Positions 1-64,000 of a stretch of DNA of 64,000 nt are shown in pieces; the first letter of the stretch is position 1; every line of letters begins with the position of its first letter. The notes under the pieces are model-generated. The model was not told the DNA's origin and did no database searches. It was given only the letters and a program-made list of their open reading frames with translations. Source of the stretch: Lutimonas halocynthiae. GTDB taxonomy: Bacteria > Bacteroidota > Bacteroidia > Flavobacteriales > Flavobacteriaceae. The stretch spans positions 558,001 through 622,000 of the forward strand of contig NZ_JAUFQO010000016.1 in NCBI RefSeq assembly GCF_030409835.1. Reading direction: 5' to 3'. The position numbers and the translations under genes were made by a program.

Positions 1-31
1 TGCTTCTTTGTAATATTAAATTCTATCTTAT

Positions 32-778
32 TTAAGTGAGCATACCTCCGTCAACATTTAAGGTCTGACCAGTAATATACCCTGAAAGGTCAGAGGCTAA
101 AAATATACAGGCATTGGCAACATCTTCAGGAGAACCACCTCTTTTTAATGGAATAGCCTTTCGCCATTCATCAACTGTATTTTGATCGAGTTTGGCCGTC
201 ATCTCCGTTTCAATAAATCCGGGTGCTATAGCGTTACATCTTATGTTTCTTGATCCGAGTTCTAAAGCAACAGATTTTGTAAAACCTAAAATACCTGCCT
301 TCGAAGCCGCGTAGTTGGTTTGCCCGGCATTACCCTTAACTCCTACTACCGAACTCATATTGATAATTGATCCCTCTCTTTGTTTCATCATTGGTCTGAT
401 GACTGCCTTTGTCAGATTGAAAACAGACTTAAGGTTTACCTCAATTACTTTGTCAAAATCTTCCTCTGAAATACGCATCAAGAGGTTATCTTTTGTGATT
501 CCTGCATTATTGATTAAAATCTGTAAACTGCCAAAATCTGCAAGCACTTCTTTTACCAATTCCTGAGCTGCGTCGAATATAGCTGCATTTGACTGATAAC
601 CTTTCGCCTTAACGCCATAAGATTCCAGTTCCTTTTCAAGTTCCTTAGCAGCTTCCACTGAGGCATTGAACGTGAATGCCACGTTGGCGCCTTGTTTTGC
701 AAACTCAACGGCAATTCCTTTACCAATTCCTCGAGAAGCTCCAGTAATCAAAGCCGTTTTATCTTTTAGTAATTTCAT
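32..778 (-). CDS. fabG: 3-oxoacyl-[acyl-carrier-protein] reductase FabG
   Basis: NADPH-dependent reduction of 3-oxoacyl-ACP in the elongation cycle of type II fatty acid synthesis (cytosol). The 248 residues match the usual FabG length. Seen: the N-terminal cofactor motif TGASRGIGKG (about residues 13-22), NNAG near residue 90, the catalytic Ser-Tyr-Lys set (SSVVG, then YAASK near residues 157-161), and the C-terminal GQTLNVDGG motif. It starts with ATG and stands alone, with the M16 peptidase gene upstream on the same strand but separated by a terminator. A TATCTTTG box lies about 25 bases before the ATG. Other short-chain dehydrogenases look similar, but the motif set and C-terminus are those of FabG. 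Confidence 0.95.
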   Translation of the reverse strand: MKLLKDKTALITGASRGIGKGIAVEFAKQGANVAFTFNASVEAAKELEKELESYGVKAKGYQSNAAIFDAAQELVKEVLADFGSLQILINNAGITKDNLLMRISEEDFDKVIEVNLKSVFNLTKAVIRPMMKQREGSIINMSSVVGVKGNAGQTNYAASKAGILGFTKSVALELGSRNIRCNAIAPGFIETEMTAKLDQNTVDEWRKAIPLKRGGSPEDVANACIFLASDLSGYITGQTLNVDGGMLT

Positions 779-802
779 AATTTAAATTGTGATTTTCAAA
801 AT

Positions 803-834
803 CAAAGATAATAATTTGTGTTTTAGAAAAACAA
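803..834 (-). promoter_or_regulatory. Predicted Bacteroidota-type promoter of fabG
   Basis: On the minus strand a TATCTTTG box (803-810) fits the Bacteroidota -7 consensus TAnnTTTG. A TTG (832-834) lies 21 bases upstream, close to the expected -33 spacing. Transcription would start about 20 bases before the fabG ATG. This is a consensus match only. Confidence 0.5.
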
Positions 835-840
835 GGATTC

Positions 841-873
841 AAAAAAAGAAAAACCCCACATTATATTGCGGGG
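841..873 (-). terminator. Rho-independent terminator after the M16 peptidase gene
   Basis: Read on the minus strand: a 7-bp stem CCCCGCA/TGTGGGG (one G-U pair) with a 6-base loop, followed by a T-rich run (TTTTTCTTTTTTT). It lies 26 bases past the stop of the M16 gene and separates it from fabG. Confidence 0.75.
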
Positions 874-898
874 CGCTCCTTGAAAGTTTTAAAATAAT

Positions 899-3862
899 TT
901 ATTGTTTTACTTCTGTCTCTTTGTAGTTAAATAAATAGTCGATATCCATTTCATGAACCTTTCCTAATTTCTTTAAAGCCTCCATGTCAAGGTCTTTTTT
1001 ATTTCCAATTACAGAAATAGAAAAATTTTGTCCTTTAACATTGGAATCAAAGAATTTACTTACGTCCTCCATGCTCATGCTTTGAATATCCTTATACATC
1101 TCTTCTCTGATATCATAGTCAATACCTCTTTTAAGCAAGCTCTCGTAATTCCAAAAAATATTTGATTTTGTAATACGTTGTGCAGCAATTTTCTTCAAAG
1201 CAGCATCTTTGGCTTCATTAAATTGCTGCTCATTTTTTGGCATTTCATTTAATAATTCCAACATGGCATCAACTGCTTCTGGCAACTTATTAGCTTGAGT
1301 TCCAATATATGCTAACATTCTGTCAGAATCTTCCTTCTTACTTGAAGGGTTATAGACTGCTCCTACGGCATATGCCAAGGATTTTGATTCTCGAATTTCC
1401 TGAAAAACTACAGATGACATACCACTTCCAAAATAAGAGTTAAACACTGCTGAAATCGCCATTTTATTCGGATCAAACTTATCTCCCTTGGCAATAAAGT
1501 ATAACTCAGATTGTACCATGTCAAAATCGGCAAAATATACATTTTTACCAGTTGCTAATTGGTTATATTTTTTAGCCGGAGGATAATCCTTTAGTTCCTT
1601 TGAAACTTTATGATGCATATTTAACGAAGTTACAGCTCCATTTACATCATTCCCATAGTAGAAAATCCGGTGCTTAAAATTACTTAAATCTCTAATGATC
1701 TCAACCAACTCCGATGGATCCATCTCCATGAGTTCATCTGCATTATATATATCTCTTAATCTGGAATTTTCACCATATTGTGCGTAACTATTAAGTCCGT
1801 TTCTTAATACATTGGCTTTTTGCGTTTTTCCATCTGCTCGAGCTTTAAGAATACTGGCTACATATTTCTCATATGCCTCCCTGTCCACAACAACATTTGC
1901 CATTAAATGCTCCAACAGCTCTAGGCCCTTATCCATATTTTCCTGTAACCCGGAAATTGTAACATAAGACCGGTCACTTCCTGTATTCACACTATGATTT
2001 ATTCCTAATTTATAAAGCTCTTGAGCAAAGGCCTCAGCGGAATACTTTTCTGTTCCTAAATATTCCAAATATCCAACAGCAAGCGATAATTTTTTATCAT
2101 TGTCATTACCCATATCGAAAATAATATTCAAATTAAACAAGTCATTTGTTTTATTTATGATATACGACATACCTATTCCGCTGTCTAAGGTGTTTTTTTG
2201 AATTTCCTTCTTATAATCAACAAAAAGAGGTTTTAATTCTTCCGACTCCATAGCATTAAAACTTGCCATAAATTCTGACTGCTTACCCCTGTTCAATTCA
2301 ATAGGTGTTATCTTCGGATTTTTGACCTTCACAATGTTCTTATCTTCTCCCATACGTTTATAAACCAATGCATAATTATCCTTAAAAAATTCGTTGGCAA
2401 AGGTTACCAACTCTTCCTTTGTTATTTTTCTTAGATCCTCTAAAAACTGCATTTTATCACTCCATTTTTCTTTATGAATAAAAGCTGAAAAATACATGCC
2501 CGCCAATCCGGTAGCGCTTTCATATTGCCTTGTTTCTCTTAGCTTTAAGTCATTAATAGTAGCTTCCATCAACCATTCATCAAATTCGCCTTTTTTTAAC
2601 TTTTCAATTTCACCTAACATCAAATCTTTGACTTCATCCAAGGTTTGATCAGCTTTAGGAATCCCATGTAAATCTATATATCCATAGTCATTATTAAATG
2701 TAGGGTTTGTGTATGCATACTGAACTAATTGTTTCTGATTTAGGTTCAAATCAAAAAGACCAGCCTTCCCATTTGTAAGGATCATGTCTAATAAAGTGAT
2801 AAATTTTTCATCCTTAGAACCCACACCATCAGTTCTCCAAGCAAGCTCTACACTTTCATTATTAGGGCCGAAAACCTCCCTTACAACTATGTCAGTCATG
2901 GGCTTTTCTTTCGGAAGCTCTGGGTGTGTAACTTCTTTTCTTTCCATTGTACCCAATGTAGCATCTACCATTTTAATCGTATTATCAAAATTAAGATCCC
3001 CTACCAAAACGACTGCCATGTTGTTCGGTACATAATATTTATCAAAATAATTGTTAATATCAACTAAAGAAGGGTTCTTAAGATGCTCGGAAGATCCTAT
3101 AGCAGTTTGCTGGCCATAAGGATGCGTGGGGTATAATCCATCAAGTTTCGCAAAATATTCCTTATGAGGATCACTATCCTGAATACGGTTAAATTCCTCA
3201 TAAACTGCCTCAAGTTCAGTGTGAAACAAGCGCAGCACCAAATTATCAAATCGCTCTCTCTCAAGAGTAAGAAACTTTTTTAGTTCGTTTGCTGGGATTT
3301 TATTGTGATATATAGTCTCTTCAAAACCTGTGTGTGCATTAGTACCTGTTGCCCCAATCGATGCAACCATTTTATCAAATTCATTGGCAACAGTAAATTT
3401 TGAAGCAACAAAAGAAATGCTATCAATTTGACGGTAAATGGCGTCCTTCTTTTCTGGATCTTTTTCAGCCCGATGGAGTTCGTATAGATCTGAAATTTGA
3501 GCTATTAAAGGCTCTTCGGCTTTCCAATTAGTGGTTCCGTAATGACTCGTTCCTTTAAACAGCATATGCTCTAAATAATGCGCCAAACCGGTACTTTCTT
3601 TTGGATCATAACTCGATCCGGCCCTAACGGCTATATAGGTTTGAATCTTAGGCTCGTCTTGGTTTTGGCTGAGATAAACCTTAAGACCGTTTTCAAGAGT
3701 GTATAATCTTAATCCGGAAGGATCATTTGTAACAGTTTCATATTTGAAACCATTTGCATCAGTATGCATTTTGGTTTCATAAGAGGATGAATCGCTAGCT
3801 TTGCTGCATGCAAGAGCTGTTATAATCATCAATAAATAAGTGAAATATTGTAATTTTTTCAT
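899..3862 (-). CDS. M16 family (insulinase/pitrilysin-like) zinc peptidase, lipoprotein
   Basis: Predicted envelope zinc metallopeptidase of 987 residues. The N-terminus is a lipoprotein signal with Cys19 as the likely lipidated residue (ALAC-SK). The inverted zinc motif HxxEH is at residues 95-99 (HYLEH), and the downstream acidic ligand is probably in ELEAVYEEFN near residue 215. A second M16-like half (about 570-980) lacks HxxEH, as expected for the inactive half of single-chain two-domain M16 enzymes; it carries the typical R-x-x-x-S-L-A-Y segment. It starts with ATG and is monocistronic, with terminators on both sides. The substrate is unknown; the family degrades small peptides. Family assignment is firm, physiological role is not. 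Confidence 0.9.
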   Translation of the reverse strand: MKKLQYFTYLLMIITALACSKASDSSSYETKMHTDANGFKYETVTNDPSGLRLYTLENGLKVYLSQNQDEPKIQTYIAVRAGSSYDPKESTGLAHYLEHMLFKGTSHYGTTNWKAEEPLIAQISDLYELHRAEKDPEKKDAIYRQIDSISFVASKFTVANEFDKMVASIGATGTNAHTGFEETIYHNKIPANELKKFLTLERERFDNLVLRLFHTELEAVYEEFNRIQDSDPHKEYFAKLDGLYPTHPYGQQTAIGSSEHLKNPSLVDINNYFDKYYVPNNMAVVLVGDLNFDNTIKMVDATLGTMERKEVTHPELPKEKPMTDIVVREVFGPNNESVELAWRTDGVGSKDEKFITLLDMILTNGKAGLFDLNLNQKQLVQYAYTNPTFNNDYGYIDLHGIPKADQTLDEVKDLMLGEIEKLKKGEFDEWLMEATINDLKLRETRQYESATGLAGMYFSAFIHKEKWSDKMQFLEDLRKITKEELVTFANEFFKDNYALVYKRMGEDKNIVKVKNPKITPIELNRGKQSEFMASFNAMESEELKPLFVDYKKEIQKNTLDSGIGMSYIINKTNDLFNLNIIFDMGNDNDKKLSLAVGYLEYLGTEKYSAEAFAQELYKLGINHSVNTGSDRSYVTISGLQENMDKGLELLEHLMANVVVDREAYEKYVASILKARADGKTQKANVLRNGLNSYAQYGENSRLRDIYNADELMEMDPSELVEIIRDLSNFKHRIFYYGNDVNGAVTSLNMHHKVSKELKDYPPAKKYNQLATGKNVYFADFDMVQSELYFIAKGDKFDPNKMAISAVFNSYFGSGMSSVVFQEIRESKSLAYAVGAVYNPSSKKEDSDRMLAYIGTQANKLPEAVDAMLELLNEMPKNEQQFNEAKDAALKKIAAQRITKSNIFWNYESLLKRGIDYDIREEMYKDIQSMSMEDVSKFFDSNVKGQNFSISVIGNKKDLDMEALKKLGKVHEMDIDYLFNYKETEVKQ

Positions 3863-3965
3863 TATCAGAAATAAATATGAGTTATGAAGTAAAAATATTA
3901 ATTGTCAAGTTGAATAGCACTCCTTTTCAGTTAATTAAGATTTTTTTAACATATGTCGGAGATAT

Positions 3966-4000
3966 AAAAAAAAGCCCGTCAACACTGACGAGCTTTTTTT
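3966..4000 (-). terminator. Rho-independent terminator after sucD
   Basis: A hairpin with core CGTCA (3977-3981) and TGACG (3986-3990), loop ACAC, then a flanking GC pair and A-run/T-run pairing. It has a run of at least seven T on either strand. It lies 17 bases beyond the sucD stop. Symmetry would let it act in both directions. Confidence 0.8.
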
Positions 4001-4016
4001 GATTTATAAAATTTTG

Positions 4017-4889
4017 TTAGGAAAGTACCTCTACTACCTTTTCACCGATTTGAGCAGGCGATTCGACAACATGAATACCATTCTCAGCCAGAATTTGCAT
4101 TTTGGCCTGAGCCGTATCATCTTTACCTCCTACAATGGCTCCTGCATGTCCCATAGTTCTTCCAGCCGGAGCTGTCTGACCTGCGATAAAACCTACAACA
4201 GGCTTTCTATTTCCATCAGCTTTAATCCAGCGAGCAGCATCAGCTTCAAGCTGACCACCAATCTCACCAATCATAACAATAGCATCAGTATCAGGATCAT
4301 TCATCAATAATTGTACAGCTTCTTTAGTAGTTGTCCCAATGATTGGGTCTCCTCCAATTCCAATAGCCGTAGTGATTCCAAGACCTCTTCTTACCACCTG
4401 GTCAGCTGCTTCATAAGTCAAAGTACCCGATTTAGAAACGATTCCTACTTTACCTTTTTTGAATACGAATCCTGGCATAATTCCAACTTTTGCTTCACCT
4501 GGAGTGATGACACCTGGGCAATTTGGCCCAACCAATCTACAGTCTTTCGTATCAATATAAGCTTTCACTTTTACCATATCGGCCGTTGGTATTCCTTCAG
4601 TAATACAAATAATCACCTTAATACCAGCCTCTGCAGCTTCCATTATCGCATCAGCAGCAAAAGCTGGTGGCACGAAAATGATTGATGTATCTGCTCCAAC
4701 TTGCTTAACAGCATCCGATACAGTGTTAAACACTGGCTTATCCAAATGTAATTGTCCACCTTTACCTGGTGTGACACCTCCTACAACGTTGGTTCCATAA
4801 TCAATCATCTGACCTGCGTGAAAAGTTCCTTCACTACCAGTAAAACCTTGAACAATAATTTTCGAATCTTTATTAACTAAAACACTCAT
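4017..4889 (-). CDS. sucD: Succinyl-CoA ligase (ADP-forming) subunit alpha
   Basis: Alpha subunit of succinyl-CoA synthetase (TCA cycle), which binds CoA and carries the phosphohistidine. The 290 residues are the normal length. Seen: N-terminal CoA-binding fold with [11 protein letters not shown], the VGPNCPG segment, GIGGDP, and the active-site histidine segment [11 protein letters not shown] near residues 245-255. The start is ATG. The beta subunit gene (sucC) is not adjacent, so the two are unlinked here. The gene is followed by a terminator and preceded by a TACTTTTG box, so it is probably a single-gene unit. Confidence 0.96.
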
Positions 4890-4942
4890 TCGTTTAATTT
4901 TATGAATTATAAATATTTAAAAGTATTTCAAATTGTATCCTA

Positions 4943-4950
4943 CAAAAGTA
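4943..4950 (-). promoter_or_regulatory. Predicted -7 box (TACTTTTG) of sucD
   Basis: A minus-strand TACTTTTG fits the Bacteroidota TAnnTTTG element and sits about 54 bases before the sucD ATG. No clear TTG at the -33 position was found. Consensus match only. Confidence 0.35.
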
Positions 4951-4975
4951 TATGAATGCAATGACTAATCCTTTT

Positions 4976-5908
4976 TTATTTTTTTATTTTTTCTATCAAT
5001 TTTGGAAGAGATCTTATCATAGCCATTTCTCTGAATTTATCTCTCGCTTCTATTGCCGGAGATCCAAAATAAGCCTTTCCTGGTTCAAGATCCATACCTA
5101 TGCCGCTTTGCGCATAAACTTCTGCTCCTTTTCCTATTCTTAAACCACTTTTAATCCCAACCTGACCCCAGATAATCACCTCATCTTCAATCACATTACA
5201 ACCAGCTATTCCTACTTGTGAGGCAATCAGGCAATTTTTACCGATTACTGTATCATGCGCTATCTGAACCTGGTTATCAAGTTTGCTACCCCAACCTATT
5301 GTGGTATCACCGGTTACACCTTTATCAATAGTACAAGCGGCACCAATCTCAACATGGTCTTCAATAATTACCCGACCTACAGAATTTAACTTATCAAAAC
5401 CATGCGGTCTTTTTTGAAAATAAAACCCGTCTGAACCTAAAACAGTACCTGCATGAATAATCACATTATTACCAATAACACAATGATCATAAATCGTAAC
5501 ATTTGGGTGAATTAAACAATTATCTCCAATTTTAACGTGATTTCCGATAAATACATTGGGTTGAATAACCGTGTTTTCTCCAATAGAAGATGAGCTCGAA
5601 ACTGACTCACTTGCCGCTCGAAATGCCCTAAAATGATTTGATAATCGATTAAAATCACTAAACGGATCCTCTGAAATTAACAAAGCTTTCCCTTCAGGAC
5701 AAGCTACCTCCTTATTGATTAGAATAATCGTAGCAGCTGATTCAAGGGCTTTGCTATAATATTTGGGATGGTCAACAAAGACAATATCTCCCGGCTCAAC
5801 AACATGGATTTCATTCATTCCTTCAACCGGAAATTTCTCATCACCAACAAACGAAACATCTATAATTTTCGCTATTTCTTGTAAACCATAAGTTCTTGAA
5901 AATTTCAT
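4976..5908 (-). CDS. Second LpxD-like UDP-3-O-acylglucosamine N-acyltransferase
   Basis: A left-handed beta-helix acyltransferase of 310 residues, paralogous to the lpxD gene at 8695-9729. An N-terminal LpxD-type domain (about 1-100) precedes hexapeptide repeats (about 105-270). The catalytic-type His segment DNQVQIAHDTVIG is present. The second conserved His of LpxD (in VGHLTIG of the first copy) is replaced: this copy reads GIKSGLRIG. It is shorter than the other copy (about 344 residues) and ends in a basic tail. It lies 5 bases downstream of efp and is the last gene of the lipid A operon. It could use another acyl chain or sugar nucleotide, or be a specialised paralog. Family is clear, activity uncertain. 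Confidence 0.8.
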   Translation of the reverse strand: MKFSRTYGLQEIAKIIDVSFVGDEKFPVEGMNEIHVVEPGDIVFVDHPKYYSKALESAATIILINKEVACPEGKALLISEDPFSDFNRLSNHFRAFRAASESVSSSSSIGENTVIQPNVFIGNHVKIGDNCLIHPNVTIYDHCVIGNNVIIHAGTVLGSDGFYFQKRPHGFDKLNSVGRVIIEDHVEIGAACTIDKGVTGDTTIGWGSKLDNQVQIAHDTVIGKNCLIASQVGIAGCNVIEDEVIIWGQVGIKSGLRIGKGAEVYAQSGIGMDLEPGKAYFGSPAIEARDKFREMAMIRSLPKLIEKIKK

Positions 5909-5913
5909 AGAAA

Positions 5914-6480
5914 CTATTCTTTCACTCTTTCAATATACGACCCTTTCTCCGTATCAATCTTGATCTTATCGCCTTCATTTATAAACAAAGGAACATTCAC
6001 CTTTGCACCAGTTTCCATCGTTGCCGGTTTAGTTGCATTTGTAGCCGTATTTCCTTTTAGTCCAGGCTCTGTATGGGCCACTTCTAAATACACATGAGAT
6101 GGCATGTCAACTGACAATGGCAATTCATCTGAGGTTCTGGTAATAATCGTAACCACTTCGCCTTCTTTCAATAATTCTGGAGCATCCAGTGATTCTCTTT
6201 CCAAAGTAATCTGGTTATAATCATCTGTATTCATAAAATGATAGGTATTCCCTTCTGGATACAAATACTGATATTTTCTAGTTTCAACACGCACTTCCTC
6301 TAGCTTATGACCAGCTGAGAATGTATTGTCCAGTACCTTACCAGTAGTAAGACTTCTCAATTTGGTTCTTACAAAAGCCGGGCCTTTACCCGGTTTAACA
6401 TGAAGAAATTCAATTACCTTATAAGTATCATTGTTAAAGACGATACAAAGTCCTTTTTTAATATCTGATGTACTTGCCAT
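5914..6480 (-). CDS. efp: Translation elongation factor P
   Basis: EF-P binds the ribosome between P and E sites and relieves stalling at proline stretches. The 188 residues are the standard length with KOW, central OB and C-terminal OB domains. The tip of the N-terminal loop reads PGKGPAFVR, with Lys32 at the position modified by beta-lysine in bacteria of the EpmA type. The C-terminus has the conserved GDKIKIDTEKGSYIERVKE. It lies inside the lipid A gene cluster, 11 bases after lpxA and 5 before the second LpxD-like gene, so it is probably co-transcribed with envelope genes. The start is ATG. Confidence 0.96.
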   Translation of the reverse strand: MASTSDIKKGLCIVFNNDTYKVIEFLHVKPGKGPAFVRTKLRSLTTGKVLDNTFSAGHKLEEVRVETRKYQYLYPEGNTYHFMNTDDYNQITLERESLDAPELLKEGEVVTIITRTSDELPLSVDMPSHVYLEVAHTEPGLKGNTATNATKPATMETGAKVNVPLFINEGDKIKIDTEKGSYIERVKE

Positions 6481-6491
6481 TTTTATTTTTT

Positions 6492-7277
6492 CTAATAATT
6501 ACTAGTGTATCCTTTCATGATACCCCTTTGTGAATTGTTTATAAATGTAATCACCTCATCTCTTTCAGGACTTGCGTCTAATTCGGCTTCTAAAATTCTG
6601 GTTGCTTGGGTTGTGTTGTTATTTTGTTGAAACAGTATCCTGTAAATATTTTGAATTTCATTGATCTTGTCAGAACTGAATCCCCGACGTCTTAAACCAA
6701 TTGAATTGATACCTACATAAGAAAGCGGTTCTTTCGCTGCCTTAACAAATGGAGGTACGTCTTTTCTAACCAGCGATCCTCCTGAAATCATAGCATGTTT
6801 ACCTACGTGAATGAACTGATGAATACCAGCTAATCCGCCAATAATTGCATATTCACCGATCTCTACGTGGCCTGCAAGCGTTACACCATTAACAATAATA
6901 ACATTATTATGAATGATACAATCATGCGCCACATGGGCAGTTGCCATAATCAAACAATCATCTCCAATCTGAGTCTTACCATAGGCTTGTGTACCCCTAT
7001 TAATAGTAGCACATTCTCTTATGGTCACATTGTCTCCTATTACTACTAAAGAATCCTCGCCCTCATATTTTAAATCCTGTGGAATCGCAGAAATAACTGC
7101 TCCAGGAAATATCCGGCAATTCTTACCAATTCTAGCGCCTTCCATAATGGTAACGTTAGAACCAATCCAGGTGCCTGAACCAATGGTAACATTGTTATGA
7201 ATGGTTGAGAAAGGTTCTATGACCACATTGGTAGCAATCTTTGCTCCCGGGTGGATATATGCTAATGGTTGATTCAT
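6492..7277 (-). CDS. lpxA: Acyl-ACP--UDP-N-acetylglucosamine O-acyltransferase
   Basis: First step of lipid A synthesis: transfer of a 3-hydroxyacyl chain from ACP to UDP-GlcNAc in the cytosol. The 261 residues are the usual length. Seen: hexapeptide-repeat beta-helix (about 1-190) with the catalytic histidine segment TAHVAHDCIIHN near residues 121-132, a GxxGIHQFIHVG segment, and a C-terminal helical region with GLRRRGFS. The start is ATG. It lies 20 bases after lpxC-fabZ and 11 before efp in one operon. Confidence 0.96.
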   Translation of the reverse strand: MNQPLAYIHPGAKIATNVVIEPFSTIHNNVTIGSGTWIGSNVTIMEGARIGKNCRIFPGAVISAIPQDLKYEGEDSLVVIGDNVTIRECATINRGTQAYGKTQIGDDCLIMATAHVAHDCIIHNNVIIVNGVTLAGHVEIGEYAIIGGLAGIHQFIHVGKHAMISGGSLVRKDVPPFVKAAKEPLSYVGINSIGLRRRGFSSDKINEIQNIYRILFQQNNNTTQATRILEAELDASPERDEVITFINNSQRGIMKGYTSNY

Positions 7278-7297
7278 CTGATTTGGATTAGTTTAAT

Positions 7298-8689
7298 TTA
7301 TTTTTCAGGATTTCTAGCTATCTGGGCCATTAATTCTGCCTCAACAACCAATTTGTTATTTGCATAACCATACGCCTGCATATGACAAATCCCGCGACGT
7401 ATCGGCGCTACCAATTCTGCTTTAAAAGTCAAGGTATCTCCGGGTAGTACTTTTTGTTTGAATTTAACATTATTCATTTTCATGAAATAAGTCAAATAGT
7501 TTTCAGGATCAGGAACTGTACTTAAAACAAGAATTCCTCCACATTGTGCCATGGCTTCAACTTGAAGAACACCAGGCATTACCGGCGCTCCAGGAAAATG
7601 ACCAACAAAGAAAGATTCGTTCATCGTCACATTCTTCATTCCCACAACATGGGTTTCTGAAAGTTCAATGATACGATCTATAAATAAAAAGGGTGGCCTG
7701 TGAGGCAATAATTTCATGATTTGATGAATATCCATCAATGGAGGCTTGTTAAGATCGTATTGAGGAACTTTATTCCTTTTTTCGATCTTGATCAACTTCA
7801 TCATTTTTTTGGCAAAATTCGTATTGATCTTATGTCCTGGTTTCGTAGCGATTACCTTACCTTGTATCTTGGTTCCAATCAAAGCTAGGTCACCAATTAC
7901 ATCCAGTAGTTTATGGCGAGCGGCCTCATTAGCCCAATGTAAAGTCAAATTGTCAAGAATGCCATTTGGATTTACTTTTACCGATTTTTTATTAAAGGCC
8001 TGGCTCAATTTTTCCATGGTTTTTTCAGACAAAGGTTTGTCTACATAAACAATGGCATTATTAAGATCTCCACCTTTAATAAGGTTATTGTCAAGAAGCA
8101 TTTCAATCTCATGCAAAAAACTGAATGTTCGTGCATCAGCTATCTCCGTTTTAAAATCACTTAATTTATCTAGCGTAGCATTTTGGGTTCCAAGTATTTT
8201 TGTCCCGAAATCAACCATAGTCGTTACCTCATACTTATCTGACGGCATAATCATAATCTCACTACCCGTTTCTTCATCTTTGAATGAAATAATATCCTTT
8301 ACTTCATAAACATCTCTCTCTTCATCTTGTTCTACGATACCTGCTTGCTCTAATAATTGAACAAAATATTTGGAAGAACCATCCATAATAGGAGGTTCAG
8401 GAGCATTTATTTCAATGATAATATTGTCAATATCCAATCCAACAACTGCAGCTAATACATGTTCAGAAGTATTGATTATAACACCGTTCTTTTCAATATT
8501 GGTACCTCTTTGGGTATCCGTAACATAGATGGCCAACGCTTCAATAGCTGGTTGTCCTTCAAGATCAGTTCTGACAAAAGTAAAACCAGTATTTACTGCG
8601 GCAGGTTTAAAAGTTAATGAGACTTTATTACCTGTATGTAAACCTATTCCTTCAATAGAAACCTCTCTTTCAATCGTTTTTTGGTTCAT
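7298..8689 (-). CDS. lpxC: Bifunctional UDP-3-O-acyl-N-acetylglucosamine deacetylase / 3-hydroxyacyl-ACP dehydratase
   Basis: A natural LpxC-FabZ fusion of 463 residues. Residues about 1-305 are LpxC, the zinc deacetylase that commits to lipid A: SEHVLAAV carries one zinc His and LHWANEAARHKLLDVIGD carries the HxxxD ligands. Residues about 318-460 are FabZ, the dehydratase of fatty acid synthesis: LPHRPPFLFIDRI has the catalytic His, and GHFPGAPVMPGVLQVEAMAQ has the catalytic Glu. The fusion couples two enzymes that compete for hydroxyacyl-ACP and is known in Bacteroidota. The start is ATG, 5 bases after the upstream lpxD stop. No frameshift between the halves. Confidence 0.96.
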   Translation of the reverse strand: MNQKTIEREVSIEGIGLHTGNKVSLTFKPAAVNTGFTFVRTDLEGQPAIEALAIYVTDTQRGTNIEKNGVIINTSEHVLAAVVGLDIDNIIIEINAPEPPIMDGSSKYFVQLLEQAGIVEQDEERDVYEVKDIISFKDEETGSEIMIMPSDKYEVTTMVDFGTKILGTQNATLDKLSDFKTEIADARTFSFLHEIEMLLDNNLIKGGDLNNAIVYVDKPLSEKTMEKLSQAFNKKSVKVNPNGILDNLTLHWANEAARHKLLDVIGDLALIGTKIQGKVIATKPGHKINTNFAKKMMKLIKIEKRNKVPQYDLNKPPLMDIHQIMKLLPHRPPFLFIDRIIELSETHVVGMKNVTMNESFFVGHFPGAPVMPGVLQVEAMAQCGGILVLSTVPDPENYLTYFMKMNNVKFKQKVLPGDTLTFKAELVAPIRRGICHMQAYGYANNKLVVEAELMAQIARNPEK

Positions 8690-8694
8690 ACTTA

Positions 8695-9729
8695 TTATTT
8701 AATATTTTGATTATCCCTTTGTTTTTCAAGTTCATCTATTCTCGAACTCCATTTTGGTAAATTTCTAAAATGCACATATGATTTATTAAAATCATTATAA
8801 GGCATCGCCGGACTTCCTTGAACAATCTCATTATCACCAATTGATTTCCCAATTCCAGATTGAGCCTGTATCCTGACATTATTTCCTATGGTAAGATGAC
8901 CTACTATTCCAACTTGTCCGCCAATTTTGCAATCTTCACCAATCTTAGTGGACCCTGCAATTCCGGTCTGTGCCGCAATAACAGTGTTACTTCCTATTTC
9001 AACATTATGCGCTACATGAATCTGATTATCCAATTTAACACCTGATCTAATTATGGTTGAACCTAAAGTGGCTCTGTCAATTGTAGTGCCAGATCCTATA
9101 TCAACATTATCTTCAATGATTACATTTCCTATTTGAGGTATTTTACTATAGCCACCTTTTTTATCCGGGGCAAATCCAAAACCATCACAGCCAATAATAC
9201 TGCCAGAATGAATTGTACATTCATTTCCAATTATACAGTCTGAATATATTTTAGCTCCCGAAAAAAGAGTTGTATCATTCCCAATCACAACATTATCGCC
9301 AATAAAAACATTCGGGTAAATTTTGACATTACTGCCAATACGAACATTTTGACTCAAGTAACTAAATGAACCTAAATACAGATCAGCGCCATAAGAGGCA
9401 GTTTCGTGAATAAAAACAGGCTGCTCAATTCCAGATTTGTGAAGCTGAATATTATTATAATATTCAAGTAATTTGGTAAAAGCCATATACGGGTCCTCCA
9501 CTTTAATCATGGTACTCGATACTTCTTTTTCAGGCACAAATTTTTCATCGACTATGACCACAGAAGCCGCCGTAACATAAAGCCATGAATTATACTTTGG
9601 ATTGGATAAAAAAGTAAGAGACCCCTTCTCACCTTCTTCAATTTTTGAAAGCTTAGAAACCTCTTCTTTGGGGTTACCATAAACTTCTCCATTTAGGATT
9701 TCAGAGATTTGTTCAGCTGTAAATTTCAA
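8695..9729 (-). CDS. lpxD: UDP-3-O-(3-hydroxyacyl)glucosamine N-acyltransferase
   Basis: Third step of lipid A synthesis, N-acylation of UDP-3-O-acylglucosamine. About 344 residues: N-terminal uridine-binding-type domain (1-105), hexapeptide beta-helix (about 110-300), and a C-terminal helix. The catalytic His segment DNQIHVAHNVEIG and the second His (IVGHLTIG) are both present. I place the start at TTG 9729, giving MKFTAEQIS, the usual LpxD N-terminus. An in-frame ATG at 9783 adds 18 unlike residues, and a TATTTTTG promoter box lies inside that extension, so transcripts probably begin downstream of it. First gene of the lpxD-lpxC/fabZ-lpxA-efp-lpxD2 operon. Confidence 0.93.
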   Translation of the reverse strand: MKFTAEQISEILNGEVYGNPKEEVSKLSKIEEGEKGSLTFLSNPKYNSWLYVTAASVVIVDEKFVPEKEVSSTMIKVEDPYMAFTKLLEYYNNIQLHKSGIEQPVFIHETASYGADLYLGSFSYLSQNVRIGSNVKIYPNVFIGDNVVIGNDTTLFSGAKIYSDCIIGNECTIHSGSIIGCDGFGFAPDKKGGYSKIPQIGNVIIEDNVDIGSGTTIDRATLGSTIIRSGVKLDNQIHVAHNVEIGSNTVIAAQTGIAGSTKIGEDCKIGGQVGIVGHLTIGNNVRIQAQSGIGKSIGDNEIVQGSPAMPYNDFNKSYVHFRNLPKWSSRIDELEKQRDNQNIK

Positions 9730-9761
9730 ACGTTGCGTTTTAATATGATAGTTGATGAATG

Positions 9762-9789
9762 CAAAAATACTAAAATTTAGCAATCCAAA
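9762..9789 (-). promoter_or_regulatory. Predicted promoter of the lipid A operon
   Basis: On the minus strand, TATTTTTG (9762-9769) fits TAnnTTTG, and TTTG (9786-9789) lies 16 bases upstream. The start point would be about 25 bases before the TTG codon at 9729 and would exclude the upstream ATG. The element sits just past the end of the HD-domain gene. Confidence 0.45.
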
Positions 9790-9793
9790 GGAA

Positions 9794-11014
9794 TTATCGC
9801 AATTTCTTTGGATAACAAAGAAAATACTTTCTAACGGTCAATGATAATGCCTGAATACTCGCACTATCTGAAGCCTTGACAATATCTTTTTGTTCTCCAT
9901 TTTTATAAAGAATATTGATTTGCTCTGCTTCCGGGTTATACGCCTTATTACTAACGGTTCCATGATAAACAAGGTAATCCACTTCCTTATCACTTAAATT
10001 AAGTGCTGCCTTGACCTTTTCTTTTCTTTCAAGAATTTCACTCTTTTCAAACTCCTCATTTCGCATTTCTATTTTTGGGAGCCTTCTGTTTACAATAGAT
10101 GTACATAAATAAGAAAGTATCTTGTCTTCATGATAACACCAGTCTTTAACAGCTGACATGACATCATAATCGTCGAGTCGGCTAAATGCTTCTATTATTG
10201 ATTCGTCAAAATTATTTTCGTTTACTTCATTATCTAAAAAGACTTTTAAGGTGGCACTGCAAGGTACATCTTCACCTTTTATGATTAGCTCTCTCGCTCT
10301 TTCAATTATTTTCACCAATACTCTTTCAGCAACAATACCTGTTTTATGGAGGTATACCTGCCAATACATGAATCTTCTGGCCATGATGAATTTTTCAACA
10401 GAATAGATTCCTTTGAACTCCACTACGAGTTGATCATCTTTCACATCTAACATGGTAATCAATCTTTCTACACTTATGTGCCCTTCTGCAACCCCACTGT
10501 AAAAACTATCCCGTTTAAGATAATCAAGCCTATCCATGTCTAATTGACCGGATATTAATTGATTCATGAACTTTCTGTTATAGTCTCCCTTAAAAATCTG
10601 AATGGCAAGGTCAAGAGCACCATTAAAATCATCATTTAATATTTCCATAAACTTTAAGGAAACAAATTCATGACTGATACCTTTAATAAAGGTATGTTCC
10701 AAAGCATGTGAAAACGGACCATGCCCCATGTCATGCATTAAAATAGCAATAGTTAAAGCTTCCTCTTCCTCATCGCTTATCTCAACATTTTTCATTCTCA
10801 AGGTCTCTATCGCTTTTTGCATCAAATAAGTACAACCTAACACGTGATGAAAACGAGTATGATGTGCTCCCGGATATACCAGATAAGACAATCCCATTTG
10901 CGAAATACGCCTTAGTCTTTGGAAATAAGGGTGTTCAATAATCTTATAAATCAGTGGGTTTCTTACTGCAATAAATCCGTAAATTGGGTCATTAAAAATT
11001 TTTAGTTTTTTCAA
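9794..11014 (-). CDS. HD-domain phosphohydrolase (dGTPase-like)
   Basis: A 406-residue cytosolic protein of the COG1078-type HD superfamily. Seen: RFHHVLGC (first His), MHDMGHGPFSHALEH (HD doublet and following His residues, near 94-108), and DMDRLDYLKRDSFYSG (final Asp), the metal ligand pattern of dNTP triphosphohydrolase-like HD enzymes. Substrate is not shown by the sequence. It reads from a TTG codon (MKKLKIFNDPIYGF); no nearby ATG offers an alternative. It is divergent from porX, and its stop is just before the lpxD promoter. Confidence 0.85.
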   Translation of the reverse strand: MKKLKIFNDPIYGFIAVRNPLIYKIIEHPYFQRLRRISQMGLSYLVYPGAHHTRFHHVLGCTYLMQKAIETLRMKNVEISDEEEEALTIAILMHDMGHGPFSHALEHTFIKGISHEFVSLKFMEILNDDFNGALDLAIQIFKGDYNRKFMNQLISGQLDMDRLDYLKRDSFYSGVAEGHISVERLITMLDVKDDQLVVEFKGIYSVEKFIMARRFMYWQVYLHKTGIVAERVLVKIIERARELIIKGEDVPCSATLKVFLDNEVNENNFDESIIEAFSRLDDYDVMSAVKDWCYHEDKILSYLCTSIVNRRLPKIEMRNEEFEKSEILERKEKVKAALNLSDKEVDYLVYHGTVSNKAYNPEAEQINILYKNGEQKDIVKASDSASIQALSLTVRKYFLCYPKKLR

Positions 11015-11125
11015 AATATTAACGTTGATTTTTGTACTTTTCAGAATTAATTGCGTTCCTTGCGTAACAAGATTATCAGCAAAAATAAAGGTTTAATTTA
11101 ATTAATCATAGATAATAGAATTAGA

Positions 11126-12673
11126 ATGAGTTCAGGAAAAATACTTTGGGTTGATGATGAGATCCAACTTCTAAAACCCCATATGTTATTTTTAGAGAAA
11201 AAGAATTATGAAGTTATCCCATGTACCAATGGAGCTGATGCTGTAGAAAGCGTAAGTGAGGAGCAATTTGACATTGTTTTGCTAGATGAAAATATGCCTG
11301 GTTTATCTGGGCTGGAGACCTTGTCTCAGATAAAAGAAAAGCTCCCGAACTTACCAGTGATCATGATCACTAAAAGTGAGGAAGAATATATAATGGAAGA
11401 AGCTATTGGTTCTAAAATCGCTGATTATTTGATCAAACCTGTCAATCCAAATCAAATTCTATTGAGTTTGAAAAAGAATCTTGACAATTCAAGATTGGTT
11501 TCTGAAAAAACAACTTCTAATTACCAACAAGAATTTAGAAAAATCGCCTTAGATCTGGCAATGGTGAATACCTATGAAGACTGGATCGAATTGTATAAGA
11601 AACTGGTGCATTGGGAGATTCAACTAGAGTCTATCGCTGATATTGGAATGATTGAAATTCTCGAAAGCCAAAAAGAAGAAGCGAACTCACAGTTTTATAA
11701 ATTTATTAAAAACAATTACAGCGATTGGTTTCACGGTGATGACCGCCCTGTTTTATCTCATACACTATTCAAAGAAGTCATTGCGCCTCAGATCGAAAAA
11801 GATCCTGGTACGCTACTAATCGTGATCGATAATCTAAGATATGATCAATTGAGGGTTTTAGAACCCATCATTAGTGAATACTATAAGTCTATCGATGAAA
11901 AATCATTCTTTAGCATATTGCCTACCGCAACACAGTATGCAAGAAACGCCATTTTCTCAGGGTTAACACCTTTGGACATGGAGAAAAAATACCCTCAATA
12001 TTGGAAGAATGATACTGATGAGGGTGGGAAAAACATGTATGAAAATGAATTTTTCACCGCACAACTAAAAAGAATGAACCTAAACCTGGTTCATGAATAC
12101 TATAAGATTACAGCGGTTCACCAAGGTCGAGAATTAGCTGCCAATTTCGCTAAAACGAAAAAGAATGATCTAACGGTGATTGTCTATAATTTTGTCGATA
12201 TGCTATCACATTCCAGAACAGAAATGGATATGATCAAAGAATTGGCAAATGATGATAAAGCGTATCGTTCATTGACTTTAAGTTGGTTTAAGAACTCACC
12301 CCTTTTGGAAATCATCCAGAATGCTCAAAAAATGGGCCTTAAATTAATTATTACTACAGACCATGGAACCATTAATACTTCGAAACCTTCTAAGGTAGTT
12401 GGAGATAAAAATATAAGTTCGAACCTTCGTTATAAAACTGGTAAAAGTTTGAGTTATAATGAAAAGGAAGTCTATGAAGTAAAAGATCCAAAAGAAATTT
12501 TTCTTCCATCTTTAAATATCAGTAGTTCGTTCATTTTTGCAAAAGAGGATTATTTCTTTGCCTATCCTAACAACTACAACCATTTTGTGAAGTATTATAA
12601 AAACACGTATCAACATGGCGGTATTTCGCTTGAAGAAATGATTATTCCTTGCATGACTTTTGTACCAAAATAA
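11126..12673 (+). CDS. porX: PorX-type response regulator with PglZ domain
   Basis: A 515-residue protein with an N-terminal receiver domain (1-120: acidic pair Asp10/Asp11, phosphoacceptor Asp54 in LLDENMPG, Lys104 in YLIKPVNP) and a long C-terminal PglZ domain of the alkaline phosphatase superfamily (about 190-515, with VIDNLRYDQ and TTDHGT metal-binding type segments). This architecture is that of PorX, known in Porphyromonas gingivalis to control type IX secretion with the kinase PorY and sigma factor SigP; the PglZ part hydrolyses oligonucleotides in studied members. There is no DNA-binding domain. No kinase gene is adjacent. The start is ATG. It is divergent from the HD-domain gene. Confidence 0.92.
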   Translation: MSSGKILWVDDEIQLLKPHMLFLEKKNYEVIPCTNGADAVESVSEEQFDIVLLDENMPGLSGLETLSQIKEKLPNLPVIMITKSEEEYIMEEAIGSKIADYLIKPVNPNQILLSLKKNLDNSRLVSEKTTSNYQQEFRKIALDLAMVNTYEDWIELYKKLVHWEIQLESIADIGMIEILESQKEEANSQFYKFIKNNYSDWFHGDDRPVLSHTLFKEVIAPQIEKDPGTLLIVIDNLRYDQLRVLEPIISEYYKSIDEKSFFSILPTATQYARNAIFSGLTPLDMEKKYPQYWKNDTDEGGKNMYENEFFTAQLKRMNLNLVHEYYKITAVHQGRELAANFAKTKKNDLTVIVYNFVDMLSHSRTEMDMIKELANDDKAYRSLTLSWFKNSPLLEIIQNAQKMGLKLIITTDHGTINTSKPSKVVGDKNISSNLRYKTGKSLSYNEKEVYEVKDPKEIFLPSLNISSSFIFAKEDYFFAYPNNYNHFVKYYKNTYQHGGISLEEMIIPCMTFVPK

Positions 12674-12872
12674 AACGTAGCAATCACTTGATGTATTTTA
12701 TTTTTACAATTAAAAACTCATTTGATTTGGCTGACTTACATTTTTGCTAATGAGCGATTCAATTATGCTCAATAAACTCCTTGAATTTTTAAGAAATTCA
12801 TAGCCTGTATTTCAAAGAATTTTATCAATTTTGCATTATAAAATGTAAGCGAATCATTTAAACCCAAATTTG

Positions 12873-13931
12873 ATGAAAAAACATAATTTTAGTGCAGGTC
12901 CATGTATTCTTCCTCAGGAAGTTTTGCAAAAGGCATCAGAAGCAGTTCTTAATTTTAACAATCTGAACCTTTCTTTAATTGAAATCTCGCACAGGAGTGC
13001 TGATTTTGTTGAAGTTATGGAACATGCAAAAGATCTTGTACTCGAACTTTTAGATCTTAAAGACAAAGGATATTCAGCCTTATTTTTACAAGGCGGTGCA
13101 AGCCTGGAGTTTTTGATGGTTCCTTATAATATTTTGCCAGAAGGCGGCAAGGCTGCATTTATCAACACGGGTACCTGGAGTTCAAAAGCGATTAAGGAAG
13201 CTGGCCTTTTAGGAGAAGTAGAAGTGATTGCTTCATCTAAAGATACCAACTTTAATTATATTCCAAAAGACTATACCATCCCATCGGATGCTACTTATGT
13301 TCATTGCACAAGTAACAATACGATCTTTGGAACACAAATGAAATCCTTTCCTAAAACTGATAAACTATTGGTTTGTGATATGAGTTCAGATATTTTTTCA
13401 CGCAAATTGGATTTTAGTCAATTCGACCTTATTTATGCCGGCGCTCAAAAGAATATGGGACCTGCGGGAACAACTTTGGTAGTTGTGAAAGATGACATTT
13501 TAGGAAAAACCGGAAGAAAGATTCCTTCTATGTTAGATTATCAAATTCATATCTCAAAAGAGAGTATGTTCAATACACCACCTGTATTTCCTGTATATGT
13601 ATCTATGTTGACTCTTGAATGGCTTAAGGGCTTGGGAGGCGTAGAAGGTATTGAGAAAATAAACGATGAGAAAGCAGGGATTCTTTATGACGAGATTGAC
13701 AGTAACCCTTTATTTAAAGGAGTGGCGAATAAGGAAGATCGCTCAAATATGAATGTCACATTTGTCTTAACCGATGAAAGCAAAAAAGAAAAATTTGACA
13801 GTATGTGGAAAGAAGCAGGTATCAGTGGTATCAACGGACATAGATCAGTTGGTGGTTACAGAGCCAGTATTTACAATGCCATGCCTAAAGAAAGCATCCA
13901 GGTTTTGGTAGATGTAATGAAAGCACTTTAA
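12873..13931 (+). CDS. serC: Phosphoserine aminotransferase
   Basis: PLP-dependent conversion of 3-phosphohydroxypyruvate to phosphoserine (serine biosynthesis; also used in pyridoxine synthesis). About 352 residues. Seen: N-terminal KKHNFSAGPC, LFLQGGAS, and the PLP-lysine segment AGAQKNMGPAGTT near residue 191; C-terminal GHRSVGGYRASIYNA. The ATG at 12873 is preferred to the TTG one codon upstream because it gives the standard N-terminus. It is followed 29 bases later by serA, so the two steps are probably co-transcribed. The 199-base leader contains a near-consensus CAATTTTG box shortly before the gene. Confidence 0.96.
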   Translation: MKKHNFSAGPCILPQEVLQKASEAVLNFNNLNLSLIEISHRSADFVEVMEHAKDLVLELLDLKDKGYSALFLQGGASLEFLMVPYNILPEGGKAAFINTGTWSSKAIKEAGLLGEVEVIASSKDTNFNYIPKDYTIPSDATYVHCTSNNTIFGTQMKSFPKTDKLLVCDMSSDIFSRKLDFSQFDLIYAGAQKNMGPAGTTLVVVKDDILGKTGRKIPSMLDYQIHISKESMFNTPPVFPVYVSMLTLEWLKGLGGVEGIEKINDEKAGILYDEIDSNPLFKGVANKEDRSNMNVTFVLTDESKKEKFDSMWKEAGISGINGHRSVGGYRASIYNAMPKESIQVLVDVMKAL

Positions 13932-13960
13932 AAATAGTATAAAAATTTAAATATAATAAA

Positions 13961-14911
13961 ATGAAGGTATTAGCGAATGATGGTATTGCAACTTCAGGAG
14001 TTGTGGCGTTAGAAAATGCAGGTTTTGAGGTTATTTTAAAAACTGTTGCGCAAGAACAGCTTGCAGAATTTATTAATAAAAATGAAGTTGCTGTTCTCTT
14101 AGTAAGAAGTGCAACTACGGTAAGGGAAGCGCTTATAGATGCATGCCCTTCACTTAAGATCATTGGTCGTGGTGGTGTTGGTATGGACAATATCGATGTG
14201 AATTATGCAAGGAACAAAGGTCTTAAAGTAATTAACACTCCGGCTGCCTCTTCACATTCAGTTGCAGAATTGGTTTTTGCTCATTTATTTGGGATGGTAA
14301 GATTTTTACATGATTCTAATCAAAATATGCCACTTGAAGGAGATTCTAAATTTAAGGAACTTAAAAAGGCTTATGCCAAAGGTATTGAGTTAAAAGGGAA
14401 AACATTAGGAATTCTTGGTTTTGGCAGGATTGGTCAGGCCACAGCCAAAATTGGATTAGGTGTGGGGATGAAAGTTGTTGCTTTTGATCCTTTTATTGAT
14501 TCAGCTAATTTACAACTGGACTTTTTTGATGGGCAGCACGTGAATTTCACTATTGACACAACTTCAAAAGAGGATGTGCTTGCGCAGGCAGATTTTATTT
14601 CATTGCATGTACCGGCACAAAAAGAGTATGTGATTGGCGCCAAGGAATTTGCCATCATGAAACAAGGTGCTGGGATTGTCAACGCGGCACGTGGTGGAGT
14701 AATCGATGAAATTGCACTTATTGCAGCCATTGAGGAAGGAAAAATTTCAAATGCAGCCTTAGACGTATTTGAAAACGAACCAAGTCCTGAAATTCAATTA
14801 TTGATGAACAAAAACATTTCACTTACACCACATATTGGAGCTGCTACACAAGAAGCTCAGAATAGAATTGGTGAAGAATTAGCCACTCAAATTATTGAGA
14901 TCCTAGCCTAG
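13961..14911 (+). CDS. serA: D-3-phosphoglycerate dehydrogenase (short form)
   Basis: NAD-dependent first step of serine biosynthesis. The 316 residues form a D-isomer hydroxyacid dehydrogenase without the C-terminal ACT domain, so serine feedback through ACT is not expected. Seen: GRGGVGMDNID near 69, Rossmann motif LGFGRIGQATAK near 150, NAARGGVIDE with the catalytic Arg region, and the catalytic His in TPHIGAAT near 287. The start is ATG and it follows serC. A strong terminator lies 27 bases after its stop. Short-form SerA beside SerC supports this function over other family members. Confidence 0.94.
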   Translation: MKVLANDGIATSGVVALENAGFEVILKTVAQEQLAEFINKNEVAVLLVRSATTVREALIDACPSLKIIGRGGVGMDNIDVNYARNKGLKVINTPAASSHSVAELVFAHLFGMVRFLHDSNQNMPLEGDSKFKELKKAYAKGIELKGKTLGILGFGRIGQATAKIGLGVGMKVVAFDPFIDSANLQLDFFDGQHVNFTIDTTSKEDVLAQADFISLHVPAQKEYVIGAKEFAIMKQGAGIVNAARGGVIDEIALIAAIEEGKISNAALDVFENEPSPEIQLLMNKNISLTPHIGAATQEAQNRIGEELATQIIEILA

Positions 14912-14937
14912 GTTAGTTCTTGAAATTATATTAAAAT

Positions 14938-14974
14938 AGAGATTTATTATATCCATAATAAATCTCTATTTTTG
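14938..14974 (+). terminator. Rho-independent terminator after serC-serA
   Basis: A perfect 13-bp stem (14938-14950 AGAGATTTATTAT with 14955-14967) and loop ATCC, followed by ATTTTTG. The stem is AT-rich. It separates serA from the DUF1015 gene; because the U-run is short, some readthrough is possible. Confidence 0.75.
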
Positions 14975-15029
14975 TTTTAATCAACAATATCATACTGAAT
15001 ACTGTAATTACTTGATCTAATTATTAACC

Positions 15030-16265
15030 ATGGCCAAAGTAAATCCATTCCGAGCTGTAAGATCTACAAGAGATAAGGTTGCCTTAGTAACTACACGCTC
15101 TTATGATATCTATAAAAAAAAGGAATTAAACGACATTCTCAGATTGAATCCTTTTTCTTTTTTACACATTCTGCGTCCAGGCTTTAAATTTCATAAAACT
15201 GTTCATGGGGCCAAACGTTTCAAGATGGTTCATAACAGGTATGGTGAATTTAAAGAAAATGGCATTTTTAAGAATGATAAAAAACCCAGCTATTACTTGC
15301 ACCAAAAGTCTTTTAATGGAGATGTCTTTTGGGGAATTATCGGTTTAGCCTCTCTAGAGGATTATCAAAATGATGTGATAAAAAAGCACGAAAAGACTTT
15401 GAGCGAGAGAGAGGCACTATTTGGGAATTACCTTGAGGTTACAGGATTCAACGCCGAACCTGTATTGATAACTTATCCAGACAATGATTTTCTTTCTTCA
15501 CTTATATTAAAATACAGAACGCTCAGAGCTGAATATGAATTTACCACAAACAAGAACAGAACACATCTTATGTGGTTGATCGATAATGAAGATGAAGTAG
15601 CTCAAATTTCAGATTCTTTTGCCAATATGCCTTCGCTCTATATAGCCGATGGACATCACAGAACCGCTTCTTCCAATTATTTGTATGAAAAAATGAAGCA
15701 AAGTGGTGATGAAAAAGCAAAAGACTTGTGTAAACATTTTATGGCCTATTTTATTCCTGAGTCAAGTTTGAGAATCACTTCTTTTTATCGATTTATCAAT
15801 AATCTGAATGGCCTTCATAAACGGGAATTTTTGATGGCTCTTGATGAAAATTTCAGAATTCAAAATCTGGGGAAACAATACTATCAACCCTCAAAAAAGC
15901 ATCATTTCTGTATGTATCTTGATGGTGAATATTACAAACTATACCTCAGAAAGTCATCATTCAATCCCAGTAATGAACTAGACGATTTGGATTCTCAAAT
16001 TCTGTTCAAAAAAATTCTTGAACCTATTCTTGGCATCAAGGATCCTTCAACAGACAAAAATATAGATTACCTCCCTGAAACCGGCAATGAAATGCAACTG
16101 CAGCAACTAGTTGATTCAGGAGATTATGAGGTCGGATTTGGTCTGTTTCCTATTTCTGTTAAACAGCTTAAAACTGTTGCCGACAACAACCTTACAATGC
16201 CTCCCAAAAGCAGCTATGTCGAGCCCAAATTAAGAAGTGGGCTAACCATCTATGAATTGAAGTAA
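15030..16265 (+). CDS. DUF1015 family protein
   Basis: A 411-residue protein of the DUF1015 family, whose biochemical function is not established. Seen: the conserved N-terminal FRAVR segment (residues 5-9), LRPGFKF, the central YIADGHHRTASSNYLYEKM segment (near 205-223), which is the family hallmark, and a C-terminal GFGLFPISVKQL segment. It starts with ATG downstream of the serC-serA terminator and 22 bases before the yggS-like gene. The family often accompanies serine biosynthesis genes, so a link to serine or PLP metabolism is a reasonable guess, not a demonstration. Confidence 0.88.
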   Translation: MAKVNPFRAVRSTRDKVALVTTRSYDIYKKKELNDILRLNPFSFLHILRPGFKFHKTVHGAKRFKMVHNRYGEFKENGIFKNDKKPSYYLHQKSFNGDVFWGIIGLASLEDYQNDVIKKHEKTLSEREALFGNYLEVTGFNAEPVLITYPDNDFLSSLILKYRTLRAEYEFTTNKNRTHLMWLIDNEDEVAQISDSFANMPSLYIADGHHRTASSNYLYEKMKQSGDEKAKDLCKHFMAYFIPESSLRITSFYRFINNLNGLHKREFLMALDENFRIQNLGKQYYQPSKKHHFCMYLDGEYYKLYLRKSSFNPSNELDDLDSQILFKKILEPILGIKDPSTDKNIDYLPETGNEMQLQQLVDSGDYEVGFGLFPISVKQLKTVADNNLTMPPKSSYVEPKLRSGLTIYELK

Positions 16266-16287
16266 TAATTGAATTAAATCATATTAA

Positions 16288-16950
16288 ATGCTTGTTAAAG
16301 AGAACTTAGAGAATTTTAAATCAAAAATAGACCAAGGCGTAACGTTGGTTGCTGTATCGAAGACCAAACCTATTTCGGATATCATGGAAGCCTATGAAGC
16401 AGGGCAACGAAATTTTGGTGAAAATAAGATTCAGGAAATGGTGAATAAGTATGAAGCCTTACCAAAGGATATAAAATGGCATATGATAGGTCATCTTCAG
16501 CGTAACAAGGTAAAATACATGGCACATTTTGTCGATTTAATTCATGGTGTTGATAGCTTTAAAACGCTAAATGAGATTAACAAGCAGGCAAAGAAACATG
16601 ACCGCATTATCAACTGCTTGTTGCAAGCCAGAATTGCTAAGGAAGAGACTAAATTCGGTCTTGAGTTTAGGGAAATAGAAAGTATACTTCAATCTAAAGA
16701 ACTTGCTGAGCTGGAAAACATCAAAATTGTGGGCTTAATGGGAATGGCAAGTTTCAGCTCAAACGAAGAAGAAGTTTCCGCTGAATTTCAAGGATTAAAG
16801 GCCCTTTTTGACAGCATCAATGCATCAAATATTGAGCTAAAAATTCTTTCTATGGGCATGAGTGGTGACTATAAGATCGCTATTAAAAATGGGAGCAATA
16901 TGATTCGCGTAGGGTCTGCGATTTTTGGATCCAGAAATTATATTGTTTAA
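16288..16950 (+). CDS. PLP homeostasis protein (YggS/PROSC family)
   Basis: A 220-residue single-domain protein with the alanine-racemase-like barrel fold that binds pyridoxal phosphate without enzyme activity and buffers PLP levels. Seen: LVAVSKTKP, with the PLP lysine near residue 26; NFGENKIQEM; WHMIGHLQRNKVK near 72-84; LGLMGMAS-like segment (VGLMGMAS); LSMGMSGDY; and the C-terminal IRVGSAIFGSR phosphate-binding segment. The start is ATG. It probably shares a transcript with the DUF1015 gene. It is convergent with holA, the ends being 26 bases apart. Confidence 0.94.
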   Translation: MLVKENLENFKSKIDQGVTLVAVSKTKPISDIMEAYEAGQRNFGENKIQEMVNKYEALPKDIKWHMIGHLQRNKVKYMAHFVDLIHGVDSFKTLNEINKQAKKHDRIINCLLQARIAKEETKFGLEFREIESILQSKELAELENIKIVGLMGMASFSSNEEEVSAEFQGLKALFDSINASNIELKILSMGMSGDYKIAIKNGSNMIRVGSAIFGSRNYIV

Positions 16951-16976
16951 TAAAAAATACTAGAAAGGCATCTTTT

Positions 16977-17981
16977 CTAATGCATAATTTTAAACAATAA
17001 CTCTTTAAGAATATCTCCCTGAGCTAAGTTTGAGGCACCAACACCCTTACTTTTCAAATCAGCCTCTCTTAGGCTGGCAATTACCTGAGCTACCTTCCTC
17101 ATTGGGTAATTTCGCGCCGCTCTCTGGTACTCAGCAATAAAATACGGGTTAATCCTCAACATTTTTCCAACATTGATCTTGCCTTTATCTTTTAAACCGT
17201 GATATAACAACAGCTGGGTAAAAAAACTATTCAATAATGAAATAGTCATTATCAATGGATTACTCTTTGGATTTTGAGAAAAATACTGCGCTATTTGATT
17301 CGCTTTAACCAGCTCCTTATCTCCTATTGCCTTTCTCAATTCGAAATTATTGTAATCTTTACTTATGCCTATATTTTCTTCTATGTTTATAGCTGAAATA
17401 ACAGAACCTTTATCTAATACAAGCGCCAATTTGTCTAGTTCGTTATCAATTTTTGAAAGATTCGTTCCGAGAAATTCCACCAACATATGTGATGCTTTTG
17501 GTTCTATCTGATAACCTTTATCCCTCAAATTACTATTGATCCACTCACTTACCTGATTTTCATAAAGCTTTTTACTCTCAAACAGACAGCCTACTTCTGC
17601 CACCGTTTTTGCTAATTTCTTTCGCTTATCAATGGTTTTATACTTATAGCAAATAACCAAGACTGTAGACGGCTGTGGGTTTTCAGCATAAGCCGCTAAT
17701 TTTTCAATATTCCTCGATAGATCTTGTGCTTCTTTTACGATAACCACTTGTTTATCAGACATCATAGGGAAACGTTTGGCGTTTGCCACAATTTCTTCGA
17801 TTGTAACATCCCTACCATAAAGCACCATTTGATTAAAGCCCTTTTCTTCTTCCGCCAATATATTGTTTTCAATATAATCAGATATCTTATCTATATAATA
17901 GGCCTCCTCGCCCATTAGAAAATAAATGGGCTTGGTGTTTTTCGATTTTATATCATCGACGATCTGTTTGATTCTATTCAT
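16977..17981 (-). CDS. holA: DNA polymerase III subunit delta
   Basis: Delta subunit of the clamp loader, which opens the beta clamp. The 334 residues fit the family. Seen: N-terminal YFLMGEEAYYIDKISDYIE (about 20-38), a clamp-binding region near MVLYGRD, no Walker A motif (as expected for delta), and a C-terminal helical collar domain with NPLIMTISLLNSFFTQLLLYHG-type packing. The start is ATG. It is divergent from the PD-(D/E)XK-like gene at 18012 with only 30 bases between the starts, so the two promoters must overlap. Confidence 0.9.
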   Translation of the reverse strand: MNRIKQIVDDIKSKNTKPIYFLMGEEAYYIDKISDYIENNILAEEEKGFNQMVLYGRDVTIEEIVANAKRFPMMSDKQVVIVKEAQDLSRNIEKLAAYAENPQPSTVLVICYKYKTIDKRKKLAKTVAEVGCLFESKKLYENQVSEWINSNLRDKGYQIEPKASHMLVEFLGTNLSKIDNELDKLALVLDKGSVISAINIEENIGISKDYNNFELRKAIGDKELVKANQIAQYFSQNPKSNPLIMTISLLNSFFTQLLLYHGLKDKGKINVGKMLRINPYFIAEYQRAARNYPMRKVAQVIASLREADLKSKGVGASNLAQGDILKELLFKIMH

Positions 17982-18011
17982 AAATTATAAGAAGTTCCTT
18001 ACTTTTACCTC

Positions 18012-18455
18012 ATGATGATTCTCAATTTGCCAAAGTATTCCTTTCGGATCAAAAATAAAGAAAATAAGCTTTATATTTTTGACCGAGTTAGAAAAAAAGA
18101 CATCGTTCTTACTGATGAAGAATGGGTAAGGCAAAACATTGTATCATATCTTCATGAACAAAAGAATTATCCCCTTTCTTTAATGGCTATTGAAAAGCAA
18201 TGCATCGTAAACAATACGGTAAAAAGAACCGATATTCTTATTTTTGACAAGACCGGCTCGCCAAATATTATTGTAGAATGCAAAGCGACTCATATAAAAA
18301 TCAATCAAGATACTTTTGATCAAATAGCCAGATACAATATGAAACTCAATGCTACTTATTTAATTGTTACCAATGGCCTGGATCATTTCTATTGTCAAAT
18401 GAACCACGAAGAAAAGAAATATACCTTTTTAAAAGAAATTCCAAATTATTCTTAA
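18012..18455 (+). CDS. Orphan PD-(D/E)XK nuclease-like protein (HsdR N-terminal type)
   Basis: A 147-residue protein resembling the N-terminal nuclease domain of type I restriction HsdR subunits, but without helicase or specificity genes nearby. Seen: a PD-(D/E)XK-like core with Asp74 (KRTDILIFD) and Glu89-Cys90-Lys91 (IIVECKATH), followed by a helix with DQIARYN and a strand with YLIVTNGL, the order of the core fold. A short N-terminal region (1-45) precedes it. It starts at ATG 18012 (or the next codon, also ATG). It is divergent from holA. Whether it cuts DNA or has a replication or repair role with the clamp loader is unknown. Fold call is good, function open. Confidence 0.8.
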   Translation: MMILNLPKYSFRIKNKENKLYIFDRVRKKDIVLTDEEWVRQNIVSYLHEQKNYPLSLMAIEKQCIVNNTVKRTDILIFDKTGSPNIIVECKATHIKINQDTFDQIARYNMKLNATYLIVTNGLDHFYCQMNHEEKKYTFLKEIPNYS

Positions 18456-18493
18456 AATTAAGGGCTTTTATAGTTTTGATTAGTGAAAAAAGC

Positions 18494-18501
18494 TATGTTT
18501 G
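18494..18501 (+). promoter_or_regulatory. Predicted -7 box (TATGTTTG) of the glycosyltransferase gene
   Basis: TATGTTTG fits TAnnTTTG and lies about 30 bases before the TTG start at 18532. A second match, TAGTTTTG (18471-18478), lies just upstream. Neither has a well-spaced -33 element. Confidence 0.35.
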
Positions 18502-18531
18502 CATTCTTTAAAATAATTATTTCTACCCACC

Positions 18532-19533
18532 TTGAAAATAGCAATTGTAATTTTAAACTGGAATGGCAGAGACTTGCTAGAAAAGTTTCTCCCTTCAGTT
18601 GTTGACTACAGTCTGGAGGATGCAGATGTTTATGTGGCGGATAATAATTCAAGTGATCAAAGCATTTCATTTCTTCAAAATAATTATCCCCAGGTTAAGA
18701 TTATTCAGAATAAAATCAATGGAGGTTATGCAAAAGGATATAATGATGCCTTAAAGCATATTGAAGCTGACATTTACGCTTTGGTAAACTCAGATATTGA
18801 AGTAACTCAAAATTGGCTTAAACCAATCAAATCGGCATTTGAACAAAATAATACTACCGCCGTAATTCAACCTAAATTACTTGACTTTAAAGACAGATCA
18901 AAATTTGAATATGCTGGCGCCGCAGGAGGTTTTGTAGATTTCATGGGCTACCCTTTTTGCAGAGGGCGGATTTTTATGGAATTAGAAAAAGACCAAGGAC
19001 AGTTCAACGATGTGGCAGATATTTTTTGGGCTTCAGGAGCCTGCTTTTTTATCAAGTCAGACATCTACCATGAGTTGGGTGGTTTCGATGAAGAATACTT
19101 TGCGCATCAGGAGGAAATCGATCTTTGCTGGAGAGTTCAAAACGAAGGGCATCATATCAAATACGTGGGGGCATCTGAAGTGTATCATGTTGGTGGTGCA
19201 ACATTGCAAGAGTCTAATCCACAGAAAACCTATCTCAATTTCAGAAACAGCCTTTTTACTATTGCCAAAAATGTACCGAAACGATACGTTTTTCTGGTGA
19301 TCTTTTTTAGATTGGTTCTCGATGCAGTAGCAGGCTTAAAATTCATCGTCGAATTAAGACCTATTCACACTTGGGCCATAATCAAAGCGCATTTGAGCTT
19401 TTACTGGCATGTCAGAAAAATGCTAAAAAAGAGAAGGGCTTTGTCTTTTAAACAAACCAATTATTTTTATTGTTTCAGCATCGTCTGGCAACATTTTATT
19501 CAAGGAAAAAAGAGATTTTCATTGATTAAATAA
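18532..19533 (+). CDS. Glycosyltransferase family 2 protein
   Basis: A 333-residue GT-A fold glycosyltransferase, probably acting on cell-surface polysaccharide or lipid-linked sugars at the inner membrane face. Seen: N-terminal IVILNWNGRDLLEKFLPS, VADNNSSDQS near 37, the DxD-like LVNSDIEV near 87-94, WASGACFFIKSDIYHELGGFDEEYFAHQEEIDLCWR (about 163-200), the conserved acceptor and catalytic region of rhamnosyltransferase-like GT2 enzymes, and a C-terminal hydrophobic segment (about 250-265). The start codon is TTG, giving MKIAIVILNWNG. No sugar nucleotide genes adjoin it, so donor and acceptor are unknown. Confidence 0.88.
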   Translation: MKIAIVILNWNGRDLLEKFLPSVVDYSLEDADVYVADNNSSDQSISFLQNNYPQVKIIQNKINGGYAKGYNDALKHIEADIYALVNSDIEVTQNWLKPIKSAFEQNNTTAVIQPKLLDFKDRSKFEYAGAAGGFVDFMGYPFCRGRIFMELEKDQGQFNDVADIFWASGACFFIKSDIYHELGGFDEEYFAHQEEIDLCWRVQNEGHHIKYVGASEVYHVGGATLQESNPQKTYLNFRNSLFTIAKNVPKRYVFLVIFFRLVLDAVAGLKFIVELRPIHTWAIIKAHLSFYWHVRKMLKKRRALSFKQTNYFYCFSIVWQHFIQGKKRFSLIK

Positions 19534-19719
19534 TCTCTCCCATTACAATTTATCTATCCAATTAGGCTTTTTTATTAATTTTCCTATATTTGACTGCATT
19601 GCAATCTATTGATATTCTTATATATTCTATTAATTGGAACTGAAATAGGTCTAATAAAAATTGATATGTCGAGCTTTCAATTGATAATGTATGCAATGTT
19701 AATACATGAATAAATTGTT

Positions 19720-21183
19720 ATGAAAATAAATTTTAAAACCAATTTTATTGTAATGGGCTGCCTTTTATTAATTTGCAGTTGTTTCTGGGCCTGCTCTTCG
19801 GAGCCTAAAAAGAAACAGATCATTTCAACCGTTGCCAAGATTCCGGATCCCATAAATTATGACCTGGATAGCATCGTAAATTCTGGTGTTCTCAGGGTAA
19901 TTACCACCTACTCGCCTACTGGCTATTTTCTGTATAAAGGAGAAACAATGGGGTTTGAGTATGAAATGTTCAAAAGACTTGCTGACCACCTTGATATAAG
20001 CCTTGAAATTGTTCTTGCCAAGAATGTAGATTCTGTCATTTCTATGCTCAACAGAGGCGAAGGAGATATTATCGCCTTGGGTTATACCATTACATCAGAT
20101 CGGAAAGAAGATGTAAGTTTTACGGATCCTTATATGATTACCCATCAGTCTTTAATTCAAAAGAAACCAGATAACTGGAGAAAAATGACGCGAGACAACA
20201 TTAAGGATGCCATGGCTACTGACATCATTGACCTGATTAATGATACGGTTTCAGTAAGACAGAATTCTTCTTATTATTTAAGACTGAAAGAACTGACCAA
20301 CGAATTAGGAGATAGCATTTATATTGATGTACTTCCTGGTGAAACGTCAGATGAACAAATTATAAAAATGGTTTCTGAAGGCGAGATAAAATATTCGATA
20401 ATTGACAACCACAAGGCATCGATACATAAGAGCTATTTCCCAAACATTGACACAGACACTCCTGTGAGTTTATCTCAACGAATTGCCTGGGCTGTGCGAA
20501 AAACCTCTCCTGATTTACTTGCTATCATCAATAAAGGTTTAATCGCAATAAAGAGCAAGCCCGATTATAATATGATCTATGAAAAATACTTTGAAAATAA
20601 AAGGCAGTTTCACAAAAGGTTAGATAGTGAATATTATACCGGTACAACAGGTAAATTCAGCAAGTATGATGAAATGGTGAAAAAATATTCCGCTGAATTA
20701 GGTTGGGACTGGATCCTGGTCAAATCCTTGATTTACCAGGAGTCTATGTTCAACCCTGGAAATAAATCATGGGTAGGTGCCAGTGGCTTAATGCAGCTTA
20801 TGCCTGCTACAGCTAAAGAAATGGGAGTCTCTAATATTCATGATCCGGAACAGAACATCAAAGCAGGAAGTAAGTACCTGGCTAGAATGCATTCTTACTG
20901 GGACCAAATCCCTGACTCTGTCCAAAGAATAAAGTTCGCAATGGCCTCTTATAATTGTGGTTATGGTCATATTAAAGATGCACAGAATCTGGCAATCAAA
21001 TACGGAAAAGATTCTTTGGTCTGGGACGAAGGCGTTGATTATTACGTATTAAACCTTTCCAAAGAGAAGTTTTATAATGACCCTGTAGTTACCTATGGCT
21101 ATGCTCGTGGTTATGAACCTTATGAATATGTCAAAGATATCTTTGAAAGGTATAAAAATTACAAGACCTTCGCCAACCAATAA
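19720..21183 (+). CDS. mltF: MltF-like lytic transglycosylase with solute-binding domain
   Basis: A 487-residue envelope lipoprotein. Its signal is Cys-rich with lipidation at Cys21 or Cys25 (ICSC-FWAC-SSE). Residues about 50-300 are a family 3 solute-binding-like domain (GVLRVITTYSP, EMFKRLADHL, SFTDPYM), and residues about 325-460 are an SLT domain with the catalytic Glu in SLIYQESMFNP and the conserved GASGLMQLMPATAKEMG and ASYNCGYGH segments. It cleaves peptidoglycan glycan strands; in known MltF the binding domain senses wall fragments and regulates activity. The start is ATG, and the gene is followed 17 bases later by the TRIC-type channel gene. Confidence 0.9.
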   Translation: MKINFKTNFIVMGCLLLICSCFWACSSEPKKKQIISTVAKIPDPINYDLDSIVNSGVLRVITTYSPTGYFLYKGETMGFEYEMFKRLADHLDISLEIVLAKNVDSVISMLNRGEGDIIALGYTITSDRKEDVSFTDPYMITHQSLIQKKPDNWRKMTRDNIKDAMATDIIDLINDTVSVRQNSSYYLRLKELTNELGDSIYIDVLPGETSDEQIIKMVSEGEIKYSIIDNHKASIHKSYFPNIDTDTPVSLSQRIAWAVRKTSPDLLAIINKGLIAIKSKPDYNMIYEKYFENKRQFHKRLDSEYYTGTTGKFSKYDEMVKKYSAELGWDWILVKSLIYQESMFNPGNKSWVGASGLMQLMPATAKEMGVSNIHDPEQNIKAGSKYLARMHSYWDQIPDSVQRIKFAMASYNCGYGHIKDAQNLAIKYGKDSLVWDEGVDYYVLNLSKEKFYNDPVVTYGYARGYEPYEYVKDIFERYKNYKTFANQ

Positions 21184-21200
21184 TCATTTAAGTATTTTTC

Positions 21201-21815
21201 ATGAGCATCTTTGACTTTCTTGATCTCTTAGGAACTGCGGCATTTGCCATCTCTGGTGCCTTGTTCGCCATTAAAAAAAGAATGGACACCTTTGGTGTCT
21301 TAATCATAGCATTTGTTACTGCAGTAGGTGGAGGAACCTTACGGGATATTTTAATCGGAGCCGATAGCATAACCTGGATGAGAGATCTCAATTACAGTTA
21401 TGTGATTTTAACCGCTGTCATTCTGGCCATCATATTCAGAAAAAAAATAGGCTACCTCAGTAAGTCATTGTTTTTATTTGACACAATAGGATTAGGAATC
21501 TTCACCATAATTGGAACAGAAATAGGCATACAAAACGACTTCCATCCTATTATCTGCGTTGCCTTAGGAACAATCACCGCTACCTTTGGTGGTGTTATTA
21601 GAGATACACTTAGTAATGAAATACCCTTGATATTCCAAAAGGAAATATACGCAACCGCATGTATAATTGGAGCTGTTACTTATCTGATCTTAGATAGATT
21701 TCAAATCGATCAAGACCTGATCCATATTTTAACCACGCTTATGGTGATTACCGTAAGATTAATAGCCGTGAAATTTAAACTCAAACTCCCTACTTTTTAT
21801 AGTAGTGAAGTTTAA
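21201..21815 (+). CDS. Trimeric intracellular cation (TRIC) channel family membrane protein (YicG/UPF0126)
   Basis: A 204-residue inner membrane protein with about seven predicted helices, built from two repeats. Each repeat carries the glycine-rich family motif: FVTAVGGGTLRDILIG (about 33-48) and ATFGGVIRDTLSNEIP (about 129-144). Bacterial TRIC-type homologs conduct monovalent cations; the role here is inferred from family. The start is ATG. Its stop codon overlaps the stop of the convergent transketolase gene by 4 bases. Confidence 0.88.
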   Translation: MSIFDFLDLLGTAAFAISGALFAIKKRMDTFGVLIIAFVTAVGGGTLRDILIGADSITWMRDLNYSYVILTAVILAIIFRKKIGYLSKSLFLFDTIGLGIFTIIGTEIGIQNDFHPIICVALGTITATFGGVIRDTLSNEIPLIFQKEIYATACIIGAVTYLILDRFQIDQDLIHILTTLMVITVRLIAVKFKLKLPTFYSSEV

Positions 21816-22663
21816 TAGTCCCCTAAAGTTTCAGGGTTTTGAGCAAGTGCGCTTTCTAATTGTTCCGGATTGGGAGCTTTACCATGCCAGGCATGCGTAC
21901 CCATCATAAAGTCTACACCATTACCCATTTCAGTATGCATAAGGATACAAACTGGTTTTCCTTTTCCTGTTTCCCTTTTAGCTTCTTTCAATCCTGCTAT
22001 AATACTCTCTAGATCATTACCATTAACAACCTCAAGTACTTTCCAGCCAAAAGCTTCAAACTTATCTCTAAGATTACCAAGTGGCATAACATCATCTGTG
22101 GCGCCGTCAATTTGTTTTAAATTGTAATCAATGGTAGCAATCAAATTATCAACCTTCTTACCAGCAGCATACATAGCAGCTTCCCACACCTGACCTTCCT
22201 GCAACTCACCATCGCCGTGTAATGTGTAAACCAAATGTTTGTCGCCATCAAGTTTCTTAGCATTTGCAGCACCTAAAGCTACAGATAGTCCTTGCCCTAA
22301 TGATCCGGCAGACATTCTTATTCCAGGTAAACCTTCATGGGTAGTTGGATGACCTTGTAAACGCGTATTAATTTTTCTGAAAGTTGCTAATTCTGAAACT
22401 GGGAAAAAGCCACTTCTTGCTAACACACTGTATAATACCGGAGATATATGGCCATTTGACAAAAAGAAGAGATCCTCATTCGTGCCGTCCATATTGAATT
22501 CTGAAGAATAGTCCATCACTTCTTGATACAAAGCAGTCATAAATTCTGTACAACCCAATGATCCTCCAGGGTGCCCTGAATTTACTGCGCTCACCATTCT
22601 AACAATATCTCTTCTAACTTGAGTAGAAAAATCTTTTAATTCATTAATTGTAGGCATCTCCAT
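21812..22663 (-). CDS. tkt: Transketolase, N-terminal (thiamine diphosphate-binding) subunit
   Basis: N-terminal half of a split transketolase (pentose phosphate pathway and sugar interconversion). 283 residues. Seen: VNSGHPGGSLGCTEFM near 27-42, the pyrophosphate and Mg motif GDGELQEGQVWEAAMYAA (about 150-167), and the matching Asn in TIDYN. The C-terminal half is the separate gene at 32697-33650 on the opposite strand; in split transketolases the pair is usually adjacent, so this separation is odd. It starts at ATG 22663 (or the ATG two codons later). A TATTTTTG box precedes it. It is convergent with the TRIC gene, with overlapping stops. Confidence 0.93.
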   Translation of the reverse strand: MEMPTINELKDFSTQVRRDIVRMVSAVNSGHPGGSLGCTEFMTALYQEVMDYSSEFNMDGTNEDLFFLSNGHISPVLYSVLARSGFFPVSELATFRKINTRLQGHPTTHEGLPGIRMSAGSLGQGLSVALGAANAKKLDGDKHLVYTLHGDGELQEGQVWEAAMYAAGKKVDNLIATIDYNLKQIDGATDDVMPLGNLRDKFEAFGWKVLEVVNGNDLESIIAGLKEAKRETGKGKPVCILMHTEMGNGVDFMMGTHAWHGKAPNPEQLESALAQNPETLGDY

Positions 22664-22677
22664 GTGTTTTAGGTTCG

Positions 22678-22685
22678 CAAAAATA
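22678..22685 (-). promoter_or_regulatory. Predicted -7 box (TATTTTTG) of the transketolase N-terminal gene
   Basis: A minus-strand TATTTTTG fits TAnnTTTG and ends 15 bases before the ATG, so the mRNA leader would be about 10 bases. No well-spaced -33 element. Confidence 0.4.
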
Positions 22686-22928
22686 CTAAACTCAAATCAA
22701 TATTTTTATCAATTGAATAATTATTTATAAGTTATGTTTCAAGCTAGAATATAATGCTAAACAATAGCCTAAATTGTATCCCGATAATTCCTCCAAATTC
22801 CCTATCCGCCAGGCAAAAATTGAATTAAAAAATAGGAGCTCGTAATGAAGGAGTTTATTCTGCGACTCATTGACCATAATTTAAAATATGTTTAACAATT
22901 GAACCAAAGAAAGTTAAACTGAAAAACA

Positions 22929-22936
22929 TACATTTG
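22929..22936 (+). promoter_or_regulatory. Predicted -7 box (TACATTTG) of the TlpA-like gene
   Basis: TACATTTG fits TAnnTTTG, 20 bases before the ATG at 22957. The nearest upstream TTG (22899-22901) is 27 bases away, longer than typical. Confidence 0.4.
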
Positions 22937-22956
22937 TACGCTAAAAAAAACATAAA

Positions 22957-23970
22957 ATGAAGAAAGTTATCATGCTACTAGTGGCGATCAGCCTTTTCGC
23001 CTGTAGTGAAGAATCAAATAAAACTTATGTAACGTTACAAGGAAACATAAATAATTCAGATTTAGACAGTATCCTGATTTTAGGTAAAGATTTTAAAAAG
23101 ACTATTCAAGTCAATGAAGACGGGTCTTTTAAAGATACCTTAAAAGTTGTGGATGGTTTTCATGGTATTACTGATGGGAAGAAACAAGGTTTTTTATATT
23201 TAAAAAACGGGTATGACATGGAAGTTGAGATTGACATGGAGAAATTTCCGGAATCAGTTGTATATGAAGGTCAAGGATCAATCACCAACAACTACCTGGT
23301 TAAAAAAATTCAATTCATAAAGGATGAAAAATTAACAGATTATGCGGCATTTTTCTCTTTAGAAAAAGATGAGTTCGACAGCAAGTTAATTGCATTGAGA
23401 ACAAGATTAGATGATATGTTAAATAGTACCGAGGGTCTAGATGAAGAAGTCATCAAAATAGAAAAGGAGTCAACTGATAAACTAATCAATTTCTTTGAAT
23501 CAAATTATGAAAACGAACATGCAAACTATGTTGGTTTAAACGTAGGTGACCCTTCTCCAAAATTTAATTACCCAGATCAAAATGGAAATAACGTATCATT
23601 AGATGATTTGAAAGGAAAATATGTATATGTTGATGTATGGGCTACATGGTGTGGGCCTTGCAAAAAAGAAATTCCGTTTTTAAAGGAAATGGATGAAGCA
23701 TATAAGGGAAAGAATATAGCATTCGTTAGTCTTTCTATTGACAAAATGGAGCACAAAGACAAATGGTTGAAAATGATCAAGGATGAAGATCTAGGAGGAA
23801 TTCAAATATTGGCTGACCAGGATTGGAACTCTGAATTTGTAACAGCTTATAATATTAAAGGTATTCCAAGGTTTATCTTAATTGACAAAGAAGGTAATAT
23901 TGTTAATTCTAATGCACCAAGACCTTCAGACCCAAATTTAAAAGAAGTTTTAAGCACACTTGCTTTATAA
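22957..23970 (+). CDS. TlpA-like thioredoxin-fold lipoprotein
   Basis: A 337-residue envelope thiol-disulfide oxidoreductase. It has a lipoprotein signal (LFAC, Cys16), an N-terminal beta-rich DUF4369-like domain (about 22-120), a helical linker, and a C-terminal AhpC/TSA-thioredoxin domain (about 192-337). The active site WCGPC is near residues 230-234, with cis-Pro in GIPRFILID. Such proteins keep periplasmic thiols reduced, for example in cytochrome c maturation; the partner here is unknown. The start is ATG. It is monocistronic with its own promoter box and terminator. Confidence 0.88.
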   Translation: MKKVIMLLVAISLFACSEESNKTYVTLQGNINNSDLDSILILGKDFKKTIQVNEDGSFKDTLKVVDGFHGITDGKKQGFLYLKNGYDMEVEIDMEKFPESVVYEGQGSITNNYLVKKIQFIKDEKLTDYAAFFSLEKDEFDSKLIALRTRLDDMLNSTEGLDEEVIKIEKESTDKLINFFESNYENEHANYVGLNVGDPSPKFNYPDQNGNNVSLDDLKGKYVYVDVWATWCGPCKKEIPFLKEMDEAYKGKNIAFVSLSIDKMEHKDKWLKMIKDEDLGGIQILADQDWNSEFVTAYNIKGIPRFILIDKEGNIVNSNAPRPSDPNLKEVLSTLAL

Positions 23971-23990
23971 AACGCTTTCATACATTAGAA

Positions 23991-24025
23991 AAAAAGCCTT
24001 TGAGAAATCAGAGGCTTTTTTTTGT
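23991..24025 (+). terminator. Rho-independent terminator after the TlpA-like gene
   Basis: Stem of AAAAAAGCCTTTGA (23991-24004) with 24009-24022, one T-G wobble, loop GAAA, and a run of eight T. It lies 20 bases beyond the stop codon. Confidence 0.85.
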
Positions 24026-24217
24026 GCATGATTATGAAAGAACACTGTAATCAGATTTTGCCTTTTCTTACTTTGTTTAAAAAATGAACCTTTTGACATA
24101 AAACAAGTCAAAAAGTCATCTAAAACCCTCAATTTCAGTCAAATTGACATCAGAATAAGCAAACTATGATCTTGGAACGTATTTTGACTAATGCATGTTA
24201 TACTTAAAACAAATATT

Positions 24218-26806
24218 ATGAATTTTAATAATTTCACTATAAAATCACAAGAAGCAGTGCAAAAGGCGCAACAAATTGCACAAGGCTTTAAGCATCAACA
24301 AATTGAAAATGCCCATATATTAAAGGCAATACTAGAAGTTGATGAAAATGTAACACCATTCATTCTAAAAAAACTAGGAGTGAATGTTGAACTGTTTAAT
24401 AGAACCTTAGATAATATTATCCAAAGTTTTCCTGTTGTTGAAGGAGGAGAATTAATGTTATCCAAGACAGCAAATAAAATGCTGATTGATTCGAGTAATA
24501 TTGCCAAAAAAATGAAGGATGAATATGTGTCCTTAGAGCATTTATTACTGGCTATATTAGACTCTAAAGGTGATACGACCCAATTGCTTAAAGACAATGG
24601 CGTCAATGAAAAAGACTTAAAGAGTACCATTGACGAATTGAGAAAAGGAAATAGAGTTACTTCACAAAGTGCTGAAGAGACCTACAATTCATTAAGCAAA
24701 TTTGCCAAAAACTTAAACCAACTTGCCAATGATGGAAAACTAGATCCGGTAATTGGACGAGACGAAGAAATCAGAAGGATTCTACAAATTCTTTCAAGAA
24801 GAACCAAAAACAATCCGATATTGATTGGTGAACCAGGAACTGGTAAAACAGCAATTGCTGAAGGATTGGCGCATCGAATTGTAAAAGGCGATGTTCCTGA
24901 GAACCTGCAAAATAAAGTTATTTACTCCCTTGATATGGGAGCCCTTATTGCTGGTGCTAAATACAAAGGGGAATTTGAAGAAAGGTTAAAATCTGTTATA
25001 AAAGAGGTTATTTCTTCAGATGGAGAAATTGTTCTTTTCATTGATGAAATCCACACCCTTGTGGGAGCTGGAGGAGGCGAAGGCGCAATGGATGCAGCGA
25101 ACATTCTTAAGCCAGCCTTGGCCAGAGGTGAACTAAGAGCAATTGGTGCCACTACCCTAGATGAATATCAAAAACATTTTGAAAAGGACAAGGCCCTTGA
25201 AAGACGGTTTCAAAAAGTAATTGTCAATGAACCTGATACTGAAAGTGCCATATCCATCCTAAGAGGAATCAAAGACAAATATGAAACGCATCATAAAGTA
25301 GAGATCAAAGACAGTGCGATCATTGCTGCTGTAGAATTGTCTCAACGTTATATATCAGATCGATTTTTACCTGATAAGGCGATTGACTTGATGGATGAAG
25401 CAGCTGCCAAGCTTAGAATGGAGATTAATTCGAAACCTGAGGAACTGGATGTTCTAGACCGAAAAGTGATGCAGTTAGAGATCGAAATCGAAGCTATAAA
25501 AAGGGAGAATGATACCAAAAAATTAAAATTCTTAAAAGAAGAACTTGCCAATTTTAAGGAGAAACGAAATGAGATCAATGCGAAATGGACCAGTGAAAAA
25601 GAGATCGTTGACAAGGTTCAGTCAACCAAAGAGCGAATTGAAAAATTTAAGCTTGAGGCTGAACGTGCAGAACGAGATGGTAATTATGGTCTTGTGGCTG
25701 AAATCAGATATGGTAAAATAAAAGATGAAGAAGAGAAACTTCTTGTATATCAAAAAGAGGTCGAAGCTAATTCAGAGAATTCTTTAATTAAAGAAGAAGT
25801 TACCAGCGAAGATATAGCCGAAGTTGTAGCGAAATGGACAGGCATTCCAGTACAAAGAATGTTGCAAAGTGATAAAGAAAAATTACTTGCTCTTGAAGAA
25901 GAGCTGCACAATAGAGTTATCGGCCAGAATGAAGCTATTGAGGCAGTTGCGGATGCAGTGAGAAGGTCAAGAGCTGGTTTACAAGATGCAAAAAAACCAA
26001 TAGGATCTTTCTTATTCTTGGGAACAACCGGAGTCGGTAAAACTGAATTGGCTAAGGCCCTGGCAGATTATCTTTTTGACGATGAATCGGCCATGACCAG
26101 AATTGACATGAGTGAATATCAAGAGAGACATGCGGTTAGCAGGCTAATTGGAGCACCTCCAGGGTATGTTGGTTATGAAGAAGGCGGACAACTCACTGAG
26201 GCGGTGAGAAGAAAGCCATACTCGGTAATTTTACTCGATGAAATAGAAAAAGCACACCCAGATACTTTCAATATTTTATTACAGGTATTAGATGAAGGTA
26301 GGTTGACTGATAATAAGGGGCGTGTTGCAGATTTCAGGAACAGTATCATTATCATGACCTCAAATATGGGAGCCCATATCATTCAAGAGAATTTTGAGAA
26401 TATTGATATGGCAGCAAGAGACGCGGTGATTGAAACAACAAAAATTGATGTTATTGGTTTACTTAAGAAAACCATTCGTCCAGAATTTTTGAACCGTATC
26501 GATGAAATTATCATGTTCACGCCGCTTAATCAAGAGGAAGTGACACAGATAGTTCGCTTACAGATTGATGCTTTATCTGATATGCTAAAAGAAAAGAGTA
26601 TAAACCTAAGTGCAACTGAAGATGCTATTTTTAGCTTGTCTAAGAAAGGGTTCAATCCACAATTCGGAGCAAGACCTATAAAGCGGGTAATTCAAAAGGA
26701 AGTGCTTAACAGTTTGTCGAAAGAAATATTAGCGGGTAAGATTATACCTCAAAGCAATATCCTGCTCGATGCTTTTGACGATGAGCTCGTCTTTAGAAAT
26801 AAATAA
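24218..26806 (+). CDS. clpB: ATP-dependent disaggregase ClpB
   Basis: Hsp100 chaperone that resolubilises aggregates with DnaK. 862 residues from the ATG at 24218 (MNFNNFTIKSQEAVQ, the family N-terminus). An in-frame ATG at 24191 adds nine unlike residues and is less likely. Seen: N-terminal double Clp-N repeat (1-145), AAA+ 1 with GEPGTGKT near 206 and Walker B LFIDEIHT, a coiled-coil middle domain (about 405-520, typical of ClpB rather than ClpA/C), AAA+ 2 with GTTGVGKT near 602 and VILLDEIEKAH, then the C-terminal domain. It is a single-gene unit ended by a strong hairpin. Confidence 0.96.
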   Translation: MNFNNFTIKSQEAVQKAQQIAQGFKHQQIENAHILKAILEVDENVTPFILKKLGVNVELFNRTLDNIIQSFPVVEGGELMLSKTANKMLIDSSNIAKKMKDEYVSLEHLLLAILDSKGDTTQLLKDNGVNEKDLKSTIDELRKGNRVTSQSAEETYNSLSKFAKNLNQLANDGKLDPVIGRDEEIRRILQILSRRTKNNPILIGEPGTGKTAIAEGLAHRIVKGDVPENLQNKVIYSLDMGALIAGAKYKGEFEERLKSVIKEVISSDGEIVLFIDEIHTLVGAGGGEGAMDAANILKPALARGELRAIGATTLDEYQKHFEKDKALERRFQKVIVNEPDTESAISILRGIKDKYETHHKVEIKDSAIIAAVELSQRYISDRFLPDKAIDLMDEAAAKLRMEINSKPEELDVLDRKVMQLEIEIEAIKRENDTKKLKFLKEELANFKEKRNEINAKWTSEKEIVDKVQSTKERIEKFKLEAERAERDGNYGLVAEIRYGKIKDEEEKLLVYQKEVEANSENSLIKEEVTSEDIAEVVAKWTGIPVQRMLQSDKEKLLALEEELHNRVIGQNEAIEAVADAVRRSRAGLQDAKKPIGSFLFLGTTGVGKTELAKALADYLFDDESAMTRIDMSEYQERHAVSRLIGAPPGYVGYEEGGQLTEAVRRKPYSVILLDEIEKAHPDTFNILLQVLDEGRLTDNKGRVADFRNSIIIMTSNMGAHIIQENFENIDMAARDAVIETTKIDVIGLLKKTIRPEFLNRIDEIIMFTPLNQEEVTQIVRLQIDALSDMLKEKSINLSATEDAIFSLSKKGFNPQFGARPIKRVIQKEVLNSLSKEILAGKIIPQSNILLDAFDDELVFRNK

Positions 26807-26823
26807 AATGATTTAAATAAAAC

Positions 26824-26853
26824 AAAAGGCCACTTTAGAAGTGGCCTTTTTTA
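26824..26853 (+). terminator. Rho-independent terminator after clpB
   Basis: A perfect 12-bp stem (26824-26835 with 26839-26850, core GGCCACTT/AAGTGGCC), loop TAG, followed by further T residues. It begins 17 bases after the stop. Confidence 0.9.
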
Positions 26854-26982
26854 TTATAAGCTCCTGAACCTAAGGAATCATTATTATTCTAAAGGATTAT
26901 TCTCTTTTTGGCAAATATTCAAATTCGAAATTGACAAGTCCGTAAATTTCATCTTAAAATAGTATTATCCTTGTATTCTTAT

Positions 26983-26990
26983 TAAATTTG
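26983..26990 (+). promoter_or_regulatory. Predicted -7 box (TAAATTTG) of ppc
   Basis: TAAATTTG fits TAnnTTTG and lies 21 bases before the ATG at 27012, which supports that ATG over the TTG codon (26988) that overlaps the box. Confidence 0.4.
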
Positions 26991-27011
26991 CATCAAATCT
27001 TGAGCATTATT

Positions 27012-29597
27012 ATGAATATACAACCTAAATCAAAACGGTTCAATCAAAATATACTGACTAAATATCAAATTTACAATAGTATATTTATAACCCTTCCATT
27101 TGATAACATAAGGAATACGGGCGTATTGATGCCTCTTTTAAAAAGTGAATGTGAGAAAGGCTTTGCTAAAGGATTAACACCTGTTGAAATCATCGATAAT
27201 TTTTTCACTAAGTACGAAGATAATGCCAAGGAAAGTGAAAAAATAGACATGCTTTTCAAGTTCATTCAATATATTGAAAGACAGGTCGTGTTATTTGATG
27301 CGATTGAAGATGCAGCATTTCCGATCATTCATAATATGGATGGTAAAGGAACGCTGAGAAATGCTAAAGAAGAGGCTTTTTCACAAAATAAGAAGGAAGC
27401 TTTACAAAATTATTTAGAAGCCTTTAAAGTGAGGTTGGTTCTTACTGCCCACCCCACTCAATTCTACCCTGGTTCGGTTTTAGGAATTATAACTGATCTG
27501 ACCAATGCCATTGAAAGAAATGACCTTGTAAATATTAAAAAATTATTAGCTCAGCTTGGGGTAACACCTTTTCTTAAAGCGGAGAAACCAACTCCTTTAG
27601 ACGAAGCCATCAATTTAATATGGTATCTCGAGAATATTTTTTATCATGCTGCCGGTTCTATTTATAATTATATTGAGAGTAATATTTACGAAGGCAAGGA
27701 AATTATTAATGAATTTGTGAGTCTCGGGTTTTGGCCTGGTGGAGACAGAGACGGTAATCCTTTCGTCACAACTGAAATCACTGAAAAGGTAGCAGAAAAA
27801 TTAAGGCAATCTGTTATAAGAAACTACTACAGAGATATTCGTAAACTAAGAAGAAAATTGACTTTTAAGAAAGTCTCAGATATAGTTCTGGAAGTTGAGA
27901 ATAAATTATATCGAAGCTTTATAGAACCTGATAAGATCATTTATTCGCAAGATGAATTGTTGAGCAAACTGTTTGAGATAAAAGAATTACTCATCAATGA
28001 TTATCAATCATTGTATTTAACTGAGTTAAAGGATTTGATCCATAAAATTAGAATATTTGGGTTCTATTTTGCAACGCTTGATATCCGACAAGATAGCCGT
28101 ATCCATCATCAGGTTTTTACAAACATTTCAGATACACTTGTCAAGGAAGGTTCTGATATATTTCCAAAAAATTACAGCGAACTTAATGAAAAAGAACAAT
28201 TTGAAGTATTAGCAACTGTGAATGGTCAGATTACTTCTGATCAATTCAATGATGAATTGGTGGTTAAAACCTTAGGCTCAATTGAGGCCATTAAAAAAAT
28301 TCAACACAACAATGGTGAAAAGGGCGCCAATCGCTATATCATCAGTAATAATCAAAGTGCGCTCAATGTCATGGAAGTTTTTGCCATGTTAAAATTAACG
28401 GCGTTTCACAATGAACTACCGGTTGATATTGTTCCTTTGTTTGAAACTGTAGATGATCTTAAACGATCAGCTGATGTCATGGAACAATTGTATTCCAACG
28501 AAACGTATCGAAAGCATGTTGAAAGCAGGAACAATAAGCAAACTATAATGCTAGGATTTTCTGACGGTACTAAAGATGGTGGTTATTTAATGGCTAACTG
28601 GTCAATTTTCAAGGCCAAAGAAGAGCTGACAAAAATTTCAAGAAAATACAATATCAAAGCCATATTTTTTGATGGTCGTGGAGGTCCTCCAGCAAGAGGT
28701 GGCGGAAAAACACATGAATTTTACGCTTCTTTAGGGCCAAGCATAGAAAATGAAGAAGTTCAATTAACCATTCAAGGTCAGACCATTAGCTCCAATTTTG
28801 GAACAACAGATTCTGCTCAGTATAACCTCGAACAATTAATTAGTTCAGGTGTTAGTAATGAGTTTTTTGATAGTGCCAAGAACACACTTACAGATGAACA
28901 AAAAGAAATAATGGATGAACTTGCACAGACAAGTTATGATACTTATAGTGCATTTAAAAACCATGAAAAGTTTTTACCTTATTTAGAAGGAATGAGCACC
29001 CTAAAGTATTATGCCAAAACCAACATTGGAAGTCGTCCATCTAAAAGAAATAGTTCAGCAAAACTAAATTTTAGTGACTTAAGAGCCATTCCTTTTGTTG
29101 GCTCATGGAGTCAATTAAAGCAAAACGTTCCCGGATTTTTTGGAGTGGGAACTGCCCTGTTAAAATATGAAGAAAATGGAGAATTTGACAAGGTTGTAAG
29201 CTTCTACAACAACTCCAAATTCTTTAAAAGTCTTATCGATAACAGTATGATGTCTATGAAGAAGTCATTTTTTGAATTGACTAGATATATGGAGAAAGAT
29301 CCTGAGTTTGGTGATTTCTGGAAATTGATATATACTGAATTTTTAACGAGTAAAAGACTTGTTTTAAAATTAGGAAATCATGCTGAGTTAATGCAAAATC
29401 ACCCAATCAGTAAAGCTTCTATTGAAGTAAGAGAATCTATTGTATTGCCTTTACTTACCATTCAGCAGTATGCCTTGAAAAAAGTACAGGAACTCAATCA
29501 GGACCCTAATGCCGATAAAGAAATGCTAGCTGTCTATGAAAAGATCATAACCCGATCACTGTTTGGAAATATCAATGCCAGTCGTAATTCTGCTTAA
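27012..29597 (+). CDS. ppc: Phosphoenolpyruvate carboxylase (divergent type)
   Basis: Anaplerotic carboxylation of PEP to oxaloacetate. About 861 residues. The active-site histidine motif reads VLTAHPTQFYPGS, against TAHPTE in enterobacterial enzymes; the second histidine region is replaced by a Gly-rich FDGRGGPPARGGGKTHEF stretch (canonical FHGRGGxxGRGG). Further conserved segments are FWPGGDRDGNPFVT and YFATLDIRQDSR. It starts at ATG 27012 (MNIQPKSKR); the TTG at 26988 lies within the probable promoter box. It stands between clpB and the VOC gene, which begins 13 bases after its stop and may be co-transcribed. Family call is firm; regulation by effectors cannot be read from sequence. Confidence 0.93.
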   Translation: MNIQPKSKRFNQNILTKYQIYNSIFITLPFDNIRNTGVLMPLLKSECEKGFAKGLTPVEIIDNFFTKYEDNAKESEKIDMLFKFIQYIERQVVLFDAIEDAAFPIIHNMDGKGTLRNAKEEAFSQNKKEALQNYLEAFKVRLVLTAHPTQFYPGSVLGIITDLTNAIERNDLVNIKKLLAQLGVTPFLKAEKPTPLDEAINLIWYLENIFYHAAGSIYNYIESNIYEGKEIINEFVSLGFWPGGDRDGNPFVTTEITEKVAEKLRQSVIRNYYRDIRKLRRKLTFKKVSDIVLEVENKLYRSFIEPDKIIYSQDELLSKLFEIKELLINDYQSLYLTELKDLIHKIRIFGFYFATLDIRQDSRIHHQVFTNISDTLVKEGSDIFPKNYSELNEKEQFEVLATVNGQITSDQFNDELVVKTLGSIEAIKKIQHNNGEKGANRYIISNNQSALNVMEVFAMLKLTAFHNELPVDIVPLFETVDDLKRSADVMEQLYSNETYRKHVESRNNKQTIMLGFSDGTKDGGYLMANWSIFKAKEELTKISRKYNIKAIFFDGRGGPPARGGGKTHEFYASLGPSIENEEVQLTIQGQTISSNFGTTDSAQYNLEQLISSGVSNEFFDSAKNTLTDEQKEIMDELAQTSYDTYSAFKNHEKFLPYLEGMSTLKYYAKTNIGSRPSKRNSSAKLNFSDLRAIPFVGSWSQLKQNVPGFFGVGTALLKYEENGEFDKVVSFYNNSKFFKSLIDNSMMSMKKSFFELTRYMEKDPEFGDFWKLIYTEFLTSKRLVLKLGNHAELMQNHPISKASIEVRESIVLPLLTIQQYALKKVQELNQDPNADKEMLAVYEKIITRSLFGNINASRNSA

Positions 29598-29610
29598 TTT
29601 TTAATCGCCA

Positions 29611-30024
29611 TTGCGTGAATTTAAAATAGAAAATATTGATCATGTTGCTATAAGGGCAAGTAACCCGGAAGAATCCATTAATTGGTATGCTGAAGTTATA
29701 GGACTGAAAGAACTTCGTGCGGAAGCCTGGGGGGCCTATCCGGTTTTTATGGTATCCGGAGAAACTGGAGTGGCTATTTTTCCTGCCGAGGGAAAAATGC
29801 CTTTTCCTGCGGAGAAATCAAACTTAACAGGAATTGATCATTTTGCTTTTAGACTTGACAATGAAAATTTTTTATTAGCCCAAAATACTTTTAAAACCTC
29901 TAATATTCCTTTCCAATTCAAAGACCACACCTATTTTCAATCTATGTATCTTAAGGATCCTGACAACCATACTGTTGAACTCACCACCCTTCTGGTTGAC
30001 CCGAAGCAGTTCTACAAACTATGA
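29611..30024 (+). CDS. VOC family (glyoxalase/bleomycin-resistance-like) protein
   Basis: A 137-residue protein of two beta-alpha-beta-beta-beta modules. Potential metal ligands occur at family positions: His in NIDHVAIRA (near residue 10), His in GIDHFAFRL (near 72), and Glu in HTVELTTLL near the end. The start is a TTG codon (MREFKIENIDH) 13 bases after the ppc stop, with no ATG nearby. Such proteins are lyases, isomerases or dioxygenases; the substrate cannot be told from the sequence. Confidence 0.82.
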   Translation: MREFKIENIDHVAIRASNPEESINWYAEVIGLKELRAEAWGAYPVFMVSGETGVAIFPAEGKMPFPAEKSNLTGIDHFAFRLDNENFLLAQNTFKTSNIPFQFKDHTYFQSMYLKDPDNHTVELTTLLVDPKQFYKL

Positions 30025-30164
30025 ATTCATAAAACTGCTGGTACGCATTATTTCTTAGTTTAAGAATTAGAATAGCTCACTAGAATAAAAACATTAACTT
30101 AATTAAAATAAATCCTTATGTGTTAGCGTTATAGGTTTCTATAATAACAATTGCTATAAAAAAT

Positions 30165-30170
30165 AAGGAG
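30165..30170 (+). promoter_or_regulatory. Strong Shine-Dalgarno sequence (AAGGAG)
   Basis: AAGGAG lies two bases before the ATG at 30173. Most genes in this window have no such sequence, as is usual in Bacteroidota, so this gene stands out. The spacing is tight. Confidence 0.5.
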
Positions 30171-30172
30171 TT

Positions 30173-30565
30173 ATGAAAAAGATTTTTTTAAGTTGTGCAT
30201 TATGTCTATGCATAATGTCGTTCTCTTCTTGCACTTCAAACGATGTAAAGGAAATTTCAGGAACAATTATCATCAAAGATTTAGGGTCTCATGTTTTCAA
30301 TATTAATGCTGACAACATTGATGCCACAATAATAATGGCCGGGCCTCAGTTTGATAGCCCAATGATTTTTGAACATGTACCATTGTTTAGAACCTCTGAT
30401 TACAATGCCAAAATAGAAGTCGACAATTCAGGCAAACTTAGAACTGAACTGCTCAATAATTTAGTAGTGATGTACGAAGTCGAAGCTGGTGAATTACCAG
30501 ATCAACAGCTAAATCATCTAATGCGACAAGGTTTTATAAAGATTGAATGGACAGGTTTAAATTAA
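30173..30565 (+). CDS. Small hypothetical lipoprotein
   Basis: A 130-residue protein I do not recognise. It has a lipoprotein signal peptide (Cys-rich hydrophobic stretch, then FSSC with Cys20). The mature part is short and beta-rich with no known motif; a conserved-looking WTGLN ends it. It has an unusually strong AAGGAG ribosome binding site. It stands alone between the VOC and smpB genes. Envelope location is the only supported inference. Confidence 0.65.
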   Translation: MKKIFLSCALCLCIMSFSSCTSNDVKEISGTIIIKDLGSHVFNINADNIDATIIMAGPQFDSPMIFEHVPLFRTSDYNAKIEVDNSGKLRTELLNNLVVMYEVEAGELPDQQLNHLMRQGFIKIEWTGLN

Positions 30566-30648
30566 TATTACCGCCTCCTAATCTCATTATCTCAGCTAAT
30601 TTTATTTCATTTTGAATTGAATTCTTCACATTTCGAATAATTTTTATT

Positions 30649-30656
30649 TAGATTTG
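30649..30656 (+). promoter_or_regulatory. Predicted -7 box (TAGATTTG) of smpB; leaderless start likely
   Basis: TAGATTTG fits TAnnTTTG and ends four bases before the smpB ATG (30661). Transcription starting 4-7 bases after the box would give an mRNA with almost no leader. Confidence 0.45.
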
Positions 30657-30660
30657 TCGA

Positions 30661-31119
30661 ATGCAAAAGAATGTCAATATTCAAAATAAGAAAGCCCGTT
30701 TCGAGTACGAAATTTTGGACACCTATATAGCTGGTATCCAACTCACCGGAACCGAGATAAAATCCATCCGCCAAGGAAAGGCAAGGATTACAGAAAGCTT
30801 TTGTGAGTTTAATGACAGAGGAGAGCTATTTGTTATCAACATGTTTATCGAAGAATATAGTTATGGTAGTTTTTATAACCATAGATCTAAAGGAGAACGA
30901 AAACTGTTGTTAAATAAAAAAGAATTAAAAAAACTTCTCAAAGAGGTACAAAACGTAGGACTTACCATCATTCCTTTAAAGTTATTTGTCACTGACAAAG
31001 GCTGGGCTAAACTCCATATAGGGCTGGCTAAGGGTAAAAAACTATATGATAAAAGGCAAGTTCTTAAAGATCGAGACAGTAAAAAATCTCTTGACCGATT
31101 AAAGAAAAACTATTCATGA
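30661..31119 (+). CDS. smpB: SsrA-binding protein SmpB
   Basis: Partner of tmRNA in trans-translation, rescuing stalled ribosomes. 152 residues: OB-fold core with NKKARFEYEILDTYIAGIQLTGTEIKSIRQGKA, the family signature GTEIKSIR, and a basic C-terminal tail (DRDSKKSLDRLKKNYS) that enters the empty mRNA channel. The start is ATG. It overlaps the following prenyltransferase gene by 4 bases (ATGA). The tmRNA gene itself was not found in this window. Confidence 0.96.
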   Translation: MQKNVNIQNKKARFEYEILDTYIAGIQLTGTEIKSIRQGKARITESFCEFNDRGELFVINMFIEEYSYGSFYNHRSKGERKLLLNKKELKKLLKEVQNVGLTIIPLKLFVTDKGWAKLHIGLAKGKKLYDKRQVLKDRDSKKSLDRLKKNYS

Positions 31120-32021
31120 CATTTAAAGACTATTTGATATTTTTTCGTTGGAAGAACATTTTAATGATTTTGTTAATTCAATATCTTTTCAAATACTTCC
31201 TTTTTGAAAAATTTGAAATTCAAGTTTCTCTCGATGACTTTCACTTCAGTCTTCTGGCACTCTCTACGGCTTTTATTGCCATTGCCGGTTATATCGTTAA
31301 TGATATGCATGATGTGAAAGCAGACATCATCAATAAGCCTGAAAAATTATTTGTTGATAAGAAGATTACTAGAATTACAGCTCAATATCTTTTCATTGGA
31401 TTCAATGCGGCAGGCTTATTATTAGGGATGTACTTATCTTATTATGTTGGAAACACATCGTTTTTTATAATTTTTGTACTTACATCATTACTTCTATATC
31501 AATATGCTAAGTATTTAAAAAAGAATATTTTAGTTGGAAATTTAATAGTATCTTCTGTGGTGCTATTTTGCATTTTAATGGTTGCAGTATTTGATGTTGG
31601 CCCAGCCACTAATTATTATAATCTTGAATCCCAACAACATGTTTTGCGCATATTTTTAATCATCGGGGTATTTGGTTTTATCCTTACTTTTTTAAGGGAA
31701 GTTATTAAAGATATTGAAGACATTGAAGGAGACAGGGCTATTGATGCAAAATCATTTCCAATTGTGCTGGGTACTAAAAAAACAAAAAACATTCTTGTTG
31801 CCGTGACGGTTTTATTTCTAATTTCATTGTCCTATCTATCTTACTTCGTCTTTGATAAAAGTAATTATTTAAGTTATTATCTTATTGCCTTAGTTTGTTT
31901 ACCACTACTCTATTTTATCTTTAAACTAAATCAAGCGAAGACCAAAACTGATTTCCATAATTTGAGCACACTGCTTAAGATTATCATGCTGCTAGGAATG
32001 TTTTCAATTATTCTCATTTGA
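31116..32021 (+). CDS. UbiA-family prenyltransferase
   Basis: A 301-residue inner membrane protein with about eight hydrophobic helices and both aspartate-rich motifs of the UbiA superfamily: NDMHDVKAD (near 62-70) and DIEDIEGDRAID (near 198-209). Homologs in flavobacteria are often labelled geranylgeranylglycerol-phosphate geranylgeranyltransferase, the archaeal-lipid enzyme, but acceptor specificity cannot be read here; a role in quinone or another prenylated lipid is equally possible. Its ATG overlaps the smpB stop, and the maf gene begins at once after it, so the three are translationally close. Confidence 0.85.
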   Translation: MTFKDYLIFFRWKNILMILLIQYLFKYFLFEKFEIQVSLDDFHFSLLALSTAFIAIAGYIVNDMHDVKADIINKPEKLFVDKKITRITAQYLFIGFNAAGLLLGMYLSYYVGNTSFFIIFVLTSLLLYQYAKYLKKNILVGNLIVSSVVLFCILMVAVFDVGPATNYYNLESQQHVLRIFLIIGVFGFILTFLREVIKDIEDIEGDRAIDAKSFPIVLGTKKTKNILVAVTVLFLISLSYLSYFVFDKSNYLSYYLIALVCLPLLYFIFKLNQAKTKTDFHNLSTLLKIIMLLGMFSIILI

Positions 32022-32023
32022 TC

Positions 32024-32605
32024 ATGTTGCAAAAATTGCTAAAAGACCGTCGGCTAATACTCGCTTCTCAATCTCCGCGCCGAAGTTTTTTTTTGAAAGA
32101 ATTAAATTTAGAATTTGAAATTCGAATAAAAGAGGTCGCTGAAAACTACCCCATTCATCTCCAGGGAAAAGAAATAAGTGAATACCTGGCAAAACTAAAA
32201 GCTTCTCCATTTTCAGGAATATTAAAGGCGCAAGAAATCCTTATTACGGCTGATACAATTGTATGGCTTGAAGGAAAGGCCTTGGGCAAACCAAAGAATA
32301 AAAAAGAAGCTGTTGAAATGTTGAAATCCTTATCCGGAAAGAAGCATGATGTTATCAGTTCTATAGCACTTACAACGATTAATAATCAGATCATTATTTC
32401 AGATACCACCCAGGTAATTTTTAAGAAATTAACCGAGGAAGAAATTCATTTTTATATTGAAACATTTAAACCTTTTGATAAAGCCGGGAGTTACGGAATA
32501 CAAGAATGGATAGGCTATATTGGAATTGAAAAAATCAATGGTAGTTACTTCAATGTGATGGGCTTTCCGGTTCAAAAATTTTACACGGCCTTGCATGACA
32601 TTTAA
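32024..32605 (+). CDS. maf: Maf-like nucleoside triphosphate pyrophosphatase
   Basis: Maf/HAM1-superfamily house-cleaning enzyme that hydrolyses non-canonical nucleotides such as dTTP/UTP or modified forms. About 193 residues. Seen: LASQSPRRSFFLKEL (N-terminal family signature), ITADTIVWLEGKALGKP (catalytic Asp region near 74), and a C-terminal DKAGSYGIQEWIGYIGIEKINGSYFNVMGFP, the second signature. The ATG at 32024 is preferred to the in-frame TTG two codons upstream that would overlap the prenyltransferase stop. Confidence 0.93.
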   Translation: MLQKLLKDRRLILASQSPRRSFFLKELNLEFEIRIKEVAENYPIHLQGKEISEYLAKLKASPFSGILKAQEILITADTIVWLEGKALGKPKNKKEAVEMLKSLSGKKHDVISSIALTTINNQIIISDTTQVIFKKLTEEEIHFYIETFKPFDKAGSYGIQEWIGYIGIEKINGSYFNVMGFPVQKFYTALHDI

Positions 32606-32652
32606 ATATTCAATAATCTGATTAAATTAATATTTTTACTAATTTAAATTGC

Positions 32653-32660
32653 TATTTTTG
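32653..32660 (+). promoter_or_regulatory. Predicted -7 box (TATTTTTG) of the transketolase C-terminal gene
   Basis: TATTTTTG fits TAnnTTTG and lies 36 bases before the ATG at 32697. No obvious -33 TTG. Confidence 0.4.
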
Positions 32661-32696
32661 CCGCATTATAACCAATTGATATTAGCGTAGACACAG

Positions 32697-33650
32697 ATGA
32701 AAAAATACACTTTTACAGAAAAAATTGATACTCGCTCAGGCTTTGGAGCCGGGCTTGCAGAATTAGGTAGAACCAATGAAAATGTTGTGGCATTATGTGC
32801 TGATTTAATTGGCTCTTTAAAAATGGATGAATTTATCAAAGAAAATCCTGAAAGGTTTTTTCAAATAGGTATCGCTGAAGCCAATATGATGGGGATAGCT
32901 GCTGGACTTACAATTGGCGGAAAAATTCCTTTTACTGGAACATTTGCTAATTTTTCTACTGCAAGAGTTTATGATCAGATCAGACAATCAATTGCCTATT
33001 CTGCAAAGAATGTAAAAATATGTGCATCACATGCTGGCTTGACTTTAGGTGAAGATGGCGCTACACATCAAACACTTGAAGATATTGGAATGATGAAAAT
33101 GCTTCCAGGAATGGTAGTGATCAATCCTTGTGACTACAATCAAACAAAAGCAGCAACCATCGCTATAGCTGATTATGAAGGACCGGTTTACCTAAGATTT
33201 GGTCGTCCGGCAGTACCTGTTTTTATGCCAAAAGATGAGAAATTTGTAATTGGCAAAGCTATTCAACTTACTGAAGGTACTGATGTAACGATTATCGCGA
33301 CAGGACATTTGGTTTGGGAAGCTTTACAGGCATCTGAGCAATTAGAAGCCATGGGAATAAGTGCTGAAGTTATCAATATACACACAATCAAACCATTAGA
33401 CGAGGATGCAATATTAAAGTCAGTTGCCAAAACTGGCTGTGTTGTTTCAGCTGAAGAACATAATATTCTGGGAGGTTTGGGTGAAAGTGTTGCAAGAACG
33501 CTTTCTTTAAATAATCCGGTTCCTCAGGAATATGTTGCGGTTAACGACAGTTTTGGAGAATCAGGAACTCCTGCCCAACTTATGGAAAAGTACAACTTGA
33601 ATGATAAAGCCGTCATTGCAGCTGTAAAAAGAGTTTTAGCAAGAAAATAA
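32697..33650 (+). CDS. tkt: Transketolase, C-terminal (pyrimidine-binding) subunit
   Basis: C-terminal half of split transketolase. 317 residues: pyrimidine-binding domain with the conserved Glu in FFQIGIAEANMMGIAAGL (near 62), FANFSTARVYDQIRQSIAY, and SHAGLTLGEDGATHQTLEDIG (about 104-124), followed by the transketolase C-terminal domain (about 195-317, IIATGHLVWEAL). It needs the N-terminal subunit encoded at 21812-22663. A DXS or pyruvate dehydrogenase beta subunit looks similar, but the GEDGATHQ motif and length fit transketolase. The start is ATG with its own promoter box, so the two halves are expressed from separate promoters. Confidence 0.92.
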   Translation: MKKYTFTEKIDTRSGFGAGLAELGRTNENVVALCADLIGSLKMDEFIKENPERFFQIGIAEANMMGIAAGLTIGGKIPFTGTFANFSTARVYDQIRQSIAYSAKNVKICASHAGLTLGEDGATHQTLEDIGMMKMLPGMVVINPCDYNQTKAATIAIADYEGPVYLRFGRPAVPVFMPKDEKFVIGKAIQLTEGTDVTIIATGHLVWEALQASEQLEAMGISAEVINIHTIKPLDEDAILKSVAKTGCVVSAEEHNILGGLGESVARTLSLNNPVPQEYVAVNDSFGESGTPAQLMEKYNLNDKAVIAAVKRVLARK

Positions 33651-33680
33651 TTTATATTTTTATGTTTAAATAGCCCCCCT

Positions 33681-34304
33681 ATGAAAAATCTATATCTACT
33701 TCTTGTCGTTTTTTGTTTAACAGCTAGTGCTAATGCCCAGTTCTTAAATTGGGGTATTAAAGGTGGCGTGAACTACAACGAAAATGGTGATTTAAGAACC
33801 ATTAATCAAGGTAATCCTATTTCATTGTCTTCAAATGAAGAAGTTGGTTATCACATTGGAATTCTCACTGAAATTAAATTACCTCTATTTTTATATATCA
33901 GGCCTGAACTGGTTTATACACATACTGAAAGTAGTTATATACTAGATGATGATCAAGGTACTTTAAAACTGGATAAATTAGAACTACCTGTTTTATTAGG
34001 GTTTAGGGTATTTAAAATTGGGAGATTCTTTTTTGGACCCAATTTTTCTTACATAATGAATACAAAACTTTCTGTACCCGAAAGCATAGAAGGCGTGTCT
34101 AACGTAAGTTCTGATGATTTTCTTGTTTCAGGACAAGTTGGCTTAGGACTTAACTTTGGAAAAGTTGGTGCAGATATTCGCTGGGAAACAGGTTTTTCAG
34201 ATTCCGAAGCTAGTTTTATTCGTGACAGTACAGACCTTGATTTTGCCTTGGTTGACACCTCTCATTCACAATTTATTTTAAGTTTCTATTATAAGTTTAA
34301 ATAA
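33681..34304 (+). CDS. Outer membrane beta-barrel protein (porin-family type)
   Basis: A 207-residue outer membrane protein. It has a signal peptide ending SANA-Q (near residue 20), then alternating beta-strands with GIKGGVNYNENG, RPELVYTHTESSY and a C-terminal strand ending in aromatic and basic residues (FILSFYYKFK). This matches the small PorT/OMP_b-brl_2 class of Bacteroidota. Function is unknown. The start is ATG, 30 bases after the transketolase gene. A 12-bp inverted repeat follows it. First of a run of envelope genes to 40.2 kb. Confidence 0.78.
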   Translation: MKNLYLLLVVFCLTASANAQFLNWGIKGGVNYNENGDLRTINQGNPISLSSNEEVGYHIGILTEIKLPLFLYIRPELVYTHTESSYILDDDQGTLKLDKLELPVLLGFRVFKIGRFFFGPNFSYIMNTKLSVPESIEGVSNVSSDDFLVSGQVGLGLNFGKVGADIRWETGFSDSEASFIRDSTDLDFALVDTSHSQFILSFYYKFK

Positions 34305-34339
34305 GCATTTTCATTAATAGCACCTTAGAAAAATAAGTG

Positions 34340-34374
34340 ATCATCTTTTAGCGATTTCTTGACTAAAAGATGAT
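34340..34374. repeat. 12-bp inverted repeat (hairpin) between envelope genes
   Basis: Perfect 12-bp arms ATCATCTTTTAG (34340-34351) and CTAAAAGATGAT (34363-34374) with an 11-base spacer. There is no T-run on the plus strand, so it is not a standard terminator; an mRNA 3'-end stabiliser or protein-binding site is possible. Confidence 0.6.
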
Positions 34375-34523
34375 AAAAATCTGTTCCTCAATAATATGTT
34401 TCTGTGCTTCTTAAATTAGTTCATATCTCATATTCTTAGATTAGGTATAAGAATAAAATGAAAATTCATACCGGAATTATCAAGATAATTGTATTTTTAT
34501 TACTTCATGTAAAAGACGTTAAA

Positions 34524-35006
34524 ATGAAAAATTTATTTTTAGTTGTGTTTGTAGTCGGGTTGTTGTCATCATGCGAGCCAAATGATCCATCGAAAGAAAA
34601 TGTGCTACTAATTCAGAATTATATTCAAGCAGTTGAAAATTTGGATTATGATGCCATGAGCAATATTTTGGATGATTCCTATGTAGGAATTGGCCCGTCA
34701 AGAGGCGACTCCATTTGGAAAGAACAAGCAATCATGAACTGGAAATCTAACATAGAAAATCTCTATGAAAAAATTTCCTATTCAAAATCACAAAATATTG
34801 CGGTCAAAACACCCGAGGGCGAATGGGTTTCGAACTGGGCAGATTTGACAATTGTTTACAAGGGATCGAATAAAACAATTAGCATTCTGGCGAATACAGT
34901 CTATCAGATAAAAGATGGAAAGATTATTAAAAGTCTAACATTTTATAATGAGGCTGATGCTCTGGAGCAATTAGGATATGTGTTTATAAACCCTGAAGAT
35001 CTTTAG
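34524..35006 (+). CDS. NTF2/SnoaL-like lipoprotein
   Basis: A 160-residue envelope lipoprotein from the ATG at 34524: signal MKNLFLVVFVVGLLSSC with Cys17 in the lipobox LSSC. The ATG 66 bases upstream would put 22 extra residues before the signal and is rejected. The mature part has the NTF2-like pattern: an N-terminal helix (LLIQNYIQAVENLDYDAMSNILDDSYVG), then beta-strands and a terminal DGKIIKSLTFYNEADALEQLGY. No catalytic residues can be assigned. It stands between two beta-barrel genes. Confidence 0.72.
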   Translation: MKNLFLVVFVVGLLSSCEPNDPSKENVLLIQNYIQAVENLDYDAMSNILDDSYVGIGPSRGDSIWKEQAIMNWKSNIENLYEKISYSKSQNIAVKTPEGEWVSNWADLTIVYKGSNKTISILANTVYQIKDGKIIKSLTFYNEADALEQLGYVFINPEDL

Positions 35007-35027
35007 AACCTTTTATTATAAAAAATT

Positions 35028-35522
35028 ATGAAAAATAAAATTATATATACTTCACTGATTATTGGTGTATTTGGTTTCACAACTTTATCTGCTCAAAGTA
35101 TTTCTAGCAGTCTGGGGCTTTATGTTTTCCCTGCTAACAATCAGAATGCAGCGACTCAGGAAGCAGATGAAATGGCATGCTTTAAATGGGCCAAGCAACA
35201 ATCAGGTTATGACCCTATGAATCCAACTGTATACAAAGGAGCTGAAGTTGATAGATCAGTAGATGGGACAGCCGTTGGAGGAGCCGCTGTAGGAGCAGCA
35301 GGTGGAGCTGCAATAGGTGCAATTGCCGGTGATGCTGGCAAAGGAGCAGCTATTGGAGCTGTGGTAGGTGGCGTAAGGGGGCGTCGATCAAAAGTAGTCG
35401 GAGATGAGAGGGAGCAACAAGCAAATGATCAGGCAGCGAGCGCAGCAAGCCAAGCTGCAGCCAAAGATTATAACAAAGCCTTTTCTGTATGTATGGAAGG
35501 AAAGGGTTATACAGTCAAATAA
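35028..35522 (+). CDS. Glycine-zipper exported protein
   Basis: A 164-residue secreted or outer membrane protein. It has a signal peptide (about 1-23, TLSAQ). The middle (about 80-115) is an Ala/Gly-rich zipper with repeated GxxxG spacing, of the kind that packs into or across membranes, interrupted by a basic GGVRGRRSK stretch. Two cysteines flank it (ACFKWAKQQ near 45 and VCMEGKGY near the end) and may form a disulfide. Similar small proteins carry YMGG-like glycine zippers. It starts with ATG and is close to the next barrel gene (14 bases), suggesting an operon. Confidence 0.72.
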   Translation: MKNKIIYTSLIIGVFGFTTLSAQSISSSLGLYVFPANNQNAATQEADEMACFKWAKQQSGYDPMNPTVYKGAEVDRSVDGTAVGGAAVGAAGGAAIGAIAGDAGKGAAIGAVVGGVRGRRSKVVGDEREQQANDQAASAASQAAAKDYNKAFSVCMEGKGYTVK

Positions 35523-35536
35523 AAAATTCCAAATCA

Positions 35537-36337
35537 ATGAAAAAGACATTTCTCGTTACAGTTTTTCTTTTGATTAGCTTATCGATGCAGTCTCAGGTAT
35601 TGATAGCCCTTCTTTTGGGCAAGTCTCTAAATACAGGTAAAATTGAATTCGGACTGGATGGAGGGGTTAACTATGCCAGTATCAGCGGGATGGAATCAAG
35701 TAGCTGGTATCGAAAATGGAACCTGGGTTTCTATTTCGATATAAAAATGAAAGAACAATGGTATTTTCATACGGGCGTGCTGGTTAAATCGGAACTGGGT
35801 TTGGATGATTTAGAAGAAAGAGATCTTGAATTTTTAAACGCAACAATCTATCCTTATGAAGGAGAATACAGTCAATCAATAAGTTATTTTTTGGTCCCTG
35901 CCCTCGCCAGGTATAAATTTGATAACCACATGTATGCTGAGCTTGGACCTCAGTTTGGTCTTGTATATAAGGCTAGTATTCAATTCAATTCTGACATTGA
36001 TGGGATTTCAATTAACGCGACAGAAGATAATAGAGATATGCTCAATAGGTTTGATATGGGTTTGGCTGCCGGAGCCGGCTATAGACTATTAAAGGGTCTC
36101 GGATGGACCATTGGTGCTCGTTATTACTATGGCTTTCTTGATGTTTATAAAGACAAATCAGGAACCAAAAACAGTGCCTTATTTCTAAAATTGAATGTAC
36201 CCATAGGTCTTAGTCAGGAAAAAAAGGATCAAGTCAAAAAATTTAAAGAGGCCAAAGGAGAGAAAAAAGCCGCAAAAAAAGAGGCAAGAAAAGAAGCGAA
36301 AGAAGGAAGCCAAGATGAAATAAAAGAAGACCAATAA
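35537..36337 (+). CDS. PorT-like beta-barrel protein with charged C-terminal tail
   Basis: A 266-residue outer membrane protein from the ATG at 35537 (signal MKKTFLVTVFLLISLSMQSQ). The 16 extra residues of the upstream ATG overlap the preceding gene and do not look like a signal. The barrel region (about 35-225) has GLDGGVNYASISG, LVPALARYKF and GARYYYG strands. Unusually, about 35 residues rich in Lys, Glu and Ala follow (KKAAKKEARKEAKEG) after the last strand, predicting a helical periplasmic tail. Its stop overlaps the next gene's ATG by one base, which argues for coupled expression. Confidence 0.75.
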   Translation: MKKTFLVTVFLLISLSMQSQVLIALLLGKSLNTGKIEFGLDGGVNYASISGMESSSWYRKWNLGFYFDIKMKEQWYFHTGVLVKSELGLDDLEERDLEFLNATIYPYEGEYSQSISYFLVPALARYKFDNHMYAELGPQFGLVYKASIQFNSDIDGISINATEDNRDMLNRFDMGLAAGAGYRLLKGLGWTIGARYYYGFLDVYKDKSGTKNSALFLKLNVPIGLSQEKKDQVKKFKEAKGEKKAAKKEARKEAKEGSQDEIKEDQ

Positions 36338-37395
36338 TGAATGATTTATTTATGACCATAGTTAAAAAAACTACTTTATTATTTTTTTTATCACTTCTAA
36401 TTCCCGTAACAACGCTTTGGGGTCAATATGTAAACACCAAAGTAAAGACAAAACATGAGGCTTATAAGGATAGCCTGAAGCAGGTAGAATACGATTATAT
36501 TTTCCCTATTCTCGGGCAAGGCGCCTATAAAAAAGGTTTTGACATACCCTACCCTGCTGGACTTATGGCTAACTTTATGTGGCTGCAGCAAAACTTGGTA
36601 TTTGACAATATGCAATTAGGAGTTAAAACAGATAACGTGGACATACCGCTTACTCCTGTTGATTTCATTGAATTTGGAGAAAATATCAATACTTCTTATG
36701 CCTATAACGTAAGGCCTGATCTTTGGGTTTTACCTTTTTTGAATGTCTATGGCATCTTTGGAGGCGGACAATCGAACACTGAGGTTAATATAATAGCTCC
36801 AATCTCACTGCTTTCTATTGTTGATCAGGATTTAAGAACTGCAGGAGTCGGGGTCATGGGAGCTGGAGGAATTGGCCCCATTTGGTTCTCTGTGGATGCG
36901 AACTGGACATGGAGTAAACCAGAATTATTAGATAAACCCGTCCAGGTAAATGTTCTTGGAATACGATTTGGGCATACCTTTACTTTCAAGGAGAAACCTG
37001 AGCGAAATTTTGCACTTTGGGCAGGCGCCATGAGTATGAAAATGAGTTCTGAGACATCGGGTGAAATTAAGTTAATTGATGCCTTACCGCCAGAGGCCTG
37101 GGAGCGAAAAGACGAAATCGTGACAGATTATTACGATTGGTATGAAAATGAGGCAACTCCACCTCAGAAAATTGTTGCTGATCAGGTGCTCACCCCTATT
37201 GTAGAAAGAATAGATGCCGCAGATGGCAGTACAATTATTCGTTACGGCATGGACAAACAGGTCGAGCAACAATGGAATGGCACTATTGGGGGTCAGTTCC
37301 AATTAAATAAAAGGTGGATGTTTAGATCTGAAGCTGGTCTTATTGGTAATAGAAAGTCATTTTTAGTATCTATCAATTACAGATTTCTTCTATAA
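36337..37395 (+). CDS. Putative outer membrane protein, unknown family
   Basis: A 352-residue exported protein I cannot assign to a named family. A signal peptide covers about 1-30 (ends TTLWGQ). The body has amphipathic beta-strands (NVRPDLWVLPFLNVYGIFGGGQ, PIWFSVDANWTWSKPEL) and ends in an aromatic beta-strand (SFLVSINYRFLL), typical of an outer membrane barrel. A Pro/acidic loop region (about 245-290) is predicted between strands. It starts at ATG 36337, overlapping the previous stop (a second ATG at 36352 is also possible). Probably co-expressed with the two preceding genes. Confidence 0.7.
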   Translation: MNDLFMTIVKKTTLLFFLSLLIPVTTLWGQYVNTKVKTKHEAYKDSLKQVEYDYIFPILGQGAYKKGFDIPYPAGLMANFMWLQQNLVFDNMQLGVKTDNVDIPLTPVDFIEFGENINTSYAYNVRPDLWVLPFLNVYGIFGGGQSNTEVNIIAPISLLSIVDQDLRTAGVGVMGAGGIGPIWFSVDANWTWSKPELLDKPVQVNVLGIRFGHTFTFKEKPERNFALWAGAMSMKMSSETSGEIKLIDALPPEAWERKDEIVTDYYDWYENEATPPQKIVADQVLTPIVERIDAADGSTIIRYGMDKQVEQQWNGTIGGQFQLNKRWMFRSEAGLIGNRKSFLVSINYRFLL

Positions 37396-37454
37396 ATCTT
37401 AAAATTTCCAAGTATAAATCCATTAATTTTCTGCTCTCCATTGACAGAAAAATG

Positions 37455-37462
37455 TATTTTTG
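37455..37462 (+). promoter_or_regulatory. Predicted -7 box (TATTTTTG) of the AlbA_2 gene
   Basis: TATTTTTG fits TAnnTTTG and lies 47 bases before the ATG at 37510. The -33 region is not convincing. Confidence 0.35.
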
Positions 37463-37509
37463 ATACTTAAAATTGTTTTAGAAATACTTCCCCTGCATAA
37501 TTTTGCATA

Positions 37510-39060
37510 ATGAGAAAATACATTCTATCTATACTACTGATAATCATAGGGTTAACTATAGTTGTTGTTAGTTACTTTAGACAAAACAACCCCACTTATG
37601 CTGAAGCTGCTTTCGCAACTCAGTCTGAAAAATTCGATTTGATTTTTGAAGAGTTTACTTCTGAGGTTAAAGAAAATATTTTTACGATTAAAAACAAATA
37701 CCCAATTAAGTTTGCCCTGAAAGATTCCTTGGTATACCGTGATTTTTTTCTTGAAAGACTGAGCAATTCAGAAGCAATAAATTCTATTGGCTATTTTCAA
37801 GGTGATAATAAAGTTGTAATTCGTAAAGAGAATTCAAGTTATGTTATGGCGGTTGAAGGTTTAACCAATTCGGAAGTTGTTAAATGGGAAAGGTTTGAAA
37901 AAGGTAAGAAAATTGGTAGTTGGTATGAGAGTTTTGAGAAATCCATTTACAATACCAGCTGGTACCAAGACCTTATGAGTCAAAATGAACAGCTCACTTG
38001 GTATCTTCGAAAAAGTGTAAATATTGATGATGCCAATAATCGGGTTGAATTGTTTTATGTTGGGTATTCTTATATGTTAAATAACTTGAAGACAACTATT
38101 GTTTTAGCTTATTCCAAAGAAAGGTTATTCCAAGAATTTGGTTTTACATCAAAAAAGGTACATCCTCGTCTTTCTTTTATGAATGTTGATGGGAAAGAAC
38201 TGCATCTCAATACAAATAAAACTGATCAAGAAAACGATAGTCTTTCCGCTCCTTTAATTGACAGTCTTCAAATTAGTATTGCTAATCATTTCAAGAATTT
38301 CAGAAACGTAGCCCAAGGATCTTTTAATTTTAAATTCAAAAACGAAGTATATTGGAATTCGTTTAAGCGACTTTCTGGAGAAAATGGTATCCAATATTAT
38401 CTTTTCACAGTTCCTAGCAACCAATTACTCCCAAGTACAAATTCACTTTTTACTGATTACAGCTCTTGGTTTGCAATAGCTTTGATCATTATAGGTTTGA
38501 TCATATTATTCATAAGAAAACGTTTCTTTTATTTACCGAATAAGATGGAAATACCGCCCGTAACGGAGTTATTGAAAGAAGATGAAAACAGGTACTTAGA
38601 GTTCAAATCTTCTCTTAGATGGGATTACAGACAAGAAAAAGTGAATCCAGAGTTGGAAAAGGTAATTATGAAAACGATTGCTGCTTTTGGAAATACTGAT
38701 GGAGGTATTCTGCTAATAGGAGTTGATGATGATAAGAACATAGTGGGTCTTGAGAACGATTTTCAATCCCTCAAAAGAACAGATGCAGATTATTACGAAG
38801 TACACCTTAGAAATATCATGCATAAATTAATGGGCGTAAAATATGTTAGCAAATATATCAGAACCCAATTTGAAACCGTGGATGAAAAAAAAGTGATTTG
38901 TAAGATTAAAGTCATTTCTGCCAAAGAGCCCTTATATATAAAATACCCTAACAAGAATGGGCAACAAGAAGAGAAATTCTATGTACGAAGCGGTAATTCA
39001 TCGCATGAAATAAAATCGATAAGGGAAATCAATGATTATATAAATTCCAAATTTAAATAA
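37510..39060 (+). CDS. Membrane-anchored AlbA_2 (Schlafen-type) domain protein with extracytoplasmic sensor region
   Basis: A 516-residue protein. One helix at about 6-23 and a second at about 317-335 (WFAIALIIIGLIILF, then basic RKRFF) bracket an approximately 290-residue extracytoplasmic region, the layout of a receptor. The cytoplasmic part (about 355-516) is a Schlafen AlbA_2 domain: YLEFKSSLRW near 363, AAFGNTDGGILLIGVDDD near 390-407, and a C-terminal FYVRSGNSSHEIK. AlbA_2 domains occur in putative DNA or nucleotide-binding regulators, usually soluble. No kinase, HTH or GGDEF domain is present. The start is ATG. The DUF4421 gene follows 4 bases after its stop. Signal and output are unknown. 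Confidence 0.8.
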   Translation: MRKYILSILLIIIGLTIVVVSYFRQNNPTYAEAAFATQSEKFDLIFEEFTSEVKENIFTIKNKYPIKFALKDSLVYRDFFLERLSNSEAINSIGYFQGDNKVVIRKENSSYVMAVEGLTNSEVVKWERFEKGKKIGSWYESFEKSIYNTSWYQDLMSQNEQLTWYLRKSVNIDDANNRVELFYVGYSYMLNNLKTTIVLAYSKERLFQEFGFTSKKVHPRLSFMNVDGKELHLNTNKTDQENDSLSAPLIDSLQISIANHFKNFRNVAQGSFNFKFKNEVYWNSFKRLSGENGIQYYLFTVPSNQLLPSTNSLFTDYSSWFAIALIIIGLIILFIRKRFFYLPNKMEIPPVTELLKEDENRYLEFKSSLRWDYRQEKVNPELEKVIMKTIAAFGNTDGGILLIGVDDDKNIVGLENDFQSLKRTDADYYEVHLRNIMHKLMGVKYVSKYIRTQFETVDEKKVICKIKVISAKEPLYIKYPNKNGQQEEKFYVRSGNSSHEIKSIREINDYINSKFK

Positions 39061-39064
39061 TGTT

Positions 39065-40183
39065 TTGCTAGACAGTTGTAATATTAAACCCATTTATTAT
39101 ACCAGAATATTATGTCTGATATGCTTTATCGCCTTTAATATTCAATATTGTTTTGCCCAAGAAACAGTCGAAGAAATAGCCACTACTAGAGATACCCTTT
39201 CAAATGAATACATTATTGATCATAAAAAACAATTCAACGTTAAGCTTGAAGTTGGTAATGAAATTTCTTCGTTTAAACTTATTGAAAATAACACGGAAGT
39301 AGACTTAAGTCCTAGCCTGAATACCAGGTATGCAGTAGTTTTAAGTTATAAGTTTCTCTCAGTAAGAATTGGTATACGACCTAAAATATCCGATAGCGAA
39401 AAAGAAGAGAAAGGTGACTCTGACACCTTTAGACTTAGATTGCAACTTTTATTTGACAGCTGGAATCATGTTATTGAATACAATAAATACAGGGGTTTTT
39501 ATGTAGAAAATTCGAGTGACTATATTGGCAATACAAGCGGCAATTATATTCAGTTTCCAGATCTAACTACACATGTAGTGTTTGGTTCTTCTGTCTACAA
39601 ATTCAATAAGAACTACTCTATGAGAGCTATACAGTCTCAGACGGAGATTCAATCAAAAAGTGCGGGTTCATTTATGCCTGGACTAGCTTATACTTTTTAT
39701 AGCATCTCTGGTACAGACAAGATTAAAAATATTGAAGATGGTGAAACAATCACTAGAGATTACTACAATGAATATAGAGGCGTGAACCTGGCGCTGCAAT
39801 TCGGATATTATTACACTTTTGTTTTTCAAAAAAACTGGTTTCTAAATGGCTTTGGGATCCCTGCCGTAGGTGTTGACTTTTACTCGGTAGATTATAATAC
39901 ACCTGTGGGTCAAACTACAAGGAATTTTAAGGATTCCTTTTTCTCTCTTAGTTATGGTGCTGGAGTTGGCTATAACGCTAAAAAAATATTCTTTGGAGCC
40001 TTGTATAAAACCAGATTCTCGAATGAAAAATTTAGTTCCAGTCGATTACATATAATTCCAACAAAGGATGAGTTTAGTGTTTATTTTGGCTATAGATTCC
40101 GCGCCCCAAAAACGATCTCCAAACCGATAGATCTTATCGAAGATAAAGTACCCATCTTAAAAGATGATCACAATAAAAGGTGA
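39065..40183 (+). CDS. DUF4421-type outer membrane protein
   Basis: A 372-residue exported protein matching the DUF4421 type of Bacteroidota barrel. The hydrophobic N-terminus ends CFAQ (about residue 31), then beta-strand-rich sequence with Gly/aromatic alternation (MPGLAYTFYSISG, LALQFGYYYTF, YGAGVGYNAKKIFFGALYKTRF), ending VYFGYRFRAPKT and a short acidic/basic tail. The start is taken as TTG 39065, four bases after the AlbA_2 gene; no ATG lies before the signal. Function unknown; its position suggests co-expression with the AlbA_2 protein. It is convergent with rny. Confidence 0.72.
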   Translation: MLDSCNIKPIYYTRILCLICFIAFNIQYCFAQETVEEIATTRDTLSNEYIIDHKKQFNVKLEVGNEISSFKLIENNTEVDLSPSLNTRYAVVLSYKFLSVRIGIRPKISDSEKEEKGDSDTFRLRLQLLFDSWNHVIEYNKYRGFYVENSSDYIGNTSGNYIQFPDLTTHVVFGSSVYKFNKNYSMRAIQSQTEIQSKSAGSFMPGLAYTFYSISGTDKIKNIEDGETITRDYYNEYRGVNLALQFGYYYTFVFQKNWFLNGFGIPAVGVDFYSVDYNTPVGQTTRNFKDSFFSLSYGAGVGYNAKKIFFGALYKTRFSNEKFSSSRLHIIPTKDEFSVYFGYRFRAPKTISKPIDLIEDKVPILKDDHNKR

Positions 40184-40189
40184 TGACGA

Positions 40190-41749
40190 TTATTTTGCTA
40201 CATTCACAACCCTTGTTTCACGAATCACAGTAACCCTTACCTGACCTGGGTAAGTCATGTCATTCTGAATTTTTTGGGTAATATTGAATGACAACTCAGC
40301 AGCCTTGGTATCATCTACTTTATCACTTTCAACAATTACACGAAGTTCTCTACCAGCTTGAATAGCATAAGCTTTTTGAACGCCGTTAAATGAAAATGCC
40401 ACATCCTCGAGCTCCTTTAGTCTCTGGATATAAGAATCAACAACCTGTCTTCTTGCCCCTGGTCTTGCACCTGATATTGCATCACAAACCTGGATGATAG
40501 GCGCGTATAATGATTTCATTTCAACTTCATCATGGTGCGCTCCAATCGCGTTACAAACATCAGCCTTCTCGTTGTACTTTTCAGCCCACTGCATTCCTAA
40601 TATAGCATGTGGTAACTCTGTATCCGTATCCGGAACTTTTCCTATATCATGAAGCAATCCTGCTCTTTTTGCAATTTTTGGATTTAGGCCCAATTCAGAA
40701 GCCATTACTGCACAAAGATTAGCAACTTCTCTAGAATGTTGTAGAAGGTTTTGACCATAAGAAGATCTGTACTTCATTCTACCAACAGTCTTGATTAACT
40801 CAGGATGTAATCCATGTATACCAAGATCAATAACAGTTCGCTTACCAACTTCTATAATCTCTTCATTGATTTCTTTACTCGTTTTTGCTACAATCTCCTC
40901 TATCCTTGCCGGGTGAATTCTTCCATCCGTAACCAACTTATGCAAAGATAAACGTGCAATTTCTCTCCTCACCGGATCAAAACAAGATAATATAATAGCT
41001 TCAGGTGTATCATCAACAATAATCTCAACCCCGGTTGTAGATTCGATAGCTCTAATATTTCGACCTTCTCTTCCAATAATACGTCCTTTAACATCGTCAT
41101 TCTCAAGATTGAATACTGAGACACAATTGTCAATCGTTTGTTCAACACCTATACGCTGTATGGTATTTAAAACGATCTTCTTAGCTTCCTGTTGTGCACC
41201 CATTTTGGCTTCTTCCAAGGTGCTCTGCATAAACGACATGGCATCACTTTTAGCTTCCTCCTTTAAAGTTTCTACCAATTCCTTTTTAGCCTCTGTAGCT
41301 GACATACCTGAAAGTACTTCAAGCTGTTCAACTTGTCTTTTATGTAGTTTATCAATTTCAGACTTCTTTTTCTCAATGTGCTCCAGTCTGTTGCCTAGTT
41401 GTTTATTCTTATCTTCTAAGGATGCGTTTATTTTTTTATTTTTATCTAATTCTTGTGAAACTTTCGACTCTTTATCTCTGACTCTCTTCTCTGTTTCATT
41501 AATTTTTTTATCTCTTGAAATGATTACTTTTTCATGCTCAGATTTCAATTCTATAAACTTTTCTTTCGCCTGTAAAATTTTATCTTTCTTAATTCCATCT
41601 GCTTCTATTTTTGCTTCTTTCAATATAGTGGCAGATTGCTCTCGAACATTCTTAATTGTTGATGAAGCTTTCTTTTTCTCTAAAACTTTGGCAATAAAAT
41701 ATCCCAATATTAGGGCTACAATTGCTATACTTATTGTTGTTGCTATCAT
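40190..41749 (-). CDS. rny: Ribonuclease Y
   Basis: Membrane-anchored endoribonuclease that initiates mRNA decay. 519 residues from ATG 41749 ([21 protein letters not shown], a single N-terminal helix). The in-frame ATG at 41830 would add 27 residues and lies inside the 6S RNA candidate, so it is rejected. Seen: long Lys/Glu-rich coiled coil (about 25-190), KH domain with [15 protein letters not shown] near 218, HD domain with HSREVA and [10 protein letters not shown] (about 350-380), and the C-terminal conserved domain. The leader is very close to the 6S candidate's U-run (11 bases). Confidence 0.96.
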
Positions 41750-41760
41750 AATGTATATAT

Positions 41761-41942
41761 AAAAAAAGCCTACATCGGCTACGGTTTTGTAAACTCCAAT
41801 TAACAAGTTTAGGACTAACTTAAAGGTCAAGTATCCAATTTTAAAGTGATAAAATCACTTACTTAGGCACGCTTTCACTCTAAAAACTCATCCTTTTTAA
41901 ATTGATAGTGTTGAGTTTAATAAACAAATAACTAATGTAGGC
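41761..41942 (-). ncRNA. ssrS: Candidate 6S RNA (ssrS), rod-shaped RNA between zapA and rny
   Basis: Read on the minus strand, the 5' arm GCCTACAT (41935-41942) pairs perfectly with ATGTAGGC (41768-41775), which is followed by seven T (41761-41767), a terminator-like 3' end. Inside it a second long-range stem, TAAACTC/GAGTTTA (41913-41919 with 41790-41796), is extended by TTTG/CAAA. At the centre sits a 7-bp hairpin (41844-41850 with 41854-41860, loop AAA), within about 3 bases of the midpoint. This closed rod of about 182 nt with an AT-rich interior fits 6S RNA, which binds the RNA polymerase holoenzyme. It lies between zapA and rny; zapA-6S linkage is known in Gammaproteobacteria. No covariance search was run. 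Confidence 0.72.
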
Positions 41943-41965
41943 AGTAAATTGTTTTTTTAAAGAAC

Positions 41966-42259
41966 TTATGCAAGATGCGAATCTAACAATTGATTCAATT
42001 CTAATAACTTGCTTTCGATTTGTCTCGAATCTTGACTTTCATTGACGTTTTTAACTTCCTTCTGCGATGCAAATTGCAAAGCACACATGGCTAAAACGTC
42101 TTGTTTATCTCTTACTTCATAATTCTGTTCAAATTGTTTCACCATTTCATTAATCTGCTTCACAGCCTTCCGAATACCTTCTTCCTCTCTCTCGTCTCTA
42201 ATGGTAAGCGGATAAACTCTATCTGCTATGGTTACTTTTATCTTCAGATTATTACTCAT
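41966..42259 (-). CDS. zapA: Cell division protein ZapA
   Basis: A 97-residue FtsZ-associated protein that bundles Z-ring filaments. Seen: N-terminal beta-hairpin (LKIKVTIADRVYPLTI), R/E-rich EREEEGIRKAVKQINEMVKQFEQNYEV helix (about 23-50), ALQFAS motif near 66-71 (KQDVLAMCALQFASQKEV), and a C-terminal coiled coil. The start is ATG. It follows the small coiled-coil gene by 8 bases and precedes the 6S RNA candidate, as zapA does in many bacteria. Confidence 0.9.
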   Translation of the reverse strand: MSNNLKIKVTIADRVYPLTIRDEREEEGIRKAVKQINEMVKQFEQNYEVRDKQDVLAMCALQFASQKEVKNVNESQDSRQIESKLLELNQLLDSHLA

Positions 42260-42267
42260 TTTATTTT

Positions 42268-42558
42268 CTAGTCACTTAATTGAACAATACATTTATCAAT
42301 TTCTCTGATCAAAGTATTTATTTTAAGCTTTGTTGCATGTTTGTCTTCTTTGCTGCCTACGATGGTGTTTGCAACTCGTAATGAATCATATTTTTTTTCT
42401 AATGAATCAATAACTTCCTGTTGCTTACTCAATTGTTGCTGAAGATTATTTTTTTGCTGCAATAATTTTAAATTCTCTTGTTGCAACATAGTATACTGAC
42501 CCAATATTCTTGAAAGCTTTGCTTCCAGATTGCTCACTATATCAAATAATTTATTCAT
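42268..42558 (-). CDS. Small coiled-coil protein upstream of zapA (ZapB-like position)
   Basis: A 96-residue, almost wholly helical protein with heptad patterns and a Gln-rich middle (LLQQKNNLQQQLSKQQEVIDSLE). The N-terminus is FDIVSNLEAKLSRILGQY, and the C-terminus reads TLIREIDKCIVQLSD. By size, coiled coil and adjacency to zapA (8 bases) it could be a division factor analogous to ZapB, but sequence alone does not prove homology. It starts with ATG, divergent from the M23 peptidase gene. Confidence 0.7.
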   Translation of the reverse strand: MNKLFDIVSNLEAKLSRILGQYTMLQQENLKLLQQKNNLQQQLSKQQEVIDSLEKKYDSLRVANTIVGSKEDKHATKLKINTLIREIDKCIVQLSD

Positions 42559-42719
42559 TAACCCAAAGAATCAAACAATTGCAACAAATTTAACATAGTT
42601 GGTCTTATAAAACAACTATTTTACAATAAATCCATAAAAAGTTAGACAAATTATTGAATCATAAACATTTAAAATTTTCATTTTTTTGTATCACCTCTTA
42701 TTATTATTTTAGCCCAATT

Positions 42720-44417
42720 ATGCGCAAAAAAATAGTTACCATTTTATTTTTGGGAATTGTTAATTTTATTTTTTCACAAAATGAATTACCTAAAGATTAT
42801 TTTACAAATCCATTAGAGATACCACTAGTGTTGTCTGGTACATTTGGTGAACTAAGAACAAATCATTTTCATGCCGGTCTGGATATTAAGACTCAGAAAG
42901 TTGAAGGACATAAGGTACTTTCGTCTGCTGATGGTTACGTATCCAGGATAAATGTATCCTTATGGGGTTATGGCAATGCCCTTTACATTACCCATCCGAA
43001 TGGCTACACGACTGTATATGGACATTTACAAAAATTTTCACCTGAAATAGACGCTTATGTGCGTAAAATGCAATACAAAAAAGAAAGTTTTTCAATTAGA
43101 CTCTATCCCAAACCTGATGAGCTTATTGTGAAAAAAGGTGCCTTAATAGCACTCAGTGGTAATTCAGGAAGCTCAGGCGGGCCACATCTCCACTATGAAA
43201 TTCGCGATGTAAAATCAAACATATTAAATCCAATGCTTTTGGGGATTAATGTGCCTGATCACAAAAACCCAACTATACAGAACGCATTCGCCTATTCTAA
43301 AAATGATAGTGCCCAGGTTAATCAATCATCAAAAAACGTACAACTGGTTTTTAGCAGACAATACGACGGAGACCTTTTGGCTAATACAATTTATGCGTTT
43401 GGAGAAATAGGTTTTGGCATCAATGCTTATGACCGTTTAGACGGAGCATTAAATAGAAATGGCTTGTATTCACTTGAAATGACTGTTAATGGAGAAAAAG
43501 TGTTTCAATTTACAGTCAACAAATTCTCGTTTGATGAATCAAGATTTATTAACTCTTATGTTGATTATGAAAGATTAATCACACTCAAACAAAGAGTGCA
43601 AAAATGTTTTGTAAATCATGACATGAATAATTTAAGCTTATACAAAAAGCTTGACAATAAGGGGTTTATTAATGTCAAAGATAGTCTTGAATATACGGTA
43701 TCAATAATAGCCAAAGACTTTGAAGGGAACAAAACAAGATTGATCATCCCCATTAAGGGAAAAAAGGATTCCATAATCATTCCTAAGGTTGTTAAAAAAA
43801 CACCTTACTTTTTTAAGGCCAATCAGCCAAATAGAATAAAAGATTCGGTAGTTACTGTAACCTTTCCAAAAAATATTTTCTACGAAGATTTCTATTTTGA
43901 TTACACCAACATAGACGGCATTGTTAAGCTACACAACAGCAGTGTTCCTGTCCATAAAAGTTTTAGAGTCGCATTTGATATCTCAAACTACAGCGAGGAT
44001 GAATTAAAGACTTTACACATTGCTAAGAAGAACAAATATGGCAAGTTGTATTATGTGAGCACCAAAAGAAAAGACAATACATTATACACTGTAAGTAAAA
44101 ATTTAGGTGAATACACGTTAATGTCTGACAACGTGAGTCCTACAATCAGAGCTTTAGGCTTTAAAAATGAGCAATGGCTAACTAAGTTTACAACGCTAAA
44201 AGTGAAGATTCACGATAAGGGTTCAGGCATTAAAACCTATCGAGGTGAAATTGACGGAGAATGGATTCGAATGGCTCTTAACCCAAAAACCGGGACCCTG
44301 ACCTACGATTTTAGTGATAAAAAACTGGAAGGAACCCTTCATAATTTAAAAGTAGTTGTGACAGATAATGTAAATAATTCCACTACATTTACAACCTCAT
44401 TTAACAAGAAAAACTAA
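42720..44417 (+). CDS. M23 family metallopeptidase (LytM-type endopeptidase)
   Basis: A 565-residue exported peptidase from ATG 42720 (signal MRKKIVTILFLGIVNFIFSQ). An upstream in-frame codon adds 22 residues before the signal and is rejected. The LytM domain is N-terminal: His51 and Asp55 (HAGLD), His102 (GHLQ), and His156-x-His158 (GPHLHYE), the full zinc and catalytic set, so the enzyme is predicted active on peptidoglycan cross-bridges. The long C-terminal part (about 190-565) is beta-rich with repeated Ig-like segments. It is followed 14 bases later by the TonB-dependent receptor gene. Confidence 0.88.
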   Translation: MRKKIVTILFLGIVNFIFSQNELPKDYFTNPLEIPLVLSGTFGELRTNHFHAGLDIKTQKVEGHKVLSSADGYVSRINVSLWGYGNALYITHPNGYTTVYGHLQKFSPEIDAYVRKMQYKKESFSIRLYPKPDELIVKKGALIALSGNSGSSGGPHLHYEIRDVKSNILNPMLLGINVPDHKNPTIQNAFAYSKNDSAQVNQSSKNVQLVFSRQYDGDLLANTIYAFGEIGFGINAYDRLDGALNRNGLYSLEMTVNGEKVFQFTVNKFSFDESRFINSYVDYERLITLKQRVQKCFVNHDMNNLSLYKKLDNKGFINVKDSLEYTVSIIAKDFEGNKTRLIIPIKGKKDSIIIPKVVKKTPYFFKANQPNRIKDSVVTVTFPKNIFYEDFYFDYTNIDGIVKLHNSSVPVHKSFRVAFDISNYSEDELKTLHIAKKNKYGKLYYVSTKRKDNTLYTVSKNLGEYTLMSDNVSPTIRALGFKNEQWLTKFTTLKVKIHDKGSGIKTYRGEIDGEWIRMALNPKTGTLTYDFSDKKLEGTLHNLKVVVTDNVNNSTTFTTSFNKKN

Positions 44418-44431
44418 TCATTGAGAATCCC

Positions 44432-46888
44432 TTGAAAGCAAAGTTTCTAATCTTTTTCCTTTTTAGCCTTGCCACCCAGTTACTATCTGGACAAACTGCT
44501 ACCATCAAGGGTAAGGTTTTAGATAGCATCAACAATCCTATAGAGAATGCTACTGTTAGTATTGGAAATTTAGGGACTGTGACAGATGCCTCAGGGGCCT
44601 ATGAAATCATCATACCTGCGGGCAAAAACATAACTATCAGATATGGTCATGTTTCATTCAATAGCTTCTCAAAAAATTTTAGAGTAAATCGAGGTAAGAC
44701 GCTCTACTTTTCTCCTCGTTTGTACAGCAAAACGGAATCAATTGATGAAGTAATTATTATTGACCCAAGAGCTGCTAGTCAAGGCGTAGTTCCAATAAGT
44801 AGTGAAACAGCCAGGCTTATTCCGAGTGCCAATCAAGGTATAGAAAGTGTTTTAAAGACTTTGCCGGGCGTAAATTTCAACAATGAACTTAGTACCCAAT
44901 ACAATGTGAGAGGCGGAAGCTTTGAGGAAAATCTGGTCTATGTAAATGGAATAGAAATATACAGACCCTTTCTTGTTCGGTCTGGTCAACAGGAAGGTTT
45001 GAGTTTTGTGAATCCTGAGTTAACCCAAAATGTAGACTTTTCAGCAGGAGGTTTTCAAGCAAAATACGGCGACAAACTTTCGTCTGTTTTGGACATTACC
45101 TATCGCAAGCCATCTCGATTTGGAGCCAGTTTTGAAGCTAGTTTTTTGGGTGCATCACTTATGGTGGAGGGCTTATCTAAGGATGAAAAATTCAAGGCTC
45201 TGGTAGGCGCCAGGTATAGAAATAATAGTCTTTTTCTCAACAGCAATGATATTGATGCCAATTTCAATCCGAATTTTACCGATATCCAAACTTATCTTTC
45301 CTATGATTTTAGTGAAAAATTTTCATTGGATTTCCTGGGAAGCTACTCTGTAAACAATTATGATTTCACACCTATTTCAAGGCAAACCAATTTTGGAACC
45401 CTAACCAATCCCTTGTCATTAGTTGTAAATTACCAAGGTAAAGAAGAGGATAGATATGAAACCGCTTTTGCGGCGCTAAAAGGAAATTATCAATTTTCAG
45501 AAAACCTATCTGTCTCTTTAACCGCCTCGTCATACAATACTAAAGAGCAAGAATATTATGATATACTTTCTTCTTATGGGTTAGGAGATGTTGATGCCAA
45601 TTTTGGTTCAGAAGATTTTGGAGGCACGAATTTTACTCAATCGATCGGTTCTCAACTTGATCATGCCAGAAATAATCTAAAGGCCCAGATCAGCAATATC
45701 AGAGTTACCGCTGATTGGAGAAAGAACACAAACCTTTTTGAATTTGGTGCCAAGTACCAATATGAAAATATTAAAGATAGAATCAATGAATGGCAAGTTG
45801 TAGATTCTTCCGGTTTTTCATTGAGACCACCTCATTTATTACCCAGGAATGATCAGCCTTACACGCCCTTTACAGGTCCAATTGAGCCATACATTAATGT
45901 TAATGCTACCAATGATGTAAACATCCAAAGGATATCTGGATTTGCCCAATGGAGTAAAAAATCGACAATTAATGAACATACGGTATGGTACAATCTAGGA
46001 GTTAGGGCACAACACTGGCAAGTTAGTGGTGTAGGTCTGGTTTCAGACAACCATACAGTTATTAGCCCAAGAGGTCAGTTTTCAATAAAACCCAATTGGG
46101 ATAGTGACATGTTATTCAGGGTTTCTGGTGGTCTTTATTACCAACCTCCTTTTTACAGAGAACTTAGAGATAGCTTAGGCACGGTGCATCCTGAAGTAAA
46201 AGCTCAAAAATCAGTCCATATTGTTCTTGGTCATGACTATAGCTTTGGCATGTGGGGAAGGCCATTCAAGTTAATCAGTGAGGTCTATTTCAAGAACTTA
46301 ACGGATGTGAACCCTTTTACGATTGACAACGTTAAGATCAGATATAGAGCTAAAAATAATGCAATTGCCTATGCAGCCGGAGTAGATCTGAGAATTCATG
46401 GTGAATTTGTCCCTGGTACAGAATCTTGGTTTAGTATAGGCTATTTACAAACTGAAGAAAATATTGATGACAGAGGCTATATTTCCAGGCCCACTGACCA
46501 AAGATTAAAGTTTGCACTGCTGTTTCAGGATTATGTTCCATCCGTGCCAAGTCTGAAAATGTATTTGAATTTAGTTTATAATACTGGAGTTCCAGGCGGC
46601 TCACCTTCTTATGCAGATCCGTATCTTTATCAAAATCGACTTCCTGCCTACTTTAGAACTGATATCGGGATTTCATATGTCTTTATCGATGCCAATAACC
46701 CTCCGAAAGCAAATTGGCAGAAAAAATTCAAACAGCTTTCAGCAGGTCTAGAACTCTTTAACATGTTTGATAACCAAAATACGATTTCGAATACATGGGT
46801 TAAGAATGTTTCATCTAATCGTTATATAGGCATCCCTAACTATTTAACCGGGCGCGTTTTGAACCTAAAAGTAGCCATGAGATTTTAA
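44432..46888 (+). CDS. TonB-dependent outer membrane receptor with carboxypeptidase-regulatory-like domain
   Basis: An 818-residue outer membrane transporter. It has a signal peptide (ends LLSG-Q), then a CarboxypepD_reg-like domain (about 25-105: ATIKGKVLDSINNPIENATVSI, VTDASGAYEI), a plug domain (about 110-230: SVLKTLPGVNFNNELSTQYNVRGGSFEENLVYVNGIEIY), and a beta-barrel ending VLNLKVAMRF with terminal Phe. It begins at TTG 44432, 14 bases after the M23 gene. Substrate unknown: there is no SusD partner, so it is not a SusC pair. The ECF sigma factor gene follows, but the receptor lacks a signalling extension typical of FecA. Confidence 0.9.
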   Translation: MKAKFLIFFLFSLATQLLSGQTATIKGKVLDSINNPIENATVSIGNLGTVTDASGAYEIIIPAGKNITIRYGHVSFNSFSKNFRVNRGKTLYFSPRLYSKTESIDEVIIIDPRAASQGVVPISSETARLIPSANQGIESVLKTLPGVNFNNELSTQYNVRGGSFEENLVYVNGIEIYRPFLVRSGQQEGLSFVNPELTQNVDFSAGGFQAKYGDKLSSVLDITYRKPSRFGASFEASFLGASLMVEGLSKDEKFKALVGARYRNNSLFLNSNDIDANFNPNFTDIQTYLSYDFSEKFSLDFLGSYSVNNYDFTPISRQTNFGTLTNPLSLVVNYQGKEEDRYETAFAALKGNYQFSENLSVSLTASSYNTKEQEYYDILSSYGLGDVDANFGSEDFGGTNFTQSIGSQLDHARNNLKAQISNIRVTADWRKNTNLFEFGAKYQYENIKDRINEWQVVDSSGFSLRPPHLLPRNDQPYTPFTGPIEPYINVNATNDVNIQRISGFAQWSKKSTINEHTVWYNLGVRAQHWQVSGVGLVSDNHTVISPRGQFSIKPNWDSDMLFRVSGGLYYQPPFYRELRDSLGTVHPEVKAQKSVHIVLGHDYSFGMWGRPFKLISEVYFKNLTDVNPFTIDNVKIRYRAKNNAIAYAAGVDLRIHGEFVPGTESWFSIGYLQTEENIDDRGYISRPTDQRLKFALLFQDYVPSVPSLKMYLNLVYNTGVPGGSPSYADPYLYQNRLPAYFRTDIGISYVFIDANNPPKANWQKKFKQLSAGLELFNMFDNQNTISNTWVKNVSSNRYIGIPNYLTGRVLNLKVAMRF

Positions 46889-46969
46889 GGAACTCAGATA
46901 CTTTTATCCATTTTTTTTTCTGAACTTTAAACCTTTCTCCTAACCACGAGTCTTAATACATAAACATAA

Positions 46970-47515
46970 GTGCTGAACGAAGAAGTTCTAATTGTAAAGC
47001 TTAAGGATCCCTTAACAAGGGAAGCGTCTTTTCGCACCCTTATTTCAACACATAAAGAGCGTCTTTACTGGCATATTAGAAAGATTGTGTTAAGTCATGA
47101 AGATACAGATGATGTGCTGCAAAATACTTTTGTAAAAGTTTTCAGGCATATCGATGGTTTTAAAGGTGAGAGCAAACTTTTTTCCTGGATGTATAGAATT
47201 GCGACCAATGAAGCCATTAGCTATTTAAATAAAAAAGCGAAGCATGCGGGTACTGACATACAAAGTTTTGGAGAACAAAGAGCCGAAAACCTTGAAGCCG
47301 ATACTTATTTTGACGGAGATGAAATTCAATTACAATTGCAAAGAGCCATTGCAAAATTACCTCAAAAACAACAATTGGTTTTTAATATGAGGTACTTTGA
47401 TGAATTAAAATATGATGACATGTCTGACATACTTGAAACTTCGGTAGGTGCATTAAAAGCTTCCTATCATCATGCAAGAAAAAAGATAGAGCTATACCTT
47501 ACGAATGAAATATAA
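46970..47515 (+). CDS. RNA polymerase ECF sigma factor
   Basis: A 181-residue sigma-70 family extracytoplasmic function factor. Region 2 spans about 25-95 (DTDDVLQNTFVKVFRHIDGF, LFSWMYRIATNEA) and region 4 about 120-178 (LPQKQQLVFNMRYFDELKYDDMSDILETSVGALKASYHHARKKI). The start is GTG 46970. The next gene begins 2 bases after its stop and encodes a protein with a transmembrane segment, a probable anti-sigma or membrane partner; the third gene is a Spy-like periplasmic protein. The trio looks like an envelope-stress unit. Target genes unknown. Confidence 0.88.
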   Translation: MLNEEVLIVKLKDPLTREASFRTLISTHKERLYWHIRKIVLSHEDTDDVLQNTFVKVFRHIDGFKGESKLFSWMYRIATNEAISYLNKKAKHAGTDIQSFGEQRAENLEADTYFDGDEIQLQLQRAIAKLPQKQQLVFNMRYFDELKYDDMSDILETSVGALKASYHHARKKIELYLTNEI

Positions 47516-47517
47516 TA

Positions 47518-48081
47518 ATGGATAAGAAGGATAAAGACATACTAAATAAATTAGACTCAAGTTCTACTGGGTTCAAAATACCTGATGGTTATTTTGACAA
47601 CTTAGAGAACAGATTGTCTGAAAAGGCTTTGACTAATGAACAATCAGATAATGAGAAGTCATTACATCAATTACACATTATCAGACCCAATGAGCTGAAA
47701 ATAGATAGAAAGGAAACAGGATTTAAAGTTCCTGAAAATTATTTTGAACAAATAGAATCGAGATTTGACAAACCTGGCAAGGCTAATAAGGCTGTTGGAA
47801 AAGTGAGGACACTTAGGCTCATTTCGATGTCAGTTGCAGCTACTATATTGTTGTTTTTTGGAATTCAATTTATGAACGATACACAGCAAAGCGTGAATGT
47901 GGTAAATATTGAAAATGAGGAGATCGCTGATTGGGTTGCTGAAGATCTTATCACCTTTAACACATATGACATTGCCGAAGCCTTTAGTGATGTAGAATTG
48001 GAGCAAACATTATATACCGACGAAGCGGTTAATGATTATCTCGACTTTATGGATATCGAAAGTTTAATAATAGAAAATTAA
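47518..48081 (+). CDS. Membrane protein co-encoded with the sigma factor (putative anti-sigma partner)
   Basis: A 187-residue protein with a cytoplasmic N-terminal half, one transmembrane helix (about 101-118, LISMSVAATILLFFGIQF) and a short acidic extracytoplasmic C-terminus. The N-terminal half contains two similar segments, TGFKIPDGYFDNLENRL (about 17-33) and TGFKVPENYFEQIESRF (about 67-83), an internal repeat. Position directly after an ECF sigma gene with a 2-base gap and this topology suggest an anti-sigma factor, but there is no zinc-binding HxxxCxxC motif. The start is ATG. Confidence 0.72.
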   Translation: MDKKDKDILNKLDSSSTGFKIPDGYFDNLENRLSEKALTNEQSDNEKSLHQLHIIRPNELKIDRKETGFKVPENYFEQIESRFDKPGKANKAVGKVRTLRLISMSVAATILLFFGIQFMNDTQQSVNVVNIENEEIADWVAEDLITFNTYDIAEAFSDVELEQTLYTDEAVNDYLDFMDIESLIIEN

Positions 48082-48085
48082 AACA

Positions 48086-48538
48086 ATGAACAAAGCATTA
48101 ATAATGGCAGCTATAGCCCTAATGTTATCTACTGGACTTATTGCACAAGAAAGAGGAAAGGAACGAATTAAGGCATATAGAACAGCCTATATTACGCAAG
48201 AACTTGATCTAAGTTCAAAGGAAGCTGAAAAATTCTGGCCAGTATATAATGAGTATGACAAAAAAATATTCGGCCTAAGGGTGGTAAAGATGCGTGAGGA
48301 GAGATCTCGTATTAAAGAGTTAGGAGGCCCTGAAATGCTCAGTGATGAAGAGGCTTCTCAAACATTAAACACGATGCTTGCATCAGAGAAAGAGATAACA
48401 AAGACCAGAGAAGACATGTACAAAGCGTTGTCGAAAGTTCTAAGCCCTACCAAATTGTTAAAACTCTATCATGCAGAAATGAGTTTTAATAAAAGACTAT
48501 TATCTGAATTTAAAAAGGGTAAGCAAGGAAATAAATGA
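48086..48538 (+). CDS. Spy/CpxP-like periplasmic protein
   Basis: A 150-residue exported helical protein. It has a signal peptide (about 1-20, GLIAQ), then charged amphipathic helices with AYITQELDLSSKEAEKFWPVYNEYDKKI, REDMYKALSKVLSPTKLLKLYHAE and a basic C-terminus. The helix-turn pattern and the L-[ST]-x-K-[LI]-L motif resemble LTXXQ/Spy-type chaperones and zinc-resistance-associated proteins, without exact motif identity. It is four bases after the membrane partner, last in the ECF sigma unit, so probably regulated with it. Convergent with the sigma-54 activator gene. Confidence 0.7.
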   Translation: MNKALIMAAIALMLSTGLIAQERGKERIKAYRTAYITQELDLSSKEAEKFWPVYNEYDKKIFGLRVVKMREERSRIKELGGPEMLSDEEASQTLNTMLASEKEITKTREDMYKALSKVLSPTKLLKLYHAEMSFNKRLLSEFKKGKQGNK

Positions 48539-48565
48539 TAGTTACTATCAATTGACTAGGGACGT

Positions 48566-49729
48566 CTATTTATTGGCAAATAAACGAATATCATTTTCGC
48601 TAATAACTTCTTCTCCAAGTATAGTCAATCGCTCCACAACGTTTCTCAATTCCCTAATATTCCCAGTCCATTTATAGCTTTTTAATAAATCAATGGCTCC
48701 TTTTGTAAATGACCTTGTAGCATTCCCCTGTTGCGCCGCTATCATTTCACTAAAATGATCGACTAATAAAGGTATATCCTCTACCCTCTCATTTAATGAC
48801 GGCACATTAATCAATATAACTGCCAAACGATGATAAAGATCTTCTCGAAACCTCCCTTTAGCAATTTCTCTTTTTAAGTTTTTATTTGTCGCTGCAATGA
48901 CCCTGACATCTACCTTGATATCCTTGTCACTTCCAACCCTGCTCACCTTGTTTTCCTGTAAAGCTCTTAATACTTTTGCTTGGGCGGAAAGGCTCATATC
49001 CCCAATTTCATCCAAAAAAATAGTGCCCCCATTAGCGGCTTCAAATTTACCAGCTCTGTCTTTATTCGCTCCGGTAAATGATCCTTTCACATGACCAAAC
49101 AATTCGCTTTCAATTAACTCTGAAGGAATCGCGGCACAATTTACTTCTACCATAGGATTTTTGCAACGCTCGCTCTTTTGATGTAACCAATGCGCTACCA
49201 ACTCCTTTCCTGTTCCATTCTCTCCTGTAATCAAGACACGCGCCTCAGTTGGAGCCACTTTTTCAATAATACTTTTGATTAGGTTGGTCGCGTCACTTTC
49301 ACCAATCATTTCATAACTTTTATCAACCTTTTTCTTCAACCGTTTGTTCTCGACAACAAGTTTCTTGCGATCTAAAGCATTTCGAATCGCATTTAACAAG
49401 CGATTTAAATCAGGCGGTTTCGATATATAATCAAAGGCACCAAGACGCATAGCTTCAACTGCGGTTTCCAACTCACCATGCCCGGAAATCATTATAAATG
49501 GAATTTCAGGCTTAAAGCTCTGTACTTTTGACAAGACCTCAACACCATCCATTTTGGGCATTTTTATGTCACAGAGCACAAGATCATAATCCTCTGTTTC
49601 TATTTTTTCAAGTCCTTCCTGCCCATCTGAGGCCTCTTCGACCGCATAAGTACTATTCTCGTTCTTAATGATTTTGATCAATACTCTTCTGATCGCATCT
49701 TCATCTTCAATTATTAATATTCTAGACAT
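48566..49729 (-). CDS. Sigma-54-dependent response regulator lacking DNA-binding domain
   Basis: A 387-residue NtrC-class activator. Receiver domain (1-120) with acidic pair near 9-11 and phosphoacceptor Asp54 (LCDIKMP); AAA+ domain (about 140-370) with Walker A GENGTGKE (169-176), the sigma-54 contact loop GSFTGA (216-221), LDEIGDM, and an arginine finger region. The protein ends shortly after the conserved NIRELRNVVERLTILG, so the C-terminal Fis-type helix-turn-helix is absent. Such activators work from solution or by partner recruitment. It starts at ATG 49729 (MSRILIIED); the in-frame TTG two codons earlier is rejected. The cognate kinase is not in this window. Confidence 0.88.
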   Translation of the reverse strand: MSRILIIEDEDAIRRVLIKIIKNENSTYAVEEASDGQEGLEKIETEDYDLVLCDIKMPKMDGVEVLSKVQSFKPEIPFIMISGHGELETAVEAMRLGAFDYISKPPDLNRLLNAIRNALDRKKLVVENKRLKKKVDKSYEMIGESDATNLIKSIIEKVAPTEARVLITGENGTGKELVAHWLHQKSERCKNPMVEVNCAAIPSELIESELFGHVKGSFTGANKDRAGKFEAANGGTIFLDEIGDMSLSAQAKVLRALQENKVSRVGSDKDIKVDVRVIAATNKNLKREIAKGRFREDLYHRLAVILINVPSLNERVEDIPLLVDHFSEMIAAQQGNATRSFTKGAIDLLKSYKWTGNIRELRNVVERLTILGEEVISENDIRLFANK

Positions 49730-49753
49730 CTTCAATTATTCATTAAATGGTAG

Positions 49754-51067
49754 TTAATAACGAATCCACTTTATTAATTCTTTATAATTTATTTTTTTTC
49801 CATACATCAGAATGCCAACACGATAAATTTTGGCAGCAATCCAGACAGTTCCTAAAAAGCTCACCACAAGTAAACTAAGTGATATCAAGATCTGCCACCA
49901 TGGCACGCCAAAAGGGATTCTCATTAGCATTACGATTGGTGAAGTAAACGGAATCAATGAAAAAATTGTTGCCACCGTTCCATGCGGATCATTGATCACT
50001 GTTGCAAATCCTATATAAACACCAAGCATCAATGGTAACATAATGGGTAGCATAAACTGCTGAGTATCCGTTTCATTATCCACTGCAGCTCCAATAGCAG
50101 CATATAATGAACTATATAATAAATAGCCCAAAAGAAAATACAGAATAAAATAAATGAAGGTACTGATAAGGGGTAAACTCATCAATTCATCAAAAATAAG
50201 CTGCGCATCATTTTGAGCAAGACGATCCATATGCTCTACTCCCAGTTGTTGCGCTCCAACACCATTTTGATGCAGGTCAACACCGAAAAAATATGAGCTC
50301 CCGACAAATATTAGTGCCATTAGGAATCCCCAGATTACAAATTGTGTCAACCCGGCCGCAGCAGTGCCTAAGATTTTCCCCATCATTAATTGAAAAGGTT
50401 TTACTGAAGAAATAATAACTTCAATTATGCGACTCGTCTTTTCTTCTATAACGCTTCTCATGACCATCGCTCCATATATAATAATAAACATCATGATCAA
50501 GTATCCTGCGCCCATACCTATCCCTATCTTAATGCCATTGATAATTTTTGACGATTTTACACCGCTAAAATTTGACATTTTTATATCTATATCCACTTTT
50601 GAATTTTCAAGTTTCACAAGATCAATGCCCAATAGTTTCATTTTTTCATTCTCGAGCTTCTTGTCTAGAATGGATTCTAAAGTTGAAATGGTGATCATGC
50701 TTGGAGAATCCTCTGAAAAGAATTGAACGTTACCCGCAATCTCATCCATATTCTCTCCTGCCGGTATATATAACAATCCTTCTTGTGAAGATTCACGGAC
50801 AAGTATCTTTGCTTTATCAAGCCCAATCTCTGTTAAATTCTCGAAAATGATAGATTTATCTTTGTTAAAATCCTCGCCCACAAACACCCCTGAGTCATCT
50901 ACAAAAGCAACGGTTCCTTTTTTCTCAAAACTATTCTTGGTCAACAAGGTTACAAGGGCAATCATTCCTATCATCAGAATAGGACTTAGAAATGTCATTA
51001 CTATGAAGGTTCGGTTCCTTACTTTGGCCAGAAACTCTCTTTCAATGATTAGTTTTAATTTCTTCAT
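49754..51067 (-). CDS. ABC transporter permease (NatB/ABC-2 type)
   Basis: A 437-residue inner membrane permease of the ABC-2 exporter type. One N-terminal helix (about 22-42) is followed by a large extracytoplasmic domain (about 45-180), then five to six helices (about 180-420) with GAMVMRSVIEEKTSRIIEVIISSVKPFQLMMGKILG, the family's conserved cytoplasmic loop. This layout is that of NatB, the sodium exporter permease, and similar proteins. It is paired with the ATPase gene 22 bases upstream. The start is ATG. Substrate inference (sodium or a drug) is only by family. Confidence 0.84.
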   Translation of the reverse strand: MKKLKLIIEREFLAKVRNRTFIVMTFLSPILMIGMIALVTLLTKNSFEKKGTVAFVDDSGVFVGEDFNKDKSIIFENLTEIGLDKAKILVRESSQEGLLYIPAGENMDEIAGNVQFFSEDSPSMITISTLESILDKKLENEKMKLLGIDLVKLENSKVDIDIKMSNFSGVKSSKIINGIKIGIGMGAGYLIMMFIIIYGAMVMRSVIEEKTSRIIEVIISSVKPFQLMMGKILGTAAAGLTQFVIWGFLMALIFVGSSYFFGVDLHQNGVGAQQLGVEHMDRLAQNDAQLIFDELMSLPLISTFIYFILYFLLGYLLYSSLYAAIGAAVDNETDTQQFMLPIMLPLMLGVYIGFATVINDPHGTVATIFSLIPFTSPIVMLMRIPFGVPWWQILISLSLLVVSFLGTVWIAAKIYRVGILMYGKKINYKELIKWIRY

Positions 51068-51089
51068 TCAACTGTTTTGCATTAATTAA

Positions 51090-52019
51090 CTATGAATTTT
51101 GATTTACAGTTTCAATAAAAATATCGCTCACACTTGGTATAACCTCTTTGTAATGTGTAATAGATGCTTTACTATTTAGGTATCTGATCAGATCTGATGA
51201 AGTATTACCATTATGTAATCTGATATTCAATTTTAGATCATCGTCAAGCGTTTTAAAGCTCGCAGGACTCACCTCAAATTTTTCTTTTAAGTCTAATTGA
51301 AGTGCACCTTTATCAATTGCAGATAGAGCCACTTCAAAAGTATTCGTTTTGAATTCTTTTTTTATATCCAGTAATTTACCATCCAGCACTTTATTCGATT
51401 GATGAATCAGCGCTATATATTCGCATAATTCTTCTACTGATTCCATTCTGTGTGTTGAAAAGATAATGGATGCCCCTTGATTCCTTAAATTGAGAATCTC
51501 ATCTTTGATCAAATTCGCATTGATCGGGTCAAAACCGCTAAATGGTTCATCAAAAATTAATAATTTCGGCTCGTGAAGCACAGTAATTATAAATTGAAGT
51601 TTTTGGGCCATACCCTTTGAAAGTTCTTCAACTTTCTTATTCCACCAGGGCCCTATTTCAAATTTATCAAACCAATATTTCAATTTTTTCTTGGCTTCTA
51701 ACTTTGACATACCCTTAAGTTGCGCCAAATAAAGAGCCTGTTCACCAATTTTCATGCGTTTGTACAAACCTCTCTCTTCAGGTAAATAACCAATATAATG
51801 GACATCATCAGGAGCCAAAGGCTTGCCATCAAACCAAACCAAGCCTTCATCGGGCATGGTAATTTGATTGATGATCCTGATAAAAGTAGTTTTGCCTGCA
51901 CCGTTAGGGCCTAGCAAACCGAAAATGCTCCCTTTAGGTACCTGCAGCGAAACATTATTTAAAGCTTTAAAGGAACCAAAATTCTTTACGATGTTTTCGG
52001 CCACTAAAATTTGATCCAT
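51090..52019 (-). CDS. ABC transporter ATP-binding protein (NatA-like)
   Basis: A 309-residue ATPase subunit. Walker A GPNGAGKTTF near 37, the Q-loop segment, the LSKGMAQKLQF signature near 139, Walker B LLIFDEPFSGFDP near 156, and the switch His in STHRMESVEEL are all present. The C-terminal extension (about 225-309) is typical of NatA/CcmA-type exporters. The start is ATG. It is immediately upstream of its permease in one operon. Confidence 0.92.
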   Translation of the reverse strand: MDQILVAENIVKNFGSFKALNNVSLQVPKGSIFGLLGPNGAGKTTFIRIINQITMPDEGLVWFDGKPLAPDDVHYIGYLPEERGLYKRMKIGEQALYLAQLKGMSKLEAKKKLKYWFDKFEIGPWWNKKVEELSKGMAQKLQFIITVLHEPKLLIFDEPFSGFDPINANLIKDEILNLRNQGASIIFSTHRMESVEELCEYIALIHQSNKVLDGKLLDIKKEFKTNTFEVALSAIDKGALQLDLKEKFEVSPASFKTLDDDLKLNIRLHNGNTSSDLIRYLNSKASITHYKEVIPSVSDIFIETVNQNS

Positions 52020-52078
52020 AGAAGAAATTTAAGAATTCAAATATAGTAAAATGAACGCCGAAAAAGGGATTAAATTAT

Positions 52079-52774
52079 CTAGCTGAGCCGATCTAAGTAT
52101 TTTTCACGAATTTCACGAACCATATCCACTGTCATATTCGGTTTTAGAACTCTTAGAACATCCGTTATTCCGTCCTTGTTGTATAAAATACCTTTGGCAA
52201 TATCGTAATTCGTAACAGAAATATTATTTTTTATATCAAAAGTTATATCTCTAAATTCCTCCCAATTCATATATCTTGGAACCTCAAAATAATACCTGTC
52301 CTTATTATGCGGCGATTGGTAAATACCCTCCTCAACATCAACAATATTGAAAAATTTGTTAACCCTTATAATCGCATCAGTCCCCTTACTCAATTTAATA
52401 TTTTTATGAAATTCGAAGCCGGCATCTCTATACGCAGTTTGTACTTTATCGATATTTGTGTAACGATCTATTCCCATGATACGAATACCACTGTATTTGT
52501 TTCTACCAATTACCACCTCGCATTTAGCTCCGTCTAAGTTGAGCTCATATTTATCATTAATCGTTTTTGTTGCCCTTAGTATTATTTCAAACGAAACAGG
52601 GTTTTTAGTTACTAAAACAATAGAGTTTGGTCGATTTACTTCAGTAAATCGACTGTAATAGGAAGCTAAAGGATTCGGGATATGAATAACAAATGTGCCA
52701 CTAACCTTATTTCGTTCAATGGGACTGATGTTCTCCTGAAGGGTTATTTTCCCTATTAATTCGCGTATTTTCAT
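52079..52774 (-). CDS. Hypothetical protein, unknown family
   Basis: A 231-residue soluble protein with no signal or helix I can call. Its N-terminus is MKIRELIGKITLQENISPIERNK. It contains charged, mixed alpha/beta segments and a C-terminal helix (DMVREIREKYLDRLS). It starts at ATG 52774; the in-frame ATG 42 bases upstream adds a Gln/Asn-rich stretch and is less likely. It is divergent from the MarR gene, and the 26-bp palindrome lies in the 119-base gap between them, so it may share the regulator. I cannot assign a function. Confidence 0.55.
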   Translation of the reverse strand: MKIRELIGKITLQENISPIERNKVSGTFVIHIPNPLASYYSRFTEVNRPNSIVLVTKNPVSFEIILRATKTINDKYELNLDGAKCEVVIGRNKYSGIRIMGIDRYTNIDKVQTAYRDAGFEFHKNIKLSKGTDAIIRVNKFFNIVDVEEGIYQSPHNKDRYYFEVPRYMNWEEFRDITFDIKNNISVTNYDIAKGILYNKDGITDVLRVLKPNMTVDMVREIREKYLDRLS

Positions 52775-52851
52775 AAAAATGATATTTGATTGGTTATTCT
52801 GTAGTTGCGTCTTCAATTTACAATATTTATTTTAAAAACTAAATTTTTTTT

Positions 52852-52877
52852 AAAATACTATGCATGCATAGTATTTT
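52852..52877. promoter_or_regulatory. Perfect 26-bp palindrome, likely MarR operator
   Basis: Half-site AAAATACTATGCA (52852-52864) is followed immediately by its exact reverse complement (52865-52877), with no spacer. It ends 16 bases before the MarR ATG and five bases before the -7 box, so a bound dimer would cover the promoter. Length and symmetry fit a MarR-family operator. The binding itself is an inference. Confidence 0.7.
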
Positions 52878-52881
52878 TTAT

Positions 52882-52889
52882 TATATTTG
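52882..52889 (+). promoter_or_regulatory. Predicted -7 box (TATATTTG) of the MarR-fad operon; leaderless mRNA likely
   Basis: TATATTTG fits TAnnTTTG exactly and ends four bases before the MarR ATG, so the start of transcription would be at or next to the first codon. The palindrome occupies the -33 region. Confidence 0.5.
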
Positions 52890-52893
52890 GCAT

Positions 52894-53334
52894 ATGCAAA
52901 AAGAAAAATCAATAGATCACGCATTAAGAGCAACATGGCAAGCGGTTGCAAAGATCTATAATGAACAGGCTGCAAAACACGATAGTACCATGGCCATGGC
53001 GATGGCACTACTCTATATAGATGCCGAAAACGGCACACCTTCAACTGCTCTCGGACCTTCTATGGGCATGGAAGCGACAAGTTTATCGAGAACACTTAAC
53101 AGTATGGAAGAAAGAGGTCTTATTTTCAGAGAAAGAAATCCTGAAGATGGAAGAGGCGTTTTTATAAAATTGACTGATTTAGGGATTGAAAAGCGAGAAA
53201 TTTCAAAATCTTCGGTATACCAGTTCAATCAAACAGTTAAAGATCACATCGACCAGCAAAAACTTCAACACTTTTTTGAAGTAACTGATCTGATCAAAGA
53301 ACTCATTTACGAAAAATCAATATTTAACGACTAA
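52894..53334 (+). CDS. MarR family transcriptional regulator
   Basis: A 146-residue winged-helix repressor. It starts at ATG 52894 (MQKEKSIDHALRATW). The ATG at 52864 is rejected because it falls inside the operator palindrome and yields an unlike N-terminus. Helices with NGTPSTALGPSMGMEATSLSRTLNSMEERGLIFRERNPEDGRGVFIKLTDLG (about 47-98) form the DNA-binding wing. The gene is followed 23 bases later by the fadN-like gene, so it probably controls beta-oxidation and itself through the palindrome at 52852-52877. The inducer may be an acyl-CoA or fatty acid, as in comparable regulators; this is inference. Confidence 0.87.
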   Translation: MQKEKSIDHALRATWQAVAKIYNEQAAKHDSTMAMAMALLYIDAENGTPSTALGPSMGMEATSLSRTLNSMEERGLIFRERNPEDGRGVFIKLTDLGIEKREISKSSVYQFNQTVKDHIDQQKLQHFFEVTDLIKELIYEKSIFND

Positions 53335-53357
53335 GAACTAAGCTATAATTAAATCTA

Positions 53358-55763
53358 ATGAAGAAAAGACATATTAATAAGGTAGCAGTGATTGGCTCCG
53401 GAATCATGGGTTCTGGTATAGCTTGTCATTTTGCAAATATTGGTGTCGAGGTATTACTATTAGACATCATTCCTCGAGAACTAAACAAGGCGGAAGCGGC
53501 AAAGAAACTTACTCTCGAAAGCCCTCAAGTGCGAAATAGACTAGTTAATGATAGTTTAAAGGCTGCATTAAAATCAAAACCATCCCCTATTTATGATCAG
53601 GCTTTTGCCTCAAGAATAACTACTGGAAACCTTGAAGATGATATCTCAGAAATTGAAGATGCAGATTGGGTGATTGAAGTAGTTGTTGAAAGATTAGACA
53701 TCAAAAAACTGGTTTTTGAAAAAATTGAAAAATTTCGAAAAAAAGGAAGTTTGATTACTTCTAATACCTCTGGTATTCCTATTAAATTTATGAATGAAGG
53801 CAGAAGTGATGATTTTCAAAAACATTTTGCCGTTACACACTTCTTTAACCCGCCCAGGTATCTAAAGCTTTTTGAAGTAGTACCTGGTCCATCTTGCTCT
53901 CAGGAAGTTACAGACTTTTTGATGATGTATGGAGAAAAGTTTCTAGGAAAGACAGCCGTTTTGGCAAAAGACACCCCTGCATTTATAGGTAATCGCATTG
54001 GCGTATTTGGAATAATGAGTCTCTTTCATATTGTGAAGGAAATGGGTTTAAGTGTCGAAGAAGTAGATAAATTGACTGGGCCGGTTATCGGAAGACCCAA
54101 ATCTGCCACCTTTAGAACTATTGATGTTGTAGGACTTGATACTTTAGTCCATACAGCAAATGGAGTAGCTCAAAATGCACCTGACGATGAAATGCATGAC
54201 AGTTTCGCTATTCCTGACTTTATCAACACCATGGTAGACAATAAATGGTTAGGTAGTAAAACCCAGCAAGGGTTTTATAAAAAGAGTGTGGATAGCAGCG
54301 GAAGAAAAGAAATTTTAGTGCTTGATCTCGAAACACTCGAATACCGAAAAGCCAACAAGGTGAAGTTTGCTACACTCGGAAATACAAAATCTATCGAAAA
54401 AGTAATTGACCGATTTAAAGTACTTGTTAAAGGAAAAGATAAGGCTGGTGAATTCTTCAGAAAAACGCTGTCAGCAATTTTTGCTTATTCTTCAAATAGG
54501 GTACCTGAAATTTCAGATGAACTTTTTAGAATTGATGATGCAATGAAAGCAGGGTTTGGATGGGAACATGGTCCTTTTCAAATTTGGGATGCCATCGGAA
54601 TTGAGGAAGGAATAGCAATGATGGAGAAAGAAGGTTACAGTCCTAATTCTTGGGTAACAGAAATGCTGTCAAATAAGAACAAATCATTTTATACTATAGA
54701 AAAAGGGTCTAAGTTTTATTATGACCTCGAGACAAAAAAGCAAACCAAGATTCCGGGGCAAGATGCCTTTATCATTTTGGATAACATAAGAGATTCAAAA
54801 ACGATCTGGTCTAACAATGAAGCTTCAATTCAACATTTAGGTGATGGAGTCTTAAACGTTGAATTCCAGTCTAAAATGAATACAATAGGAAGCGGAGTAT
54901 TACAAGCCATAAACAAAGGAATTGATTTAGCGGAACAAGAATATGAAGCAGTAATTATTGGAAATCAAGCAGCAAATTTTTCAGTTGGAGCTAACCTGGC
55001 TATGGCATTTATGCTCGCCATTGAGCAAGAATATGATGAATTGTCAATGGCAACTCGAATGTTCCAGAATACTGTTATGAGATTAAAATACAGTTCTGTG
55101 CCCACTCTGATCACCCCAAGAGGGATGACTTTTGGAGGTGCCTGTGAAATGGGACTGCATGCTGATAAGGTTATTGCAGCTGCTGAAACCTATACAGGAT
55201 TGGTAGAGTTTGGTGTCGGAATAATTCCAGCTGGTGCAGGAACCAAGGAAATGACTAAAAGAGTTTCCGAATTATGGGTAAAAGACGATGTCAAATTAAA
55301 TAGACTTAGAGATGCATTTATAAACATTGCCATGGCTAAGGTTGCAACTTCTGCAGAAGAAGCTTTTGATTTAGGCTACTTTAAGAAAGGAAAAGACATT
55401 GTAGTTGTCAATGCTGATAGACAAATCGCAACAGCTAAAAGACATGCCATTCAAATGCTTGAAGATGGCTATACCCAACCCGTTAAAAAAGACGTAAAGG
55501 TGCTGGGTCAGCAGGCCTTAGGAATGTTCCTTGTAGGTACAGATAGTCTTGAAAAAGGGCGTTATGCATCAGAGCATGACAAAAAAATCGCAAACAAACT
55601 AGGTTATATTATGGCCGGTGGAGATTTATCAGAGCCCACAATGGTATCAGAACAATACCTCCTTGATCTTGAAAGAGAAGCAATACTTTCATTATTAACA
55701 GAGCGTAAAACCTTGGAACGAATAGAACACACCTTGAAAACAGGTAAACCTTTAAGAAATTAA
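53358..55763 (+). CDS. fadN: 3-hydroxyacyl-CoA dehydrogenase / enoyl-CoA hydratase, FadN type
   Basis: An 801-residue multifunctional beta-oxidation enzyme. The domain order is dehydrogenase first: NAD motif GSGIMGSGIA (13-22), VIEVVVERLDIKK, and HFFNPPRYLKLFEVV with the catalytic His near 155; two C-terminal dehydrogenase domains (about 200-430). An enoyl-CoA hydratase/crotonase domain follows at about 490-700 (NQAANFSVGANLAMAF, TFGGACEMGLHADK). This order is opposite to enterobacterial FadB and matches Bacillus FadN. It is followed by thiolase (3 bases) and acyl-CoA dehydrogenase genes, exactly the fadN-fadA-fadE order. The start is ATG. Confidence 0.93.
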   Translation: MKKRHINKVAVIGSGIMGSGIACHFANIGVEVLLLDIIPRELNKAEAAKKLTLESPQVRNRLVNDSLKAALKSKPSPIYDQAFASRITTGNLEDDISEIEDADWVIEVVVERLDIKKLVFEKIEKFRKKGSLITSNTSGIPIKFMNEGRSDDFQKHFAVTHFFNPPRYLKLFEVVPGPSCSQEVTDFLMMYGEKFLGKTAVLAKDTPAFIGNRIGVFGIMSLFHIVKEMGLSVEEVDKLTGPVIGRPKSATFRTIDVVGLDTLVHTANGVAQNAPDDEMHDSFAIPDFINTMVDNKWLGSKTQQGFYKKSVDSSGRKEILVLDLETLEYRKANKVKFATLGNTKSIEKVIDRFKVLVKGKDKAGEFFRKTLSAIFAYSSNRVPEISDELFRIDDAMKAGFGWEHGPFQIWDAIGIEEGIAMMEKEGYSPNSWVTEMLSNKNKSFYTIEKGSKFYYDLETKKQTKIPGQDAFIILDNIRDSKTIWSNNEASIQHLGDGVLNVEFQSKMNTIGSGVLQAINKGIDLAEQEYEAVIIGNQAANFSVGANLAMAFMLAIEQEYDELSMATRMFQNTVMRLKYSSVPTLITPRGMTFGGACEMGLHADKVIAAAETYTGLVEFGVGIIPAGAGTKEMTKRVSELWVKDDVKLNRLRDAFINIAMAKVATSAEEAFDLGYFKKGKDIVVVNADRQIATAKRHAIQMLEDGYTQPVKKDVKVLGQQALGMFLVGTDSLEKGRYASEHDKKIANKLGYIMAGGDLSEPTMVSEQYLLDLEREAILSLLTERKTLERIEHTLKTGKPLRN

Positions 55764-55766
55764 ATC

Positions 55767-56951
55767 ATGAGAACAGCATATATCATAAAAGGATACAGAA
55801 CAGCCGTTGGAAAAGCACCAAGAGGTACTTTCAGGTTCAAAAGACCTGATGAACTGGCCTCAGAAACGATAGAACATCTACTTAAGAATGTTCCTGAACT
55901 AGATGTTAAAAGAATTGATGATGTCATTGTAGGGAATGCAATGCCTGAGGCAGAACAAGGCCTGAATATGGGAAGATTGATCTCATTGATGGGTACTAAA
56001 TCAAACGATGTTGCTGGTGTAACTGTAAATCGTTATTGCGCTTCAGGGCTTGAAACTATTAGCATGGCTACTGCAAAAATTCAAGCCGGAATGGCTGATT
56101 GCATCATAGCAGGCGGAGTAGAAAGCATGAGCTATATTCCTATGGGTGGTTACAGACCCGTTCCTAATTATAAATCGGCCAAAGAGGGTCATGAAGATTA
56201 TTATTGGGGAATGGGACTTACTGCAGAAGCAGTAGCAGAACAATATAAGATAAGTCGTGAAGACCAAGATTTGTTTTCTTTTAATTCACACAAGAAAGCA
56301 CTGCATGCAATCGACAACAATATATTTGATGACGACATTGCTCCTATCAACGTGGAACAAATATTTTTAGATAAGAATGCCAAGAGAACTGTAAGAAATT
56401 ACACGGCAAAAACTGATGAAGGACCGAGAAGAGGAACTTCTGTTGAAGCCTTAGCTAAACTAAGACCTGTTTTTGCTAACAAAGGAAGTGTTACCGCAGG
56501 TAATTCGTCTCAAATGAGTGACGGAGCTGCCTTTGTATTAGTAATGAGCGAAGAAATGGTAAAGGAACTAAATTTAGAACCAGAAGCCAGGATGGTGAGC
56601 TTTGCTGCCGTTGGGGTTGAACCTAGAATAATGGGTATTGGCCCGGTAGCCGCTGTTCCAAAGGCGATAAAGCAAGCTGGATTAAAACTAAATGACATTG
56701 AACTGTTTGAATTAAATGAAGCTTTTGCTTCACAATCTTTGGCTGTAATTCGTGAACTAGGTCTTAATCCGGATATTGTAAATGTAAATGGAGGTGCTAT
56801 ATCCTTAGGACATCCATTGGGCTGTACAGGCGCTAAATTATCGGTACAGTTATTCAACGAAATGAGAAGAAGAGATCAGAAATATGGCGTAGTGACTATG
56901 TGTGTTGGTACTGGTCAAGGTGCCGCAGGTGTATATGAATTATTAAAATAA
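55767..56951 (+). CDS. fadA: Acetyl-CoA C-acyltransferase (3-ketoacyl-CoA thiolase)
   Basis: Thiolytic cleavage, the last step of the beta-oxidation cycle. 394 residues. The acylated Cys91 is in VNRYCASGLETIS; the second active-site set is GGAISLGHPLGCTGAK (His near 351) and TMCVGTGQG (Cys near 381). The start is ATG, three bases after the fadN stop. It is the middle gene of the fadN-fadA-fadE operon. Degradative thiolase is favoured over biosynthetic acetoacetyl-CoA thiolase because of context. Confidence 0.94.
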   Translation: MRTAYIIKGYRTAVGKAPRGTFRFKRPDELASETIEHLLKNVPELDVKRIDDVIVGNAMPEAEQGLNMGRLISLMGTKSNDVAGVTVNRYCASGLETISMATAKIQAGMADCIIAGGVESMSYIPMGGYRPVPNYKSAKEGHEDYYWGMGLTAEAVAEQYKISREDQDLFSFNSHKKALHAIDNNIFDDDIAPINVEQIFLDKNAKRTVRNYTAKTDEGPRRGTSVEALAKLRPVFANKGSVTAGNSSQMSDGAAFVLVMSEEMVKELNLEPEARMVSFAAVGVEPRIMGIGPVAAVPKAIKQAGLKLNDIELFELNEAFASQSLAVIRELGLNPDIVNVNGGAISLGHPLGCTGAKLSVQLFNEMRRRDQKYGVVTMCVGTGQGAAGVYELLK

Positions 56952-56987
56952 AAGTTTAACTCAATTGATATTTAAATAGAAAAAATT

Positions 56988-58781
56988 ATGGAAGCTATAA
57001 AAGGAGGAGAATTTCTTGTCAGGGAAGTTAAAAAAGAAGATGTATTTATAACTGAGCAATTTAGCGAAGAGCAGAAAATGATGAAAGATGCCGTTGTTGA
57101 ATTTATTGATCGTGAAGTATGGCCAATCAAAGAACGATTCGAAGAGAAAGATTATGCCTTGACTGAAGAATTAATGAGGAAGGCTGGTGAAATGGGATTT
57201 TTAGGAGTTTCTATTCCTGAAGTCTATGGTGGGATAGGAATGGGATTTGTATCAACGATGTTGGTAACTGATTACATCTCTGCCGCTTCAGGCTCTTTGG
57301 GAACTGCTTTTGGAGCCCATACAGGAATTGGCACCATGCCCATCTTTTTATATGGTACTGAAGAACAAAAACAAAAGTACCTTCCGGTTTTGACAGCTGG
57401 AGAAAAATTTGGCGCTTATTGTTTAACAGAACCGGGCGCAGGAAGTGATGCCAACTCAGGTAAGACTTCGGCCACTTTAACAGATGATGGAAAAAACTAC
57501 TTGATTAATGGTCAAAAAATGTGGATATCCAATGCAGGTTTTGCTGAGATTTTCATTGTATTTGCCAGAATTGAAGATGATAAAAACATAACCGGTTTTC
57601 TCTTAGAATACGACAAGAATAATCCGAATGGAGTGAGTTTTGGTGAAGAAGAGAAAAAATTAGGTATTACCTCCTCCTCTACCAGACAAGTGTTCTTTAA
57701 TGATACTAAAATTCCTGTCGAGAATATGCTTTCTGAAAGAGGTAAAGGTTTCAAGATTGCACTAAATTCTCTGAATGTGGGTAGGATAAAACTGGCTGCA
57801 GCTTGTTTAGATGCCAGTAGACGAATTCTTACAGAGTCTATTAAATATGCTAATGAAAGAATACAGTTTAAAAAACCTATTTCAAGTTTCGGCGCTGTTC
57901 AGTTGAAAATTGCTGAAATGGGAACACGAACTTTTATAACCGATGCCGGTTCTTACAGAGCTGCAAAAGACATTCAAAACTATATTGATGATTTACTTGC
58001 TTCTGGCAAGTCTCATCAAGATTCAGAACTCGAAGCTTTCAGCGAATATGCCATAGAAGCGGCTATTTTAAAAGTTTATGGTTCTGAGACTTCTCAATAC
58101 GTTACCGATGAAGGAATACAGATTTTTGGCGGTATGGGATTTTCAAAGGATACTCCAATGGAGGCAGCCTGGAGAGATGCCAGAATTACCAGGATATATG
58201 AAGGAACAAACGAGATCAACAGGTTACTGACTGTAGGAATGCTTCTCAAAAAAGCTTTTAAAGGTGACATTGATTTATTGACTCCTGCTACGGCAGTGGG
58301 AAAAAGCCTTATGGATATCCCATCTTTTGATATTCCAGATTATTCTGAATTATTCTCAGAAGAAAAAGAAATGATTGACAAGTTGAAAAAAGCATTCCTA
58401 ATGATTGCCGGAAAAGCGGTTCAGACATTCGGTATGGAACTTGAAGAGCACCAGCAATTGATCCTGGCTGCCGCTGAAGTACTTATTGAAATCTATATGG
58501 CTGAAAGTGGTATACTCAAAGCTGAAAAAGTTGTTTCGATGAAATCAGCTGATGAAGCTAAAGGTCAAATTGCCATGGCAAAACTCAACCTAAGCAATGC
58601 CGTTGGTATCATTAATGAAAAAGGAAAAGAGGCTATCGTTTATTTTGCAGAAGGTGATGAACAAAGAATGATGCTAATGGGGCTTAAACGCTTTACCAAG
58701 TACACCAATATCCCCAATGTAATCACTTTGAGGAAAGAAATTGCCGCCATTCTTATAGCTGAAAATAAATATTGTTTTTAG
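56988..58781 (+). CDS. fadE: Acyl-CoA dehydrogenase, long C-terminal form (FadE)
   Basis: A 597-residue FAD enzyme for the first oxidation of acyl-CoA. N-terminal helical domain (about 20-140), beta domain with CLTEPGAGSDANS (about 145-157) and MWISNAGFAEIFIVFA (about 180-195), C-terminal helical domain with AAWRDARITRIYEGTNEINR (catalytic Glu in the YEGTNEI segment near 410), and an extra C-terminal domain (about 440-597) as in very-long-chain types and Bacillus FadE. The start is ATG, 36 bases after fadA. A strong hairpin follows, closing the operon. Confidence 0.93.
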   Translation: MEAIKGGEFLVREVKKEDVFITEQFSEEQKMMKDAVVEFIDREVWPIKERFEEKDYALTEELMRKAGEMGFLGVSIPEVYGGIGMGFVSTMLVTDYISAASGSLGTAFGAHTGIGTMPIFLYGTEEQKQKYLPVLTAGEKFGAYCLTEPGAGSDANSGKTSATLTDDGKNYLINGQKMWISNAGFAEIFIVFARIEDDKNITGFLLEYDKNNPNGVSFGEEEKKLGITSSSTRQVFFNDTKIPVENMLSERGKGFKIALNSLNVGRIKLAAACLDASRRILTESIKYANERIQFKKPISSFGAVQLKIAEMGTRTFITDAGSYRAAKDIQNYIDDLLASGKSHQDSELEAFSEYAIEAAILKVYGSETSQYVTDEGIQIFGGMGFSKDTPMEAAWRDARITRIYEGTNEINRLLTVGMLLKKAFKGDIDLLTPATAVGKSLMDIPSFDIPDYSELFSEEKEMIDKLKKAFLMIAGKAVQTFGMELEEHQQLILAAAEVLIEIYMAESGILKAEKVVSMKSADEAKGQIAMAKLNLSNAVGIINEKGKEAIVYFAEGDEQRMMLMGLKRFTKYTNIPNVITLRKEIAAILIAENKYCF

Positions 58782-58787
58782 CCTTTA

Positions 58788-58818
58788 AAACCAGAGATGA
58801 TTCATCTCTGGTTTTTTT
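58788..58818 (+). terminator. Rho-independent terminator of the fad operon
   Basis: A perfect 12-bp stem AAACCAGAGATG (58788-58799) with 58803-58814, loop ATT, and a run of seven T. It starts six bases after the fadE stop. Confidence 0.92.
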
Positions 58819-58890
58819 CTGTTCAATAAATTTTCTTTATCGTCGTTATATAGACTATATTTGAAATTGAAATAGCTTAAATTATAATTC

Positions 58891-59781
58891 ATGTATATCA
58901 AAATAATCCCCTCCATTTTGATGTCTTTGTTGTGCGCCGTATTGGTTGCACAAGAGGCCACTGAAATCTACTTATTTGATCTATCCGAACAGGACGATCA
59001 AATTACCATTAGTAATCCTATAAATATATCAAATAACCCGGGCTATGATAACCAGCCGAGTTTTACCGAAGATGGCTTGGGAATACTATTCTCATCCTTC
59101 AGGGATGGACAAGCTGATATATCCAAGTATTTTTTAAGCGAAAATTATAGGGTTTGGCTGACTAACACTCCAGAAAGTGAGTTCTCACCAGTTGCTGTTC
59201 CAGGTAAAAAAAAATATTTTACTTGTGTGCGACTTAACGAAGACGAGACCCAGTATTTATACAAATATGCTTTTAAGAAAAAATTGCCTGAATTATTGAT
59301 TCCAGATTTGAAAGTTGGTTATTACCTCTGGTTCGATCCAAAAACTGTTATTAGCTTTGTCATTGATGACATTGAAACGTTGCAAGTGAGCAGTTTTAAA
59401 TTCAAAATCAGATACCCTATCCAGAGTAATATTGGCAGGTCATTGCATAAAATTCCAAATAGTGCGGGACTTGGCAGTAACTTAATTAGTTTTATCAGTT
59501 TAGATCATGAATCTCCTGAAATCTACTCAATCGATCCTTTAAAAAGTACGGCTACGTATATTACAGATGCCTTACCCGGATCACAAGATGTCACCTGGAC
59601 ATCTAAAGGAACTATGCTAATGGGTAAAGGAAACACAATTTACAAATTTCATCCAGGCATTGATAAAGAATGGCAAGCTATCATTATTGAAGGAGATTTT
59701 ATCATCGATGGAGTGAGCAGAATGGTAATTAGTCCAGATGGTTCAAAGTTAGCTGTTGTTGCTTCTGAACCTGCCATGTAA
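58891..59781 (+). CDS. Exported TolB-like beta-propeller protein
   Basis: A 296-residue exported protein. It has a signal peptide (about 1-21, AVLVAQ) and repeats of the WD40-like PD40/TolB kind: NNPGYDNQPSFTEDGLGILFSSFRDGQADISKYF (about 47-80), TNTPESEFSPVAVPGKKKYFTCVRL, and MVISPDGSKLAVVASEP at the end. A partial propeller is predicted. Such repeats bind peptides or proteins in the envelope; no catalytic residue is evident. The start is ATG. It stands alone after the fad operon terminator. Confidence 0.74.
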   Translation: MYIKIIPSILMSLLCAVLVAQEATEIYLFDLSEQDDQITISNPINISNNPGYDNQPSFTEDGLGILFSSFRDGQADISKYFLSENYRVWLTNTPESEFSPVAVPGKKKYFTCVRLNEDETQYLYKYAFKKKLPELLIPDLKVGYYLWFDPKTVISFVIDDIETLQVSSFKFKIRYPIQSNIGRSLHKIPNSAGLGSNLISFISLDHESPEIYSIDPLKSTATYITDALPGSQDVTWTSKGTMLMGKGNTIYKFHPGIDKEWQAIIIEGDFIIDGVSRMVISPDGSKLAVVASEPAM

Positions 59782-59841
59782 ATAGCTTTATTTTTTAAAT
59801 ATTTCTTTCTATTGCTCTTTTTTATTTTGGCTGCGATTTTG

Positions 59842-59849
59842 TACTTTTG
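59842..59849 (+). promoter_or_regulatory. Predicted -7 box (TACTTTTG) of the oxidoreductase operon
   Basis: TACTTTTG fits TAnnTTTG and ends 14 bases before the ATG at 59864. The only upstream TTG (59812-59814) is 27 bases away, longer than typical. Confidence 0.4.
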
Positions 59850-59863
59850 ACAAAAACTTATTT

Positions 59864-60823
59864 ATGCTAAAAGCAGGAGTATTGGGTGCTGGTCACCTAG
59901 GCAAAATTCATTTAAAACTTCTTAAAGAATCCTCAGAATATGAACTTATTGGCTTCTACGATCCTATAGAATCGTATGCCAAACAAGTATCAGAAGATTT
60001 TGGCTATAAGTTTGTAGAAAGTATAGACGAATTGATAGATATGGTGGATGTCATTGACATTGTGACACCCACTTTAAATCATTTCGAATGCGCAAAAAAA
60101 GCCATTGAAAAAGGCAAACACATATTTATTGAAAAACCGATTACAAAAACGGTAGAGGAAGCAGAAACTTTAAGAGACTTGGTTTATCAAATGAACGTGA
60201 GAGGTCAGGTAGGTCATGTTGAACGATTTAACCCTGCCTTTACCGCGGTGTCAGGCATGATACATAATCCTATGTTTATAGAGTGTCATCGTTTGGCAGA
60301 GTTCAATCCTAGAGGCACAGATGTGCCAGTGGTTCTCGATTTGATGATTCACGATATTGACATTATTCTAAGCGTTGTAAATTCTGAGGTTAAAGATGTA
60401 CACGCAAGTGGTGTTTCAGTAATTAGTGACACGCCCGATATTGCCAATGCCAGAATTGAATTCGAAAATGGCTGTGTCGCAAACCTGACTGCCAGTAGAA
60501 TTTCTATGAAGAATATGAGAAAATCAAGATTCTTTCAGAAAGATGCCTATATCTCGGTAGATTTTCTTGAAAAGAAAAGTGAAGTTGTCAAAATGAAAGA
60601 TGCCCCTGAGAATCCTGATGATTTTGCTATGATTCTACAAAATGCTGAAGGCAACAAAAAACAGATTTATTTTGAAAATCCAAAAATCTTGCAGAACAAT
60701 GCCATTTTGGATGAATTAGAATCTTTTGCATCGGCAATTAATAATAACACAACCCCCGTAGTCTCTTTAAAACAAGGTGCAAAAGCACTTCAAGTGGCTC
60801 AGCAAATTATTGATAGTTTTTAA
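59864..60823 (+). CDS. Gfo/Idh/MocA family NAD(P)-dependent oxidoreductase
   Basis: A 319-residue Rossmann-fold oxidoreductase: N-terminal GVLGAGHLGKIHLKLL (4-19), the family marker FIEKPITKTVEEA (near 88-100), and a C-terminal alpha/beta domain with VLDLMIHDIDIILS (near 157-170, the active-site His region). Substrate is a sugar or sugar-nucleotide-like compound in most members; here not determinable. The start is ATG, two bases before the fatty acid hydroxylase gene; the following three genes (59864-62351) are closely packed and end at one terminator. Confidence 0.85.
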   Translation: MLKAGVLGAGHLGKIHLKLLKESSEYELIGFYDPIESYAKQVSEDFGYKFVESIDELIDMVDVIDIVTPTLNHFECAKKAIEKGKHIFIEKPITKTVEEAETLRDLVYQMNVRGQVGHVERFNPAFTAVSGMIHNPMFIECHRLAEFNPRGTDVPVVLDLMIHDIDIILSVVNSEVKDVHASGVSVISDTPDIANARIEFENGCVANLTASRISMKNMRKSRFFQKDAYISVDFLEKKSEVVKMKDAPENPDDFAMILQNAEGNKKQIYFENPKILQNNAILDELESFASAINNNTTPVVSLKQGAKALQVAQQIIDSF

Positions 60824-60825
60824 CC

Positions 60826-61467
60826 ATGGAAGCAAAAGTTACCACAGAACACCATAGAGGAACGGCAACTATTTTTAAGAATTCATTTCTCGAAAGCCTT
60901 ACCAAAACTTCTGTAAAACAAAATATACTTGTTTATGGAATGATTGTAGTATTATTGATTTACAATGCCATATTCATTCAAGAGATTGCACCGCTTATGT
61001 TTATGGGTTTGTTTGTATTTGCACTATTCTTTTGGACGCTTGCCGAATACCTTTTGCACCGTTACGTATTTCATTGGATATCAGAAAATAAATTTGTTCA
61101 ACGATTTCATTTTGTGATGCATGGTTCTCATCATTTATATCCCAGGGATTCTGAAAGGTTATTAATGCCTCCAGTGCCTGGAATTATTATGGCTACTATC
61201 CTATTCTCAATTTTTTATCTCATCTTTACTATGATAGGTTATCCTCTTTATACTTGGGGCTTTTTTCCTGGTTTTTTTCTGGGCTATCTGTTATATTCAT
61301 TTTTACACCGTGCTACACATGTGGTAAAACCACCAAAACGGTTTAAATACTTGTGGAGACACCACAGTTTACATCATTATAAATATCCTGACAAAGCCTT
61401 TGGTGTTTCGAACACTTTATGGGATAGGATATTTGGTACGATGCCACCAAAAAAATCATACGAATGA
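60826..61467 (+). CDS. Fatty acid hydroxylase / sterol desaturase superfamily protein
   Basis: A 213-residue membrane di-iron oxygenase with about four hydrophobic helices. All histidine clusters are present: HRYVFH (HxxxxH, about 84-89), HGSHH (HxxHH, about 104-108) and HHSLHH (HHxxHH, about 184-189). By length and motif order it resembles fatty acid 2-hydroxylase rather than the shorter carotenoid hydroxylase CrtZ. Product may be a hydroxylated fatty acid in a sphingo- or sulfonolipid, which Bacteroidota make; this is inference. The start is ATG, two bases after the oxidoreductase gene; its end overlaps the next start by 4 bases (ATGA). Confidence 0.84.
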   Translation: MEAKVTTEHHRGTATIFKNSFLESLTKTSVKQNILVYGMIVVLLIYNAIFIQEIAPLMFMGLFVFALFFWTLAEYLLHRYVFHWISENKFVQRFHFVMHGSHHLYPRDSERLLMPPVPGIIMATILFSIFYLIFTMIGYPLYTWGFFPGFFLGYLLYSFLHRATHVVKPPKRFKYLWRHHSLHHYKYPDKAFGVSNTLWDRIFGTMPPKKSYE

Positions 61468-62351
61468 AAAATATCACAGTAGTTGGAGCAGGAACCATGG
61501 GGAACGGAATCGCACACGTGTTCGCCCAAAATGGTTTTCAAGTAAGTTTGGTAGACATTTCTGAAAAAGCGCTGGCAAATGCTTTAAGTAGCATCGAAAA
61601 GAATTTAGATCGTATGCTCTCAAAGGAGAAGATCACTTTAGAAGTTAAACAGGCTACTTTAAATAACATAAATACATTTACCGAACTGGCCGAGGGTGTT
61701 TCAAAAGCTGACCTTGTTATTGAGGCAGCTACTGAAAACATTGAATTAAAGAAGAAGATATTTTCGCAGATTGATGCTTTAGCTAAACAAGAAGCTATTT
61801 TGGCTACCAATACATCTTCAATTTCTATTACGCAAATAGCCGCAGTTACCGGCCGTCCTGATAAAGTTATTGGTATGCATTTTATGAATCCTGTACCGAT
61901 AATGAAACTAATTGAAGTTATCAGAGGCTATTCAACTTCAGATGAAGTCACTAATTCAATAATGCTTTTATCTGAAAAATTAGGAAAGAGCCCGGTTGAA
62001 GTGAATGACTATCCAGGCTTTATTGCGAACAGGATCTTAATGCCCATGATTAATGAGGCCATCTACTCTTTATATGAAGGGGTTGCCGGAGTTGATGAAA
62101 TAGATACAGTCATGAAACTGGGTATGGCTCATCCTATGGGTCCGTTACAACTGGCAGATTTTATAGGCTTAGATGTTTGTCTCTCAATTCTAAAAGTTCT
62201 TTTCGATGGATTCGGAAACCCAAAATACGCCCCATGCCCTTTATTGGTAAATATGGTAATGGCCGGTAAACTAGGTGTAAAATCTGGTGAAGGTTTCTAT
62301 GATTATTCAAACTCGAGAAAAGCAGAGCAGGTCTCAAAACAATTTAGTTAA
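61464..62351 (+). CDS. 3-hydroxybutyryl-CoA dehydrogenase family protein
   Basis: A 295-residue single-domain-pair 3-hydroxyacyl-CoA dehydrogenase. NAD motif GAGTMGNGIAHVFAQNG (7-23), DLVIEAATENIELKK (about 79-93), TNTSSISIT, the catalytic His in MHFMNPVPIMKLIEVI (near 140), and a C-terminal domain ending KSGEGFYDYS. It interconverts 3-hydroxyacyl-CoA and acetoacyl-CoA, using short chains. The start ATG overlaps the hydroxylase stop by 4 bases. Three-gene unit with the Gfo-type and hydroxylase genes; a strong terminator follows. Confidence 0.92.
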   Translation: MKNITVVGAGTMGNGIAHVFAQNGFQVSLVDISEKALANALSSIEKNLDRMLSKEKITLEVKQATLNNINTFTELAEGVSKADLVIEAATENIELKKKIFSQIDALAKQEAILATNTSSISITQIAAVTGRPDKVIGMHFMNPVPIMKLIEVIRGYSTSDEVTNSIMLLSEKLGKSPVEVNDYPGFIANRILMPMINEAIYSLYEGVAGVDEIDTVMKLGMAHPMGPLQLADFIGLDVCLSILKVLFDGFGNPKYAPCPLLVNMVMAGKLGVKSGEGFYDYSNSRKAEQVSKQFS

Positions 62352-62361
62352 AATTCAACAT

Positions 62362-62394
62362 AAAAAAAGCCCCATTAACTTGGGGCTTTTTTTT
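62362..62394 (+). terminator. Rho-independent terminator after the dehydrogenase operon
   Basis: A perfect 13-bp stem (62362-62374 with 62381-62393, core GCCCCA/TGGGGC), loop TTAACT, and an eight-T run. It also faces the end of the opposing coiled-coil gene, and the A-run on the other side allows bidirectional use. Confidence 0.92.
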
Positions 62395-62398
62395 GTGC

Positions 62399-62779
62399 TT
62401 ATAACCATCTTAAAAAATAATCCATCAGATCCTCTTTCAATTCATAATGCAATTTTATATAAGTTTTCATATCATCCTTCATTGAAGTTTGCTGATTTCT
62501 CAATCTTCCATCAAGTTCTTCGCTAAGATCAGCTGTAGCGATAATTTTTTTCTTCATTCTTATTCGTTGTAACATCCTTCCGATTACCTCTTTTTCACGG
62601 ATAATTTTATTTTGAAAGCCTTCTAAAGGAGCCATGGCCTCGATTCCTAAATTTCGTCTTGCAATACTTTCAAGTTTCTTCTCAAACTTCTCCATCTCTT
62701 TTCTATGAAATCTTAATTCTTCCTTCCAAACCTTCAAATTAAACTTCAAATCGCTTAAATAAACTAATTTTGTCTCCAT
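62399..62779 (-). CDS. Hypothetical coiled-coil protein
   Basis: A 126-residue helical, highly charged protein. It begins METKLVYLSDLKFNLKVWKEELRFHRKEMEKFEKKLESIARR and has heptad-like repeats through residue about 115. No signal, membrane segment or known motif. It ends five bases beyond the terminator hairpin of the opposing operon, which probably serves it too. The start is ATG. It is not recognisable beyond coiled coil. Confidence 0.62.
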   Translation of the reverse strand: METKLVYLSDLKFNLKVWKEELRFHRKEMEKFEKKLESIARRNLGIEAMAPLEGFQNKIIREKEVIGRMLQRIRMKKKIIATADLSEELDGRLRNQQTSMKDDMKTYIKLHYELKEDLMDYFLRWL

Positions 62780-62897
62780 GGCCTTAAAATGTTATAATTA
62801 ATAATACCATAAATTTCTTAAAAAAAAATGAGTATACCATTGATAAAAGTCATTTTTTTCAACTTATACTCACTTTTTTTAACTAAAATATTTGATA

Positions 62898-62922
62898 TAA
62901 AAAAACCCTGCAAGTGCAGGGT
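62898..62922 (-). terminator. Rho-independent terminator after the RND adaptor gene
   Basis: On the minus strand: stem ACCCTGC/GCAGGGT (62905-62911 with 62916-62922), loop of four bases, then a seven-T run. It lies 30 bases beyond the stop at 62953. Confidence 0.85.
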
Positions 62923-62952
62923 CTTTTATTTTATGGATTTTAATTTGTGTTA

Positions 62953-64000
62953 CTATCTTTCTTCGTTATCATCTTTTTTGTTCGCCTTATTCCAAATCTT
63001 GATTTCGTCTTCGTCAGTTATTCCGGATAATATTTCTACATTAATCCCATCTGAAATACCCAGATCCAAATCCTTTCTTTCAAATTCCTGTTCTCCTGTT
63101 TTCACCTCAACATATGGCGCTTCGGTTATTTTATCAAATTGTAAAAGCGCTTCTTTAATAGATAAAACACTATCTTTTTTCTCTAGCACAATATCTGCAT
63201 TGGCACTGTATCCTGCCCTGACAAAAAACTCTTTATCCAAAGTGACATCTGCCTTAATTTTAAACTGTACAGCTCCATTTTCTTCAGTTCCTTTGGGTGC
63301 TATAAAATTCAATACAGCAGGAAATTTTTTCTTGTCAATTGCCCCTAGCGCTACTTGAATCTCAGATCCTTCTTCTAATTTACCAACTTCAGCTTCATCA
63401 ACTTTACCTTCAAATATCATTTTAGTCATATCTGCAATTGAGGCAATAGTTGTTCCTGCATTAAAATTATTACTTTGGATTACCTGATACCCTTCTTTTA
63501 CAGGAATTTCTAAAATCATTCCTGATGTAGTCGCTCTAATATTTGTATTCGCCGAACCACCAGAACCGGTATAACCTCTTCTTATAATTTCATAATCATT
63601 TTTTGCATTTTGAACATCTTCTTTTGCCTGATTATAAGCCAATTCAAAGGTTTCCATGTCTTTCTGAGATATAACACCGTTTTGAAACAGTTTCTGGTTT
63701 CTATCATAAACAGTTTTTGCGTTATCAAGCTGCAATTGGGCTTTATTAACCCTTCCCTTTGCACCTGTTAAGGCCTGTTCATTAGGTACAACTCTAACCT
63801 TTGCAATGAGATCACCTTTTTTAATGTCCGCTCCCTCTTCAACAAAGATCTCATCAATTATTCCTGAAATCTGAGGTTTAATTTCAACCTCCTCTAAGGG
63901 AATAACCTTTCCTGTTGCAACTGTTTTTTCAACAATAGTTGCTTTGAATGCCGTTTCAGTTTCAAATACCTCATTTGGTTGCCTGTTTTTCTTAGCAAAC
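62953..64000 (-). CDS. RND efflux periplasmic adaptor (HlyD/MFP family), partial
   Basis: The C-terminal 349 codons of a membrane fusion protein; the reading frame is open without a stop to the window edge, so the 5' end lies beyond position 64000. In N-to-C order: VIEKTVATGKV and ISGIIDEIFVEEGADIKKGDLIAKV, a biotinyl-lipoyl-like half-motif; a helical hairpin with QLQLDNAKTVYDRNQKLFQNGVISQKDMETFELAYNQAKEDV; the returning lipoyl half (TSGMILEIPVKEGYQVI); a beta-barrel; and a membrane-proximal domain. It links an inner membrane RND or MacB-type pump to an outer membrane channel. The pump gene is not visible downstream, so it should lie upstream beyond the window, if adjacent. Confidence 0.88.
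   Translation of the reverse strand, partial: FAKKNRQPNEVFETETAFKATIVEKTVATGKVIPLEEVEIKPQISGIIDEIFVEEGADIKKGDLIAKVRVVPNEQALTGAKGRVNKAQLQLDNAKTVYDRNQKLFQNGVISQKDMETFELAYNQAKEDVQNAKNDYEIIRRGYTGSGGSANTNIRATTSGMILEIPVKEGYQVIQSNNFNAGTTIASIADMTKMIFEGKVDEAEVGKLEEGSEIQVALGAIDKKKFPAVLNFIAPKGTEENGAVQFKIKADVTLDKEFFVRAGYSANADIVLEKKDSVLSIKEALLQFDKITEAPYVEVKTGEQEFERKDLDLGISDGINVEILSGITDEDEIKIWNKANKKDDNEER

Follow-up and report, generated by a model that had tools for sequence, protein, structure and literature searches.

Introduction

6S RNA is a regulatory RNA that is thought to block RNA polymerase, and to our knowledge it has been little studied in the Bacteroidota. The setting of its gene is described for beta- and gammaproteobacteria, in the part of the source drawn on here, as zapB-zapA-ssrS (PMC7641849). 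Two Rfam families are relevant here: 6S-Flavo (RF01685), for which Weinberg et al. 2010 (PMC2864571) is the source, cited here in part, and Bacteroidales-1 (RF01693), which Rfam describes as "6S-Bacteroidales RNA suggested." Passages of two further papers report a 6S transcript in Flavobacterium psychrophilum (PMC9723704) and 6S RNA together with product RNAs in Bacteroides thetaiotaomicron (PMC7366714).

The DNA analyzed here, referred to as the window, is a stretch of 64,000 nucleotides from Lutimonas halocynthiae (assembly GCF_030409835.1, contig NZ_JAUFQO010000016.1, positions 558,001 to 622,000). The RNA that it encodes between zapA and rny is itself already known; its genomic context may be new.

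Results

A 6S RNA in the zapA-rny gap

The first-pass annotation had read the short, AT-rich gap between zapA and rny as a 6S RNA, and comparative sequence analysis bore this out: the minus strand from 41761 to 41945 is confirmed as a 6S RNA of the Bacteroidota type (Rfam 6S-Flavo). The features of the locus are as follows.

41761 to 41945, minus strand: 6S RNA (6S-Flavo type), closing stem to T-run (RF01685 match and full-length covariation in 59 loci)
41935 to 41942, minus strand: 5' arm of the closing stem, partner 41768 to 41775 (changes on both sides in 9 of 11 pairs of the closing helix)
41768 to 41775, minus strand: 3' arm of the closing stem (sequence inspection and comparative structure)
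41913 to 41919, minus strand: 5' arm of the inner 7-bp stem, TAAACTC/GAGTTTA (covariation analysis)
41790 to 41796, minus strand: 3' arm of the inner 7-bp stem (covariation analysis)
41901 to 41912, minus strand: 5' strand of a large internal loop, presumed central, open-complex-like bubble (comparative structure)
41797 to 41808, minus strand: 3' strand of the presumed central bubble (comparative structure)
41761 to 41767, minus strand: run of seven T past the closing stem, presumed termination site (sequence inspection)
41955 to 41965, minus strand: boxA-like element GTTCTTTAAAA between the zapA stop and the 6S RNA (core conserved in relatives)
41966 to 42259, minus strand: zapA, 97 amino acids (PF05164, E = 2.2e-17), stop codon at 41966 to 41968
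42268 to 42558, minus strand: first gene of the presumed operon, 96 amino acids ("zapB-like" from position only; no Pfam family above its cut-off)
42585 to 42592, minus strand: TAAATTTG, sigma-A -7 element (TAnnTTTG) ahead of the first gene (TAnnTTTG search)
40190 to 41749, minus strand: rny (RNase Y), the gene after the 6S RNA (PF12072, E = 7.8e-33, plus HD and KH domains)

The search with Rfam 6S models that the annotation had proposed gave, in a permissive run over 41500 to 42200, an RF01685 match of 79.8 bits (E = 1.1e-13) at 41791 to 41916 of the minus strand, which spans model positions 1 to 108 of 108 with no end missing; the other five matches listed all had E values above 1, and the whole genome held this single RF01685 match at E 0.001. 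The score falls under the curated cut-off of 85 bits, which is a reporting threshold and not a property of the RNA, and at Rfam's own cut-offs the 64-kb window gave nothing. Among 60 genomes, comprising that of the window and those of 59 relatives, 41 had RF01685 matches, 20 of them above the cut-off, which was passed by 5 of the 17 matching genomes of the same genus and by all 15 matching genomes of other genera in the family; the orthologues that pass it sit at the same place between zapA and rny. Across the order, 124 of 296 genomes matched (27 above the cut-off), and neither the 14 control genomes nor the phage records that were searched gave any match. Membership in the two other families is ruled out, since RF00013 does not match in the window at E values up to 10 and RF01693 matches neither the window nor its genome.

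Structure and covariation

The architecture on which the annotation had relied was found in place, namely, a closing stem of 8 perfect base pairs followed by seven T, an inner 7-bp stem, and a 7-bp hairpin near the middle. The hairpin exists as claimed, although by eye it is a variable apical loop, similar among close relatives but changed or missing in others. No dinucleotide shuffle of 200 folded as well as the interval from 41761 to 41945 (z = -3.86), and the stem-to-stem rod alone gave a z of -3.91 against dinucleotide shuffles; the closing and 7-bp stems are both kept in the single-sequence minimum-energy fold, the inner arm of which is unlike the comparative structure.

That comparative structure, obtained with RNAalifold from an alignment of 59 Flavobacteriaceae loci, consists of 34 pairs, and it answers the call in the annotation for a search for covariation in relatives. 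In this alignment, 98.0% of cells are paired, against a shuffle mean of 85.6%, and 23 of the 34 pairs change on both sides, against a shuffle mean of 14.2 and a level reached in none of 500 shuffles, figures that are not probabilities because the shuffles ignore kinship. Sliding the 3' strand by one to three columns, which does keep kinship, lowered pairing to 29 to 48%, but this control favors a structure that, like ours, comes from the very alignment being tested. The closing helix changes on both sides in 9 of its 11 pairs, and therefore the part of the RNA that lies outside Rfam's 108-position model is real. The inner 7-bp stem is paired in 100% of cells, with changes on both sides in two of its seven pairs and four pairs invariant. 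Conserved long-range helices flank a large internal loop, as is expected of an RF01685 member, and the bubble region is unpaired between helices 2 and 3 of the comparative structure. The comparison thus reveals a covarying closed rod of about 175 to 185 nt with a large internal loop. Two of the outcomes that the annotation had named as refuting its reading, the lack of any 6S model match and of covariation in relatives, did not occur.

A full-length candidate was present in all 59 loci of the family (L001 to L059). The extraction pattern required an ACTGCC-like edge, a CTCAAC core, and a T-run, and no locus failed it; a stricter first pattern had fit 6 of the 59, and the looser one was used for all. 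A T-run of at least four follows the stem in 59 of 59 loci, as the search pattern demanded. A standard terminator scan returned no terminator-like site (0.3 expected from shuffles), as is to be expected because the loop of such a terminator would be the whole RNA.

Short, AT-rich gaps might be thought prone to fold by chance, and to this explanation we give next to no credence: none of the 200 shuffles folded as well, double changes occur in 23 pairs across 59 loci, and the RF01685 match and the covariation together rule it out. A plain mRNA leader was likewise rejected on the RF01685 match, the shuffle folding test, and the covariation.

On the 3' side of the bubble, the sequence is TAAACTTG (41804 to 41811, minus strand), with TAAAC(T/C)TG in many relatives by eye. 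It is one or two letters away from the promoter element TAnnTTTG, which is possibly promoter mimicry.

Gene order within and beyond the Flavobacteriales

Of two sets of Flavobacteriaceae loci, 58 of 59 in the first and 77 of 78 in the second have zapA directly upstream in the same orientation, and rny lies downstream of the 6S RNA in 57 of 59 and 78 of 78, all four exceptions being at contig ends; a homologue of the first gene in this orientation is found in 58 and 77 loci of the two sets, respectively, the other two loci being cut by contig ends. The 6S pattern fit 78 of 80 loci in the second set, or 77 if 60 nt of upstream sequence was also required. The order zapA-6S-rny recurred in all 20 distant Flavobacteriales loci chosen from 74 RF01685 hits outside the family. 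In a phylum sample of 238 genomes, 236 contained zapA and 30 matched RF01685; in 29 of these 30, all Flavobacteriales, the RNA match lay at most 100 nt from the zapA match, and in the 30th, from another order, it was on a different contig from zapA and is probably due to chance.

We also inspected what follows zapA in 40 genomes from other orders, hand-picked across families with four families represented twice, and by eye 25 of them have a 6S-like RNA there. At an E value of 0.01, Rfam supports three of the 25 (L157, which exceeds the cut-off of RF00013, and L148 and L166, which fall short of theirs) and gives no match in the other 22. A covariance model, R1, was built from the 11 deep gap RNAs that a simple motif filter trimmed well; it recovered 13 of 13 held-out deep stretches with E values of at most 7e-8, matched none of the 15 stretches judged to be empty, and missed L136, which had been counted as 6S solely because a closing stem was visible by eye and which is the sole case (again by eye) among 11 stretches examined from the same class outside the order. 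R1 also matches L117 (E = 1.7e-6) and L131 (E = 1e-4), distant Flavobacteriales loci that match RF01685, and the deep set is therefore linked to the 6S-Flavo set. R1 did not match the window, L001, L116, L120, L121, or E. coli ssrS, and the link from RF00013 to the window is indirect, running through R1, which finds L157 (a zapA-rny gap above the RF00013 cut-off) as well as L117 and L131.

Because an rny hit follows in 21 of the 25 deep 6S-like loci, the order zapA-6S-rny looks old in the phylum, as judged from these sequences. The parallel with the Gammaproteobacteria that the annotation had drawn from the position next to zapA also held, in that zapA-6S recurs through the phylum and E. coli has zapA-ssrS-fau, with ssrS 41 nt past zapA. 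In three loci with no rny hit (L150, L171, and L146), the frame after zapA or the 6S RNA starts, by eye, like a YmdB-type metallophosphoesterase.

In the window, rny starts with the ATG at 41749, and the T-run ends 11 nt ahead of it; a longer rny from a TTG at 41830, as listed by the ORF finder, is not credible because that start falls within the 6S RNA. Among named isolates, the closest relatives of this rny are those of Aureibaculum, Tenacibaculum, and Lutibacter. So short a distance, together with the 21 deep loci in which rny follows, would fit a structured rny leader, acting in cis as a regulator or attenuator and not as a free RNA. We regard this as very improbable, since the window and its relatives match a 6S model at this very place, four of the 25 deep loci had no rny hit in the downstream stretch fetched, and strong 6S RNAs of the Bacteroidales-1 type (L319 to L323) had neither a zapA nor an rny hit alongside in five of five cases.

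Promoter elements and the presumed operon

According to the part of PMC9723704 used here, housekeeping promoters in this group carry TAnnTTTG as their -7 element. Over 127 loci with duplicate sequences excluded, it occurred in the 150 nt upstream of the 6S RNA in 2 and in the 150 nt before the first operon gene in all 127 (about 18 expected by base shuffling), at -40 to -21 in 126 of them; the picture was the same before de-duplication. The same 150-nt search found it before RNase P in 15 of 16 genomes and before tmRNA in 10 of 16. A scan for the sigma-70 consensus gave 5 promoter-like sites against 4.9 expected from shuffles. The near absence of the element at the 6S RNA and its presence before every first gene suggest that the 6S RNA is probably the tail of a transcript that runs through the first gene and zapA, and one transcript through first gene, zapA, and 6S RNA would be the simplest reading; a promoter of another sigma factor adjoining the 6S RNA is possible. 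In 28 of 137 loci (not de-duplicated), TAnnTTTG was also present inside the 6S RNA or up to 60 nt past its end, and rny may therefore have a separate promoter in some loci.

A boxA-like element before the 6S RNA

The boxA of rRNA operons is an antitermination element. A core of GTTC[ATG]T[ATG], a pattern picked after the sequences had been seen, occurs in the 45 nt before the 6S RNA in 120 of 126 distinct family loci, with 2.1 expected by shuffling, and in 52 of 882 control windows further upstream; where found, the box lies within a narrow range, 19 to 30 nt before the ACTGCC 5' edge of the 6S RNA. A similar box lies 83 to 193 nt upstream of 16S in all 13 genomes examined, which exclude the window's own for want of an assembled 16S there; of these boxes, which were picked by eye, 12 have GTTC and one has GATC, and the common form is GTTCATTGACATA-like. 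Before mature tmRNA, a boxA-like box stands at 14 to 18 nt in 8 of 16 genomes (L193 to L198, L204, and L206), including the window's own genome (L197), and some of these boxes take the rRNA-like form GTTCTTTACAATAT. By eye, the tmRNA box lies downstream of TAnnTTTG in L194, L195, and L197 and is therefore inside the transcript.

Elsewhere, none of 16 RNase P genes had the pattern in the 120 nt ahead of it, and it was rare before tRNAs: 30 of 36 were examined, with five hits, and three of these hits resemble the end of the preceding tRNA. The genome of the window also has an exact GTTCTTTAAAA 20 nt before a tRNA-Ser/tRNA-Pro pair (L069; motif at 1501, tRNA-Ser at 1521). A second boxA-like match past the stop of the first gene and before zapA was seen in 6 of 58 scored loci (L036, inspected at about 1142, and by score L010, L038, L043, L048, and L054).

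Among the deep stretches, the core lay within 45 nt of the zapA stop in 8 of 25 with a 6S-like RNA versus 0 of 15 without one (P = 0.014 in a one-sided Fisher test that takes no account of kinship). Genome-wide, the exact 11-mer shows no enrichment, with 26 occurrences versus 20 for the reversed control, and the identification as boxA therefore rests on position; at the rRNA-leader site, the 11-mer occurs within two mismatches in 3 of 13 genomes. A weight matrix built from the 13 rRNA leaders scored at P ≤ 0.05 in 49 of 58 family loci, 4 of 20 distant loci of the order, and 1 of 13 scorable loci of the phylum; it is too narrow for distant loci, and the plain core pattern was therefore used. 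By eye, the box is present in 11 of the 20 distant loci of the order, and it was absent from all seven loci examined in one family (f5). Like boxA in rRNA leaders, the conserved core thus keeps a fixed position ahead of a stable RNA that is not translated; the stricter matrix fails in most distant loci. The genome encodes NusB. With moderate confidence, based on these sequence comparisons, we take the box between the zapA stop and the 6S RNA to be boxA. Judged by eye, the box could pair with AAAGAAC inside the 6S RNA in certain deep loci, L157 among them; no such partner was seen by eye in the Flavobacteriaceae alignment.

E. coli ssrS, 41 nt after zapA, has its own promoters. The 6S RNA of the window might likewise be made from an alternative-sigma promoter of its own at the end of zapA, in which case GTTCTTTAAAA would be a part of that promoter or a processing site and not boxA; the narrow spacing between box and 6S RNA is in keeping with this, as are the several promoter motifs given for F. 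psychrophilum in the part of PMC9723704 cited here. The box recurs, however, in rRNA leaders, 83 to 193 nt before 16S, and before tmRNA in half of the genomes, apparently inside the transcript in three of them, and the housekeeping element is near the 6S RNA in just 2 of 127 distinct loci, so that we consider a separate promoter of this kind unlikely. The preferred reading, a boxA within an operon transcript, fits an order that is conserved across the loci compared: promoter element, small gene, zapA, boxA-like box, 6S RNA, T-run, and rny.

Discussion

The best explanation of the whole, which we hold to be probable, is that the single 6S-Flavo gene found in this genome forms the tail of the zapA operon and specifies a boxA-protected, sigma-A-binding 6S RNA. 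RNA polymerase would start at the promoter before the first gene, read zapA, and enter the untranslated 6S part, where NusB/S10 and related factors would assemble on the boxA-like RNA, as they do on rRNA, and would shield the untranslated stretch from Rho or help it to fold. Transcription would mostly end at the closing stem and T-run, with nucleases trimming the precursor to mature 6S RNA, and read-through may feed rny. By analogy with what is established for other 6S RNAs, the loop of the mature RNA, which resembles an open promoter, would be the site that binds the sigma-A holoenzyme, and synthesis of product RNA would bring about release; the holoenzyme binding and stationary-phase role that the first-pass annotation foresaw would follow by the same analogy.

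A wider reading, which we put forward tentatively, is that in most Flavobacteriales, and perhaps ancestrally in the phylum, the 6S RNA has no promoter of its own and is the antiterminated 3' tail of the mRNA from the zapA operon, with a boxA of the rRNA type to protect it and its own closing stem to end it, that the off-operon Bacteroidales-1 type gained a promoter and lost the box, and that the zapA-6S link predates the split between Bacteroidota and Proteobacteria. Our literature search found no publication that joins boxA and NusB with 6S RNA. If the boxA reading is true, a global inhibitor of RNA polymerase would be under the same elongation control as rRNA, and growth rate, division genes, and polymerase sequestration would be tied together; if the joint reading of an operon tail is true, 6S output would depend on a division-gene promoter and on the NusB/S10 machinery that drives rRNA synthesis. 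The zapA-6S neighborhood would be older than the beta- and gammaproteobacteria for which the cited part of PMC7641849 describes it. In practical terms, the full boundaries, the covarying closing stem, and the operon model can guide probe placement and the choice of mutants.

Like rRNA boxA, and as seen in 16S leaders of the same order, the element identified here carries the GTTC-N-T core ahead of a stable, untranslated RNA; it differs in standing after the stop of a coding gene, inside a presumed mRNA-6S transcript, and NusB binding is putative.

The Bacteroidales-1 family is related in that, of 10 distant Flavobacteriales 6S loci searched with RF01693, 6 match over the same stretch as the 6S RNA, in each case below its cut-off of 60. 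Its five strong members differ, lying away from zapA with TAnnTTTG directly upstream (22 to 28 nt, 5 of 5) and no box (0 of 5); by eye, the gene ahead resembles rplT in two loci and dnaJ in one. Eight other RF01693 matches include two zapA loci of Flavobacteriales, L327 without the box and L328 with it. Three weak hits away from zapA are box-like, L325 and L330 by the pattern and L329 by eye, so that box and zapA linkage are not strictly coupled and the rule is weakened; the box is absent at L324, L326, and L331.

Proteobacterial 6S RNA is likewise a closed rod with a central bubble, and in E. coli, as in beta- and gammaproteobacteria according to PMC7641849, it also lies directly downstream of zapA. 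The window's RNA differs from it in having no RF00013 match and in being followed by rny and not by fau or EVE, and the GTTC core is absent from the 41-nt zapA-ssrS spacer of E. coli. The closest known system is 6S-Flavo, from which the window's RNA differs by a score just under the curated cut-off and with which it shares a full-length model match, the phylum, the core sequence, and the inner structure; to the 108 positions of that Rfam model, the present analysis adds the covarying closing stem, the T-run, and the upstream box, all of which the model omits.
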